Origin: Ulva prolifera
Taxonomy: Eukaryota > Chlorophyta > Ulvophyceae > Ulvales > Ulvaceae
Assembly (NCBI GenBank): GCA_023078555.1
Contig: CM041196.1
Span: forward strand, 10,682,985 to 10,746,984
Length of the DNA: 64,000 bases
Direction of reading: 5' to 3'
Under the pieces are notes generated by a model that searched no databases, was not told the origin of the DNA, and saw only the letters and a program-made list of their open reading frames with translations. Below, in pieces: positions 1-64,000 of this stretch; the stretch's first letter is position 1; each line of letters begins with the position of its first letter. The translations under genes and the position numbers were made by a program.

Positions 1-3
1 TCT

Positions 4-810
4 ATGAAATCACGTCCTATGGAGATTGCACTAGCAAGAGATGCTGTTATGGAGGCTGTCGCCGATCCACCGGTTGTTGCTGTAGCAGAAGCACCCGAAC
101 CTAGGTTCGAGGATATGGGATTCGATATGACCCTATACCCCCACGACATTAAAGTAAAAAATGACCATGAGGAGGCTGAGTTCCGAGACTTCGTGGACAA
201 CATGGACTTCTCTGGAAGCCAGCAATGAGGTGAGCCTATGGCCCTCAACAAGGCGTGACAGATGCAGCCATCATAGAAGATGGTAAAGGTCGGGCCTACT
301 TTATGAACAAAGTCAAGTCCGATCCTGACATGCCCATCCTGAAACAAGCGCTGGACAGTCCAGAGGCGGAGCAATGGAATGTTGCAATGGATGAAGAGCT
401 GGACGCTCTGAAAGAAGCAGATGTATTTGATTCACTTGACCGTCCTAAGGACAGGCCAATCATTCGCAGTCTGTGGGGTTTTAGTAAGATAAAACGTGGT
501 GCCGAGGGAGCCATTGAGCGATACTAAGCTAGGTTTCGTGCTCAGGGCTGCTCTCAGGTACATGGCGTTGATACGGATGTATGGGCGCCTACTGGCCAAC
601 ATGCAACACTCAAACTAATGCTAGCTCGTGTTGCATGGTGTGGATGGAATGTAAGACATGTTGACATTAAATGTGCTTTCCTCAATTGTAATCTGAAGGA
701 GGAAGTTTATGTCGAGCAGCCTCCGTTGAGGTTTGAACATAATCATGCCAGACAAGTGTGGCGACTAAAAAAAGCCTTGTATGGACTCAAACATGCGACT
801 ACTGCTGCGC
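4..810 (+). pseudogene. Copia-type pol fragment (linker plus N-terminal reverse transcriptase)
   Basis: The translation around 290-810 reads like the start of a copia reverse transcriptase (RVT_2). It has the N-terminal AEQWNVAMDEELDAL block, an SLWGFSKIKRG block, a VDIKCAFLNCNLKEEVYVEQP block with the first catalytic Asp region, and ALYGLKHA. An in-frame TAA at 525-527 cuts it after the IERY segment, and the same frame reopens at once. Homology stops at ALYGLK, near 800, so the YVDD motif and RNase H are absent. The acidic ORF at 4-228 is in another frame and is probably the integrase-RT linker. No LTR is visible at this edge. It is a dead fragment; its family beyond copia is not resolved. 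Confidence 0.75.
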
Positions 811-1615
811 GAGAAGCTGAGTCAAATTCAGCAGCATCTCTGGTGGAATCGTAGCAGCAGCTGCATGATGCGAATCAAGTGTTTGCGCCTGAGCAGGGGG
901 GCCTGGACTGTGGGTCAGATGGAAACCCCCTCGGAATCTAAAACGTCTACGCTCATGTTTCTCACCGATACCAATTGTTATGTAAATTGGAGCAGCGAGG
1001 CTTAGATGACACATTTCAGAGGGCTGTGGAAAGGAGAGAAGAGATTCACCCAGAGGCTTACCCCGCGCACATCTAGAGGTGAATACCGTGGATGAGCGCA
1101 TAAATGTACGCTGCAACTCGGCCTGAGCGGGTTGGGTGCCGGAAGGACTCGTTGGTGTTATTCCTTGGGGCTGATGACGCCGCAACAAACATGCAAGAAT
1201 GCGTGCGCAGCAATTTTGCAGCATGCAATGGTAGCGTTCGTCGTGATCATCCCGCTCGAGGATCTTTAATGGTCGGTACACTGCAAGTGTGTCCGATAAA
1301 ATATAGAGTTGGTGCACCGGGCTTGCCCCTCATACTGTACAAGTTTTGCTCGCTGCCCCCAAGTGAGATGAAGCGGTTTTGACAGTTGTTCGGTTGTATA
1401 ATGGCACACTACTAGTGCGACATATTGCTACTTTTGGTTTTCCCGGGAATGCAAGCCGGACCTTTACAACATACGGTGTGCCACATCATCAATCATTCCG
1501 ACCATCAAAGCAAGGGCTTGATAGGTATTGGGCCCAAAGATGGAAGCTGCGTCGACAGGGAGTTCGTTCTGAGCATGGAAGCCTTAAAGCCCGGGCTCGT
1601 TATCCTATAGCGGGT
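811..1615. other. Stretch without a recognisable gene
   Basis: A 172-codon open frame runs on the minus strand at 799-1317 and a 119-codon frame on the plus strand at 1379-1738. The latter gets its length partly from the poly-G tract. Neither shows a domain or motif I recognise, and composition is like the surrounding decayed repeats. Confidence 0.4.

Positions 1616-1654
<39 letters not shown>
1616..1654 (+). repeat. 39-base poly-G tract
   Basis: An uninterrupted run of 39 G follows GCGGGT. A second such run (34 G) lies at 54884-54917. Both are close to copies of the same segment (see 1655-1735 and 54655-54725). Run length is prone to slippage and sequencing error. Confidence 0.9.
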
Positions 1655-1657
<3 letters not shown>

Positions 1658-1735
1658 TGCAAACACACTGTAGTACACGGTTGTGTGGATGACGCCGCGG
1701 GTAAGCAACACAACCTGTTACGGGAAAACAGATTG
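1655..1735 (+). repeat. Dispersed repeat segment S, copy 1
   Basis: About 70 bases match 54655-54725: both contain CACAC(T/C)GTAG(T/C)ACACGG, then TGTGGATGACGCCGC and GTAAGCA. Here it directly follows the poly-G tract; in the other copy the poly-G run lies about 160 bases downstream. Confidence 0.7.
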
Positions 1736-1850
1736 TGAGTGTTGCCAATTCTCCATTGTGGCTACATACATGTCGACTCGGAACATACAAGTTTCATGGC
1801 CTTCGCACAAGCACACGCGTTTCAAGATTCAACACGCCTTCTTCACGCGT
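1728..1850 (+). repeat. Dispersed repeat R1, copy 1 (partial)
   Basis: Shares the block ATTGTGAG(T)xTTGCCAATTC, TCCATTGTGGCTACATACAT and GTTTCATG with longer copies at 47517-47870 and 55374-55745. No coding capacity is seen. The three copies differ at many positions, so this is an old family of unknown class. Confidence 0.7.
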
Positions 1851-2162
1851 TTGGTCAGGCAGGCACCCGTAAGGCCTTGGGGATACACTTGGGGATACAC
1901 TATCATTGTGAGCATGCAGGTACCGGCGAATGCATCAAACAAGATACGCACGGAAACTAATACATGTCCTACTGAGGTAGGGGGGACATTGGCTGCGTCC
2001 TGATATCACACATATGTACGTAGTAACTACATGTGACTCGTCTGGCAACCAACCACTAAAGCGGGGGCAGGGGGACGGTTCACGCGAAAAAGGTCAAAAG
2101 CAAGGTGTGTAACACGATAGGACGGTACTACATCAGACTACAAGTGAATCGGTACCTACTGC

Positions 2163-2696
2163 TTGCTGGGCTGCCGGCCGTCATCGCGATACGTGTCTGT
2201 GGCTGGCCGATGCCCCGGGTCCTTCTGTGATGCAAGGCCTTTGGTCGATGGGTTACATTCCACCACTCATGTACCGTATGTATGGCAAGGTCGGTTACGG
2301 TGTGCAGGCCGCATTCAACAGCATGCAACATGTCCGGACGGGCGTTGGGCCCCCGCCGTACTACTACATTTTGACTCCAAGGTAGACAGTACCCATCAAA
2401 TCAACTTGTTCATGCCGTCCTTCACACTTGTACTGTCACTAGCCTTCGGGCTTGACCCACTACACATTGAGGGCGGTATCCGCTACCACAAGATGTGGGA
2501 CAGGTCTCAGCTAAGGGATCCGAAAATTCTTGAACATCATGAGCACGACAGAGACAGGCTTTGTCAGATTATCTTTCATTTCCGCTCAGAATTGTGGCAC
2601 GCCGCCGGTGACGTATCTGCCTGGCGGAACTTGGTCCATTTTGCTTTGTTGTGCCGTTGGGTGGACGAGTACTCTAGCGATGCTACTGTGATATAG
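2163..2696 (+). CDS. Unrecognised open frame, possibly spurious
   Basis: A 177-codon open frame without an ATG at its start; the first in-frame Met lies well inside, near 2412. It has one hydrophobic stretch (LFMPSFTLVLSLAFGL) followed by a charged His/Arg/Asp-rich part. I recognise no domain and no neighbour that gives context. It may be a decayed transposon piece or chance. Confidence 0.15.
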   Translation: MLGCRPSSRYVSVAGRCPGSFCDARPLVDGLHSTTHVPYVWQGRLRCAGRIQQHATCPDGRWAPAVLLHFDSKVDSTHQINLFMPSFTLVLSLAFGLDPLHIEGGIRYHKMWDRSQLRDPKILEHHEHDRDRLCQIIFHFRSELWHAAGDVSAWRNLVHFALLCRWVDEYSSDATVI

Positions 2697-2699
2697 GGC

Positions 2700-4360
2700 T
2701 CCGGCTACGCCGCCGCCAATACCCGTGCATCTGATCTCCTTCAAAGTAAGAAAGTGGTCGCTGCTCATACTTGGTGTGTATCCTCTGTGACCGTGCAACC
2801 TGTGTTGCCCTTATAGTGTCAGTGGATGCACTTACAACGGCTGTACATGCACTAGTGGTTTGCCAGGTCAATTCTATTACACCTTGGGGAGGGGAGCCTC
2901 CCTGTTGTGCGTAGCTACATGCTGTTATATCGAAGTCCACATGTGCACACCTCAGGATATGCAATTGACCAGTACCGGTGGTACCATGCACTTTGCTTGC
3001 ACGATTTGACAGGGACCGTGATCATCATACCTGCGTCCATTGTTTAGGGACAAGATACAAGGGCTGAGACCACAAGATATGCGCGAGCTGATGGGGACAG
3101 CCAAAACGGTGCCAAGGCGCAAGAGCAGGCATATCCCGCCCCCGACCATGACAAGACGAATGTTTCTGTTGCCATGTTGTTAGTTGAGGCTGTTTGAGCT
3201 GCGTATGATCGAGTGGGCTGAAAGAAGGGCCCAACCCGTTGGTGTTGACCTTCCAACACTAGACTAACAACATACATGTAAGTCCAATGTACAATGTAGT
3301 TCAATGTGCATGCTCTAGCAAAATGCGACACCAAGTCGATGGGCAGGCACACCGCCACCCACACTCAACAGCGCAGACTTGCGGTAATTTTTTCTTTGCA
3401 GCCATTAGATCTCTTGAGAGACAAGCATGTTTGTGCATGATCTCGCTAGCCAGAGTGGCGTATGTGTGGTAGTGCCACATAGCATGCTTGCTGCCAGCTC
3501 TGTGGCCACAGAGCCTCCCTTTCTGTTGAACTACGACTATATAAATGCGCGGTTCCGGTTTTTGGCCGTATCCCTCATGATAGTTGGTGCTGCTCTTGCA
3601 AGAGCATGCAGCGACAGCATGTCAATGAGCAGGCCTACAACCACCCACACTCGACCGTGCGGATGTCCATTCCGACTGGTACATTTTAACATGTGAGCCC
3701 AAAACGGCAGCTACATGACACAGCCTTCACTGTCGCTGGTACTTGTTTAGCCTTTGCGTAGGAATAGCACAGCACATTGGAGGAGGCACCCACTATTCCA
3801 TGTACGCCCATCTGATGCCTCGTCGACATGCAACCATGTATCCTCAATAACATAGGCGCCTCATAGCGTGTGTATTTTCAAGTCCGTAGATTATGTGTAA
3901 AATAATCGCGAGTATGGTGGGTCATGGAGGCGGACGCATGCGGTACCGGCAGTAGGCGTGGGCAGAGGTGCTCATGACTGCTGTCGAGAGCAGCTTTGAG
4001 CTGGTGGCACGCGGAGCATATAGGCGGGAGCTGGCTGGAGCTCTTGGAGGTTTGTGCTGTGTAGTTGATTGCTCTTCTTTAGCTCAGTTTGTCGGTCAAG
4101 CTTTAGTAAACTGATTGCGGGGTCACGGCTAGAGCGGCGTCGTCTGGTTTGAGCAGCTGTTGTTTTCGACTTCCTCATGTAAATTATGGCTTGGACTCAT
4201 GCAGCTAATGCAATTGTTAGAGGGGACAAGGCCAGCGATTCGACGCGACGTGCTGGAGCCGGGAAGGCAGGCCGGGAGCGATCGGGACCCTCGGGTCATG
4301 CCCGGGCTGCTTCACCTCCTCGAAGCGACATCGCAGAAGCTCAGTCTGGTCAATAGCAGG
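2700..4360. other. Stretch without a recognisable gene
   Basis: Only short overlapping frames are present. A TATA-like ACTATATAAATG occurs near 3535, which could be an LTR promoter remnant, but no LTR partner was found. A short stretch around 3285-3330 (CAATGTGCATGCTCTAGC) resembles part of the R1 repeat near 55705. Confidence 0.4.
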
Positions 4361-4364
4361 AGAT

Positions 4365-4672
4365 CATGCCGACGGGGAGGCAGCCTGGTCGCGGCGAGCA
4401 GCTACTCGCCGCAGACGAGCGTGACTTCGACTCGGCCGTCGAAGCGGGAGTTCAGGCTCAGCTTTAGTCACTTCTTGGCTCAAATGATCGTCAGGTATGT
4501 CGCATTGCTCAGGCTTGGTTCGCTTCTGGTCGTGATATTGTGGCAAAGGCCGCATGGATACCAACTTGGCGAACAGAGCTGAAGCGAGAGAGCGTGGCGC
4601 TGACGTTCCCGCGGCCACGGTACAGTCTCTGCAAAGTGATGTGTTCCTCGAGAGTATTCAATCGAGTAGATA
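4365..4672 (+). pseudogene. Possible gag-like coding remnant
   Basis: From the ATG at 4365 the frame reads PTGRQPGRGEQLLAADERDF and on through an in-frame TAG to CRIAQAWFASGRDIVAKAAW. An adjacent frame continues with ANRAEARERGADVPAATVQ. The charged, Ala-rich character and the frame change are those of a decayed N-terminal gag region. There is no zinc knuckle or other diagnostic motif, so this is only a suggestion. Confidence 0.2.
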
Positions 4673-4679
4673 GTGAGTA

Positions 4680-5220
4680 CATGGAGGCCAGATCCCGCGC
4701 TGCGGGATTTTCTCAGCTACACTCGCGCAGCTGCTCCGTATGTCGCACGGATTGTCGTGCACACATGGTTTGTCATGACTCATGACAGACCAGCTTCCGC
4801 TTACGGACACGCGTACCGGCACAGTAGCTGTCACTTGGTGTCGACAAGCAAGCATTGGCGCATGACATGCACATGAAGCTTGACAGTGATACGCCTCGGA
4901 GATGATCTGAGGAATGCACGAGCGCCTGTGGAGCTATGTGATATGGCTGGTAGACGGTTGTGACCCGCAAGCTTGCAGAGATGTGTCGACAGCATGTCAG
5001 CCATGCTCACAGTTTGAACGCATTGTCATAATGCATGTTGCCTTCATCGTGAGCAGCACTCATGGATGTACACATCACAATAGGTGTAACGGCGGCTTTG
5101 TGGCCGAGACCAATTTTCCATGCATGGGGTCCGGGTTCACTTGACATGGTGGCATGAACAGCCTATGCAAGGCTACATGAGACCAGGCTCGTTTCCCGTG
5201 TGCCACGTGTCTGTGATGTC
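4680..5220 (+). repeat. Dispersed repeat R2, copy 1
   Basis: A roughly 500-base segment aligns, with many substitutions, to 49230-49790. Shared landmarks in the same order are CTCGCGCAGCTGCT followed by TATG and CGCAC, CACACATGGTTTG, CGCAAGCTT followed by AGATGTGTCG, and ATGAGACCA near the end. No coding capacity is obvious. The class is unknown. Confidence 0.65.
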
Positions 5221-5869
5221 TTTAATGTGACATATTCGATGTCGACGTGTCAATCTGTAGACGTGTCTTTAATGTAACATATTCGATGCCATCCCGGTCG
5301 ATGCTTCACTGAACTCCACTATGTACCACGGTAGAGTACGTAGTACATCTAACTTGCCTCACAGACTTGGAATTGTGAGCATCCATAGCAGCATGGTGTA
5401 CAGCCACATGACAGCATCCTCCGAGGCATGTTATGTTGTGAGGGAACCTTCCTTTCTTTCTTCAAACATGTTGATACAAGTATTTCGCGCATTTTAGCCG
5501 TTGATCGTGCTGCGAGGAACAATGCAATCGGTCAGAAGCATGGACGAATGGAAAAGCAAACCTCCTTTTGTTCTCGCTGTCTTTGCCTGTAGTGTAGTGT
5601 ACGCACACCAGGCACCAACGTGTCATATCCGCAGTCGTCGTCGCAACATGACACTGTATGTGCCACGCGGGCAGACAAGAGAGACTGCGTCGTGCGTGGT
5701 TGGGTCACATGATATGTGCATGTCATTGCTAGACGTTGTGATCTATGTTGAAGCACACCAACAAGATCACCTCCGCCTCGTGTCTTGGTAGCGGTCAATA
5801 TGCATGCGGGGTCTAGTGGTTCACCTCTCACCGTGAGATCTGCCTGCTGAACAAGTGCAGCAAATGTGT
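5221..5869. other. Stretch without a recognisable gene
   Basis: No ORF with recognisable motifs. A direct repeat of about 25 bases (GTGTCTTTAATGT(G/A)ACATATTCG) occurs near 5215 and 5261. Confidence 0.4.
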
Positions 5870-7330
5870 ATTATCTTTGTAACACCTGAACTGCGCGTCG
5901 TCACAGCGAATCAAGTTCTTGGAGCTGATGATCCAGGAATAAGTTAAGTACTTGACGAATTCAAGGATGTCTTAGTGCCTCAGATTCCAGACGGTCTGCC
6001 GCATTTGCGGACCGCTGCAGATCGGTCCAAAATCGACACACGATTGGGACCGTGCCAAATGTTACGTCTTCACCGCGTCTTCACCACGCCGTTCATGAAC
6101 TTCGAGTTCGTTGTCATGCCTATGGGCTTGTGCGGTGCCGAGTCTATGTCCCAGTTTCCTATGGACGACGCTTTCCGGGATAATATACAGCTGCCGTCTG
6201 GCCAGTATTTGTCGTTCTCACAGTTCTTCGCAAGCTATCTAGACGATGTTTGCACATTTAGTCGCTCTCGAGAAGAGTACGTGATGCACATTCGACATGT
6301 TTTACAACAGCTGCGTGAACGGCAACTATAAGTTAAGATGTCCAAGTGCATGTGGCTACAGACTACGATCGCTTCTCCCGGTCACATTGCCTGCGCCGAT
6401 GGCATGGCTATCGACCCTCTCCGTGGGGAGGCACTACAACGTTGGCCTGAGCCAAACAATGTGTCTGAAGTGCACTCTCTGCTCGGAACCTTCGAAATCT
6501 GTCGGGCGTTCATCAAGAACTACGAAGACAACGCTACTCCTCTTGCGGAGCTTACCAGTAAGAGCACGTCATGGGGTTGGGGCGCCCACGAGTGAGTTGC
6601 CTTGAGCAATCTCTAGCAAGCAGTCCTCAACTCGCCGGTGTTGATGCACCCACACACATCGAAACCATTATTTGTTGTCATTGATGCATCTAATTATGCA
6701 GTTGGTGCATGCCTCGAACAAGGGCTTGTTCCAGATCAACGGCGTTCTATCATGTTCTAACACAGCCTCAATCATGTTGAACGCAACTTTCCGGTGCACG
6801 AGCGAAAACTCATCAGAAACTTCTCCTTATCATATTGGCGCTACGTGACTAGCGACACTCCTTGTATGTATCTGAATTCAAAGTCATTTTTTAGACAGAT
6901 CACAGACCGCTGCAGCATTTTTTTATACAGGCGACGCTTGCAGCGTCAAAGTCGTTGGCGGCAGTTTCTGTCCGAGTTGAACGTCATTGTCAAGTACATT
7001 CCGGGTGACTTGAATGACTTTTCCGACAGCTTGTCTCGTCTTCCAAACCTCAAGCTAATGAATTTCGGTGCACTCGCGCCGTACGACAAATGGCTGTCGC
7101 ATGCAAACTTCCGTCAAGCAGAACAGAGAGTCTTTCAGGCTCTGCAAGCTGGCGCTGCAAGGTAAGTGCACGTCTCGAAACCATCGCATTACGCACTACA
7201 CAACGGTGTGATGTACTATGCCTGCGACAAGGTGCATGCAGTATTCGTGCCTACCCCAGGGCATGCGGCATCGTTTGTTGCTTTCGGAGTATCAAGACTC
7301 ACCGAAGACATATGGGTGAAACGTCTCTTA
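5870..7330 (+). pseudogene. Ty3/gypsy-type pol relic (RT, RNase H, start of integrase)
   Basis: One frame carries, in order, an LDEFKDVLVPQIPDGLP block (N-terminal edge of gypsy RT), TTPFMNFEFVVMPMGLCGA, the catalytic ASYLDDV near 6235, a connection region (EVHSLLGTFEICRAFIKNYE), the RNase H blocks LFVVIDASNYAVGACLEQG and VKYIPGDLNDFSDSLSRLP, and a weak integrase N-terminal part to about 7330. Between DTRLGP and CQMLRLHR a large piece of RT, including the first catalytic Asp, is deleted. In-frame stops lie near 6330, 6595, 6615 and 6760. It is clearly dead. The frame stays constant over more than 1 kb, so decay was mainly by substitutions and one deletion. Confidence 0.85.
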
Positions 7331-8389
7331 GATCTAGCACAGGTAATGCACCTCCACCTAGTATGGGTGGCATCGGTTCGCAAGGGGTTCCAACCTGAAT
7401 TGTGCCTTTTGGGTCACCTCCGCATAGGCTTGACACTCTGTCGTCTAACCCTGCTTTCCGAGGTCCTGTACCTAAATCTGTAGCATCACGGGCGCCATCT
7501 CATTTGCACTCTCTCTTGCCTCACTACAAGGATGGTAGGCCGGTGATGCTGTACATTATCAGTGACCCATTGGCGGCTGAACAGTAGGCAAATAGTGTCC
7601 AGATGTGTATGAACTGTATGGCGATCGACGCAGGAGTGGCCGAATGTTCTACATCTAACGTGCTGTCTGACAGGGATGTGAACGGTGTTGTTGCACGGTC
7701 GACGTGCTGCGACTATAGAGAATGTACACTTCTGTGCGACGAGTGCGTGAGCTGTCCATTCAATCTTGTGAAATGTTCACGAGTGCCTGGGTGATGTGCA
7801 CTTCGGCCTGCATCATGCAGTGCACGTGGTCCGGCAAGATGCGCTCGTCGAGAACATTCCTCGCGTGGCGTGTGCACGTCCATAAAAATCGGCACATTAC
7901 TGACACTCTTTTACCAATGATATACTCGTCAGGCGTAAGCTACGAGTGCTGTTATACCACGATGATGTACAGTTGGTGCACACGACATGCGATAGCAGAT
8001 ACCCGGTCATCCGGTCCGTGTATAGGCTGCAGCTGCTTTACATCATCTCCTATTATCCGTAAAATAGTTTTTGTCGATACTATCATGCCACTCTGGCCCT
8101 CGTGTCCGTGCCGTCGCAGTGGCATTCGCTGAGGTGCCGAAGCAGCCATCACATGTAGGCTTTAGCAGCTAGCCAGTGCCAGCTGAGCCATGGCTCAGGC
8201 GGTGCAGTTGGTGTCAATAAAGATAATAAGAAAATAGCCGCCATCCGTGCAACATCACCCTCTGCCTCATGATCCCAGCAAGGATGGGCCGGAGTGTACC
8301 TTCCCCTTTGCAGCATCTCCCGGAAAGAGGTAAAGGCCCCGCCAGCTCGGCAGCACACTTCAATTATCCCATTGAGTCACTATATGTTC
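7331..8389. other. Stretch without a recognisable gene
   Basis: Only short shadow frames. Some sequence at 7330-7560 may be the decayed tail of the gypsy relic, but no integrase DDE motif can be seen. Confidence 0.35.
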
Positions 8390-9060
8390 TGCTGCTCCTC
8401 AAAGTAGGCCATCTTTGTCAGAAATGCAACAACTTGTCAGGTTCGACGCGCAGTCTCAGTTCAGGACAGGTCAGGAGGCCAGTGTTCCATACCTACTGCG
8501 CATAGAGGTAGAACCGGGGAACACTGAGGGGAAGATGCTAATACCGTGAAACAGTAAGAAGAATGGTTACAGATCTCAGTGTGCAAATCCTTATATGCAC
8601 ACTGAACACTCAAAGTTACGGCGGGAAACCCTCGCGGGATCTCCCTCACTACATCGAGACAATCCCGACTGGCGGCTTACCCCTGCACTGGATCCGCTGA
8701 TCGTCCGTGCATGGGTGCACCTGTCACCACACTGCTGCCCGCAGGCTCATGCATTGTGACAATCTTTTGCTCCATTAGTTCCATCTTGGTTTCCTGCGGC
8801 TTCGCCACACGACTTATTATTCCCTATACTAATTTTGACCTGAAGAACACATTGCAAACGTGGGTTGAGCCACACCTTCAGTTTGAGGACTGTCTCATGT
8901 GCAGTCCGCATTTTGGGCTTGACATTGTTGCGCTTCCCAGCACAGCCCTGCTTGCATTCTTCAATCACTGCTTCTTGCTCTTCGATCTTGCTCTGAATTG
9001 ATTTCAGTTCCTTGGCCACACGAGCCAGTTCACTCTTCAGGAAATCCTTACGGTCAACGG
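8390..9060 (-). pseudogene. Coiled-coil ORF, interrupted by a solo LTR
   Basis: On the minus strand the frame from about 9060 reads DFLKSELARVAKELKSIQSK, then EEQEAVIEECKQG, a heptad-rich segment expected to form a coiled coil. A second frame just before the LTR reads KPQETKMELMEQK. If the LTR at 8416-8761 and one TSD copy are removed, this second frame continues MAYFEEQQNI and ends at the stop 8390-8392. So the reading frame changes once between the two parts, by frameshift or an unseen intron. No homologue is recognised. It lies on the same strand as the two ORFs at 9876-12126 and may belong to the same unit. Confidence 0.4.
8416..8761 (-). mobile_element. Solo LTR of the element A family
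   Basis: This is the reverse complement of the 348-bp LTRs at 21861-22208 and 28002-28349, with TGTCA/TGACA ends. It is flanked by the 5-bp target duplication ATCTT at 8411-8415 and 8762-8766. No internal sequence remains, so it is a solo LTR left by LTR-LTR recombination. It interrupts the coiled-coil ORF on the minus strand. Confidence 0.93.
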
Positions 9061-9875
9061 CGGGGTGGCTTGTGGAGCTGATATGAAGCTGGGCAGGCTG
9101 AGTATGGGTTGGACAAGCTGTGTGCGGTGCAGATCACTGAGTATTAGGCAATGCTGAGTTGGTGCATACATGCACATAGCAGTCTAGTGGAGCTCTGACC
9201 GCACCTAGACATCAGGGGAAGGAAGTGTCCCATCTCTATTTGCCTCCTTGTCGCTCAAAGGCATGCCCATCAGGTCTACATTATCGATGCCCATCATAGC
9301 ATCCACAGCTGCACTGTCAGTGGCCACGGATGGCACCACTAGTGCGTTGTGTGTCTGGTCTGTCTCGCTGCTTGGGTCGGCAATTGTGCACAGAACAGTG
9401 CAGGGGACACATAAGGGGTCTTATGTCCATGACCATTGACTTGCATGACCTGCTATTAGCAAACACAATCAGTTCTTGAATGGGGCAGGCAGCACAATCA
9501 TATCGCCTATGACATGCTGGCACCCCGTGCCTGTGCACATATTAGAAGTCGAGAGGATGTTACCTCTGAAACGGCTCTGCCGCTGTGACCCCCCTCACAG
9601 TGAGTGCCCACATAAAACTCGGAAGCCAATGCGCTAGGAGGGCACCGTTCCGTAAATGCACCGATGCCAACAAGCGTGTCGGGTTCTGGTCTCTTCGTGC
9701 CGACCTCAGGTGGTATGTACCTCATGTTGGCCGTCTCTGGGGCCAACCCCATGTATCTCAGCCTCTCTGGTATGTTCCTCTCGGTGGCTATACATCTCAT
9801 GTTGCCGTGCATGACCTGAACATGTCCGTACTTAAGCTATCACATATTGTGCTGCCAACAGCTGCGAGAATCATC
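9061..9875 (-). other. Region between minus-strand ORFs, with a short acidic frame
   Basis: A minus-strand frame over about 9205-9418 reads DPSSETDQTHNALVVPSVAT and later MMGIDNVDLMGMPLSDKEAN before a stop at 9205-9207. It has no start codon and follows a stop. A 101-codon frame lies at 9507-9812. These could be exons or parts of the same unknown unit as ORFs A and B; I recognise neither. Confidence 0.3.
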
Positions 9876-10559
9876 TCATTGTCTCAATTTGGCTGCTAGT
9901 ACACGGACTTCGATGATGCCATTTGCATAAGCGATTGCCTGCACTTGACACCAGCGTACCAGCTTCAGGTTGCTAACTATACCCGGGGGAAGCTGCAGGG
10001 GGATGGCTCTTCCGATGGAGTCAGGTTCAAGATGTTCTTTCTCTGGTGTCTGACCTGTTCTCTCGATGTTGCACTCATTGGCCTCCTTAGGGGTAATCTC
10101 CAATTTGGGCTCGAACTTGTACTTTGGTTCATCAGGTTGCCACGGGGGATAGTGGCCATCATCAAAGGCCCACTCTAGCCTTGTCTTCTGTACATGGCCA
10201 GCCACTGCGGCTGTACCACCATCGTGCCTGACCTGTAACGCACTCATCCCATCATTTTCAGTACACGACCCATATGCACAATCCAATTGAACAGGATCTA
10301 GAGCACGTGCCAGCTTCCTGTCAAACTGCATGGAAATTTCCATTAAGGCTTTCCCTGGTCCTTTCGCTTCGTGTGTTGCCGCGGGATTAGCTCGCAGTGC
10401 TGCTGTGAATTTGCGGATGTTCACATTGTTATTGCCCGTGCGTCCGTTGACTACAAACCTGCATAGTGCATTGTATTGAACCATTCGGAGGAAGCAGGTT
10501 CCGGTCACAGTGAGAGCAAGAGTACTTGCTATCAGCAAGCTTTGTATACCCTTCATCAT
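9876..10559 (-). CDS. Unrecognised ORF B (227 aa)
   Basis: An ATG at 10557-10559 opens 227 codons. The N-terminus (residues 4-20, GIQSLLIASTLALTVTG) is hydrophobic like a signal peptide or membrane anchor. The middle is charged, with segments such as PWQPDEPKYKFEPKLEITPK and ERTGQTPEKEHLEPDS. I recognise no domain. It starts 17 bases after the pre-insertion stop of ORF A on the same strand, an unusually tight spacing for host genes that suggests a two-ORF mobile or viral-like unit, though this is inference. A spliced host gene with exons in both ORFs is an alternative. Confidence 0.4.
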   Translation of the reverse strand: MMKGIQSLLIASTLALTVTGTCFLRMVQYNALCRFVVNGRTGNNNVNIRKFTAALRANPAATHEAKGPGKALMEISMQFDRKLARALDPVQLDCAYGSCTENDGMSALQVRHDGGTAAVAGHVQKTRLEWAFDDGHYPPWQPDEPKYKFEPKLEITPKEANECNIERTGQTPEKEHLEPDSIGRAIPLQLPPGIVSNLKLVRWCQVQAIAYANGIIEVRVLAAKLRQ

Positions 10560-10576
10560 CTATTCACATGCATGGG

Positions 10577-12126
10577 TCAGGTTATAAATTTTGCGTCCGG
10601 CCTCCTTCTGTTGTGAGATATCTCTCACACTAGCGCTGGCACAATTAACACCTTTTCTTATATGCATAGCGACTTGTTCAGCCATGTGGACGGTGGCACA
10701 CGCATAGCTTTTGAATTACCGATCGAGTTGTACACAGTGTGATCACACGTACGCTCAGTGGGCTTACGTGCCTGCACTCGCCACGTGTGACTGCACGCGT
10801 CCACCAGCCTTACGTGCACATTGCATCAGCACTGTGTACAGCTTTCTCCCGGCACAATGTATCCCGTCATAGGCTTATTATGGCTTTATGCAGCTAGCCG
10901 AATCGTTACTGCACATATTACGTCTTACTGTGTGCATTACCGCCGTTACACAGGGTCCGCCCGGCGGGCTCCAGGGTTGGCATGCACGATAATATCTGTA
11001 CAGCCACCCAGAGCTGCCCACGAATTACGTGCGCAGCCTTGCTTGCACTCATCTCAGGCTCTGTGAGCCACAATTTAAGATCTCCCGCGCTTATGCGGGA
11101 TCTGGGATCAGTGTGGCAGTTATGCGGCACGATTTGGCGAGGCCAGCTTTGAGAGGGGGGTTGACGTGGGCGCACACACCCCGGTATTTATACCGAGCGC
11201 TTGCTGGGACCATACACGCTTTACAGTAGTCTGGTTGGGGCGCCATCCATTTATGCAGTGGCACGTCGCATCCCTGCGTGTGAGTGTACCCCTGCTCTGT
11301 GCCTATACAGCCCTCGTGCTGCGGCAATCTTGACCCATCACTGCTTCTTCTTACTGCCATCGAGGTCTGTTACCCAAGACCAGACCAATAGGTCTCAACA
11401 CCTTCTCTTTGTCTGTCTCGCCATTTTCCATTGCCTATGTATAGCATACAGCTTAGCGCATGCACTTGCACTCGACCACATGCACTTGCAATCGGGGCTG
11501 GTGTGGGCTCCTACGCACTCTTTTGCAAAATCTACCATTCCTTCAACGGGCGTCACCTGAAGCCAACAGCCGTCTGGCGTAGTCGTGTCGTCAAGTACCT
11601 TTTTCGCCTTGGCGCTTTTTTGGTACCCCTCGGGTAGTGCTTTCAATGTCTCCCGGATCTTCGCGCACATGAAGATACCGCCCTTCAGTTTAGCAACTTT
11701 AGAGTCCACGTTCCTTGCAGTCGTCCCGTCGCTGACGCATGACCGACTGCCGCCATGATCAAAAGTGCTCGTTGCAGCCGGAGTGGGCCCCGTCAAACTC
11801 GAAACCGCCCAGACCTTGCCAGGCAGCTCTGGCGTTACGGGAGCAGCTCCCTCGGGTAATGCTACAGTGTGACACAACAACTCCAGTAAACCAGCGCCTG
11901 TGTAAATGGCTCCGGTCGCGCCTGTAGACTTCGATCCCGTGGGAGTCATTCTGAACTTGTGCCGCTTCCATTCAGACCCGTCAGTATCGTGGGATACATT
12001 GATGCCACAATTCACCAGTAACGTGAGCATGAACGAATTTTGATCGCGCGTTTTGGTATGACACTTGCTGAAAACCTGCTGCGATTTGCCGTCAACATTG
12101 TTGCATTTCAAAAGCACATTTGCCAT
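10577..12126 (-). pseudogene. Unrecognised ORF A, its 3' end broken by a solo LTR
   Basis: The ATG at 12124-12126 opens a frame of 243 codons that now ends inside the LTR with a single Cys codon. Taking out the LTR (10609-11400) and one TSD copy extends the frame by eight further codons, RPDAKFIT, to a stop at 10577-10579. The native protein would therefore be about 250 residues. It is Cys-rich, with for example LLKCNNVDGKSQQVFSKC near the start and KECVGAHTSPDCKC near residue 215, and a basic end (QTKRR). No family is recognised. Because the LTR replaces only the last few codons, a near-full protein could still be made. Confidence 0.4.
10609..11400 (+). mobile_element. Solo LTR of the element G family
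   Basis: A 792-bp sequence begins TGTTGTGAGATATC and ends GGTCTCAACA. It is closely similar over its whole length to 46328-47129. It is flanked by the 5-bp duplication CCTTC at 10604-10608 and 11401-11405. It has no internal region. A motif near 11180 (CGGTATTTATACCGAGCGCTTGCTGGGA) also resembles 50690-50720 just upstream of gypsy J, hinting that the family is gypsy-type. Confidence 0.93.
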
Positions 12127-12255
12127 AATGCCTACGCCTATGAAAGGTTTACTTGAACTGGGTTGTGGGACATTGAGCGGTGCCCGTCGATCGGTGGTTG
12201 TTTGTACATGCTGGATATTTGGACGTATCTAACGATTTGAAAGCGGGACCGTGTT

Positions 12256-12291
12256 CGTGGCGACTAGAGGCTTAAGCCTCTAGACGCCACG
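12256..12291. repeat. 36-bp near-perfect palindrome
   Basis: The arms CGTGGCGACTAGAGGCTT and AAGCCTCTAGACGCCACG are complementary except at one position, with no loop. It lies between ORF A and the CACTA-like relic. It could be a transposon terminal structure or a protein binding site; no partner copy was noticed. Confidence 0.8.
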
Positions 12292-12481
12292 ACCAGCTTT
12301 GATGAAGTAGCTGAATTGTGTGCCAAAGATGCAAGGCGAGTGCTCTGTCATGTGCATCACGGATCAGGTGAGAGAGATGATATTATAATTAGACTCTTGG
12401 TGCTTGGAAGCTTCTGATACGGAGCACAGTTGAGCCAGTACAATCGCCGCTCGCACCAGCTGCAACCGCAACCGTACAAGT

Positions 12482-14392
12482 ATGCACGCCGATCACGTAG
12501 CGACGGAGCCTATGGCTAAACGTGTTAAGAGGACAAAGGCAGCAATAGAGTTCGGTCTTGCGCAAAAAGGTATTTACAGTGACCCTGGCGCGAATGGTGC
12601 ACAGAGGTACAAATGCAAGCACTGTCACACTCCTTTCGCGTTCTCTAGCAGAGCGCATGCAACGCGGCACGAGAGCCCAGCTGCCCTGGGTGTGGCCCAG
12701 CATACGACAATGATGTTGGCGGTCCATTTGCCGGCTGCGACACGAGTCTGCCCTTGGGGGCATCTCTGCAAGATGAGCCTGCTGCTGTCTCCGGCTCCTC
12801 AGATGCATACACGTACAGCATTCCAGAATGCACAGAAGATTGGGCGGTAGGCACTGAGGCAGATGCACCTGTGTATTACACAACTGAAGAGGCAGATTTA
12901 ATCGCTATGGCAAGGGCGACTGCCTTGGATGCTGTCTATGAGGTGTGACACCCCGATCCCGCAGCTGAGTTGCACAAGACCATGTGAGAGCAGTAGATCA
13001 GAGAGGTGCATATGCATGACCGAGTGTGCATGGACGCATGTCGCTACAGATGTGTTGTTGCAGGAGTTGATCGGATATGATGACTAGAGAGCCCGATAAG
13101 GACTAGAGAACCTGGATGAGGAAGACGAGGATAGCATCGCCCCTCGGCCAGCTGGCGACCGTGGCCCATTACCGGGTCAAGAGCTCGCTGAGGCCGCAGC
13201 CGATCAGGGTGTGTATGCACCTCTGCCCATCGGTGTCCATCTGGCTCCGGCGCAACGGCGGTTGCAGGAAGTCCATGCTGCACAACAGGGTCGGCGACCG
13301 CCTAAGAAGGGGACCGGAGCATGGTTGTGTGAGCACCGAGGGGATCCCATCACACCGGGGCATGCCGTCACCGTTGTGCAGGCCTGTTACTGGTTGGCGA
13401 CGATGAAGAACGATCACAGGGTCACAGACACAGTGATTGATCAGCATTGTGCGATGATGCACCACTTGATCCTGCCGCATGACAATTTGTACCCGGCATC
13501 ATACCACATGGTGAAGGCGGTATTGGACGTGGAATCAAGCACCACGTGTACTAAACATAGATGTGACAAGTGTTGGACTGTCTTTCCAACAATGGATCCT
13601 GCTTAGTATCTAGGAAATGCAGATGCAGTGTGTGCAGCTGAAGGCTGTGGCAACCGGCGCTTTGACATTTCTGAAACTGGTGGGGTGTTTTCCAAGCGGA
13701 ATATATACTACTTTGATGTACGGGCAACGGTATTGGACCTTCTGGATCCAGTATTGGAAGACCTCGATGCATACCGTGAGCAGCGAAAACAGGCCTATCA
13801 AGACCCTGCTTTTTTTAGCAGCCCCGCTATAGGCCACAAGCTCAGCAACCCCTCCGTAGAGGAGAATAAAATTGTAATTCCGTTTTCTGTGGGTACGGTG
13901 CACATGGCCTGGGTCTGGTATACGGCATGTAGTAGCAGCCTAGTGTGACAATGCCACCGGTTCATGCAGGGGGGGATTGTGTCCAGATCTACACCAACAA
14001 AGTGTACGGTACGTTGGCTTGTGGGCTGAAGTTGACTGATGCGCCCGAGGGTTTGCAAGCCAAGAATATAACATGGTCCCCGGTGTGCATCGTTCAAGGA
14101 CCAAAAGAGCCTGGGTCTTGCCATGATGTCATGGCCCCCATCATAGAATTCTTTGAGAAACATGATCCAGGTGTGGTGTTGCTATACATGCCTACTAACT
14201 TGAACGACATTCCACTACTGTTGAGCAGTCTCTCACACTGAGTGAACCTACAAGCCAACCGGGTTCCACACCTCTCCTGGTCGATGTTGGCGGGCCACAG
14301 CTGCTGAAAGTCTGGCCGGTTCTGGTGCGTGCACAGGGAGACATCCCGTTCATGACCAAGTTAACAAGATATATGCCGCAACACAGAGGCTA
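12482..14392 (+). pseudogene. CACTA (TNP2-like) transposase relic
   Basis: Several frames together resemble the N-terminal half of a CACTA/EnSpm-type transposase. At 12605-12665 there is a zinc-finger-like RYKCKHCHTPFAFSSRAHATRH. At 13500-13700, across one in-frame TAG at 13604-13606, there is a two-Cys-pair region (HRCDKCW, then CAAEGCGNRRF) leading to YYFDVRATVLDLLDP. At 13960-14150 the YGTLACGLKLTDAP and VCIVQGPKEPG segment matches the TNP2 pattern in which a GPK-P motif precedes a long Asp/Glu-rich helix. At 14290-14392 comes VWPVLVRAQGDIPFMTKL. Frame changes and stops show it is dead. The C-terminal half and terminal repeats are not seen. The TNP2 assignment rests on motif pattern only. 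Confidence 0.6.
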
Positions 14393-16950
14393 GGTGGGTA
14401 GGGGTCTCACACATACTTACATGCAAATGGGCATACTCCACTGCATTGGTCACAAGTACAGCTTCAGCGCCGTAGCAACGAAAACCCCACTCCAATTGGT
14501 CGAACACACGTAGACGTGCACAAGGCAACGCATTCATCCACGTGCAGAAATACGGGCGACATGTCATATCACAGTTGAGCTAAAAATCTACCGCGCGGAT
14601 GTGCCATCTCAGATACTAACGTGCAACGCAACAGTACCGGGCAGGCGACGATCACATGCCTCGGAACAACGGCACACTACATACATGCTGCAGCAGCCAC
14701 ACGTAAGCGCACATCCTCTTACATAATCGCCTATGCATACGAGGCAGTAGGATGAGGTGTGCCATGCCATAATCTTAACCAAGACCTTGTCATGTATGCG
14801 CGAGCAAACGGTGCTCGGAATCAGCGTGCACGCAAGAGGAACGGATGCACGTTCTTCACAGTGAGCATGGCAGCACTAGAGACATGGCGAAGCCTGTCAC
14901 GACTAACCACGTGGGTCTCTGAAGAGCCTAAATACTTGCTCGCCGCGTTGTGCAGTTAGAACATGGTGAGTGTGCGTGCGTGACACCGTCATCGAATGAG
15001 CATCCGATCCGCATCACCCGGCACAGTCTTCCGCACTACCGCTGCAATGACTTGTACATCGCATATGTGTCACGAAAAGGCGCCGTAGGTGCACAGCTGT
15101 GCCACCATGGCCACCTGCACATCGTTGTTTGCTAGCGCAATCGCTGGACATCCATCGTGCTGTCGCGTTGTGCACACGGCCGATCACATCTGAAAAGGAA
15201 GCTCCGCGGGCACACACGCAGCCGCTCGCAACCATAACAGCTATACGAATTGTTTCGTCTCACTGCCGCACGCAGTTGCAGCTGCAACGTACCAACATCT
15301 CGGCCGACAGATTCCAGGCGTGCTTGCGTCACGTGCTGATGCCGAGCAGTGTGGCTTGAGGTTCATTCACTTTTAGTGTGAATCAGGCCGCTACATTCGA
15401 TTGATGTGCACGAATGTACCAGGCAACTCGGTAGTCGCACAGAAGTTGTGAAGAATGGACACACCTTGTCCTTGAGGGGCTTGCCTATATGTTGGGTCCC
15501 TACTGTCTACAAGCACTGCTCGTGCTGCTCCATGGACTAGCCGTGTTTCTCTTACAACCAAGACGCTGCCGCTCACTATAGCCGATTCAGATGCTCAATC
15601 GGAGCGGATGGGAATGTTCAAAGTCGTTTACGCAGATGCGGCAACGTTGGTAGCGGTCCGTGAGTTCGCCGATGGGTAGTGTTTAGTGTGGCATGTGACT
15701 ACGGCATCACAATTAATATGATCCGGTTGCATTGTGCTAAACTTCCAACGGCAATGGGAAGGCTCACCTTACGCATGATCTCAACTGGAGGGTCAGAATT
15801 GGAGAAAACTACGCTCCGTTCGATGTGCAGACTCCGTGGCATACTATGATAGGCAGTCAAACCTGTCCACAACTTCCGTTGGCTGTGCCATGCTTGCTAT
15901 ATTTGAGGTGAATGTTATAAGATAAACAATACACTAGAGGCATATGCGATGCACTCTCCACCGGAATCATGAATCGTCGCTGCTAGGCCAATGTCATAGG
16001 TTACTGTGTACCACAACTCATGTATCCGGTGTAGCAAGCCATGTGCGCAGTGTGTGTTGCCTTGTATCCACGGGTCACAAGAACTGCCGCGGTCCTGTGT
16101 GTCAGCGCTAGCCCTGGCTTTGTCACACCCCACAGATGCCCGACTCGCAAGAGTACGTACATAATACTACTACAGGAGCATATGTTGCAACGGACACCCA
16201 CAAGCATGGCGTTTTACCGGCAATACTACACCTTGCATTGCCAATGAGCACGTGTGTGCGGCAACGCTGGCCTCCCCACCCAGGGTCCCTGATGAGCTTG
16301 GCCCTAGTTGACCCCCTCCATAGACTGTCCATGCATGCTCTTGCATAGGCAACCAATGCATGTAGCCTGCACAATCATCTGAAAGACATCCGGACACGAG
16401 ATCGGTCACGCTCAAGAGGAGATCACAATGTGCCGCATGAGGAGAGTGCCCCTGTGGACATGGACCGGGTCTGCGGACGTTTCATCACAGCGGCGTCTTC
16501 AGAGCCCATGGCCGACACCACATGTGCTATTGACGGTCTATACACCAACAGGCCGCGACTGGGCGGATTGGCCTCGTAGGGCATGGGCATGGGCGATCAC
16601 ACTTCGTAGATACCGAGTGGCGACGGAAGAATGCACTCACTAGGCACGCCTTCCAACACACAACACAGCAGAGCTGACTGTGCGAGCAGTGCCACTCCAC
16701 ACTCCGTGTCGCCAGTGCAGCGTCCGCATTGGCCAGCTCGGGAGAGCAGCATGACCGTAATAGTACCCCAGTCCGCACTAGAGCAATCAAATGTCTGTGA
16801 AGCTCCTCATGTCGCAGATTTGACATCGCGTTCGGTGTAGACACTGGTTTCCCAATCGCTGCTCCATGGGAATGCTGCACTCAACACGAGCCCAAGCGCT
16901 CCATTCTACTCTGAATGACCTCGGACCGCTTTCATAGCCCTAACAATAGA
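14393..16950. other. Long stretch without a recognisable gene
   Basis: About 2.5 kb of short overlapping frames on both strands, none with recognisable motifs. No repeat partner elsewhere in the window was noticed. Probably decayed repeat sequence. Confidence 0.4.
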
Positions 16951-18865
16951 AGTACCTCTATCATAAACCTTTTAAATCACGAAAAGCGACTGCTGATCGC
17001 ATTTCTCCGAATTTTCATTCAGTGGCGCACCCCGATGGCGCACCCACCGGTACGCCAGTCTGGCATCTGGCCTGTGAATTGGCTCATCAGATTTACAGAA
17101 ATCACCCAACCATATCAGATCATTCGTAGGACTAGCAGGACATTTGAGGAGATTCATTCCGAAGTTTCCGACAATAGCCGGTCCATTATTGCAACGTGTG
17201 AACACAAAGGAACATTTACCTTGGACTGTGCAATGCAATGAACCATTCAGCAACATTAAGCAAGCACTGCCCAATGCAACATTCATGCGCCACCCTGATA
17301 ATGACACATCATATCACATATATACAGTTGCATCCGATTACTCATACGGCGATGTACTTACACATGAGCATGATGGAAGTTCATCTCCCGTTGCATGGAT
17401 ATGCCGCAAATTGAACAAATCAGAAGAAAATTACTACACGCTCAAGAAAGAGTAAAGCGCAATCGTGTTAGCATATCGACGGTGGCGATGTTCCTTAGAA
17501 AACAACCATCCTATGTTCATTCATTCATATCACAACCCACTGCGATTTTAACAGACTCAGAGGTAGCTCACCGGCAAACATGCTAGGTGGCTCAAATCAC
17601 TGTCACGCATCGACCGGAGGATAACTGACATTCCAGGCGATGCTAATTATGTAGCCGATGCACTCACCAGAGCTACTAACCTGTCTACTGCAGAGGTCAT
17701 ACTACACGACGGAGACACACTGTCAGCAGAAACCCCCACCAGCCCTACCAGGCATTAGCATTAACGAACATTTTGGTCCGCAGGCCAATCTCATCGGTAG
17801 ATGTTCCCCCCCTTTAAAAATCATCACAGGCACCATCAAGTGGTCCCACCCCGGCCACCAGCCCACCGGGTGCCCCTCTGGGTTCGCGGTGTGCCGTGTC
17901 AGCGGGTGCCCCTCTGGGTTTGCGGTGTGCCGTGTCAGCGGCCGATGTCAGTTCACCTTCGGCCAGACACATTCAGCTGATCCAGCTGATGGCCGCAGCG
18001 TCACGGCTCTTGCCAAACGTCAGCGGACCGCCCAATGGCGCCCCGCCACATCATCAGCTCCACCTCGGCTGGCCATTTTCAGTAGCTCCAACAGCCTTCA
18101 CCGGACAGAGCATCTGCTGCCCGATCCCCAGGAACAGCAGTTACCACTGTCCCCATTCCTGCCGCCACTAGACCTGCATCAGAGACCTGTGAACTCGGCG
18201 GAGCAGCAGACCCAAAGCTGCGAGAAGTCAGCGCAGCCCTCCGAGGAGACGGCCTAACCCCGTGAACAGCAGGATCTAGTGATGGATCAGGCTTCCTTCG
18301 AAGAAATCGGTACGCGATTACAATCACAACATAATGCACGTTTGTCACTAGATACTGCATTGGATGATTTTTGGGATAGGATGCATACACGATACTCACA
18401 CGACGAAATGTTCAAAACCCCATGTCCTAAGTTGAGATACGATCAAGTCTGGCAAGTTTTTTTTTTGGACCACAAACTAGTGGTGCCTGACCATGATAAA
18501 CGCAGAAAACCAACACTGTTGTCGCATCAGATACACCTCTGGCATGCTCACATGGGCATCAAGCGCACACAGGCACTCATTATTGACACATTTCAACGGC
18601 CCCACATAAGTACTGACATTGAACATTTCGTCAAACAATGCCATTCATGTCAGCTAATGCAGTCATCAGGGTGTTCTGGCAGCATATTTTCAACTTAACC
18701 TGTGCCAACTGCATGCTGGAGAGTAGTAAAGTTAGACATGATCACTCAACTGCCACGCACACAGTCCAGGTCTGACTGCATTGTCGTCTTTGTAGACCAG
18801 ATTTCAGAGATGGTAAGACTCATCCCTACTGATAGCACATTAGACGGACATGGCTTTGCCAAGCT
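16951..18865 (+). pseudogene. Ty3/gypsy-type pol relic, first part (RT end, RNase H, integrase N-terminus)
   Basis: After an initial stretch with stops, the frame at 17110-17455 carries the gypsy RT-RNase H connection (SFVGLAGHLRRFIPKFPTIA) and RNase H (HIYTVASDYSYGDVLTHEH, then SPVAWICRKLNKSEENYYTL). ITDIPGDANYVADALTRA follows at about 17625. The integrase begins after a Pro/Gln-rich linker: the HHCC zinc domain is HLWHAHMGIKRTQ with QCHSCQ near 18540-18655, and the catalytic core starts with VVKLDMITQLPRT and IVVFVDQISEMVRL near 18725-18815. In-frame stops lie near 17453, 17550 and 18697. The core breaks off at FAKLF near 18868, where foreign sequence begins. Confidence 0.85.
17871..17942 (+). 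repeat. 36-bp tandem duplication
   Basis: Two adjacent copies differing at one base (GGTTCGCGG versus GGTTTGCGG). It is in frame in the RNase H-integrase linker, giving a doubled CPSGFAVCRVSG segment. Confidence 0.9.
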
Positions 18866-19765
18866 GTTCTTAATTATGTATAATAGTTATGTAATATATA
18901 TGTATAATTATTACATAAGTAGTATGTATATATATAACAATAATAATTATTATATAATTATATCCAAATTATGGCTCACCACTAGCGGTCACCTTTCATA
19001 AAAATGGGCACTTTCAAATTTCGAAAACACTGCATGTCACTGAAACCGCTTAGCAGAATTTAATACGGATAACACAGTGCACATGCTTGATAACCAAATG
19101 TGCATACTGTGTGAGCAATTCCGGAGTGAAGCGGGTGATCGCAATGTTCAGATTTTTTTTATGCGGTGGTCGTGGGGCTGACTCTGCAGACCCCAGCCCC
19201 CATGACAGGAGCCCACTGTGGCTGCACCTCTAGGTTCACTGCAATAATTCTGGCCTTGATTCTTTGGGGACATGTAGCTTACACACTGTGAAATCACATA
19301 ACTTGAGCTCGCTGGTACACGTCTCCGTGCCTACAACGTAGCGTCGCTGGCGTGCAACCCTTGCCGCCCCCGCCATAACGGCCTAAAGTCTATGAATGTA
19401 GTTTGCAGATAGCTGTAACAATCAGAATCGAGTTCGGTATGCCACAGGTTGATCGAGTGCTTGTATCACTAGGTTGGTCACTCGGCTGTGCAAGAGCCTC
19501 TACTCCACCATATACAGCGTGCAAGCATTCTGCAGGCCACCTGAGACACCCTCCGTTTCACTATGCCGTTCGTCACATCTTTCCTTTACTTGATGTGCTC
19601 GCATGCTAGGGCATCGTAGCCCATGCATTGCCACAAAACTGCTCCGTATGCGCTATGCATGGCTCGGTCAGGCCTCTCATGTTTTGATATGTTTATATTG
19701 CATTGTGCATGAAGTGCCGGTTTGTGCATGTGCTGACCGCTAGGCATATGAAGTGATAGGGTGTC
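18866..19765. other. Foreign sequence inside the gypsy integrase
   Basis: About 900 bases separate the FAKLF part of the integrase core from the RKIFKSICDHMGISL part. The first 100 bases (18873-18970) are very AT-rich, with TATATATA and ATTATT runs. The rest has no recognisable ORF. The native integrase needs only about 20 codons here, so this is an insertion or replacement. I could not define ends or a target duplication. A few bases such as ATTTTTTTTATG near 19155 could be a decayed poly-A/T feature. Confidence 0.6.
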
Positions 19766-20635
19766 TTGTGGAACAGAAAAATATTCAAAAGTATCTGCGA
19801 TCACATGGGCATCAGTCTGCAACTGAAAGTTTCATACCACCCACGGCAAATGGACGGGCAGAGCGCCTCAATCGTGATTGAGGAGGCCCTCCGCCGTTTT
19901 GTCAGCTCATCTCATGATGGCTGGGTGATACGGTTGAGGATCTTTAAAAACAAGTTAAAGCAGATACAATCCCGATTTATGTGTAGTACCGCAGAACTTT
20001 TCTAGTCAATATACTAATCTCAGGGAAACGCAATTCAAATATCTTCTGTGTAATCACCTATGCCACTGTCACTCGACATAGCGTGAGCGGCATGTATCAC
20101 TAGGACACATTCTTGCCGCATGTTGAATTCATCATCAACATCGGTAAGAACGCCAGCACAGGGTGTACTCCCTCTGACTTAACCGCATCACCCTACCATT
20201 GTCCCCAACATCAATTGCATTTATTTTGCCAGAATCACACCGGTTGCATACATTTGTACTACGTCGCATGTATTATCACTCAGCCAAACATGCATTGTCT
20301 CAGGCAAACCAAAGCATTTGGTCTGGTGCCATCAAAACATCTAGTGAATTTATTGTTGGAAAACCTGTCTTGCTGTCTGTCCAAGGTCGCGCTACACCAC
20401 CCATCACTGCGCTGCAAGTTCGTTGCACGCTGGACTAGTCCATGTCCGATACTCGAACTCGTCGGCGCCCGCGCCGCAAGAATCCGACTTCCGGAATCAC
20501 TACAAGAATTGCGAATGCATGATGGTTTTCATTTTCATGTCTCAAGCCATATACGGAGGCATATTATCATGAGTGCACGACTGTACCACACTACACGGCA
20601 TACATTGATTCTGAAGCAGTGTTCGAGGTAGAAGC
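19766..20635 (+). pseudogene. Ty3/gypsy-type integrase C-terminal relic
   Basis: Continues the integrase of 16951-18865: SICDHMGISLQLKVSYHPRQ and MDGQSASIVIEEALRRFV match the core around the third acidic residue, though the usual GQSERVN is degenerate. LPHVEFIINIGKNASTGCTP follows near 20115. KFVARWTSPCPILELVGARA with a MHDGFHFHVSS motif near 20405-20545 matches the C-terminal beta-barrel segment of gypsy integrases. Frameshifts separate the pieces. The relic ends just before the 5' end of element B. Confidence 0.75.
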
Positions 20636-20644
20636 GATATTAGA

Positions 20645-20908
20645 CTACCTATCGTGAGAAGCTGTTGAGTAGTCTAGTGCATTGTGTGCATGGCATGCAT
20701 GTGCATGCATAGGTCTGATTAGGTATGTGGAGAGAGTCATGGCAGTTGGGTATTTGATTGCATATAGGTAGACTGTAGCAGATGAACACTATCGTGTTCT
20801 TCGAGCTGCTGTTGTCATGACAAGTGTGATATCCATCACCATTGTGATATCCTGATTCGTCACTCCCCAGATTGTGAACGTGTTCACTGAGCCCGCGTTG
20901 TCATGACA
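20645..20908 (+). repeat. Putative 5' LTR of copia element B
   Basis: Inferred from position: it ends TTGTCATGACA at 20908 directly before a copia-like primer site. It contains GCATATAGG near 20760 as a possible TATA box. GTTGTCATGACA occurs twice (20811 and 20897). The 5' boundary is not certain, and the sequence after B's coding end (37139 onward) is not visibly similar, so LTR pairing is unproven. Confidence 0.35.
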
Positions 20909-20921
20909 GGTTATTGGCTTC
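20909..20921 (+). promoter_or_regulatory. Primer binding site of element B
   Basis: GGTTATTGGC follows the LTR end. It resembles the GGTTATGGG sites of elements C and D and, from knowledge of the Drosophila copia element, a site for priming by a cleaved initiator-Met tRNA rather than its 3' end. Confidence 0.5.
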
Positions 20922-20943
20922 GGACGACTTCACTACGCCAGCA

Positions 20944-21855
20944 ATGAGTAACGTCAATCAATCCAAGCCTAGCATCGAGCTCACGGTTGCGAATGCCGTG
21001 AGCTGGTTCAAGCATATGACGCTGCTGCTGCAGTTGTATGATGGTTGCTGGAAGGCAATCACAGAAGACAGTAGGACGGACATGGACAAAGCTAAGGCTG
21101 GACTCGTGATTTCGATGAACGTGGGTGACAATCTACTCCACGTAGTAGATCCTGCCAAATCTCCTGGACTACCTTGAATGCTCGGTTTGTAGGCGTGAGT
21201 GCTACACGCAAAATTTCGCTTCAGAAATTACAGACTTCCTTCCGAAAGGAGTCCACTGAATCTCTTGAGAAATTCATTGCACGCACCAACGACCTCCGTG
21301 CTCAATTGGCCACAGATGCTTGAGGAAGAAGCATTTGTGCTTTTGTTCCTATCTGCACTGAGTGAAATATAGCTAGCGGCTTGTCTCAGAGCCTGCTAGC
21401 TCACAAGCCGCTGATGTCATATGCTGACATCATTGTGAACATGCGAGGCACGTTCGGTGCTGACATGCTCGCCAAGCGTGAAGCTGCTGCCGGACAGCAA
21501 GCTTATGAAGTCGCCGACACCAGCGGCGCACATGTGCGTACTGTCACAGAACTGGCCACAACATCATACTGTGTTACAAGCTGCGCAACCATTAGCAGTC
21601 GCGTGACAATGGCAACTTCCCGCGAGGCGGTCGCGGCAATGCACGCAGCGGTGGCAGGCGCGGTGGCGGTGGCGGATGCGGCGGAGGTCGTGGCCACGGC
21701 GGACGCCCACAAGCGAATTACAGCAGCGCATTCATCTGCGTCTCAGCAAACCAGGTGTCCGCTTCCAGCTCCAAATGGTCGTTCGATTCAGCTTGCACTG
21801 ACCACATGGTCAATGATGCAAGCCTGCTCCAAAATGCGCAGCCATATGCATCGTC
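20944..21855 (+). pseudogene. Copia element B: gag and start of protease
   Basis: The first ATG after the primer site is at 20944. Gag has a UBN2-like start (IELTVANAVSWFKHMTLLLQ). A frame change near 21175 and a stop near 21320 break it. A CCHC zinc knuckle, CAYCHRTGHNIILC, lies at 21533-21574 in another frame and is followed by a Gly/Arg-rich tail. The protease active site is SFDSACTDHM near 21785, with DSA where copia proteases usually have DSG. The protein is cut at 21855 by element A and resumes at 28355 in the same frame. B is the oldest layer of the nested complex. Confidence 0.85.
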
Positions 21856-21860
21856 ATGCA

Positions 21861-22208
21861 TGTCACAATGCATGAGCCTGCGGGCAGCACTGTGGTGACA
21901 GGTGCACCCATGCACGGATGATCCGCGGATCCAGTGCAGGGGTAAGCCGCCAGCCGGGATTGTCTCAATGTAGTGAGGGAGATCCCGCGAGGACCTCCCG
22001 CCGTAACCTTGAGTGTTCAGTGTGCATATAAGGATGTGCACACTGTGATCTGTAACCATTCTTCTCACTGTTTCACGGTACTAGCAATATCCGATCTCTC
22101 CCTCGCATTCCTCGGTTTTACCTCGGTGCGCAGCAGGTATCGAATGCTGGTTACCCGACCTGACTTAAGACTGCGCGTCTGACCTGCAGATAGAGAGCAT
22201 TTCTGACA
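21861..22208 (+). repeat. 5' LTR of element A
   Basis: Begins TGTCACAATGCATG and ends CATTTCTGACA. A TATA-like CATATAAGG lies at 22025-22033. In the presumed transcribed part a GT-AG interval, GTATCG...CTGCAG at 22137-22189 (53 nt), could be a small intron; in the 3' LTR the donor reads GCAAGTATGG. No spliced terminal copy like that of C and E is present. Confidence 0.93.
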
Positions 22209-22222
22209 TGGTAACGGTGAAT
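22209..22222 (+). promoter_or_regulatory. Primer binding site of element A
   Basis: TGGTAACGGTG starts directly after the LTR end. TGG at this place is the usual complement of a tRNA CCA end, so A probably uses a tRNA 3' end, unlike C and D. Confidence 0.55.
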
Positions 22223-22512
22223 GTTTGCGTTATATTTTTATGGTCTTGTTCAGGAAGCCGTCGGCCAAAGTTTGTGCGCAGACACGGCGGGCATTCCACT
22301 GTTCTGCCGGCGCTCAGACCGCGGTCAAAAGCCCAGGCATCTTTAAGCGATCTCGTAACACATTGTTATTAGATACAATTCGAGATGCTTGTTTCAATGA
22401 TCAGCGCTAGGATAAGCTAATGCGTTCGCTTATTTTCTCAACCTGTCGGCTTGCGAGCCATCCCATCGGTTAGTTGCTGCGCGCAACAAACCACCGTCCG
22501 CCCTACTGCAGG

Positions 22513-23565
22513 ATGACTAACTTCGATCACTCTAACGCCAACTCTCCTCGCGAGGAGAGGCAGGACGAGGCTGATCAGCAGCCACTCGTCGACGGGGACG
22601 CTGACGAGCAGCTCCCGCGGGCATGTTGCTTCGTGGCGGACGAGTTATCCGACCACATCCCTCTTCCCAGACTGGGCAGAGCAGCCAGCAGGTGCCTTTT
22701 TCCTCTCATGCTGTGAACGATCGTGGTCACACTGAGTCTTTCATCACACTCGAGACGTTGACCGAAGCGCTGCGTGCATCTCGGGGACGTAACGAGCCTG
22801 ATTTATCGAAAGGAAAACTGCCTGAATGGAATTTTAAGACCGAAAGCTTCGTTGCGTACAAGCAAAAAGTCTTTTTGTGGTTAGGTCAGTTCGAGCTAGA
22901 CCATATGTTGCAGCACGCACCGTCCGCGGACGAACAGCGTGTCCATGCTAGGGCGAGGACTCAAGTCCTCATGTCTTTGCCTGACGCGGATAGGACCACT
23001 GTCTATCGCATGTCACATCTGTGTGAAGCATGGGCCTACCAGACTGCAAAGTATAGGCCTAGCACCGAAGCCGAGATCCACAGACTATGGAGTCTCTTCA
23101 ACTCATTGTCACAGAAAAATAGAGATGTTGGGTCCTATTGTGGTGATGTGATGAGTGTGTACACGGAATTGGAGGCGTTAGGTGCTGATGTGGGCCAGCG
23201 ATGGCTTCGTTTGAAACTTTTAGAAGTGGGGGAGGACTTCAACGCTGTGCGCGGCGAAGTCCAACACTCCTCCCCTCATGTTATCATTGCACGTTTGACT
23301 GAGCATGCCGATTTGCTCAAGCAGCAGCGGCTGCAGGCTAGGTCTGGGGCGCCCGCGGGCAAACCATGCCAAGGCTGGCGCAATCAGCAGCGAGTCGACG
23401 ATCCTGCAGTTGCCGCGCTCGACGCTAGCAAGGCTCCTCGCGAGGAGACCAGGACCGAAGTGTCCCTTCTTCTTGCAGAAGAAGCAGGTCCAAGAAGAAG
23501 GGACACTTGCGTGCGAACTGCCCCCAGCGCAAACAGGCCGCGGCCAAAGATGTTTGTGTTATAAT
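22513..23565 (+). pseudogene. Element A gag
   Basis: The ATG at 22513 starts TNFDHSNANSPREERQDEAD; this frame ends at 22716. The main gag frame overlaps it from 22623 (ITLETLTEALRASRGRN, LPEWNFKTESFVAYKQKVFL, LWSLFNSLSQKNRDVGSYCG), so a frameshift is needed near 22620-22690. Near 23455-23530 the zinc-knuckle pieces lie in different frames: PKCPFF in one and KKKGHLRANCPQRK in another. A perfect 14-nt inverted repeat (23461-23474 with 23492-23505) sits exactly at that frame change. Either decay or a frameshift-stimulating hairpin could explain this. Confidence 0.75.
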
Positions 23566-23872
23566 CAAGGACCTATGCGCAGCATTCATCAAGCTAGCTA
23601 GTGGGCTGCAGAGCCGTTACCTGTGGAGCACTCAGGTCGTACGTCGGCAATGCACAGATCAAGGGATGTACTGTAATGCAGTGAGGCAATACAGGAACCA
23701 CGTAAGACTGTAAGAAAATGGTTACAGTAGACTTCGAGGCACATGACTATATGCCACCGATCAGTCAAGTCTACAGCGGTCATAATCACAGTGACCGCAC
23801 ACAAACCTCACATGCATTGTGCTGGATTATGCTCATGCATATGATCATGCATATGTCCTAACATAACAGGAG
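23566..23872. other. Gag-protease gap of element A
   Basis: About 300 bases without a clear frame lie between the knuckle and the protease. CATGCATATGATCATGCATATG near 23835 is nearly palindromic. It could be a small insertion or a decayed linker. Confidence 0.35.
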
Positions 23873-25360
23873 TTGGGCCCGTGGCCACCACACTCATGTG
23901 CGTACTTGCACGTCATGCATTGTGTCCCAGGATGGACCTCATTTATGACAGTTTGTGCTGTAGAACTGCCTGAAGAATTCCCGGATCACGATGCGTTGGC
24001 ACTGTGGAATTTCATCATAGATAGCGGTTCTGACATACACATTGTGGGCAATCGCGACATGTTTACCGAGTATGGTCCGTGCCAGAGGATTGCCAATCCC
24101 GCGGGACCAGGCAAGATCCCCATTATGGGCAGGGGAACCATTCAGGTGAACCTGGGCACTTATGTGGATGAGCATGGGAACAAGCATCCTCTGGATGTGG
24201 AAATCCCGGGTGCGTACTATGCCCCTGAGTATCCGTACAACATACTGAGTACTATGTGTCTTCGTCATGAGCAGATGTACTTAGACACGCGTAGAAGTGT
24301 GTTGTATGTCCCCGGTTTCGGAGGTATGGCTGCTGGTATTGAGGATGCGTCCAAATACCAAGAGCTGGACGAGGATAAATGTCGTGTCTTTGCTTTCAAA
24401 ATGAGTTCCATCAAGAAGCCTGCTCTTGAGGGTCATCCTGTCAACAGGGGAGTGGTCTGGTCTGACCAGAGCAGTCCGACCTCTGTTGTGGAGGAGCAAC
24501 AACAGTGGTGTCATGTGGCCGCTGCGGCGATTGACCTGAAGCGCCCCAATGCTGGAGGAGCTGAGGTCCCACATGATGCTTACTTGCTAGACCCTGCATT
24601 CCTAGCTCATTTATCGTTTCATCAGTCGACGTGGGTCTTAAGGCGGATGCAGTCAAATAGTGAATTTTATGGTGATTTGAATTTGAAAATTAACCCCGAG
24701 CCAATTGGGAATCGTTGCCACGGCTGCAGAATTGGCAAAGTGCCTGCGGGCAGAATCTCAGCCAATAATCGTGAGCTCTTAGGCCAGGCGAAATACCCTG
24801 GCGAGCAATTGCATGCTGATTTGGCTGGTCTCATCACCCCAGTTGGGATCGGCGGCGTGAAGTATGTTTTGTTTGTGATGTGCGCCTTCACCCGTTATAC
24901 TTTCATTGTCGGTTTGCGTAACAAGAGCGAGGCTGCGGCCATGATCTCTTACATCATTGAGCGCACTCAAGTGAATGTGGTGAAGCCAAGTGAACCGGGT
25001 GTGCGCATCCTTCACACCGACAAAGGGGGAGAGTTCATGGTTGAGGCCTTAAAGCTCTACCTCCAGCGTCGTGGCATCACTCACCGCACCACCCCCACAG
25101 CTGATCATCGCTGTAATGGCATGATCGAGCGGAGGATCGGTATTGCCTTTGAGGCAGTCCGAGTTGTACTGCTTGCGAGCGGTCTTCCTCTGTTCCTATG
25201 GATTGAATGCCTTGCCAGTGTCATCCATGGTCACAATCTCACGCCGTGCTCGGCGCTGTACCATGACAAACTGGCAATAATGATGAGACCCGGAAAGCTC
25301 AGCGTGATGCCAATACAGCTGCGGATGTACAGCAGGCTGAGCGGGCTAATAAGAGCATGA
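23873..25360 (+). CDS. Element A protease-integrase ORF
   Basis: An open frame of 495 codons. The protease active site is FIIDSGSDIHIVG near residue 47. A GAG-pre-integrase-like region and a Cys pair (NRCHGCRIGKVPAG, near residue 285) follow. The DDE integrase core is visible with LHADLAGLITP (first Asp), VRILHTDKGGEF (second Asp) and HRCNGMIERRIG (Glu). Integrase would insert the cDNA; protease would cleave the polyprotein. The ATG or other start is not defined, since it should be made as a fusion to gag. The frame ends at 25360 and a second frame starts at 25357, so one frameshift separates it from the linker. Confidence 0.85.
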   Translation: MGPWPPHSCAYLHVMHCVPGWTSFMTVCAVELPEEFPDHDALALWNFIIDSGSDIHIVGNRDMFTEYGPCQRIANPAGPGKIPIMGRGTIQVNLGTYVDEHGNKHPLDVEIPGAYYAPEYPYNILSTMCLRHEQMYLDTRRSVLYVPGFGGMAAGIEDASKYQELDEDKCRVFAFKMSSIKKPALEGHPVNRGVVWSDQSSPTSVVEEQQQWCHVAAAAIDLKRPNAGGAEVPHDAYLLDPAFLAHLSFHQSTWVLRRMQSNSEFYGDLNLKINPEPIGNRCHGCRIGKVPAGRISANNRELLGQAKYPGEQLHADLAGLITPVGIGGVKYVLFVMCAFTRYTFIVGLRNKSEAAAMISYIIERTQVNVVKPSEPGVRILHTDKGGEFMVEALKLYLQRRGITHRTTPTADHRCNGMIERRIGIAFEAVRVVLLASGLPLFLWIECLASVIHGHNLTPCSALYHDKLAIMMRPGKLSVMPIQLRMYSRLSGLIRA

Positions 25361-26295
25361 AAAAGGCCGAACGTGATAAGTTGAGGGAGGAGGAGAAGCG
25401 CAAGTGGGAGTTGCTCACTATGACAAAACTGGATGAGTTTTTGACCAGGTCTTCCGACAGGGATATTATTCCCTACATGTCCTTTTTCAGAGATACCTCC
25501 GTTGAGGTTTTCCATGATTTGGTCAAGCAGCAGCGTCCATGGGGGGTTGAGGTGTATGCGTACCCTAGGGATGACAAGCTGCGGAAGTTGTCCGCGCGGG
25601 GTATGGTCGCATGCTGGGTTGATGCTGTGTTGGTGCTGGGCTGGGGCCGAGCATGCAGCGTGTGTACGCCCAGGACGTTCTTGGGGGTAGGGTTGTGGTG
25701 GTGCGGCAGATCATGTGCACCACGGATCAGATGATCCGACATGTACGTAAGTACGATGCTTCCGCTGTTGTGGACAAGAGAGAACCTGTCGTCTGATGAT
25801 CCGATGGACGAAGATGATGATGACGACGGCCCTGGCATCTACGACGAGGACGATGCAGATGAGATGGAAGAGTACACCATCAGCGATGATGAACGGGCTG
25901 TGGCTCATCAGAATCGCGAGGCTCGGCGGGTCCGATCAGGGAGTAATTCGGCTGCGGCCTCAGCATCTGGCGCGGGAGCAGTAGCCAAGCCCCTGCGAGG
26001 GGCTGAGGGGCTGAGACCTTCCTGGGAGGATGAGCCAGATGAAATTGAGATGGAGTCCGGATCCGAATTAGGGGGAGAGATCCAGGCTGCCCCCTCTGTC
26101 GCTGTTGGGGTTGATTTGCCTGATGTGGTACGAGCCATTCCAGCTGCTCTTCCCCGCGTTAAAATCAATCCTCTTGTACGCAGACGCCTTGTTCTTTTGG
26201 CTGTGGATGTAGCTGCTGTGCATGAGCCCGCGGGCTCTCATCTTGCTAGTAGTGAAACCGTAGTAGCTGACATCAAGTCTCCAGGCTGCAATTAG
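25357..26295 (+). pseudogene. Element A integrase C-terminal end and acidic linker
   Basis: Two frames in succession. The first, 25357-25734, starts MKKAERDKLREEEKRKWELL, a charged helix, then RDDKLRKLSARGMVACWVD, typical of the end of copia integrase. The second, 25741-26295, is very acidic (DDPMDEDDDDDGPGIYDEDD), as in the region between integrase and RT. Frameshifts separate them. Confidence 0.7.
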
Positions 26296-26352
26296 GACAC
26301 ATCAGCCGCGGCTGACTGTGGAACGCCCGGTGCATGCCTGAAGCATCAGCAT

Positions 26353-27973
26353 GTGGAGTCTGGTGAGCAGCAGAGTGCTCAGCGTCGTGGGTCGCGCAGA
26401 GCAGCTGCCGCCAGGAAGCAGAAGCCTTCCGACCCTGATCTGCCTTCTATGAAGGAAGGACTCGCGGGTCCAGACAGGGATGCTTGGCTGCGTGCCATGC
26501 AGGAGGAGGTTGAAGCACTGGGTGTGCACGGGACTTTTATGTTGTGCTATCTGCCTGCGGGTAAGAAAGCTATCTCGGGCAAGTAGGTGTTCAAGATCAA
26601 GCGCGGACCTGCTGGTGAGATTCAGCGTTACAAGGCACGATATGTAGCTCGTGGTTTTTCTCAGGTAGAAGGAGTTGATTTCTTTGAGACTTGGTCCCCT
26701 GTCGGTAGTTACGCAACACTGCGTGTGTTGCTGTCTATTGCTGCTGAGGAGGATCTGGAGATTAGGAATATAGGTATACAATGTGCTTTTCTGATCGTCG
26801 ACCTGGAAGAAGAGGTTTTCGTTGAACGGCCCCCGTACTTTACATACGAGACAGCACGTGTATGGAAATTGCATGAGACTCTGTATGGCCTGAAGCAAGC
26901 CGCTCGCGAGTGGCATATATCTTTAGTAAAGGTCTTGGTTGAACTGCGATTTGTGTGCGCACAAAGTGATCCTGGACTCTATATCCGAACAACTGGTCGA
27001 TGTCTTATTTTTCTGTGGGTAGATGACTTATTTATTTTCAGTTGCTCCGCGGGGCTGCAGGAAATCATCACTGTCATTCTCACAAAATTCGAAGGTAGAG
27101 ACTTATGGTGACCTGTCTTGGGCACTTGGCACAGAGATCACGCGTGATCGAAAGGCCAAAACAATCACAATGACACAACGTACTAAAATCCAGAACCTGC
27201 TGGACAAATACAGTATGTCTGACTGTCGTAAATCTCCCACTCCCTTAGTGCCGCGGCAACAACTAAGGATTGCGAAAGAGCATCCTGACCTGGAGAAAGC
27301 CAGTGCTGCTGAGCATTCCAGGTTCATGAGTGATGTAGGAAGCATCCAGTATATTGTAGGAGTGACACGACCTGACCTGAGCTATGTGGCACATGCCCTG
27401 GCCCGGCACATGTCTAGTAGTCTGAAGGAACATTGGTCTGCCGTACAACATGTTCTGAGATACCTGCAGTCCACGAAGAATTTAGGAATAAAGTTAATAG
27501 GCTCTGAGGGACATGGGTGTTTACTGGAAGCTTTTTCAGATGCAGATTTTGCGAATTCTGCAGATCTGACGAGTGTGTCTGGTATGATTGTTCGGGTGTA
27601 TGGTAACTGTGTTCTCTGGCGTTCGAAGAAGCAGAGTATAGTGGCTGGGGATACAACAGAGGCTGAACTCATTGCGATGAGTGCAACAGCCAACGAGCTC
27701 AGTGGATGAAGCAGATGCTTCTCGATGTGAAACTTCGCATGCAGCAAGCCGACTATGTGGGGTGATAATAAGAGTGCCAATATTTTGGCTGTGAATGCTG
27801 TGTCCACTGACAGATCCAAGCACATTCGTGTGCGGCACTTGCGAGTGCGGGAATATGTCCCGATGGATGAAGTTAAGGTAGCATGGGTAGGCACTGTCCA
27901 TCAGTTAGCGGATGTGTTTACTAAGGTGCTGCCTGGACCTGCTTTGCAAGAAGTTCGTAATAAACTCCATTAG
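26353..27973 (+). pseudogene. Element A reverse transcriptase-RNase H
   Basis: RT starts with PDRDAWLRAMQEEVEALGVH. The conserved Trp after SGK is a TAG at 26584-26586, so one base change stops the protein. After it come VFKIKRGPAGEIQRYKARYV, FETWSPVGSYATLRVLLSIA, ETLYGLKQAAREW and the catalytic IFLWVDDLFIF (LWVDD rather than the usual YVDD). A frameshift near 27100 leads to the second frame with SRFMSDVGSIQYIVGVTRPD and RNase H (EAFSDADFANSADLTSVSG, WRSKKQSIVAGDTTEAELIA). A third frame from 27755 ends with DNKSANILAVNAVS and ADVFTKVLP. It cannot make an active enzyme without correction. Confidence 0.88.
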
Positions 27974-27987
27974 TGGAGACATAGCAG

Positions 27988-28001
27988 GGTTAATGAGGGA
28001 G
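27988..28001 (+). promoter_or_regulatory. Polypurine tract of element A
   Basis: AATGAGGGAG lies directly before the 3' LTR, the usual place for plus-strand priming. Confidence 0.6.
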
Positions 28002-28349
28002 TGTCACAATGCATGAGCCTGCGGGCAGTAGTGTGGTGACAGGTGCACCCATGCACGGATGATCCGCGGATCCAGTGCAGGGGTAAGCCGCCAGCCGGGA
28101 TTTTCTCGCTGTAGTGAGGGAGATCCCGCGAGGACCTCCCGCCGTAACCTTGAGTGTTCAGTGTGCATATAAGGATGTGCACACTGTGATCTGTAACCAT
28201 TCTTCTCACTGTTTTACGGTACTAGCAGTATCCGATCTCTCCCTCGCATTCCTCGGTTCTACCTCTGTGCGCAGCAAGTATGGAATACTTGTTACCTGAC
28301 CTGACTTAAGACTGCGCGTCCGACCTGCAGATAGAGAGCATTTCTGACA
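28002..28349 (+). repeat. 3' LTR of element A
   Basis: 348 bp, the same length and ends as the 5' LTR. It is followed by the target duplication ATGCA at 28350-28354. Differences from the 5' LTR cluster around 28030, 28105 and 28270-28310. Confidence 0.95.
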
Positions 28350-28354
28350 ATGCA

Positions 28355-30027
28355 GTGTCGCAAACAACCAGTCCGCAGTTAACACAGCAAAAGGTGTGCG
28401 ACTTACCAACCATCGGGGTGAGCTTGTCACTTTGCAAGATGTGCTTCTTGTGCCAAACCTAAAGCACAATTTGATATCTCTTGGCCGTGCTGACGCCGCA
28501 GGCATGTCACATAATGGCAAACATGGCGCGCTCATGTTGCGCCACAGAGCTCACCAACTCTTACGTGGCCAACTATCACACAAATTGAACGGATTCAGAT
28601 GCACTCCACAGCAGTGCACACACGCTGCCGCGCCGCATGCACCAGCAGCCGCGCAGACTATGTCCAAAGCAGACGCCCGATTGACGCCCGATTGTGGCAC
28701 CGCCGGTTCGGATACACCGGCATCACAACTCTTGCCAAAATGTCCAGAGGCCAGACAGTCGATGCACTTACGCTAGCTCCAGACTTTGAGGCGCTTTGTC
28801 AATCCACAGCCGTGTGCAACCCATGCGCACAGGGCAAAATGAAGCGCGAGAGCTTACCAGCTTCTCATGCACGCGAGCAGGTCAAGTTTGCAAAGCTCCA
28901 TGCAGACATCGCATGCCCGTTCGACACCAGCGCGGGTGGGATGAACTACTTCTTCATCGTTGTCTATGACTACTCCAACTACAAGATTGTAGAACCTATC
29001 CGACGCAAATCCGATGCAGCTTCAGCCCTCAAATAGATCATCCTGGGAGTCGAAAAGATGTATGATGTATGTCAAAGCGATCACATTCGACCGGGACTCC
29101 GTGTTCCTGTCAAATGCCATGCATGCGTTCTTCAACAGCAAAGGCATCTAGCGGCAGCCCACTTCAGGTTACGGCCCTGCGGAGAATGGCCATGCAGAGC
29201 GGGGAATCGGCTCTTTGAGTCCGATTCGTGATGCAGTGTTTGCAGATTCAGGTCTGAGAAAAATCCTACTGGGGTGATGCACGCATGCATGGAGTGTATA
29301 TCTCCAACATCGCAAGCAGCGATGGTGGCCCCGGCTCTTGGCAACTTGTGAAGGGCATGAAGCCGGATATCAGCAATCTCCGGCTCTTCGGCTGCACCTG
29401 CTGGTACAAACTGCCACAGCAAGCGCTAACCAAGTGCTCCTTGCCTCCCAAGGCAAATGTCAGCAAGTTCATTGGGTATGCTCAACCCAACTTTAAAGCC
29501 TTCCGTGTGCTGCTTCCAAATGGCAAAGTGTTCACTACACGTGATGTGATGTTTGATGAATCATCATCACCAGCCAGCGACATGCACATTGATGCATGCT
29601 CTGTTCTCCTGGCACATCCTGCTGCCCCAGCAACACCAGCAGCACAAGCTGCACCAGCTGCACCAGCTGCACCAGCAGCACCGGCTGCATCACCAGCACA
29701 ACCAGCTCCAACACAATCAACGGCACTACCACCCGCAGCACCAGCATTGCCATGTCAACAAATCAATCCAATCATGGCGAACAATCCACTATTCGATGAG
29801 TCTGACCAGCCTGCACCCCTGCCTGTAGAGCAGCCAGAATTGCGCCGCAGCGAGCGCATACGTTAGTCACCGAAAGCTGTTTACGGCAAGTTTATGTATG
29901 GGCTGCCTAGAAGCTCGTAATTTTCCGTTGCCGGGCTTCCTCCGGAGCCCTTGACGATAGCGGAAGCACTCACAGGTCTAGAAGCACCATTCTGGCAAGC
30001 ATCAATTGATGCAGAGTATGATGCTCT
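28355..30027 (+). pseudogene. Copia element B: protease end, integrase, linker
   Basis: It resumes B after element A with VTLQDVLLVPNLKHNLISLG, the conserved protease end. The integrase zinc domain is LWHRRFGYTGITTLAKM with CNPCAQGK near 28695-28840. The core is KLHADIACPFDTSAGGMNYF, then FDRDSVFLSNAM near 29090, and NGHAERG near 29195 after frame changes. RLFGCTCWYKLPQ and FIGYAQPNFKAFRVLLPNGK follow at 29380-29525. Next comes a low-complexity Pro/Ala linker (about 29615-29750) and RRSERIR, typical of the region before copia RT. In-frame stops at 29034 and near 29864 show decay. It ends at EYDALI, where element C is inserted. Confidence 0.85.
29615..29750 (+). repeat. Ala/Pro codon repeat in the element B linker
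   Basis: Irregular repeats of GCACCAGCTGCACCAGC-like units encode Pro-Ala-Ala runs. This is a normal feature of copia linkers and prone to length change. Confidence 0.8.
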
Positions 30028-30154
30028 GATTGTGTGGGAAGCAGAGCTCCCCTGGTGCAAGCGTGTCGTAGCTGTGATAACGCGAGTGCAGCAGATCACA
30101 CGCATTTGGCTGTGAGTCTGCGGGCAGACCGTAGGTCGGCTGTCCAGAGCACAG

Positions 30155-30185
30155 AATATAGGACGTAGCTGTCAATTCCAGGTCA
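30155..30185 (+). promoter_or_regulatory. Predicted TATA box and transcription start of element C
   Basis: AATATAGG is followed 28 bases later by ATCTTTG. The start is supported because the terminal spliced copy at 35025 begins with exactly this A, as expected for a cDNA of the 5' RNA end. Confidence 0.65.
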
Positions 30186-30206
30186 TCTTTGACTGGCAAT
30201 TGACAG

Positions 30207-30287
30207 GTGAGAATGCTTTGCTGTTTGTGTGTGTCTGTCTACTGACTACAGCAGAGAACAGTGTGCTGAGCGTACTACGTGGTGCAG
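30207..30287 (+). other. Candidate intron in the 5' LTR of element C
   Basis: The donor is GACAG|GTGAGA and the acceptor GTGCAG|GAG. The copy at 35025-35102 lacks exactly these 81 bases. This is sequence evidence for splicing; no RNA was seen. Confidence 0.75.
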
Positions 30288-30343
30288 GAGTCTGTACTGT
30301 ATGACTAGTGATCATAGCAGCTAACAGAGCTCATATTGCCACA

Positions 30344-30517
30344 GGTTATGGGTCCATCGGCGTGAGAAGACTGCGCACGCACCCGTCATCGAGCCGTCAC
30401 TGGTCGATGATCTCTGAGCCGTGATTGGTCAGGGAAAAGCCAACACAGGACGTAACTGTCTGTGGAACAATCGCAGGACGTAATTGTCTGTGGATTTGGT
30501 GACTCAATTTGGTTACC
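30344..30517 (+). promoter_or_regulatory. Element C primer site and leader
   Basis: The leader begins GGTTATGGGTCC. From knowledge of Drosophila copia, GGTTATGGG pairs with the anticodon side of a cleaved initiator-Met tRNA (CCCATAACC), so a half-tRNA primer is likely. The leader also has a near-repeat, CAGGACGTAA(C/T)TGTCTGTGGA, at about 30455 and 30475, and ends in a strong start context, ACCATGG. Confidence 0.65.
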
Positions 30518-33500
30518 ATGGCTGACGGGATATCGACGAAAGTCGAGGTGCTAACACGCGAAGGAAACTTCCGTCACTGGTTCGGGCAAATGGAGTCAAT
30601 CTTGGTCCTGAAAAATCTGGACGACGTGCTGTATGAGGAACCAGGACAAGCAGCTGATGAAGCTGAACAAGCAGCCGTGGAGGCTGCGCTCACCCGTGAT
30701 AGGAAGGTGAGGGCATACCTGAAGATGCACACTAAGGGTGCATTACAGGCCATCGTGACGCGTGCGCGGACTGCGAAGGCAGCATGGGATGCGCTGCACG
30801 ATGACTACAGAGGAGGACTAGCTGTCCGAAGGCCGCAGATGCTGCGTAAGGCGACTGAGCTGCAGCAAGGCGACGACTCTGTACAGCGGTACATAGACCG
30901 TGTGAAGGAAATCAGAGATGATTTCGTAGAGGCAGACATGGAGACATCAATGCCAGTGTTGACCAACCAGTTTGTGAAGGGGCTCAGGCCCGCCCTGGCG
31001 AATGTTGTGGGAGTACAACTGGGGGTGGCGATGAGTCAAGGCGCGGGTCTGGACCAGCTGTGTAATCAGCTGAGGGACCTGGCGGCGATCCTGCCCGACA
31101 GGGGTGCAGCTGCGCGAGCGGCTGCAGCAGTGGCGAAGAGGGAGCGGAACAAGGCTCGCGGGCCACTGAAGTGCCAATACTGCGGCAAGGAGGGGCACAA
31201 ACATTTTGAGTGCACCAAGAAGCAGAACGATATGGCTGCTGGCAAGAAGCTGCAGTGGGCCAGCCGGAGGGATGGCGGCGGTGAGGGCAGCAAGGAGGGT
31301 GCAGGTCGCGCGCTGTGCGTCAGGACCGCGCGCGTGGCCATGGCGACGGTGAAGGTTCCGTCAGACCGATCGAACTATGTGAACTTCGACACAGGGGCGA
31401 CGCATAATTACGTTTCAGACCTCAGTATGCTTCATGACAAGCGTTCCACGCCAGTGGAGGTCGTGAAGATGGGAGGAAATGAAGAGCACGTGGTGGCCTG
31501 TGCGGGCACAGTGGTGCTCAGCGCTCCTGGCGGGCAGGTGAAGCTGCTGGAGGCTCTGTGCGTGCCCACCATGCATATGAACCTGATGTCTGGCGCTTAC
31601 GTGACGGACCAGGGGGGGTCATATCACGGGAAGGGAAAGACGCTGGAGGTGAAGGACGCTGATGACACAGTGCTGCTGAGGGGTACCAAGCAAGATGGCC
31701 TGTACCTCATGGACTGTCAGGTGATTCCCACAGACGTGCCGTTGCCGACTGCTTTTGCAAACGTGGCAGTGGATGCTGAGGTGTGGCACAGAAGGTTCGG
31801 GCATGTCGGGATGGACAATCTCTACAAGGTGGAGAAGGCGGCAGATGGCATGGGCCGGGTGAACTGGCCGGAGAAGCATGCGCCGTTGTGTGAGATCTGT
31901 CCAAGAGCCAAGCAGTGCGAGGAGCACTATGCACGGTCTTCGTCCAGGGCTGAGAAGCCAATGGAGCTGGTCCACAGTGATGTGATGGGACCGTTTCCCG
32001 TTGCGGGGTTCCGTGATGAGCGGTATGCAGTCACGCTCCTGGACGACTACAGCAGCTACGCAGAAGTGATTTGTGTGAAGAACAAGTCGGATATGGCGCC
32101 AGCGGTGATTGAACGGCTAACCGAATGGGAGCGGCAGACAGAGCACAAGCTGAAGGTGCTGCGTACTGACCATGGTACAGAGTACATGGGTGCGCTGAAA
32201 CAGTGGTGCCGGCGGAACGGGGTGGTGCGGCAACTGAGCGCGCCACGCACGCCGAAGCAGAACGGGCGAGCAGAGCGGTACAACAGGACAGTGCTGGAGC
32301 GCATGCGAGCAATGCTGCTCGACGCGATGATGCTAAAGTGTTTCTGGACTTTTGGTCTGGACACTGCGGCGTACACGCGCAACAGAATTCCTGTCAAGGG
32401 ACAGGTGGTGACGCCATATGAGAAGTTCTGGGGGGTGCGCCCGGACATCTCGCATCTGCGAGTGTTCGGCTGCAAAGCGACGCTGTTCGTGCCATCGAAG
32501 CTGAGGGACAAGCTGGACGCAGTCAGCGAGGAGGTCATCTTCGTGGGCTACGCGAGGCACTCGAAGGCATACAGGCTGGTGCAGCACGTGAACGGCGAGT
32601 TCAAGCTGAAGGAGAGTGCGAACGTGTCCTTCCAGGAGGACAGAGTCATGCCAGCAATGGAGACATGCGCGTCGGCGAGCCAGGAGGCAGCGTCGGTGTA
32701 TCATGATCTCATGCTGGACGTTCCAGAGCAGCAGCCAGAAGAGGACGATGCAATGCTGGATGACGAGTCTGTGGCGTGGTCGCTGAATGACGACGCAGAG
32801 GACCCAGATGAAGACTGGGTGAATGAGGCAGATGATGCCTACGCGGCCATGGAGGCTGAGGACGCAGATGCTGATGATGACGGCAGCGATTCGGACCTGG
32901 ACGCAGAGCCGGGGGGTGCGCCAGATGCGGAAGCCGGGGGTGAGGACCAGGCTGCGCCGGGCCGCTACCCGCAGCGTGTGAGGCATGCGCCGAATCTGCC
33001 GTATCAAGCACATTTGTTTATGGCAAAGGGTGAGCAGCCGGCGGAGGAATTGCTGGTGCCGCCCCGGTCGTACAAAGAGGCGATGAAAAGGCCAGATGCT
33101 GCTGAGTGGGAGCAAGCGAAGAACGACGAGTATGCGTCGATTCTGGCCAAGGGGGTATTTGAAGTGTGTGAATTACCTCCAGGAGAGAGAGCACTGCCGG
33201 CGAAGGGCGTGTGCGACCTGAAGTTTGATGCCAAGGGCAACCTGGAGCGGTACAAATATCGTTTGGTGGTGCTGTGGAATCTTCAGGGGAAGGATGATGT
33301 GGGAGAAGTGTTTGCGCCCACAGCGCAGAGTGCAACATTCAGGATGATGCTAGCTATGAAGGCAGCTAGTCCGCGGCTGAAGCTCCGGCAGGTGGACGTG
33401 AAGTGTGCATTCCTTCACAGCGACCTTTACGAGGTGGTGTATGTCCGCCTACCTGAGGAGTTCGGTGGAGGAGTCTGGAAGCTTCGCAAGGCGCTGTACG

Positions 33501-34675
33501 GACTGAAGCAGGCTCCGAGAGCCTGGAATGAAACTCTCACCAAGGCGATGATGTCAGAAGGATTCACGGTGTCAGAGAATGACCCATGCTTGTTCATCAG
33601 AGGTGAAGGCAGGAGCAAGTCATATGTGCTGGTGCATGTAGATGATTCTGCGATCCTTGCAGAAGAAGGTGAAGAGATGAAGATTCTGGAGATGCTGGGC
33701 AAGCATTTTGAAGTGAAGGATCTGGGACCGCTGCATTTCTTTCTGGGGCAAGAAGTTGAAGAAGTGGCTGGAGAAGGTCTGCTATTGAAGCAGCCTCAGT
33801 ATGCCAAGAATGTGCTACAGAGGGCCAACATGTGGGATTGCAAGCCGAAGGCGACTCCGATGGAGACCAGGCACATGATGACGAAGACCACAGGAGTGGA
33901 GCTGAAGGATGATGACCCAAGGAAGGCGGCGTACGGAGAGACAGTGGGTGCATTGCTGTACCTGTCCACTCATACGAGACCAGATCTGGCGTATCCAGTG
34001 GGCGTGCTGAGTCGATTCATGGCAAAGCCGACGGATGTGCATTTCCAGGCAATGAAGAGAGTTCTGAGGTACTTGAGAGGTACATGGAATCATGGGCTGA
34101 TGTTCAGACTCGACCCAGAAGACAAGATGAAAGGGGTGAAGACCTTCACAGAAGCAGACTTCAAGGAGCTCGGGGTAATCAGAGATGAGGCATTGAAGCT
34201 GTATTCTGATGCAGATCTGGCTGGGGATCTCGACAATCGAAAGAGTACATCAGGTATGATGTTGATGATGCATGGGTGCCCAGTGATGTGGAGTGCCAAG
34301 TTGCAGACAGTGGTGGCCACGTCCACCGCAGAGGCTGAGTATATGTCAGCAGCCATGGCAGTGAAAGAAGCACTGTGGATGAGGAAGTTGCTGGGTGATA
34401 TCTATGGTCGTGTTGAGCGGATGACTGTTTATTGTGACAATCAGAGTGCTTTGCATCTGATGAAGCAGAGGACTGCTGGTGCTCCAGGAAGGAGCAAGCA
34501 CATTGACATCCAGTATCACTTCATTAGGAACAGATTTATGCGACAGGAGATTGATGTCCAGTTTGTGCCGACAGCTGAGCAGAAGGCTGATATGCTGACC
34601 AAGGCTTTGGCTGATCCAGCGCTAGGAAAGGCAGTGGCTGGTTTTCTGGTTGAATCTCCAAGCGACAGCGCTTGA
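30518..34675 (+). CDS. Element C Gag-Pol polyprotein (about 1385 aa, intact)
   Basis: The ATG at 30518 in ACCATGG context opens one frame to 34675. Gag has the UBN2-like FRHWFGQMESILVLKNLDDV and a CCHC knuckle, CQYCGKEGHKHFEC (about residue 225). The protease site is NFDTGATHNYVSD (about 291). Integrase has the HHCC domain VWHRRFGHVGMDNL with CEICPRAKQ, and the triad in ELVHSDVMGPFP, VLRTDHGTEYMG and KQNGRAERYNR. After an acidic linker RT shows VDVKCAFLHSDLYEVVYVRL, ALYGLKQAPRAWN and YVLVHVDDSAIL (HVDD in place of YVDD). RNase H shows LYSDADLAGDLDNRKSTSG, STAEAEYMSAAMAVKEALW and YCDNQSALHL. No stop or frameshift is seen. With near-identical LTRs this is probably an autonomous, recently active element that copies itself through cytoplasmic particles, as copia elements do. 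Confidence 0.96.
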   Translation: MADGISTKVEVLTREGNFRHWFGQMESILVLKNLDDVLYEEPGQAADEAEQAAVEAALTRDRKVRAYLKMHTKGALQAIVTRARTAKAAWDALHDDYRGGLAVRRPQMLRKATELQQGDDSVQRYIDRVKEIRDDFVEADMETSMPVLTNQFVKGLRPALANVVGVQLGVAMSQGAGLDQLCNQLRDLAAILPDRGAAARAAAAVAKRERNKARGPLKCQYCGKEGHKHFECTKKQNDMAAGKKLQWASRRDGGGEGSKEGAGRALCVRTARVAMATVKVPSDRSNYVNFDTGATHNYVSDLSMLHDKRSTPVEVVKMGGNEEHVVACAGTVVLSAPGGQVKLLEALCVPTMHMNLMSGAYVTDQGGSYHGKGKTLEVKDADDTVLLRGTKQDGLYLMDCQVIPTDVPLPTAFANVAVDAEVWHRRFGHVGMDNLYKVEKAADGMGRVNWPEKHAPLCEICPRAKQCEEHYARSSSRAEKPMELVHSDVMGPFPVAGFRDERYAVTLLDDYSSYAEVICVKNKSDMAPAVIERLTEWERQTEHKLKVLRTDHGTEYMGALKQWCRRNGVVRQLSAPRTPKQNGRAERYNRTVLERMRAMLLDAMMLKCFWTFGLDTAAYTRNRIPVKGQVVTPYEKFWGVRPDISHLRVFGCKATLFVPSKLRDKLDAVSEEVIFVGYARHSKAYRLVQHVNGEFKLKESANVSFQEDRVMPAMETCASASQEAASVYHDLMLDVPEQQPEEDDAMLDDESVAWSLNDDAEDPDEDWVNEADDAYAAMEAEDADADDDGSDSDLDAEPGGAPDAEAGGEDQAAPGRYPQRVRHAPNLPYQAHLFMAKGEQPAEELLVPPRSYKEAMKRPDAAEWEQAKNDEYASILAKGVFEVCELPPGERALPAKGVCDLKFDAKGNLERYKYRLVVLWNLQGKDDVGEVFAPTAQSATFRMMLAMKAASPRLKLRQVDVKCAFLHSDLYEVVYVRLPEEFGGGVWKLRKALYGLKQAPRAWNETLTKAMMSEGFTVSENDPCLFIRGEGRSKSYVLVHVDDSAILAEEGEEMKILEMLGKHFEVKDLGPLHFFLGQEVEEVAGEGLLLKQPQYAKNVLQRANMWDCKPKATPMETRHMMTKTTGVELKDDDPRKAAYGETVGALLYLSTHTRPDLAYPVGVLSRFMAKPTDVHFQAMKRVLRYLRGTWNHGLMFRLDPEDKMKGVKTFTEADFKELGVIRDEALKLYSDADLAGDLDNRKSTSGMMLMMHGCPVMWSAKLQTVVATSTAEAEYMSAAMAVKEALWMRKLLGDIYGRVERMTVYCDNQSALHLMKQRTAGAPGRSKHIDIQYHFIRNRFMRQEIDVQFVPTAEQKADMLTKALADPALGKAVAGFLVESPSDSA

Positions 34676-34682
34676 GGGGGTG
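34674..34682 (+). promoter_or_regulatory. Polypurine tract of element C
   Basis: GAGGGGGTG overlaps the stop codon and touches the 3' LTR. It is the expected plus-strand primer. Confidence 0.6.
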
Positions 34683-34993
34683 TGTGGGAAGCAGAGCTCC
34701 CCTGGTGCAAGCGTGTCGTAGCTGTGATAACGCGAGTGCAGCAGATCACATGCATTTGGCTGTGAGTCTGCGGGCAGACCGTAGGTCGGCTGTCCAGAGC
34801 ACAGAATATAGGACGTAGCTGTCAATTCCAGGTCATCTTTGACTGGCAATTGACAGGTGAGAATGCTTTGCTGTTTGTGTGTGTCTGTCTACTGACTACA
34901 GCAGAGAACAGTGTGCTGAGCGTACTACGTGGTGCAGGAGTCTGTACTGTATGACTAGTGATCATAGCAGCTAACAGAGCTCATATTGCCACA
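34683..34993 (+). repeat. 3' LTR of element C (intron-retaining core)
   Basis: 311 bp, identical to the 5' LTR except one T/C at the CACATGCAT/CACACGCAT site. It contains the same TATA, start site (34835) and GT-AG interval (34857-34937). Confidence 0.95.
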
Positions 34994-35102
34994 GGTGAGA
35001 CACACGGCATAGTTATTCTGTAAGATCTTTGACTGGCAATTGACAGGAGTCTGTACTGTATGACTAGTGATCATAGCAGCTAACAGAGCTCATATTGCCA
35101 CA
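34994..35102 (+). repeat. Spacer and spliced R-U5 copy at the 3' end of element C
   Basis: A 31-nt spacer, 34994-35024, starts GGTGAGACACACGG. It is followed by 78 nt, 35025-35102, that equal the LTR bases 34835-34856 joined to 34938-34993. The 81-nt GT-AG interval is cleanly missing and the rest is identical. The copy starts at the predicted transcription start and ends at the LTR end next to the primer site. That is the extent expected for minus-strand strong-stop cDNA of a spliced RNA. It lies inside the target duplication, so it was part of the inserted DNA. Confidence 0.9.
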
Positions 35103-35107
35103 GATTG

Positions 35108-36258
35108 CGATGGGAGCGTGGCACCTAATCGCGCTTCCACAGGGGAAGAAGGCCGTTCCAAGCAAATGGGTCTTCAAGCGCAAGCTCAATGCTGTTGGAA
35201 GCACTGAGAGATATCAAGCAGACTTGTGATCAAAGGATTTTATCAGAAAGAGGGCATCGACTACAATGCAGTCTTGGCTCCAGTGGTGCGTGAAAGCACT
35301 GTGCGCTTAATCCTCTCAATAGTGGCCTGCTTTGACATGGAATGTCATTCAATTGACATCAAGACTGCTTTCATCCAAGGCACGGTTGCCGAGGAGATCT
35401 ACATACGATAGCCAGCTGGCTATGATGACAATTCAGGTCGTGTGTGCATTCTGAGGAAAAGCGTGTGGTCTCACGCAAGCTCCCCGCGTTTGGAACGAGA
35501 CGCTGACAGCCTTCATCAAATCACTTGGATTTGTGCAATGCAAGAGTGATGCAGCATTGTTTATATTATGGACAGATGAGTTAGGCTTTGTCTTCCCGCT
35601 CTGCTATGTTGATGACATTCAGATTGCAGCATTGAAGCCCTACAGCGTTCCATTCATCAAGAAAGCACTGCTCTCAAAATTCCCCGGAAATGACACCGGC
35701 GAATCGCAATATTTTTTCCAGATGACCATCACCAGAAACAGAGCAGCGCGAACAATCTACTTGAAGCAGCAACGGCATATTGAGAAGTTGATTGAGCAGC
35801 ATCAACTGCATGAGGCCTGGCCAATTTCAACTCCAATGATTGTGAATGTCTACAAAGATCCTGCAGATTCAGATGTTGCTGATGCAGCTGCAACTTCACA
35901 GTATAAGTCAATCTTCGGTGCGCTACTACATATTGCCAACAATACCAAGCCCGGCATCTCCTTCGTTGTGTCATATCTAGCCTGATCAACATAGCAACCG
36001 ACTTGCAACAGTTTTGCTAGGATCAGGGATGTTTTGTTGTATCTCAAGGGAACTGCATCCTACAGCTTGCGTCTGGATGGTCTTCAATGTGTATTATATG
36101 GGTATTGTGACTCTGATTGGTGCGGCTGTCCCTAAACTTGTAGATCGACCGCAGGGTTTATTGTCAAACGTGGCGTGGGCTCCATTTCATGGAAGTCCGC
36201 CAGACAGCCAACAGTTAGCAGATCATCATCAGAAGCTGAGTATGTTGCAGCAGGGGGA
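35108..36258 (+). pseudogene. Copia element B: reverse transcriptase and start of RNase H
   Basis: It continues B after element C: LPQGKKAVPSKWVFKRKLNA, then in the next frame GFYQKEGIDYNAVLAPVVRE and SIDIKTAFIQGTVAEEIYIR. LCYVDDIQIAALKP at 35600-35640 is the catalytic YVDD. EAWPISTPM and FGALLHIANNTKPGISFVVS follow. The RNase H is LYGYCDSDWCGC, then GSISWKSARQPTVSRSSSEA near 36170-36240. Stops at about 35227, 35409 and 35983 and several frame changes make it dead. It ends at AAGGIA, where element E is inserted. Confidence 0.85.
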
Positions 36259-36630
36259 ATAGCTGTGGCAGCACAGAGCTCTCTGGGCTTTGCGTGCTGC
36301 GTGAATAAGTCATGTTGTTTTGATATAGTCAACCGAGAGGTGCAGTAGCTAGCTGTTGCTGCGGCTGCACCCTACTAATTGTGTGTTCTGAGTCCACAGT
36401 GAGTGCTGCATGCACCTGTGAGAGAGTGATAAAGACTGAGGGAAACCAGTCATGTACGCATGCTGAGCTGCGGCATGGCATGACGCGTATGTGTAGTGAC
36501 CTGAGAGTCCCACACACCATGGTATAGTATGGTGTGCTGGTGGATCGGAGATCCTGGAGGATTTGAGCTGCACAGAGCAGACCACTTGTGTGTTTGTGTG
36601 GTGTGTGTGTGAGAGTGTGCTGGTGAAAGG

Positions 36631-36662
36631 TATAAATGTCACTGTGCATTCTGTAGCAGACA
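36631..36662 (+). promoter_or_regulatory. Predicted TATA box and transcription start of LTR E
   Basis: TATAAATG at 36631 is followed 31 bases later by ATCTTGTC at 36662. The terminal copy at 36880 begins at exactly the same A, supporting it as the RNA 5' end. Confidence 0.7.
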
Positions 36663-36687
36663 TCTTGTCTGAACAGAAGATGCACAG

Positions 36688-36793
36688 GTATGTACCTCCA
36701 GCCACTATAGCTCAGATTATGTTTTGAAGTGCTAAGTCTTGTTGTGTGTGAACACTGTGGGAAGCAAGTTTGCTCAGAGAGCATTCACTGCAG
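36688..36793 (+). other. Candidate intron in LTR E
   Basis: The donor is GCACAG|GTATGT and the acceptor CACTGCAG|GTG, with 106 nt between. The terminal copy joins 36662-36687 to the homologue of 36794-36855 with nothing in between. Confidence 0.78.
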
Positions 36794-36879
36794 GTGTTCT
36801 GTGTGTATTGAACAGAGGTATCAATAGCAAGACAGATCACCATTTGATTACCACAGGTGAGACAAACTTAGCACATGTA

Positions 36880-36967
36880 ATCTTGTCTGAACAGAAGATG
36901 CACAGGTGTTCTGTGTGTATTGAACAGAGGTGTCAATAGCAAGACATATCACCACTTGATTACCACA
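36880..36967 (+). repeat. Spliced R-U5 copy at the end of LTR E
   Basis: 88 nt = 26 + 62, equal to the two flanks of the 106-nt interval. The first 26 bases are identical to the core and the last 62 differ at three positions, so this copy is older than that in C. Confidence 0.9.
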
Positions 36968-36972
36968 ATAGC

Positions 36973-37138
36973 CAAGGAAGTTCAGTATTTTTGTGGGTTC
37001 ACTCCTCAGATGGGTTTGCCACTCTCATGTGTTTCTGTAGGTTTAGACAATCGTGCAGCAAAGTATTAGTATTTGATTGAAGATCTGCTCTCAGCTGCAC
37101 GGACGAAGCATATTGAGATTATTTATCATCATGTGAGG
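36973..37138 (+). pseudogene. Copia element B: RNase H end and polypurine tract
   Basis: The frame continues with KEVQYFCGFTPQMGLPLSCV and GLDNRAAKY. After a TAG come ARTKHIEIIYHHVREC, the conserved copia RNase H end. GTGAGGGAG at 37130-37138 is the likely polypurine tract. Confidence 0.75.
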
Positions 37139-37566
37139 GAGTGTTGCAGTACAGTGTGAAGCTGGTACATGCATGAGAATGATAAGGTTGGACAGCGTGT
37201 GTTGAAACCAGGAGTGTCAGGAGAATCCCAAGCATGGCTTAATAGGAGACTGCTATGAGGGAGCTAGAAGCTAGCATATCAAAAGGGGGATGTACGCATG
37301 GTTGTTGTACACGTGCTCGATGCGATCTCTGAGATGGAGGGATTCATAGAGCGGGAGCGTTTGTTGTGCTGCACATATGCAGAGCTTATATGTCTGTGTG
37401 CTTGACTGTTATAAGCCTTGTGTTGAATCCAATAGGACATCTTGTCTATTGGAGTTGAACACAGGTTTGGTGTCCTCTAGCTGACATGCATGGCTGTGTC
37501 TTTGTTTTGTGCTTGTGGACACATTGTCAAGACGCGTGTTAGTCTCATCGAGTGTGCACAGGGGTT
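37139..37566 (+). repeat. Putative 3' LTR of element B
   Basis: Starts TGTTGCAGTACAG right after the polypurine tract. It contains a TATA-like CTTATATG near 37383 and ACATCTTGTCTATTG near 37436, similar to the start region of E. CACAG|GTTTGG and GTGCACAG|GGG near 37462 and 37560 could again be splice sites, which is weaker evidence than in C and E. It shows no clear match to the presumed 5' LTR. Confidence 0.4.
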
Positions 37567-37618
37567 AATGCGCGTGACTGAGCTGGTAAGCATGCTGACT
37601 GTGCATGATGACGTGGAG

Positions 37619-37674
37619 GGGAGCGTACCTTGCCGCCGCCGCGACTTTACGCGGCGGCGGCAAGGTACGCTCCC
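37619..37674. repeat. Perfect 24-bp inverted repeat with 8-nt loop
   Basis: Left arm 37619-37642 (GGGAGCGTACCTTGCC...) is exactly complementary to right arm 37651-37674; the loop is GACTTTAC. Directly after it CGCGACTTTACGCG repeats the loop with a short stem. It is GC-rich and should form a very stable hairpin in DNA or RNA. Confidence 0.95.
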
Positions 37675-37689
37675 GCGCGACTTTACGCG

Positions 37690-37765
37690 GTAGAAATAAA
37701 AGTAAGAATTAAACCGGTGACCTCATGAGTACACACTACATGCTCTACCACTGGGGCTCACATGA
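37690..37765 (-). ncRNA. tRNA-like or SINE-like fragment
   Basis: On the minus strand AGCCCCAGTGGTAGAGCATG resembles a Pol III A box with D-arm. GGTTTAATTC, 31 bases further, resembles a B box at the spacing found in tRNA genes, and CTTTTATTT follows as a possible terminator. The D and T stems do not pair properly, so this is not a working tRNA gene. A tRNA-derived SINE head or tRNA pseudogene is the best guess. Confidence 0.4.
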
Positions 37766-37789
37766 AGCGACGAGTCCTATGTTAGATGT

Positions 37790-37953
37790 CTCCTCCCTTG
37801 ATTATGTCATCTATATTTTTGGATCCCCAGATATGGATATCCCACAACACACATAGTCTGCTGAGTTGGTATAACTCAGCACGTTGAATGCAGGCTGCAT
37901 GAATCTGTGAGCACTCTAGATGGAGACCCTTACACCAGCTGTCTTCTTTCACA
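37790..37953 (+). repeat. Putative 5' LTR end of copia element D
   Basis: The boundary at 37953 (TTTCACA) is set by the primer site that follows. A TATA-like GGTATAACTC lies near 37870. The left end (TGTTAGATG) is a guess, and the start of the 3' LTR (42456) is not similar. Confidence 0.35.
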
Positions 37954-37966
37954 GGTTATGGGCGCA
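37954..37966 (+). promoter_or_regulatory. Primer binding site of element D
   Basis: GGTTATGGGCGC is the same half-tRNA-type site as in element C, here followed directly by the gag leader. Confidence 0.65.
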
Positions 37967-37981
37967 TTGTGTTCAGGCGCA

Positions 37982-39112
37982 ATGGAAGATACTAACAATC
38001 TACAAACTATTTTCGATGGAAAGGAGACGTCAAAGCAACACTGTCATACCATGGACTCTAGGCGGCAGTTGAGGAAAATGAGGAATTCCAGGCACTGACA
38101 CCCGGACAACGAGCAACAATGACCACGAAAGCTCTTGCGATAATGACGTTGAACATTTCATCTGAACTGAGATCACACATCGACGCCATGCAAACTGCCA
38201 AGGAGGCTTGGGAATTCTATGCTGCGATGTTCACAAAAGCAACACTTGGAGCAAAACTCAAACTTAAGGATGACCTCAGGACCATCAAAAGACAAAAGGG
38301 AGAAGATGCGCTTGCCTTCGTCGGCAGAGCCACAGAATTGAAACAAAGATTAAAGGGAGGGTGCAACATCACAGTGGATGACGATGAATTCATACATACA
38401 ATAATGAAAGGTCTCGGGCTAGCGTACGCGTCATTTGTCAGTCACATGGAATTTGAATTGGCAGACATGAAACTACCGGCATTCATGGCAAAGCTGCAAA
38501 GCGCCACACCACAGCTGGATCGAGACGACAGCAGAGCGTTCTTGGCTGAGAACAACAAAGATGAAAAGCCGCCGGGAAAACGATTCTCAGGGATATGTTT
38601 TAATTGCGGCAGGCGTGGTCACATAGCTCGATTCTGCAGAGACAAGAAACAAAACCAGAGACCAGACACACCAGAGGACGGACATTGTCACTTAGCATTC
38701 ACTGCAACGATGGAGACTGATAACGAAGGCAGATACACCATTGACAACTTCAACACAGCCGGAGTGATCGCAAACAGTGCACACATGTTGGCAAACGTAC
38801 AGAACATTGATCAGCCAAGACACATAGAAACGCTCAGACAATTGATTGCCATCGCCCAGCGGAATACAGACATTGATGCGGACGACATGTTATCAATATA
38901 TCTGTCAACATCTAGAGCAAATTTGTCAACGGACGTGCAAAACGAGATGATGCAGGAGGGTCTCATGTATCCTGTGACGATTCTTACAGAGGAACCAACA
39001 GAACAACAATACATTGTCTATAACTCGTGTTGTGAACAAGCTGACATGCTAGACAGAATTCACAACTCAGGATTGAAGACGTTTTTTGACTCAGGATCAG
39101 ATACTCACAAAC
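37982..39112 (+). pseudogene. Copia element D gag and start of protease
   Basis: The probable start is the ATG at 37982 (MEDTNNLQTIFDGK); a frame change and stop near 38055 separate it from the main frame, open from before 38119. Gag shows AKEAWEFYAAMFTKATLGAK and a CCHC knuckle, CFNCGRRGHIARFC, near 38600. The protease motif FFDSGSDTH at 39083-39109 is followed by a frame change to ILTNVKTGDH. The bases at the switch are GATACTCACAAACG. Loss of one unit of an 8-base direct repeat (ATACTCAC) would explain both the shift and the missing residues; this is inference. Confidence 0.85.
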
Positions 39113-41084
39113 GTGAAGACAGGAGATCATGTAAGGTCATACAAGGAATTCAGCAATGACCACATACCAACATACGTGAGGATGGGAGGGGGTGAGCGTC
39201 ACAGGGCAGAGGGATTAGTTACTTTCGTCATAAATTTATCATCTGGTGACACCCTCACCATCAATGACGCATTGTACATACCGACAGCGGTGGCCACATT
39301 GATATCAATGAGCAAGGCAGCCCAACAGATTTCTGGTGAGATAGCGTTCACAGAAGGCACAGTCATTGCTACGCCACATGGAGGTAAAGAAAGAAAGATT
39401 GGAGTAAGGCACAAAGGTCTGCACGTGCCAGATGTGAAAGGACTGCATTATTCGCACAAGAAGCAAGTGTCATGGGCAGACCAGCAACCGCAAGCTCTCG
39501 TGGCAGTGACAGAATTGATACATAAACGTCTAGGTCACCCATCACATCAAGTGATGCAACACATGCAACAACATGGATGCGTGATGGGCCTTCCAGACAA
39601 ACTAAGACCACCAGACATGACTTGTGAAATATGCATGCGAGCCAAACAGGCAAGACCAAAATTTGGGGACTCTCTGTCAATCACGGAAAAGCCTCTGGAA
39701 TTGGTACACGCTGACGCAATGGGACCGTTTCCGATACAAAGTTTTGGTTGTTCCAAATATGTGCTTGTTATGATCGATGATTACTCCAGATTCATGGGAG
39801 TATCTTGTGTGGAAACAAAAGCAGATATACCCCTGGAACTCAAGCGCATTCTCAAGCAATGGCAAACACAGACTGGATTCAATGTCAAACAAATCAGGAC
39901 AGACCAAGGATCAGAATTTTGCAACAAAAAGGTACAGCAATTCTGCGAATCACATGGAATACAACACCAACAGAGTGCAGTGTACACCCCGCAACAAAAT
40001 GGAAAAGTGGAACGTGGAAACAGATCACTGATGAACATCGCACGTGCACTACTGATGGAGCTGAATGTACCGGATATCATGTGGGACGAGGGAGTAATGA
40101 CAGGCGTGAGATTGCACAATTGTGTGACACACATAAGAAGAACGAAGACAGCTTTCCAAATGTTCTACAACAAGAAACCGAATCTATCAACTCTAAGAGT
40201 ATTTGGATGCAAATCATTCATTCAGGTGCATGCTCACAACCGCAACAAACTATCGGACCGTTCGATAATTGGGACATTCGTAGGTTACTCATCAAAATCA
40301 AAGGTATGGAGAGTACTAATACGGTCAGATGACAGCCACAAAATCGTTGAATCCCGAGACGTCATATTTGATGAAAGCCAGCCCGGACCATTCATCTCTG
40401 ATACACAATATCAGGAACCAGTTTATGATCTGTGGAACAATTTGTTGTGGAACACGGGGAGTGATATCGATGTCCAACAACAATTGGAAGGAGAGCAGCA
40501 ACAAGCGAACATGCATATGCCAGCTCATAACGCAGTACCCGCACCAGCTGAACTAGATGTACCAGAATTGGCCCATCAAGGACACACACCAGCCGAACTA
40601 GATGTACCAGAATTGGCACATGAAGGCCATCAAATGGAACAGCTTCAACATTATGAAAATGCAGTACATGAAATGCCAGAAGTAGACGCAGCCCCAATAG
40701 CAGCCGAGGCTGAACTCCAAAATAATGATAATGCTGAACACGACATGCCAGAGCTAGAGGCAGCGTCCACCGCATCAGACACCGAAATCCAGGATCCGGA
40801 TGAAGTAGACATGGAAGCAGGGCAAGAAATTGAAGGTGTTGTACACCATCAGAGACCGACCAGAAATAGAGGGCCACCAGCAAGATTTGCAGATTTCAGG
40901 GCACATCAGGTTCAATTGACTGATACGCCACAGCCATTGGTTGAAGTCCAAGGTAGGATTGACTTTCCTCAATGGCAAGAAGCAATGAACACAGAGTTCG
41001 CGTTCCTGAACGCCAACAACACTTACACTGAGGTGGACCTGCCTCCCAACGTGACACCTATACCCACAAAATGGTATACAAAAT
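39086..41084 (+). CDS. Element D protease end, integrase and linker
   Basis: A long frame (to 41218, but out of register after about 41075). The integrase zinc domain is HKRLGHPSHQVMQHMQQHG with CEICMRAKQ near 39600-39660. The triad is ELVHADAMGPFP, KQIRTDQGSEF and QQNGKVERGNR. LRVFGCKSFIQVHAHNRNKL follows. The linker carries a doubled unit, PAELDVPELAH(Q/E)GH, near 40545-40635, and many acidic and His residues. IDFPQWQEAMNTEFAFLNAN is the RT start. A missing base at TGGTATAC near 41075 shifts the frame away from VYKIKRDEQG. Confidence 0.85.
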
Positions 41085-42447
41085 CAAACGAGACGAACAG
41101 GGAAGAATCGAAAAATGCCGCGCACGAATCGTTGTTAAGGGATATGTCCAGAAAGCAGGAATCGATTACACAGAAGTTTATGCTCCAGTGGGCAAGTACA
41201 CCACGGCCAGGTATATGATGTCAGAAGTGGTACAACATGACCTGGAACTAATTCAATTAGACGTTGCAGCAGCATATATGCACATCTCTCTGGAGGAGGA
41301 TGTATACATCAAATTACCTGGTCAACTAAGGGATGGAAAAGCATGCAAATTAAACAAGGCTCTATATGGTCTGAAGCAATCAGGCAGAGCCTGGTTCAAA
41401 CACCTCAAGAAGATATTGATGGATCTTGGCTTAATAATTACCCATGCCGATGAGAGCTTATATATATTCAAATCTACAGATGCTGGAAATGACACATACA
41501 TACTTGTGTACGTGGATGACCTACTCTTAGCAGGTCACCGTGACATCATAAACTGGATCACAACAGAGCTGAAAAAGAAATTGCAAATCGTTGAAAAGGG
41601 AGATGCGAAATATTTCCTGGGAATGGAAATAATCCGAGACAGACAGGCTGGAACATTATGGATTGGTCAATCGCAAGGCGCAAAGGATCTGCTCGAGAAA
41701 CTTGGCCTCAAGAACGCTAAAGGTAGAAAGACTCCCATGGATTGCAATTTATCGCTACAGAAGTACGACGGAACTGCAACGCCTGACAACCTAACGCAAT
41801 ATCAGAGCATGATTGGCAGCCTACTGTATCTAGCAAATTGCACCAGACCAGACTTGGCACAACCAGTGAGAATGCTAGCACAATTTATGTCAAACCCATC
41901 AGATGATCGCATGTCAGCCGCAAAACAAGTACTGAGGTACCTAGCAGGTACCACCACATTAGGGATAATCTACAAAAAATCGGACCCAGAACCAATTATG
42001 GGTTACTGTGATGCTGATTATGCTGGTGACATGGACAAGAGAAAATCCACGTTTGGTTACGTGTTCGTTAGATCTGGGGGAGCAGTATCATGGAATTCAA
42101 AATTACAATCAACAGTGGCCATGTCAACGTGTGAATCAGAATTTATGTCGGCTGCGCATGCAGCAAAGGAGGCGCGTTGGTTGAGAGACCTCAAGGGAGA
42201 GCTATCCGGCAGAGTTCAACCAGTGACTATCATGGGGGATAATCAGGGAGCACTGAAAGAACCAAGCACATAGATGTTGCGCACAGATTTGTCCAAGACA
42301 GGGCAGAACGGGGGGAGATAATATGCGACTACATATCTACAGACCAAATAGTAGCAGACTGTCTCAGGCTGTCCCACTACAAAAACTATTGGAAAGCAGA
42401 AGAGATATGGGCATGCAATGTCGACCTGTTTGACAGAGCTGTCTTCC
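41071..42447 (+). pseudogene. Element D reverse transcriptase-RNase H
   Basis: Open from 41071 to 42273: MVYKIKRDEQGRIEKCRARI, VYAPVGKYTTARYMMSEVVQ, ALYGLKQSGRAW and the catalytic ILVYVDDLLLAG. SMIGSLLYLANCTRPDLAQP follows, then RNase H with MGYCDADYAGDMDKRKSTFG, STCESEFMSAAHAAKEARWL and IMGDNQGALK. Just after GALK a deletion removes about ten residues and shifts the frame. RTKHIDVAHRFVQDRAERGE continues in the next frame to about 42447. With one small deletion before RT, one in protease and one here, D is dead but well preserved. Confidence 0.88.
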
Positions 42448-42647
42448 AGGGGGAGTGTTGCAGTGCCCAAACGCTGCAGCGCCAGCAAGGCCAGACTCCT
42501 AGAGCTGCACTTATTCCACAGGGGCATGCATGCCTAAGTGCGTCAGTGCACTCGGTGTCAGACAACTCAAGTACTATATAATCTTCTTAGCAGCGGGGTG
42601 GGGACTACCGGCTGTGGGCTGCACCGTTCTGAGCATTCTTGACTACA
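42448..42647 (+). repeat. Polypurine tract of D and LTR-like sequence before F
   Basis: AGGGGGAG at 42448-42455 is followed by TGTTGCAGTGCCC, the likely start of an LTR at 42456. ACTATATAATC near 42575 could be a TATA box. The sequence ends GACTACA directly before the ATG of the F gag at 42648, leaving no leader or primer site. Whether this is D's 3' LTR, F's 5' LTR or a fusion of both is not resolved. Confidence 0.45.
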
Positions 42648-43204
42648 ATGGGAGTGGAGGGCTGGCTTACTGAGGAGCCTGACATTGCTATACCGAAAGA
42701 GGTGATGGCGGACGCAAACGTCCGGAGGAGGATGCTGCTCTGCGTCGACGATAGAGGTCTGGCGCGCATCATTGACAAGGCATGTACCACCATGGCGGCG
42801 TGGGAGTAAGCACGTGATGAGTACGAGGCGGAGCTGGAGCTTCGCCAACCGATCCTGGTGAGCGAACTGAATAGCATTTGGCAAGGCTCATCGGAGGCAT
42901 ACCCGCGGTATGCGGGTAGGGTTCTTGAGGTTCTCGAGAAGCTTCAAGACACCGGCGTTGTGGCAGCGGATCAGCTAGCCGCGAATTTTTCACGATCCCA
43001 CCGAGGGGCGCTATGGATGTGCAGCACAGGGCAGAAGAGGCACGCAGACCTTTGGCCGAGATGCAGGCCGAGGTGCAGGAGCAGGACAGAGAAGCGGCAT
43101 ATAGCCACCTTCCGCAAGCTCAGGGTTTCGAAGTCTCCAACAGCGGGATGGTGATGGCAACGACCGCGAGCCACCGATACCAGATGCCGGTGGTCCCCAA
43201 GTAA
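42648..43204 (+). pseudogene. Copia element F gag fragment
   Basis: From the ATG at 42648: GVEGWLTEEPDIAIPKEVMA, then RGLARIIDKACTTMAAWE and a TAA at about 42807. The same frame goes on with LELRQPILVSELNSIWQGSS and YAGRVLEVLEKLQDTGVVAA, a UBN2-like gag pattern. Near 43000 the best frame becomes uncertain. No zinc knuckle is seen. Confidence 0.6.
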
Positions 43205-43911
43205 CGCCCATAGCCACACTACTCTGCCCGCCATCTTTGCAGTCTTAGCGGTAGCGGCAAAGTCTCAATTCTACAAGGCCATATCTGCGCGCCGGAGCCG
43301 GTTTGTAGGGCCACAAGAAGATCACATGCACTGCAAGTGCAGATCACATATACAGTGGGCGGCGCCCTGGTGCTATGTTCGTTCATGTGGATGGGCACAG
43401 TTTGTTTACTCTGTGGCGTGGGCACAATTGTGTCTGGTGAGGATAGTTCATGGACCTGATGTCTACCGTACAGAGCAGAATGTATTGTTGGCCACGCCAG
43501 AACATGCAGAATCAGCTACCTGCTGAGGCAGAGTATCCACCTGCTGAGGCAGAGTATCCACCTGCTGCGGCAGAGCATGTACCTGTTGTGACAGAGGCAA
43601 GGGCAGAACCAAGTATTGTTGCAGGGTCTCACGCGACAAGATTTGCTCAATCTTCGCCAAGACGAGATGCGCAGCGGTGCGTCGGCGCTGATGAAGACGT
43701 TAGAAGATGCACCAATGGCATTACGGGGGGATGCATGACTTTAACATGGTGGCAATGGTGCTGGCGAGGTCAATGAGATGTGTGGAGGACTGCACATCAG
43801 GTGCACCGGAGGATGTGCTTGCCACACAAACAGATCCAGCGCACCATGTGTTGGATGCACCATGTGAAGTGGCAAGCAAGCTCGGGATGGACTGCCTGAA
43901 ACACAACAGAA
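43205..43911. other. Deleted middle of element F
   Basis: About 700 bases stand where protease and integrase should be; no motif of either is visible. At 43508-43575 a 21-base unit (CCTGCTGAGGCAGAGTATCCA) is repeated about three times in tandem, encoding PAEAEYP repeats, perhaps part of a linker. Confidence 0.55.
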
Positions 43912-45235
43912 GTGCTGGCGCGGCCGGACGCGGTGTTGTGGCGTGCGTCAATGGACGCTGAATGGGCTTCCATTCAAGAGAAGGGAGTGATGGCGCCAGC
44001 GACGGAAATGCCGAAGGGAAAACGTGGTCTGCCGATGAAACCTTTATACAAGATCAAGCGTGATGCGCGCGGTCAAGTCGACAAGTACAAGACCCGCATG
44101 GTAGTGCTGGACTGCTTGCAGAGGAAGGGCATGGACTTTGAGGGGGTATTTGCCCCCAATGCTCCACAAGCAACCTTCCGGGTCATGGTTGCTCATGCTG
44201 TAGAGCATGACTATGAACTGCATCAGTTTGATGTTGTCACGGCAGTCCTGAATGGTGAACTAGACCCAGAGGATGAAGTCTATGTGCGCTTGCCAGAAGC
44301 AGTTGGGGCGCAGACCTACAGGCTCCGCAAAGCTTTGTATGGTTTGAAGCAGGCAGCTCGGGCGTGGCATGCTAAGCTACTGAGTGAGCCAAATGTGCTG
44401 GGGTACACTGCGTCAGAGGCAGATCCATGCATGTTCTACAAATATATGGGGCAGCAACGACTGTATGTTCTGGTCTATGTGGACGACGGGATCATCATTG
44501 GCACTTGGCAGATGGTCTAGGCAGCCTTCGCGGAAATGGCCGGCGTCTTTGAGAAGGGACAGATCTGGCTCGGGCAGCCGAAGTATGCTCGGGACGTGCT
44601 GGAACGATTCGGGATGATGGAATGCAAACCTGTCTCTTCACCGATGGAGGTGAATGTTCAGCTGCACCAGGATGCAAGGGCAGCCACTGCTGATGTGCCA
44701 TATGCTGAGCTGGTGGGCTTGCTGTTGTATTTGACAGTAATCACATGGCCGGATCTTGCATAATGTGCGGGTGTGCTGAGCCGGTTTGTGGCCAACCCAT
44801 GTGATGTGCACTGGAAGGCGGCAAAGCGAGTGCTTCTCTATAATGCTGGCACAATTGATAGAGGTATTGTGTACCAGCGGGGCGGGGTGGCCGTCGAGGC
44901 CTTCGCCGACTTGGACTATGCGGGAGAGCAAGACACTCGCAAGAGCACATCAGGTGTAGTCATATTGATGTGTGGAGGTACTGTTGTATGGAAGTCCAAG
45001 TTGCAGACTGTAGTTGCACCTTCAACATGTGAGGCTGAATACATCGCGGCAGCCGCAGTAGCTAAGGAGGTGACGTGGGTGCGCAAGCTCATGGCAGAGC
45101 TGAACGGGCGCGTTGAGACAGTCCGGTTGCATGCAAACAGTCACTCTGCACTTGCGCTGATGAGGCAGCATACCCCGGGAGCTCCGGGACGGACGAAGCA
45201 CATCGACGTGGCCTACAATTTTGTGAGACACCGTG
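43912..45235 (+). pseudogene. Element F reverse transcriptase-RNase H
   Basis: A single frame over 1.3 kb interrupted only by stops at 44518-44520 and 44761-44763. RT blocks are RASMDAEWASIQEKGVMAPA, LYKIKRDARGQVDKYKTRMV, FDVVTAVLNGELDPEDEVYV, ALYGLKQAARAWH and VLVYVDDGIIIG. RNase H blocks are EAFADLDYAGEQDTRKSTSG and STCEAEYIAAAAVAKEVTWV. The block that should read like CDNQSAL is HANSHSAL, so a catalytic Asp is lost. Homology ends at KHIDVAYNFVRHR near 45235, where other sequence begins. Confidence 0.85.
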
Positions 45236-46327
45236 TCATCCTTCTAGTACGCACGTCTGACACCGTGACCAGCCTTCTAGTACGCAAGTCGCCTGGCCAG
45301 GCGCCGGCCTTGTCGGAGGGTTTTCCACCGCAGGCATTATGACCGCCACCCTCACATGGCACGGTCGTTATGGACTCCCCCCGGGGGTTCCCCATCGGCA
45401 TGGCATACTGTCGACAAACCGGCCGCCACGACTTTATTTTCCCCCAGGACACATGATCGTCAGGTCCTGCGCCTGGCGCTAGGGCTGCTCAATCCAAGCA
45501 ACCCCGCTTACCCGGTAATCCGGGACATGTTACGGCAGGCAACTGCCACCCCAACGGCCACCATCAGGGGCCCCTCTCAGCCGCTGCCCCCTCTCCAGGC
45601 GGCAGCGTCCTCTCAGCCGGTCAAGCCGTCCTCCAGTCGCCGGGCAGCACCGTCTCGTCAGCAGCCCAACACCGTAGCTTCCCTCAGCCCGCGGCCGAAA
45701 GTCGTGAACTTGGCGAGCAGCCCGACCCCAAGCAGCGTGAGCTCCGAGCTGCCCTGAGAGGTGATTGACCTCGAGGGCATCGACCTGGACCCCCAGACGT
45801 TCCAGGAGATCGTGGCATCCGTACCTTCCGCGTCGGAGGGCTCTGCCTTGACCAACTCCAAGATTAAGCGGTTGCCGGTTAACGTTCAGAAGTTTATGAA
45901 TGATGTGTCCAAGACCCCCACCTCCGGCGTTAGCGGGGATGAATTTAGGGCCAAGCTTGTCGCTATTGTGCGGGCTGAGCGGTCTGATGTTGCTACCGCC
46001 CGCGCCCGTGAGCGTAGCTTGCATGAATTTATTGAGCTGGTCACCCACTGACACGGCCGTGTGTTGGGCCATTATCTGGATGATCTGGTGATGACCTTCT
46101 CGGACCTTATGTAACCCGTTTGCTGGGCAGACGCGGCAGCGGCTCTTGTTACAAAGCCCCGGTCTCGCCCCCACCTCGTGGGCCCTTACCGTGATTACGC
46201 CTTGCATTCTGTGCTTCGCGCCAGGGGCGCTGTCGTGTTCATGGCGTCGCTGTGCTTGTGATGTGGTATTCTGCCACCATTTGCGTGCTTAGCTTCCGGA
46301 GCTTCGCTGCTCTGGTAAGGGGGGAGG
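45236..46327 (+). pseudogene. Element G internal sequence with unrecognised ORFs
   Basis: A 133-codon frame (45356-45757) is Pro/Ser/Ala-rich. Directly after its stop another frame (45761-46051) reads EGIDLDPQTFQEIVASVPSA and RLPVNVQKFMNDVSKTPTSG, with a charged end. It looks like a gag-type protein, but there is no zinc knuckle and I cannot name it. AAGGGGGGAGG at 46317-46327 is a polypurine tract touching the LTR that follows. That places this DNA at the 3' end of an element, with pol missing. Confidence 0.45.
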
Positions 46328-47129
46328 TGTTGTGAGATATCTCTCACACTAGCGCATGCTGGCACAATTAACACCTTTTCTTATATGCGTAGCGACTTGT
46401 CCAGCCATGTGGACGGTCGCACACGCATAGCTTTTAAATTACCGATCGAGTTGTACACAGTGTGATAACACGTACGCTCAGTGGGCTTACGTGCCTCCAC
46501 GCGCCACGTATGACGGCACGCGTCCACCAGCCTTACGTGCACATTACATCAGCACTGTGTACAGCCTTCTCCCGGCACAATGTGTCCCGTCATAGGCTTA
46601 TTATGGCTTTATGCGGCTAGCCGAATCGTTACTGCACATATTACGTCTTACTGTGTGCATTACCGCCGTTACACAGGGTCCGCCCGGCGGGCTCCAGGGT
46701 TGGCATGCACGATAATATATGTACAGCCACCCAGAGCTGCCCACGAATTACGTGCGCAGCCTTGCTTACACTCATCTCAGGCTCTGTGAGCCACAATTCA
46801 AGATCTCCCGCGCTTTCGCGGGATCTGGGATCAGTGTGGCAGTTATGCGGCACGATTCGGCGAGGCCAGCTTTGACAGGGGGATTGACCTAGGCGCACAC
46901 ACCCCGGTATTTATACCGAGCGCTTGCTGGGACCAGACACGCTTTACAGTAGTCTGGTTGGGGCGCCATCCATTTCTGCACTGGCACGTCGCATCTCTGC
47001 GTGTGAGTGTACCCCTGCTCTGTTTGTGCCTATACATCCCTCGTGCTACGGCGAACTGCTGTCCCATCATTTCTTCCGATTACCGCCATAGAGGTCTGTT
47101 ACCCGAGACCAGACCGATAGGTCACAACA
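46328..47129 (+). repeat. 3' LTR of element G
   Basis: 802 bp, TGTTGTGAG to TCACAACA, closely similar to the solo LTR at 10609-11400. It has a polypurine tract on its left and a copia RNase H fragment on its right, beginning AGCAG. The left five bases (GGAGG) do not match, as expected for a 3' LTR of a longer element whose 5' end is lost. Confidence 0.9.
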
Positions 47130-47460
47130 AGCAGTGTCATGGAGCTCGAGGATATATCCCACATTAGAGCAGTATACATGTGACACTGAGTACATAGCTG
47201 CCGCTGCTGCCTTCAAGGAAGCCAGGTGGGTATGTAATTTATTCGGAAATGTGATTGGCAAATTGAGATGCATCATTATCTATGGCGACAGCCAGGGAGC
47301 AATCAAGCTGCATCACCACATGCACGCTCATCAGCATACCAAGCACATTGGTAATGTGCATCGCTTTGCCCAAGATGCGGAACAGGGGGAGGTAAATTTC
47401 AACTACATCCAAACGGATTTGGTAGATTCTGATTGCCTTGAAAGTATCCGTAGGCTCAGA
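47130..47460 (+). pseudogene. Copia RNase H fragment (element H)
   Basis: It begins abruptly at the LTR edge with AVSWSSRIYPTLEQYTCDTE, then AAAAAFKEARWVCNLFGNVI, IYGDSQGAIKLHHHMHAHQH and TKHIGNVHRFAQDAEQGEVN. This is the C-terminal part of a copia RNase H. The missing N-terminal side is not found to the left of element G, so G's insertion was followed by loss of the rest, or H was already truncated. Confidence 0.75.
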
Positions 47461-47516
47461 AAGCATAATTGGCGTAAAGGAGGCAATGTGTCCTTGAAAC
47501 ACATAGACTACCACTC

Positions 47517-47870
47517 TGAAGAACAGATTGTGAGAACTGCCAATTCTCCATTGTGGCTCCATTCCTGTGGACTCAGAACATACATGTTTCATGTCGGCGT
47601 ACGCATTTCACAAGTCATACATCATCGTCTCGGTGTGTCCAAGTGCGTAGGGATTTGGGCCAACAGAATTTGAGACTATTGCTATGTACATTGTATACAT
47701 TGCTAGCAAGTGACCTCAACCGGGTGGCAGAGTAAAATATGCTAGGCGCAAGTAAGTGGTCACTTGTTGTACACGTCCGAAAATCTGAATCGCATAAAAG
47801 TGCAGGTGAAAGAGCTTTGCCGATAGCACAACTTGTGTATTCAATGTGCACAGTCTTGTTGCACGTGTGA
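47517..47870 (+). repeat. Dispersed repeat R1, copy 2
   Basis: Aligned with 55374-55745 through several blocks: TTCTCCATTGTGGCT, GCTATGTACATTGTATACAT, AGCAAGTGACCTC, TTTGCCGATAGC and CAATGTGCACA. It starts within about 60 bases of the end of the copia fragment. Confidence 0.7.
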
Positions 47871-49229
47871 CCTAGTGACACGTGTGACACATTACGCATT
47901 GGATGTATTTGTGCACGTTGAGCTCACATGGTATTTGCCATGGCACCACGTGGTCGGCACCACGTGGTCGGCACCACATGGAGACACCGGAACGTGCTAG
48001 GCCAAGGCTGCATTTAGGTACCCGGACTTGCAAGAGATAGTTTGACCAGGTCAATCAAGGGTCCATTGTCGTGTGAATTACTCGAGTGCTGTAACAATAG
48101 ATCAAAGGGTTTCTCATGGGCATCAACTTTGGCTCGGGGCATCAACACCACGGTATTTCGCACAGTGAATATAACCATGTGGCACGTATCAACGCGACCT
48201 TTCGAGGACATGACATCTCTTGCAAAGGCAGCTACGGCTGTCGAGGGAATGATTTCACGTTGAAGCGTATTCTGGAGTTTTTGGGTATTGTGAACGCGCT
48301 TGGACCCATCGAGATAACCTTGTACAATCTAGTGTGCCCCAATGCCGATGAAGGGCCAACATAATCTAAGATTTCCGCACTATCACACACAAAACTCCAA
48401 CGAGGAGCACGTTTATTGCTACGCTTGGGCATCATGCACATCTACACCGTATACACGGTCAGCATACACATGCAACATCAGACAAATGCTTCGGCCGGGC
48501 TGCCTCTAAAACGCAAGTCCGCGATAGACGGTTGTGACCAGGGCACACACCCTCCATACTATGTAGAGGTGCGTACATACTTAAAAACCGTGTGATCGAA
48601 GTTGCTCATATTGTAGGCAATTCCAAAGCGTAGAGGGAAACGTGTACCTTGTATAAGTGTTGAATTTAACAACGCGTTTTCCCGGAGCAAGCTGGCACTT
48701 GGTCCGCATCAACGCAACCTTGACCAAACAAGTATGAACAAGGGTCCATTGGGTGTGCATGAGGACATGCGAGCCTATACCCGGAGAGCCTCTGGGTTGG
48801 CTGAAAGGCAGTTGCTCCGACCGGGGATGTTACTACAATGGATGCAAGACACATTGATGTCTAACTTGACCGGTGAGCCTGCGCACAATAAGCTCAAACC
48901 ATTCATGCCGTGTCACGCCGCTCCCCATGATGAACAATCAATGGCCATGTCATGTTACTCCTGCCAACACACATGGACATTCAGGCATGTGAACAACTCT
49001 TGAGTTCGCTCAAACTTTGAGCACTCGATGAGGGCTTGGCCAATTGTGTTCACGTGCAATCATCCGCATGTGTTAGGTGCGTCTCATACGTTTGAGCATT
49101 GGCAATTGCACATGCTAATATATATCCGTCAGGATGCGAATGTATGTTCGTCTCTGATCAGCTCCTTTTGAACTAAAACTATGTTATGCCTCTAATAATG
49201 CGTATAGTATTCAGCCGGACATAAATGAA
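47871..49229. other. Stretch with only weak ORFs
   Basis: A 14-bp unit, GCACCACGTGGTCG, is repeated nearly three times at 47943-47982. A 82-codon frame at 48116-48364 (NHVARINATFRGHDISCKGS, then FTLKRILEFLGIVNALGPIE) looks coding-like but is not recognised. A weakly similar piece (VRINATL) occurs near 48700. Confidence 0.35.
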
Positions 49230-49790
49230 ATGTACAGAGTGCGAAACCGGCCAGCGCAGCAAAATTTCTTCGTTTGACTCGCGCAGCTGCTTCATATGGC
49301 GCACGCATCATTAGGCACACATGGTTTGGCACCTCACATGACTGGCCAACATCTGCTGACATACAGTCTTCGCGAAACATCAGCGGTCGTTGTATGTCCA
49401 CAATCACGTGTATGCTCATGTCATGCGTATGAATGTTATATGTATCACGCCTCTTGACAGGGGGAATACATAGTTGGTAGGACAGCTAGAGAGTATATCT
49501 GATCGACGTCTGTGACCTTACCACTCGCAAGCTTTCATAGATGTGTCGCCTGCTTGTCGGCTATGCTTACAATATGAACACAATTTCGTAATGTATTTTG
49601 GTAGCATTGTGTTCATCACTAGTGAGTTCACAAATTGCAGTTGCGGTGGCAGCACTTTTGTGCCGAGATCGATGTGGCGTAAATGGGTTCCGGATGCATG
49701 TTTTATCGGGTGACACGGCCAGCCATTTCGTGGCGTGGATGAGACCAAGCTCGAGTTCGCGACTGCCATGTGCCACTAGCCCATAAGCAG
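49230..49790 (+). repeat. Dispersed repeat R2, copy 2
   Basis: Diverged copy of 4680-5220; the landmarks CTCGCGCAGCTGCT, CACACATGGTTTGG, CGCAAGCTTTCATAGATGTG and ATGAGACCAAGCTCG occur in the same order and spacing. Confidence 0.65.
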
Positions 49791-49853
49791 CAAGTATGTT
49801 GCTGATCCACCCTCCGCGTTGTCTTGAAGTTAGCTCACATCGCAAGGAAACGC

Positions 49854-50294
49854 ATGGCTCCAAATATGGCAGCGGTGCTCGACAGTGTGTTCAAGAGTGA
49901 TGTTACGCGGTTGCCCTTGTTGCCCGAGTCTCTAAAGGATATGCGGTAGGTTTCGTGGCTGCCGGTGGCCCGTGAGCACGTTGTGAATGCGGCTTAGGCC
50001 ACCAAGTGCTTTCGGTGTGGAGCCAAGGGCACCAGCGGCAAGCATTTCAAGGGCGTGTGCGAGGCCAGGTTGGACACGCACCGCAACCCGCTGGTGTAAA
50101 GAACCATGTTTGCTAGTTCGGAAGGGGCCCCGTCTGGGCACCTCTTTGGCTTCGGACCAAACGAGGGGGGGTTGAGAGGTCTGCGTGGCTCTAGGTTGGA
50201 TTGGCGCAGCCTCTCCATAGATGAAGTGAAGGGCGTCATTGCTAGTGAGGTGCAAGCTCGCGGCGTGGATGCCTTGCGAGCCTCAGATGTCTGA
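49854..50294 (+). pseudogene. Gag-like protein relic with a zinc knuckle
   Basis: From the ATG at 49854 one frame runs to a TGA at 50292-50294 with three internal stops (near 49947, 49995, 50097). It reads MAAVLDSVFKSDVTRLPLLP, then TKCFRCGAKGTSGKHFKGVC, a Cys-Cys-His-Cys arrangement with a longer inner spacing (C-x2-C-x8-H-x4-C) than the retroviral knuckle. LSIDEVKGVIASEVQARGVD follows. The element class is unknown; it lies just upstream of gypsy J but in a different frame and without a visible LTR link. Confidence 0.45.
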
Positions 50295-50449
50295 AGAGGC
50301 TGGCACAGATCGCCGACTGCGCCCGCGGTTGTGGTTCCGGTCTCGGGAGCCGCCGCGCTACTCGGCGCTTCCAGTTCAGAGGACTCAGCGGCGCACATGA
50401 TGGCACAGGGGTACGGGACTTCAGCTGATGGTCATCAAGTCATATCATA

Positions 50450-50870
50450 AATTTCGACAGGCAGGTTATACTCCGACACGCGTTGTCATCGCACCGGAAG
50501 TTACATGCATACGTCAGTGAGCACAATCATACTCGTCACACCACGACGCTGCCACCGAATCCGGTGTCCAGCGCTTGTCAGCCAATCATGATAGTTATCC
50601 CAAATTTTTTAGGGATTCTAGTTAGCGTGCTCCACTTTTGTGGAACACTTTATCATGGCCAGCCTTGGCAGGGGTGTATTGGGTGCAGTCCAAACGGTAT
50701 TTGTACCGTGCACTAGCTAGGATTCGTTCTTCTGTGATCAGAGTTCGAATTGGGGAAACCTATTTCCATTCTGCTATAACACATTGTTGTCTTTCACACA
50801 TCCTGTTACAACCTGTCGTATCCAATATTCGATCATAGTCTTCGCACTACGACGTAAGGCCCGATCATAT
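50450..50870 (+). repeat. Possible 5' LTR region of gypsy element J
   Basis: It lies directly upstream of the J gag. ACGGTATTTGTACCGTGCACTAGCTAGGA near 50690 resembles CGGTATTTATACCGAGCGCTTGCTGGGA in the G-family LTRs (11180 and 46905). Ends, primer site and a 3' partner could not be defined. Confidence 0.3.
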
Positions 50871-50985
50871 ACACCAAGTTAGATCCACGTGTTTGTCAGC
50901 AGCCTGGAGGCTTCCACCTCTCTCGACAGGTATCGGTTTGCTAAGATCTTCTGCCTAACATTTCACACATGTTGCAGACCTCATC

Positions 50986-53287
50986 ATGTCTGCACCAGAG
51001 AACATTCTGGCCGTGGATTGGGACGTAGTTCACCAATCCATTGTAGACCCTAGTGACGCGAACTTGTTTATTGACCATCAAATGTCACAGATCCCAGGGA
51101 CCTCATCGTTTTCTCGCGAGGACATCGACTGTGTGCGTCGAACAACCGGACAGATGCGTTGGTTGGGCACCGTTGTTGCCGAAGCAAGCAAATCCGTCTC
51201 GTCTAGTTGTTCTAGGAGTACACTTTTAGCTATGCAGAAAGACGCTAGAATGTTGCTTGTCAACGAGGAGCTTAATAAAGAGTTGTGGCCCTTCAAAACC
51301 TTGGAACCAAGATCTTCGGCACGTACAATTGGTGCAACACTGTCGCTCGGTGGCTCGAACACTTGCATGGTTACATGGGGTCCAGGTCCGGGGTCGACTA
51401 GGAATTTGCTTAGCCCTCAGGGCATGTCATTGATGTGCTGGTTAGGCACATAGTATGCACAGCCGCTCTTAGATTTTGTTTATGCTTTTGCCAAGGATGA
51501 CAGAGCATTCAAAATGTCATTCCTATCGTGCCCAGCTCAGAACGATATGCTTGATATGACCGGAGTGTCGAAGCGCGCCGCAACCCTACGCGCGTCACCA
51601 GCTGTGAACAGTCCTGGCGCGGCAATCAGGCACTTAGCCAAGATTGCCGACACACATCTGCAAGATATTGTGTACGCCGTATTTCATGCATGCGAAAGTA
51701 GGTCGTTTTGTTTGCACTCAATCAAGCTCAAGATCCCATCGGTCAACATATCAGAAATGGTGAAGTCAGAAGCCATTCAATTCAGGGATTGCTCATCATC
51801 AGTTGTCACGCAGGTACAGTCAACCCTGCCTGATCTGTCCTCCTTGCGTGATGTTGAACCAAACTTCATAGACGATCGATATGCGTCGTGGTTTCGTAGT
51901 GCCGAATACACGTTCAAGTCTGTCAAGTTCCCCGCATTCTCGGGTCTACGAAGCGACCAACTTTCGGAACTACGATGGCACAAGTACCAAAGTGACGCAT
52001 TGCATGCACGCAAGCACTGCACTCACTTGTCCGAACGACAAGTCATTCAACACCTCATGTCGTCATTTGATCGCACGGAGCAGCATTTCACAATTGGCTG
52101 CAATGAGACCACACTGTACTGTCCTCCAATGGCGGGAGACCACTCGTGACTTTTACTTCACGAATGGACAATTCCGACATAACATTGAGTAGGCATGGCA
52201 GTCATACAATGTAGACGAGTCCGCTGATTTCAATGAATTGATACATCATGTCACGGAGTACTACCGATTCATCTTTATTGATTACCCACATATGCCTGGC
52301 AGACAATCACGCATTGGCTTTGCATGCATACTGTTCACAAAGCTGCAGCAACTCATGCAACCTCAAAGCACATCATCCGTCAGCTCGACGCTCACGATGT
52401 TCGTACCGCTGTCACAACTGCTGGTGAAGTTTAACGATGAATTGATACCTGCCATGAATGAATCCACAGAAAAGGCGGACGCAGTCGCTAATGCATTCAT
52501 AGAATGGCCAGTATCACAGCTATTATAAGTCCGAGAATCTGCGAACACTGTCAAACGTTTTAACTGTGTTGTTTCGGAAAAGCGGTTTGATTACGCATGG
52601 TTGAAATCGAGCCATAGACATACCCGGCCGGCCGGCAAACAGTTACAAGCCGCGGCGGCGGCACTGCAACCCCTTAACATGAACTTTAGTGTGCAGCCAC
52701 CTCGTCAGCCTAAGGGACCCTCAGTATCTTCAAATAAGCCAGGTCATATCCCTTTCTTGAAAGGGATGTGTCACACCGTCAGCCTAGACAAGTTCAAGAC
52801 TCGGTTCAACGAGTACCGTCAGCAACCTGGCATCAGACGGTCGCCGGATCTCATAACGGCGATCGAAAAGGAACTCGCGGGCGGCAGCACGGCAGTGCAT
52901 GTTGCGCTGTCACGCGCTATATGACCACTACCCCCCTCAGTCAAAGCAACACCCCTTAGCGTATTTCAGGCAAGGATGCGCATGACATGTTTGCACCCCA
53001 AGAAGCAGTGCCCACTCTGCCCAAATTGCAAAGGTCTCAATCAGACGCACCCCATGCATCCCATCAGCGAGTGCCCTACATGCAACGAACTTGTGCCTAC
53101 AGCGAACCGCGAGGCGTTCTTTCAGGACGCGTTCAACCAGACACGTCAGATGGTCCCCCTCGCATTGTCTAGCAGCTCGGGCACGCGACAGCAAGACGGC
53201 GTCAAACGCGACCGGTATGATCCCAATCGCAAGGGCTCTGACAAGTCCAAGCGGCCACGACATGACACCCAACAGCATATCCGTTGA
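50986..53287 (+). pseudogene. Gypsy element J gag
   Basis: The ATG at 50986 starts SAPENILAVDWDVVHQSIVD. The frame passes a TAG at 51451-51453, continues YAQPLLDFVYAFAKDDRAF to 52149, and changes frame near 52130. It then continues (MIHHVTEYYRFIFIDYPHMP, KPGHIPFLKGMCHTVSLDKF) past stops near 52526 and 52922 to 53287. Near the end CPLCPNCKGLNQTHPMHPIS with CPTC is a Cys/His cluster like a zinc knuckle, followed by a basic tail (GSDKSKRPRHD). Its position upstream of the gypsy protease supports gag. The total length of about 750 codons is long for gag. Confidence 0.65.
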
Positions 53288-53756
53288 GAAATCGGCAAGC
53301 CGTCTACATCATGCCCACAGTGGGCGGTAAAGGCACATCTCTTGGCGGAATTTGCACGACCACTCGCTTGTACACACTGTGATTCACAACTCAAGTCAGG
53401 CAGCGACTCCTTGTTTGACATCCATAAGCTCACAGGGAACATCACGATTACGTTACCATGTACTGAATGCACATGTAGCATTGCGGCATGTGCATACAAT
53501 TGACATGAACTCACACAAGATCACATTAGTCATCCCTGCGCGTGTTTGGATCAAACGCATACACACCGTATTTGCGCCGGCACACCATGCCCGCAGTCGA
53601 CGAAGCATGTAACATCTTGCAATATACATCCGTTGTTGCAGTCCCAGGGAAACAAAAGTATCATATCTGGTCACCAATCAAAAAGCATCCATACTGCCTT
53701 CTCATAAAGCTGAAGTGGCATACAAATCTGCAGAATTCATGGATTAAATATGCACT
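53288..53756 (+). other. Gag-protease linker of element J
   Basis: Short broken frames with no motif. It probably represents a decayed linker, as the protease starts in another frame at 53757. Confidence 0.4.
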
Positions 53757-54657
53757 ATGCCTGCTCGCATAAATGGCCACATGTGCAAGGCGTTGGTTGA
53801 TACAGCCGCAAACCACAGCATGATCATCTCGGCGTTCTTGTCACGACACTCAATTGCGTTCACATCATCACACACCACCACAATGGGCATATCAGCATCA
53901 GAATTAGCGTGTCTTGGTTTCATCAAATTGCCAACCAGAGTAGGAAGACATGTCATTGAAGTCAAGTTAACAGTTGTTGAATCACTACCAACTGCAAGCA
54001 CAGAGCACCATCCAAACGAAGCACTGTTTGCCCTAGATGTCATCTCCACTGACAACATGCAAGTTAATTTCCAGAGTCCACGCATTATCATCACTGTTCC
54101 AAATCCCAAGCAGATATGCAAACGTAAAGGGAAGCTGTGGTGCCATGTCATACATCGAAATCATACTAAGGTCACATCGGAGACAAGTGACATGGATGAC
54201 TTCTCAATGACACAAAGAGAATTTAAATCACTCACAAAGAAAGCACGAAAATGCACACAACCACTATACATAGCTCATATCAAGCCCACAGTGGAAAACA
54301 CAAATATATGCTGTGCTAATAAGATGGGTTACCTATCAGAACAAAACGCGCCTGCACATCATCCATGGAGCATACAGAACGTCCCTCAAGTTGTGCAAGA
54401 CGTCATCACTAAGCATAAAGCCCCGGGTGGCACATTAGGACCAGCTCCGCCGAAAACAAGTGCATCTGGTTTTGAGATGGACGTTGACTTACTGCCAGGA
54501 TCCCGACCTAGAGCCGCAAGACAGTATCGCCTCACACCTAGGGAACAACTCGAACTAGAAAAACAGTTACAAAACTTAATAACAAAGGGGTGGGTCGCTC
54601 CATCCGTTTCACCATGGGCATCTTGTGTGTTGTTTGCACCAAAGCCGGGAGGCAGCG
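53757..54657 (+). pseudogene. Gypsy element J protease and N-terminal reverse transcriptase
   Basis: A frame of about 300 codons. KALVDTAANHSMIIS (Asp at residue 15) is the retropepsin site with DTA in place of DSG/DTG. A long linker follows, then FEMDVDLLPGSRPRAARQYR, LTPREQLELEKQLQNLITKG and SPWASCVLFAPKPGG. These are the conserved N-terminal blocks of gypsy RT before the first catalytic Asp. At about 54657 homology stops and segment S begins, so the rest of pol is lost. The relic at 16951-20635 carries complementary pol parts and may be of the same family, but this is not shown. Confidence 0.8.
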
Positions 54658-54725
54658 AACACACCGTAGCACACGGTGTTGTGGATGACGCCGCAGGTAA
54701 GCAGCCCAACCCGCGGCCAGTCACT
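54655..54725 (+). repeat. Dispersed repeat segment S, copy 2
   Basis: Matches 1655-1735 (CACACCGTAGCACACGG, then TGTGGATGACGCCGCAGGTAAGCA). It starts exactly where gypsy J ends. Confidence 0.7.
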
Positions 54726-54882
54726 TCTGCAGAGCTTTGTCGCCTCCGCTCCGCTTACGCCCGACGCGACCAGTGAAAGCCCCCGGCTGAGGGAGGAGAT
54801 GGCAGTGACTGCATCGGATCGCACGGAGGTGTGGAGGACGCCGCGGATCCACCCATCGAGATTCCGGGCACGGGACTCGGCT

Positions 54883-54883
<1 letters not shown>

Positions 54884-54917
<34 letters not shown>
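54884..54917 (+). repeat. 34-base poly-G tract
   Basis: Follows CGGCTC without interruption; the second poly-G run of the window. Confidence 0.9.
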
Positions 54918-55373
54918 CGTGGTTGATCGGGGGGTCGCTCCTGGGTTGTGTGGCCAATTGGGGGGACGCTTTTGGGCACTTCGCTTGCGTGTCCGGTGCT
55001 ACATCCCCCCACCCTCCCTTCCCCCTCAATACAAATATAGTAGTGTCTATAGGTAGTCTCACTGGTATTTGAGTGATTGAGTGCTCCTACCACTCAGGAC
55101 TGCCCCTTTAAGCGACTAACCGGATAAATGACACATCGCAAGTCAGTTCCGGCAAGCTCTTAGGCGGCTCTTAGGAAGATCTGCGTGCGACGCTATGTTG
55201 CATGAGCCCTGCAGTGTTCCAGATACCCAAAGAATTGGCATAAGCAGGCGGAGAGATGCTAATTCTCATGTGTTGTATTTACGTTGCCACGGGTGAAGGT
55301 TCAGAAGAAACGCCCTGATGTTCATCAGCCGGACATCTGCGGAGGAGTTCCTATGTCGACTACCGCTATGAGA
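54918..55373. other. Stretch without a recognisable gene
   Basis: A C/T-rich stretch (CATCCCCCCACCCTCCC...) near 55003 and short frames only. Confidence 0.4.
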
Positions 55374-55745
55374 AAAACATATTGTGAGTATTGCCGATTC
55401 TCCATTGTGGCTACGTACATGTCGATCGGAACAAACAAGTTTCATGTCCCTCGTACAAGCGCATGCATTTCAAGACTCAAACCTTATGCCGCGGTGTGTC
55501 CATGTGTGTCGGGCGCAAATCAAAGTGGGCCAAAAGGACTTGAGACTATAGCTATGTACACTGTACACATCGCAAGCAAGTGACCTCGAGCAAAATGGCC
55601 GAGTCAAAGATGCGAAGCGCTGTACACGTTGCCCGACAATTTGAATCGCATAGAAGTGCCGGAAAAGTGAAACAGCTTTGCCGATAGCGCAATGTATGTA
55701 ATCAATGTGCACAATAAAGTTGCATGCATGCTCTAGCGAAATGTG
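55374..55745 (+). repeat. Dispersed repeat R1, copy 3
   Basis: The longest copy with all blocks: ATTGTGAGTATTGCC, TCCATTGTGGCTACGTACAT, GCTATGTACACTGTACACAT, AGCAAGTGACCTCGAG, TTTGCCGATAGCGCAA and CAATGTGCACAATAAAG. Confidence 0.7.
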
Positions 55746-55765
55746 TACTTCTCAACGTGTGACAC

Positions 55766-55917
<152 letters not shown>

Positions 55918-56787
55918 GAGGGAACCCAGTGGCGAACACTGCCTTCGCGGCGGACACGGCACAGCTGCCCACATCGCGGCTTGACACTTATACTGATGGG
56001 GGGGCTCAGTCACTTGTTGCAACTGTTATCTAAATCCGGTTGCTGCAACCAAGTACAAGTCTGCATCATAACGGATCACCTTAGTGCGAACGACGGGTGA
56101 CAGAGTCTTGGTCACTTGTTCCGGACACACAGCATGGGAAGCAGGCAGCCGCACACCTTCACAAGGACGTTGAGGGCGCCGAGCATTGGCACCTCAACCG
56201 CCAAGCTCAGCCGGCGATCCAAGTCACAGAGGTGGGTGAGCTGCTTGCGGGCGACTGTGCGGGATGGACGCTTGAGCAGTTCGCATCACAGTCCGCATGT
56301 AGCATGAGTGACGCGCCAGGTCAGCCACTCTCTGCATCGCGGTGTGGTGGTACAGGCAGCGTGTCTCTACATCGCGAAGCAGAACATGCTCCGAGAGGCC
56401 CAGCCGGCGATGTGCCGTATGCTCTCACGCATGGGGATGCGGCAATATTGTGCGTACTTTGCATTGCCAAAGCGGATGATAATGTCTATGAGACTGTGTT
56501 CTTCCAACACAGCGGCGCACAAATTCACGCTATAGGCCATGCACTGCATTGGCTGCACGAACAGGGCCACGGCGTTGCTGATCTAATGGATGAGCCCGGA
56601 GGCTGCACCCTGTAGTACTGCAGCACCGTCTACGGCCGACTGTTGGCCACCATCACAAGCCACCTGCGCAAATCTACAGCCGGCAATGACAAGAGCTACT
56701 CTAGCGTTCTGAGCACTAGCTCTGTCAGCTTCGCTGTGTTGGGTGGACCCTGTCCCGGGGAATGCAAACAAAAAGGCAGATGCGCTG

Positions 56788-57640
56788 TCAGTCATACACC
56801 ACGTACATATGCAGAGTCATGCGATTCTGCTGCCCTGTGTCCGTGGACTCGTCAAGCGAGACATGCACGAAGAGGGCATCTGTGACCAGCTCTCTAACGC
56901 AATCCTGAAGAACGGCGTCTAGCGCCTCAGCAAAGTCCCACTCTGCGTTGTCATACCAATGTTGCTGCACCACATCGGGCAGCTTCAAGTGAGCAAAGAA
57001 CTCAAACAGCTTTTCGTATAGGAGCATGGGCCGGCCTGCAACCAGCGCTGTACACCGTATTCAGCTACAGATACTACTGCCTAAATCCTACGTTTTGAGC
57101 CATCTCCAAGGCAGGGGAAATGGCGAGAGCTGCATGCACATAGGAGCCGTAACTTGTACTGCATGTAGCGCACACAGTATTCTCGTTGCATGGATTGCGT
57201 TTACACAATGCAGCAGCACGAATAAGCACACATGGCACATCAACGTTCAGCAGAGTGTCGGCCTGTCGTTTCAGTGCGCGCTTGTGGGCGCGGCTGTCAA
57301 TGTGACCCGCGAGAGTCTGTGTCTTGCCCTGCATTGCCTGCGCGGTATCCTTCGCGTCTATTTTGCACACTTTGCAAATCTAGGACATGTCTGTGTCATC
57401 ATGCGGCGTGCATCGCTTCAAGTCCCTCCAACGGGAGTTAAACGGATGAAACGGAACGCCGTTGCTTCACAGGGAACGGGCCAGGTTCGTTATCGCTAAG
57501 AGCGGCCTAGATCCGCAGGAGTATCGATCTCAGTGAAAACTACATTAGTAAAGTCTCTGGGTGTGCCTTTTCAGTATGCTAGCGTAGCGGTCGTCTGGGA
57601 CAGGCAACTTACCCTTCTTTGGGCGTCCCATCTCTGCTAA
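56788..57640 (-). pseudogene. hAT-like transposase relic
   Basis: Minus strand. Near 57640-57600 a frame reads MGRPKKGKLPVPDDRYASIL. Near 57380-57260 ICKVCKIDAKDTAQAMQG with GHIDSRAHKRALKRQ forms a Cys-Cys...His-His pattern like a BED-type or related zinc finger. From the ATG at 57027 the frame KLFEFFAHLKLPDVVQQHWY and DALFVHVSLDESTDTGQQNR then MTLHMYVV resembles the start of the hAT catalytic core, where a DE-S-D motif is followed by such a beta strand. Stops and frame changes separate the parts and the C-terminal hATC dimerisation region is not found. The family assignment is moderate. Confidence 0.5.
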
Positions 57641-57892
57641 TCTCTGCAGCGTCACGACAACGATGCTATTCACGCCAGCCGCTAAGCATGTATCCCACTG
57701 TGGCGGAACAGCCGCCGCAGGGGCAAGCGATCGTTGACTGCACGTGTCATTTCGGCGCTCGCATTGCTCCCGATATGTGGGTGCCGCCGTTTTTATATCG
57801 CTCGCTTCGCCCGCGATAATTGAGGCTGAAAACATCGCTTTATCGCTTATCTTGCCTCCAAGTTTGTAATTCAAATCGCTTGTACAGTACAT

Positions 57893-58868
57893 ATCGCATC
57901 CATGAAGAGCACTGATTGGTAATGTTGAAGAATCGCTTGATATTCACAGCTCACTCAACATGGACAGTGTGCTACTAGCACATAGTACGTATTACAATGC
58001 AGTGAAGGTGACTAGTCCCAGGAACAATCGAATGAGGCGGGTCATTGTCGGAGAGCATGTTCATCACGACAATTTACATGTTGGCCATCCGAATTACGAT
58101 ATGGTATATAGTAGCCGCAAAACAACATTATTTTAATTGCCTTTGGATCAATTTATGATTTCCCAATCGAAGCTTAATTAGAATTGTTTATATCTGTGTA
58201 GAAGAAGCTTACATTTGGGTTAATTGTAATTCAACAGCCTTAGTAGTTGGACTCCTTGGAACTTGCTGATTCTTCATCGTGACCTACCACTCAAGGCAAT
58301 ACCAAGGCATTCGGCAACACGCATCTGCCCGGAGTGGCTGTTTCAATGGCCATTGTAGATGTAATCATGCCAATGGTGGTTCGTGAGGCCACACCAGGCA
58401 AGACCTCATCTCGGCAGCATAAAAACCCTCTTCGGAAAGGTGAGAGGTTCTCGACCTTTGCCTTTCGTGTCAAGCTCCGGCTGAAAAGCCATGGCCTATA
58501 CCATCTGCTCAGACGGCTGTGCCATTTGAGGCGAGGACGATTGTCCATGACAAGCACAGCACAACGGCCATTGTAATCAACACCCGTCCGTTTGGCACTA
58601 AGAGATAATGAGAACCATCCTACCCTTGTCTTACCCTCTATGCGCATGTCACACCGCACCGATTTGCATACAATTGTGAAATCATTTAGGTCCTCATCAC
58701 ATGCAACTACACGTCATGGCCAACATCGTCCGGGCCAAAGATTATCAATACAACATTGACCGACTGCACATCAGTGTACTCACTGTACTATACAATTCTT
58801 AAAGTAAGCACATTGTGTATTTACATGCTGAAACAATTTTGCGCCGCCTGCAGCCATGATGGTTTGAG
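57893..58868. other. Stretch without a recognisable gene
   Basis: AT-richer than its surroundings at about 58080-58260. A minus-strand frame of 122 codons (58291-58659, RTGVDYNGRCAVLVMDNRPR) is not recognised; it may be a transposase scrap. This lies just downstream of the MFS gene and may include its 3' untranslated part. Confidence 0.35.
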
Positions 58869-61800
58869 TCATGATTCCGGAAGCGAGCTCTGTCGCATAT
58901 CACCCCGGGAACCCGAGTCCACCGCAAACGTCCCGAGCCCGCTACTATCTGACTGCAACTCGCTAGACTCCTCCACCGTTCCCAGATCCACAGGCGACCC
59001 AGCACTGTGGCCATGACCTCTATCGAACCATGTGCGCCCCTGTAACCACACACTGCTCCCCTGTGTGCGAAGATCTGTCTCGTCTAGAACATCGGCACGC
59101 ACATAGTCAACGCCACCAGAACCATCATGCATGTGGCCGCCCTCACCCGGTGCCGGCCGCAGCCATCGCGAGAATCCGGTGATGAGCAGCGGCGACATCA
59201 TTGTCACTGCGCCGACAACGAGCCACAAAATTGGGTCACACGTGCCACCATCGCCGGCGGCAGCGTCGAGCTTTGGGGCAGGAACATCAGTCGTCGATTG
59301 AGGCGCCACTGCCGCAGCCGTAGCAGCCTTTGAACTACCATCGCACACGTCTGCTCCCGCACCGCAGCCATCACCGACGAGAGGGCAGAAATGGTCAAGC
59401 AGATACCCTGATAGCAAACCCGTTGGGAGCTTCGCGAGGAAAAGCGGCGCGGCAGCGATAGCGCCAAACAGACCTTCCTTCCCCGTCGGTGCGATGTCCA
59501 TGGTATAATCATACCATCGCGGTGACCACACTGCCTCGCCAAGTGAAAGCTGTACAACAAACACAACAGGGCCCATGATGGCCGGATACTGGATCCAATG
59601 CACCCAAAATGGTGAGCTCGCAGACACGTAGGACCCGTAATGGACCATATCGAAGTGAGGAATGCGGGCAGTGAGGGCGGTGACGAGGGGCACGAGGATG
59701 ATGATCATAGCTGGGTTTATTGCGTAAACCTTGCCGAAGGGCGCGCCGCAGCCAATGAAGCGTTGCATGTACTTGGGCAGCATGCCGTCAAGGTACCTAC
59801 GCAACGGCATGCGGTTCAGAGAAGGCGGCACATGAGAGAAATATCTCAGTTGATTATTGAACGCCTCTGAAAACTATGGCACATTGGCAACAGAGCGAAG
59901 GACCCGTGGGAAGGAAAGGGCTTTTGGCGGATTTTGATGGAATGCTACACACTCGGCAAGCGCTCAAAGTATGCAATGTTCCATGACCGCATCTGTGATT
60001 GAGATACACTCCAGCCCACCCAAACCGATTTCTGAGATGCAGAAGCATAGCTCGTTCAACTCTAGCGCACTCAATCACCATCACAAGACATTTGCGCAAG
60101 AAGTAGAGATTCATGATTTTCGATTTGGAGAACGTCTGTTTGCGCACGTCGATTGTCACTGTTTATTGTGTGAACCGAGTCAGACATGGCTGCACTACGA
60201 TGAGCACCGACGGCGATGGTCAATAGAGGCATGCGTATGCGCATGCGTATGCGCAAGGGATGTACTAGAGTGAGCGAGCGCACCGGTACGTTTGCCGAAG
60301 GTTGAGTAGAAACAACGCCATGACGAGGTACTTCCACATGCCCGGGTACGCCATCATCTCCGAAATGCTGTTGTTCAACCGCTGCACCGCCGCAAGTACA
60401 CCTCTCATCAGCGCAGCCGGGCCACAGCCCCAGCCGCGGTGCCGCGCTGCGGGGCTGCAGAGGTCCCTACAGCCACACAGTACTTGTGGTCGGCGTCGCG
60501 CGAGTCCACGTTCAGCTGGCACGCAGCCCCAGCTTGGCAACACGGCACAAGTGTGAAAGATGGGTGGCTGCGGGGTGGCCAGACGGTGTCCAGCTGTGGG
60601 GCGGAAGCCTTGGCCGCGGCAGCTGGCATCTCAGGCAGGAGGAGGACGCTCGTATGGGCTGCGGGTCGATCTCAGGAGCGCGCATGAGGCCCCCGTGTGT
60701 GGAGCGGCCAGGCTGATGGACATGCATGCACTGTTCAGTCGGTGCGGTGACGGTGACACCCCTCAGAGGCACATGCTGACAACTGTGACGGGGCACATGC
60801 CACTGCACCTGAAACTCAAGAGAAAGCTCGGCATAACATGGGCAGACAATAGATACACAGCAGGGCCATCCCCGCAATGACGGGCAGACAATAGACACAC
60901 TGCAGGGCAGACAATAGACACACTGCAGGGCAGACAATAGACACACTGCAGGGCCATCCTCACAACGACGGGCACTCTGGCACGTAACACGAGCCATGAC
61001 AGCATCAGGGCCATCCTCACAACGCCGCATGCCATGCGGACCGTCAGGCCGCCTTCAAGGCCGACATGGCCACCGCCGTGCAGCGAGTTCGTCGCAGAGT
61101 GGTCAAGGTGGGGACAGCTCCAACTGCGCCAACGCGTGCTGTTGATGGTGGCATGTGTGCATGCATGGGCAGATGCGTACGGGACGTTGACGCCGGCCGT
61201 CTGACTGTGCAGCTCATGCCGGATGAGCTGCCCGGCGTGCGCCGGCACCTCGAAGAGGCCGCCCTCCTCCCCATCCCATCCATCGACGCGCCCCCCGGCC
61301 CCCCGCGCCTCCGCGCACTCCCGCTCCAGCGCCTCTGCCTCGACCGCACGGCTCAGGAACAGCGCGACGCCAAACGCGACCGCAGACGTCAGCGCGCCCG
61401 ACGCGACGACGAGGCGGTTGCTGTCATGCATGAGCATCCCGGCCGTGCCGCCGCGGCTCGCGTCCGCGGGGGCCGTGCAGACGAAGGCGCGGAGGCCGTC
61501 GACGACAAACCCGGACGCGAGCGCGGCGACGTTCATGACGGTGTAGAAGAGTCCGTACGCGAGGGAGCGGGAGGAGGCGGGGGTGTAGCGCTTGACGGCG
61601 ATCGTCATGACGGGCACGCCAAGGGACGCGGCGGCCGGGAGGAGGGTGTAGAGGAGGATATAGAGGAAGGTCTTGGAGGTCGCGGTGGAGATGAGCAGCC
61701 GTGCCACGAGCTCGCCGGCGAAGCAGAGCAGGAGCGACTGCCGGATGCCTGTGTGACCGACTCGGTGTTGGGGACGCGGAGGGTGGGCTGGTGTGGATCA

Positions 61801-62558
61801 CAAGAGGTTGGGCGGTTGTGTGGCGGTGCAAGAAACAAAACGGCGAGGCGTTGCAGCCGGCAGCATCGATGCGGAGAGCGTGCGACTGTGGCGTGAGCTC
61901 CGTGGGGTCTGTTTTGTGGCAAGGGTGAGGGAGGTGGGGTCTGTTTTGTGGCAAGGGTGAGTTTCGTGGGGTCTGTTTTGTGGCAAGGGTGAGGGGGGAG
62001 GGGGTCTGTTTTGTGGCAAGGGTGAGGGAGGTGGGGGGTCTGCTTGAGGATACCATACACAGAAGAACGGAGTGACGGGCAATGTGAGATCGGCGGCTGA
62101 GATTGACCTTCAGGCCACAGCAGGGGTGGCTTGATTGCAGTCGTGTTGATGATCATTCATGGTCGTGCTCGGGGGAACGGTGAGGTGTTATGGCAACGAG
62201 AATGGAGATGGTGATGAGGTCTGGCGATGAGAAGGCGATGCCAATGTGCTTCGTGTTGGACTGTCTGTGGTGATCCGTACGTATGATGCAATCCAGCTTG
62301 AGCAGATGTCTGGCGTGAGCTGGATCAGAAGCAAGGCATGTAGAATATGGCGCAGCAGGTGTCGCACCGAGATGGTCGATCACCGGGCCCAAGACGACCC
62401 CCCACGCCACTGTCAACATTCCCCACAGCCCATAGGACCCTCCAGCGGCGATGTCCCCCACGCCAAAGGAGTCAGTCAGGAGGACTACGTAGATGAGGCT
62501 CATGGAGAAGTAGGAGTAGCTCTCGAGGACCTTCACGACGAAAATCAGCCATAGCTCC
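58869..62558 (-). CDS. MFS-type membrane transporter, several exons, 5' end unresolved
   Basis: Exons are inferred from open frames and splice sites. Exon a, 62368-62558, encodes ELWLIFVVKVLESYSYFSMS and LTDSFGVGDIAAGGSYGLWG with VIDHLG. Exon b, from 61748 down to about 61250, encodes GIRQSLLLCFAGELVARLLI, GVPVMTIAVKRYTPASSRSL and ALASGFVVDGLRAF. Exon c, about 60290-60381, encodes MMAYPGMWKYLVMALFLLNL. Exon d, 58869-59796, encodes LDGMLPKYMQRFIG, INPAMIIILVPLVTALTA, VVFVVQLSLGEAVWSPRWYD, PLFLAKLPTGLLSGYLLDHF and ILWLVVGAVTMMSPLLI. About ten to twelve membrane spans fit the major facilitator superfamily; the SPRWYDY region is a pattern I associate with an uncharacterised protist MFS group. The substrate is unknown. 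The join of a to b, CTCG|GTGCGA ... CACACAG|GC, restores DHLGIRQS. First exon(s), and the end of exon b, are not defined. Confidence 0.75.
60838..60960. repeat. 23-bp minisatellite in an MFS intron
   Basis: Three adjacent copies of GGGCAGACAATAGACACACTGCA at about 60885-60953, with a diverged fourth copy near 60840. GGGCCATCC(T/C)C(A/G)CAA is also repeated around them. Confidence 0.9.
61902..62040. repeat. Tandem repeat in an MFS intron
   Basis: Four copies of GGGGTCTGTTTTGTGGCAAG with GGTGAG following, separated by short variable pieces (period 31-34 bases), then a partial fifth. All lie inside the 619-base intron 61749-62367. Confidence 0.9.
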
Positions 62559-63275
62559 CTGAACAAGAAGCCAGTGAGGACAACCGCACCGGATTAGACC
62601 GAAAGTCACATCAACATGGTACATCAGTAAATTCAATGCACACCTCGGACACTGGCCAAGGCTGACGCAGTTTGCCTTCAGCGTGGCCCAAACTTCCATC
62701 AGACAATTGTCTGGGCCCAGGATCAACCAAGGCACAAATGCCGCCACGAGGTCATCAACACAGCGTATATCCCCAAAATTAATATAAATGCGACTGACCG
62801 CGTGATTCCGCTAGCCGAACCAGCCCGGGTATTTGCCAGATTGTACCTGACCCACGGACGGTACCGGTACAGTAGACAAGCTGAAAAACATAAGAATACG
62901 ACGCAGAGGACTGTGACAACATTTTTCCCAAATTTGAATCAGTTCCTCTGCGGCAGCTCCATAGGTGTGGGCCTGCTGATCGGGAAACGGTATGCATAGC
63001 ATGCGTCGCGTCGTTCCATCAGCGCATGGTGGCAAGGACATGCACAGTCACCATGTTCACTACCTCCAACGCCACTTGTAGCGGGCAGCTCTAGTGAGAA
63101 AGAATTATACAACATATTTCTTTCCGCCTGTCCGTTTGGGACGAGCTGTGGCTGCAGTATCAACTTCCCTGCCGCATCTGAAATCGCGCTTCCCCTTCCT
63201 GCACATCCGACCGCTATCCAAAGTAAAAGTTTGCAGAAGATCTGGTGAATCGAAACATATAGAATCCCGGGCAAC
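62559..63275. promoter_or_regulatory. Divergent intergenic region between MFS and epsin genes
   Basis: Holds the unresolved first exon(s) of the MFS gene on the minus strand and the 5' leader of the epsin gene. TTCTTGTTCAG|G at 62559-62568 (minus strand) is the acceptor before exon a. Short TATA-like stretches are present, but none is convincing. Confidence 0.4.
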
Positions 63276-64000
63276 ATGGACTTCTCATCCTTCGACTTGG
63301 GAAAGGTTAAGAACATGGCCCGCAAGGGCATAGACAGAGCTAGACAGATCGCCGAAGGCTTGAACGAGCTAGAGCTGAAGGTCGAAGAAGCTACAAATAA
63401 TGACAAATGGGGTCCTCATGGCTCGCTGATGTCTGGTGCGCGTCCGTGCTGTGTGGCCCTGTCTGCCCGCTGCAGCACTCAGCAGCACGCAACTACGCCC
63501 CAACAGCTGGCCACCGGATGTTTGAATCTCAAGTGTGTGCCCCTTGATCAAGCCTTGCGCGTCGTGCAAATGATCAGGACACTATGTCGCATGCAGAAAT
63601 CACTAAACGCTCGTATCACGGCGAGGAATACAAACAGATTCTTGGGATCCTAGCCCGACGCTTGCACAGTGAGCCAAATCATTGGCGTCACATATATAAG
63701 TCCCTGCTGCTGCTGGAGTACATGGCCAAGAATGGCCCCAAGAAAATCGTGCCAGAGCTCAAGTCGAATGGGAAAGTATTCACCAGGCTACAAAAATTCG
63801 AGTACATCGACAGTCAAGGAAAAGATCAAGGACTGAACGTCCGTAACAGGTGCGGCTAGACGTTGGTCATCACTGCTCCACAGCTCTCAAGTGCACCATT
63901 CAGCTTTGGGCACATCAACATTCAGCACACAGCTCATCATGGCGCCAGCCTCTTTGTCACCACTCTGACGAAACAGACACGATGACAGCTACCATTTGAT
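63276..64000 (+). CDS. Epsin-type ENTH domain protein, 5' part (runs off the window)
   Basis: The ATG at 63276 starts exon 1 (63276-63435): DFSSFDLGKVKNMARKGIDR and ATNNDKWGPHGSLMS. Intron 1 is 63436-63596 (161 nt, TCTG|GTGCGCG ... CATGCAG|AA). Exon 2 (63597-63849) encodes EITKRSYHGEEYKQILGILA, HIYKSLLLLEYMAKNGP and LQKFEYIDSQGKDQGLNVRN. A donor, AACAG|GTGCGG, opens intron 2 at 63850. This is the ENTH fold: helix 0 and helices 1-7 that bind PtdIns(4,5)P2 and bend membrane for clathrin-coated vesicle formation; the basic residues of helix 0 and the (R/K)-x-K region are present. The ENTH domain ends at about residue 138, so any ubiquitin-, adaptor- or clathrin-binding tail lies beyond the window. 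The reading frame would close without splicing at 63857, so the introns are well supported. Confidence 0.93.

Follow-up and report, generated by a model that had tools for sequence, protein, structure and literature searches.

Copia elements of Ulva prolifera carry an intron-bearing and an intron-less R-U5 in the same LTR, which suggests that RNA splicing is part of how they copy themselves

The window analysed here, a 64,000-nucleotide stretch of contig CM041196.1 of Ulva prolifera, contains a copia retrotransposon (element C, family F1) and, downstream of it, LTRs related to two further families, F2 and F3. Element C encodes gag-pol in one open frame with matches to gag (residues 21-141), pre-integrase (390-462), integrase (475-575) and RVT_2 (876-1112), and over 45% of the query its pol protein shares 70% identity with one labelled jgi/Ulvmu1, which we take to be from Ulva mutabilis. 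The parts of the element are as follows.

30028..30032, + strand: left target-site duplication, GATTG
30033..30343, + strand: 5′ LTR, short form (U3-R1-intron-U5), without the 109-nt spacer and spliced copy
30344..30358, + strand: primer binding site, 14 of 15 positions complementary to the anticodon-loop side of initiator tRNA-Met (half-tRNA type)
30509..34675, + strand: gag-pol, one open frame of 1388 aa, copia order gag - pre-integrase - integrase - RT
34674..34680, + strand: polypurine tract GAGGGGG
34683..35102, + strand: 3′ LTR, full 420-bp form, TGTG...CACA
34683..34834, + strand: U3
34805..34812, + strand: TATA box AATATAGG; TATA begins at 34807, 28 nt ahead of R1
34835..34856, + strand: R1 (exon 1a), predicted transcription start, GTGAG donor at its end
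34857..34937, + strand: GT-AG intron of 81 nt (donor D1, acceptor A1; GTGAG...GTGCAG)
34938..34993, + strand: exon 2a, first U5 copy, 56 nt
34994..35024, + strand: spacer, 31 nt, with a donor-like start CACAG/GTGAGA (D2, GT at 34995-34996) and the end TGTAAG
35019..35023, + strand: TGTAA, the only one in the LTR
35025..35046, + strand: R2 (exon 1b), intron-less copy of R1, left border 35024/35025
35047..35102, + strand: exon 2b, functional U5, which adjoins the primer binding site in long 5′ LTRs
35103..35107, + strand: right target-site duplication, GATTG

The integrase precedes the reverse transcriptase in a single gag-pol, a tRNA primer site lies beside the 5′ LTR and a polypurine tract lies ahead of the 3′ LTR. 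TG...CA LTRs with 5-bp target duplications were found in all nine two-LTR F1 elements that we assembled, and CTTGAGGGGGTG likewise precedes the 3′ LTR in the other eight. By their domains, LTR ends, duplications and half-tRNA primer, these are Ty1/copia elements. A canonical LTR, however, has one R-U5 copy; the full F1 LTR has two, and short forms with one copy do exist.

As a preliminary description of this locus had stated, 35025-35102 reproduces 34835-34856 (22 nt) joined to 34938-34993 (56 nt) base for base. The missing 81 nt are the GT-AG interval 34857-34937, with no further difference between the copies; the 31-nt spacer (34994-35024) separates the first U5 copy from the intron-less copy, and the latter lies inside the GATTG duplication (30028-30032 and 35103-35107). 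That description took the tail for a spliced strong-stop cDNA joined to the 3′ end of this one copy before integration. An intron-less copy that originated as a reverse-transcribed spliced leader is still the best reading, but the tail is neither outside the 3′ LTR nor confined to one copy. With 34681-35107 as the query, the 88.9-Mb genome to which the window belongs yielded at least 40 places (the best 40 of 90 candidates, one being the query itself), and 34 of these best 40 span at least 420 of the 427 query bases. The whole of 34683-35102, spacer and intron-less copy included, is the normal 420-bp LTR of the family. Allowing up to 3 mismatches, a 29-mer of the intron form matched 60 places genome-wide and one of the spliced form 53, whereas the reversed spliced 29-mer matched none. 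Forty intron-form and spliced-form places pair at a spacing of 189-206 nt, 36 of them at exactly 190 nt; among the unpaired ones (20 intron-form, 13 spliced-form) are short LTRs, fragments and tails that have been truncated or mutated.

From the retrieved loci, nine two-LTR F1 elements were assembled by strand, spacing and identical 5-bp flanks. Seven carry the long form at both ends, and two, the window copy and a pair on C7 (L059/L016), combine a short 5′ with a long 3′ LTR. The long form also occurs as solo LTRs with matching target-site flanks (L010, L011, L014, L019, L022, L025, L027, L058 and L069), and solo LTRs of the short form comprise one young (L060) and three older copies (L032, L041 and L043). 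With at least 40 F1 places and the long form at both ends elsewhere, a one-off tail was rejected; full-length copies without a tail throughout are not the pattern of this genome, and the odd feature of the window copy is its short 5′ LTR. The LTRs of an element are spaced by about 4.7 kb, except in L037/L024, which has a 1.4-kb insertion in the 5′ LTR at the joint of intron and exon 2a, and in L005/L004, which lie 32 kb apart and were counted as one element, with presumed later insertions, because of their identical flanks and LTRs. Substitutions between paired LTRs number 0, 0, 0, 0, 0, 1, 1 and 6 in the eight aligned pairs, L037/L024 being left out because of its insertion. Both short/long pairs show exactly 109 gap columns, that is, the spacer and the spliced copy; in the window, 30033-30343 differs from 34683-34993 by 1 substitution and the final 109 nt of the 3′ LTR are absent. 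From the few substitutions and the exact gap it follows that the 5′ LTR was shortened during or close to insertion, and template switching between the two identical U5 copies would most simply account for it. In one element (L012/L013, G000:C7:341999-347179), the two LTRs have different haplotypes, with 6 differing sites of which 4 fall in the spacer and at the R2 border; this looks as if two packaged RNAs had recombined.

Searched with the RNaseH end of the ORF, the genome yielded at least 150 places (the best 150 of 592 candidates). Below the F1 copies, matches of 57-60% identity represent the families F2 (L110-L118, LTR of 546 bp) and F3 (L119, LTR of 704 bp). BLASTN similarity among the LTRs of F1, F2 and F3 does not exceed 21 nt, and all three have the same layout of TATA, R1, GT-AG intron, U5 copy, spacer, R2 and a second U5 at the LTR end. 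The TATA precedes R1 by 28 (F1), 29 (F2) and 31 nt (F3), and the introns measure 81, 99 and 106 nt, respectively, and differ in sequence. In F2 and F3, R1 has 26 nt, the U5 copies have 60 and 62 nt, and the spacers of 31 and 24 nt start with GGTATAC or GGTGAGACA after CACA. First and second R-U5 copies are identical in the four LTRs compared from the three families. TGTAA lies 1 nt before the start of R2 in F1 and across it in F2 and F3, and the F2 LTR has two TATAs, one 29 nt before R1 and one in the spacer 29 nt before R2. All three families preserve the donor-like site that follows the first U5 copy (CACAG/GTGAGA in F1 and F3, CACAG/GTATAC in F2); splicing from D2 to the acceptor of R2 would delete TGTAA and R2. 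Between F1 and F3 LTRs, conservation is highest at the joint of U5 and spacer (21 nt, 90%), which was the only resemblance found when we looked for the origin of the spacer. One F2 element has two identical 546-bp LTRs and GGCGG flanks, and the F2 primer site is a 30-nt match to the 5′ half of initiator tRNA-Met (tRNA genes in L083, L086 and L087). One F3 element has CCCTG flanks and a 5′ LTR known over 518 of its 704 bases. Genome-wide, there are 69 R1 and 65 R2 matches for F2, 59 of them paired, and 12 R1 and 8 R2 matches for F3. Since the compound LTR recurs in three families of differing sequence, it has the look of a functioning design rather than of an accident. The window itself holds the following relatives.

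36264..36967, + strand: F3 solo LTR of the same layout, ATAGC flanks (36259-36263 and 36968-36972)
36631, + strand: its TATA
36662..36687, + strand: its R1
36688..36793, + strand: its intron, 106 nt
36794..36855, + strand: its exon 2a
36856..36879, + strand: its spacer
36880..36905, + strand: its R2
36906..36967, + strand: its exon 2b
37198..37953, + strand: F2-like 5′ LTR, short form, with an insertion in the intron at about 37529-37848 (about 320 nt)

The F3 solo LTR lies 1.2 kb from the tail of element C and has 3 differences in 62 positions between its two U5 copies. Next to the F2-like LTR is the half-tRNA primer site GGTTATGGGC, and downstream of it lies a broken copia element with a gag match in the ORF 38119-39159 and an RT match in the ORF 41071-42273. 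Six sister places of lower identity (L120-L125, 38-50%) showed no double R in the 900 nt past the RNaseH match, an absence that is provisional because each is represented by one copy and by these 900 nt only. TGTAA lies 25-27 nt past the TATA, near the expected start, in L123-L125 and 48-62 nt past it in two others; L120 has no TATA. The copia 3′ end at L125 (G000:C6:6065458-6066357) has a 20-nt direct repeat and several serial CAG/GT sites, possibly another form of LTR intron duplication.

The earlier proposal that the interval acts as an intron of an LTR-initiated transcript is well in line with these three families and their differing introns, and two further kinds of observation point the same way. 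In one F2 element, precisely the 99-nt intron is missing from the 5′ LTR and present in the 3′ LTR, with 0 substitutions between the two and CATGT on both sides. This LTR (L132) was the single genome match to an F2 pattern of U3 and spliced junction (up to 3 mismatches); in it, R1 is spliced to the first U5 copy, and the spacer and R2 are retained. Splicing confined to the 5′ LTR of this element is most simply traced to a packaged RNA whose 5′ leader had been spliced. Moreover, two F1 LTRs (L035 and L042), 16 of 230 positions apart and both in truncated elements without another LTR, consist of U3-R-U5 with no intron and no tail. Recombination between two R copies could also produce these two forms, and a deletion between CAGG micro-repeats could also produce the 99-nt loss in F2; such repeats at the intron edges would allow a DNA deletion in any single case, but not plausibly in all. 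The second kind of observation is variability: among 28 F1 LTRs of exactly 420 bp (other lengths out, LTR pairs and duplicated copies in), 14 of 81 intron columns vary, compared with 3 of 78 in exons 1a and 2a (Fisher P 0.009), and R1 is the least variable part of the LTR with 0 of 22 variable columns. The sequences thus argue strongly for the layout and for its origin by splicing, and traces in DNA predict a spliced leader with the join 34856/34938 or 34856/35047.

We propose that the compound LTR supports a splicing-dependent replication cycle, a model that, as a whole, we consider somewhat more probable than its negation. Its core, namely that splicing of the 5′ leader is a built-in step by which the intron-less R-U5 is remade in each cycle while the LTR intron survives, seems to us evenly balanced. 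The LTR comprises a U3 with TATA, R1, the intron, a U5 copy, a spacer with a putative UGUAA signal, R2 and U5, and its R2-U5 corresponds to R1-intron-U5 after splicing. Where transcription starts, where the RNA is polyadenylated, which splice is used and that strong-stop DNA lands on R2 are predictions of the model. Transcription would start at R1 of the 5′ LTR, as placed by the TATA (the one at 34807 is the sole TATA of the F1 LTR), and the leader would be spliced within the LTR from R1 to the second U5 copy, over 190 nt in F1. Cleavage of the RNA about 12-14 nt into R2 of the 3′ LTR would leave R1 at its 5′ end and a partial R2 at its 3′ end. In Ulva linza, where 66.7% of 54 analysed 3′ ends contain it, UGUAA is the main poly(A) motif; it is also the top pentamer in the studied chlorophytes except Pyramimonas, with a peak near -17 from the cleavage site (PMC1868727). 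From this peak and the single TGTAA at 35019, cleavage is predicted about 12 nt into R2 in F1, and the same arithmetic predicts about 14 nt in F2 and F3. Minus-strand strong-stop DNA, primed by half initiator tRNA-Met, would then copy the spliced leader, U5 followed by R (78 nt in F1), pair with R2 at the 3′ end of the RNA, and be extended through the spacer, the first U5 copy, the intron, R1 and U3, so that the 420-bp LTR would be restored. By landing on R2 and extending through the intron copy, each cycle would keep the intron and remake its intron-less neighbour. Placed ahead of the poly(A) signal, the R1 donor would also help to prevent premature polyadenylation in the 5′ LTR, as in foamy viruses, and the tail-less short LTRs would be by-products of template switching between the two U5 copies.

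Changes at the left border of R2 are expected under the proposed cycle, because the cDNA end would land there. On a tree of 30 F1 LTRs built without the two border columns, this border (35024/35025) changed 8 times, the highest count among 419 adjacent pairs (P ~5e-4 for two random columns), compared with 0 changes at the R1 border. The tree left out L002, L004, L007, L008, L015 and L028 as identical partners or duplicates and kept L012/L013, L026/L030 and L027/L036, each pair of which is probably one insertion; with 25 young LTRs only, the R2 border has 6 changes, tied with two overlapping U3 pairs. No change was seen at the R2 border of F2 (65 matches) or F3 (8 matches), where the border falls inside TGTAA; the F2 copies are nearly identical. 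Past the first base of R2, each variant is confined to one insertion (L014 or the pair L004/L005). First and second copies are identical in 19 of the 28 LTRs, and in L029 a private A-to-G change occurs at equivalent places of the two U5 copies (34957 and 35066), as would result from copying between them. Among five old F1 relatives, the U5 copies are 84% alike in L048 (versus 77 and 64% to the main family), 80% in L063 (versus 64 and 73) and 87% in L031 (versus 79 and 68); L047 (91%, versus 91 and 86) and L069 (83%, versus 95 and 96) show no sign of U5 copies evolving together. An F2 element on C7 with conflicting R1 and R2 was considered as evidence against the remaking of R2. This was ruled out: the element and its flanks occur twice in opposite orientation (G000:C7:934k and 6382k), and the two places are segmental duplicates with identical flanks and so represent one insertion.

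Two LTRs fit the proposed cycle poorly. In L132, the captured leader runs from R1 into the first U5 copy, with the spacer and R2 still in place; the cycle needs a different splice, which this RNA at least did not have. A cDNA of such an RNA landing on R2 would lengthen the tail, and no double tail was present in the match positions of 53 F1 and 65 F2 places; the splice from R1 to the second U5 copy is itself a prediction. L133, an old F2-like LTR, has a spacer followed by an R with intron, as an unspliced RNA would yield.

A serious rival to this cycle, in our view a less probable one, is a canonical cycle with a long R and rare splicing. Transcription would start at R1 and end in R2, R would comprise about 200 nt including the intron, and the genomic RNA would normally be unspliced; the compound LTR would be inherited by in-register strand transfer with the intron-less copy as an old, now passive spliced cDNA, and spliced leaders would be reverse-transcribed only rarely. 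Such a cycle needs no special choice of splice, and it agrees with the rarity of F2 LTRs spliced at R1 (1 match versus 69 R1 matches) and with the long form at both ends of most two-LTR elements. However, it predicts mutations at the R1 border, and among the 30 LTRs that border has no change and the R2 border eight. Alone, it also leaves unexplained why R1 and R2 and the U5 copies are identical in three families whose LTRs otherwise differ, as well as the likeness of the U5 copies in L048, L063 and L031, which L047 and L069 lack. Quite unlikely, in our judgement, is a true start at R2, with a short canonical R-U5 and an upstream R1-intron-U5 that serves as a separate promoter unit for spliced mRNA, comparable to BARE, or is a relic. 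TGTAA directly before (1 nt, F1) or across (F2, F3) the start of R2 would suit such a start, as would the place of TGTAA near the expected start in three of the six sister places (L123-L125) and the fact that the R2 border is the changed one. In F2, the spacer TATA 29 nt before R2 makes a start at R2 possible; in the F1 and F3 LTRs read, no TATA occurs within 50 nt upstream of R2, whereas a TATA 28-31 nt before R1 is common to the three families. Moreover, the F2 5′ LTR with spliced R1-U5-spacer-R2 implies an RNA begun at or before R1, and R1 is the part without variable columns (0 of 22).

A tandem duplication of the LTR end followed by deletion between CAGG micro-repeats could draw on the CAGG that borders the interval on either side in F1, F2 and F3, but it would have to remove exact GT-AG intervals of 81, 99 and 106 nt in three families, repeat the exact removal in one F2 and two F1 LTRs, and place the copies such that they begin 28-31 nt after the TATA and finish at the LTR end; we consider it very unlikely. 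A singular event in the window copy or an assembly error, to which the tail-less 5′ LTR of this copy might point, is scarcely credible with dozens of copies in three families on many contigs, and the number of copies and families speaks against the assembly error that the preliminary description had named as a possible objection.

The arrangement of donor, poly(A) signal and R length in F1 is strikingly similar to that of prototype foamy virus, in which a donor inside R lies upstream of the poly(A) signal, with an R of 193 nt and the signal at +168 (Schrom et al. 2013, PMC3694450); the corresponding F1 positions are +22 for the end of exon 1, +185 for the start of TGTAA and about +200 for the expected cleavage. 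The foamy virus, as described in the relevant parts of PMC3694450, has one R per LTR and is a retrovirus, not a copia element, whereas the F1 LTR also contains the acceptors and has a second R-U5 that lacks the intron. From the similar layout, a foamy-like control, with U1 on the R donor suppressing polyadenylation in the 5′ LTR, is a candidate for F1. In RSV, MMTV and HTLV-1, the poly(A) signal lies in U3 (PMC3694450) and, as in L123-L125, just ahead of an R edge, which is also its position at R2; these viruses and L123-L125 differ from the compound LTRs in that they start at that same R (in L123-L125 as predicted from the TATA only). In F1-F3 the poly(A) signal would be transcribed in the 5′ LTR, because the start appears to lie one R copy upstream. 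Neither in Drosophila copia nor in Ty5 is an LTR intron or a second R-U5 known to us. F1 and F2 resemble both in their priming, since Drosophila copia uses a half-tRNA and yeast Ty5 an initiator tRNA-Met cut within the anticodon loop (PMC5371799). Other copia elements also have splicing or more than one class of RNA: barley BARE has two TATA boxes for two RNA pools, and in Arabidopsis EVADE splicing removes the protease domain, with no second R-U5 copy mentioned in the pertinent passages of the source (PMC12786077). Among the papers listed by our searches of the open-access literature, none showed an LTR retrotransposon that combines R-U5 copies with and without an intron inside a single LTR.

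Replication via RNA normally erases introns. An LTR that retains an intron and stores the spliced product alongside would, if the model is true, be a natural solution to this erasure. It would also be a further answer, besides that of foamy viruses, to the problem of how identical LTRs can polyadenylate at one end only. The comparison of these families suggests that RNA splicing may be built into how these copia elements copy themselves, and the start, splice and poly(A) sites are predicted closely enough for direct testing with Ulva RNA.

Several further observations were made in this genome. In L034, L040, L050, L055 and L065, which lie on C1, C2, C6 and C9, an F1-like tail halts just past R2 and is followed by a common GC-rich sequence (...GCGGCGCACCACTCC...); these are amplified copies of a chimera whose 3′ end differs. 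L033 and L051, near-identical copies on C1 and C6, contain pieces of U5, spacer and R2 beside long TGTC-rich arrays. Six peptide patterns gave no match to viral contigs, and four contig ends showed no telomere repeat in the 180 bases at each edge. Finally, in keeping with an ulvophyte host close to Ulva, the window encodes on the minus strand (58872-59831) a protein whose longer relatives carry a transporter domain and which is 64% identical to an Ulvmu1 protein and 46-48% identical to proteins of Ostreobium, Bryopsis and Trebouxia.
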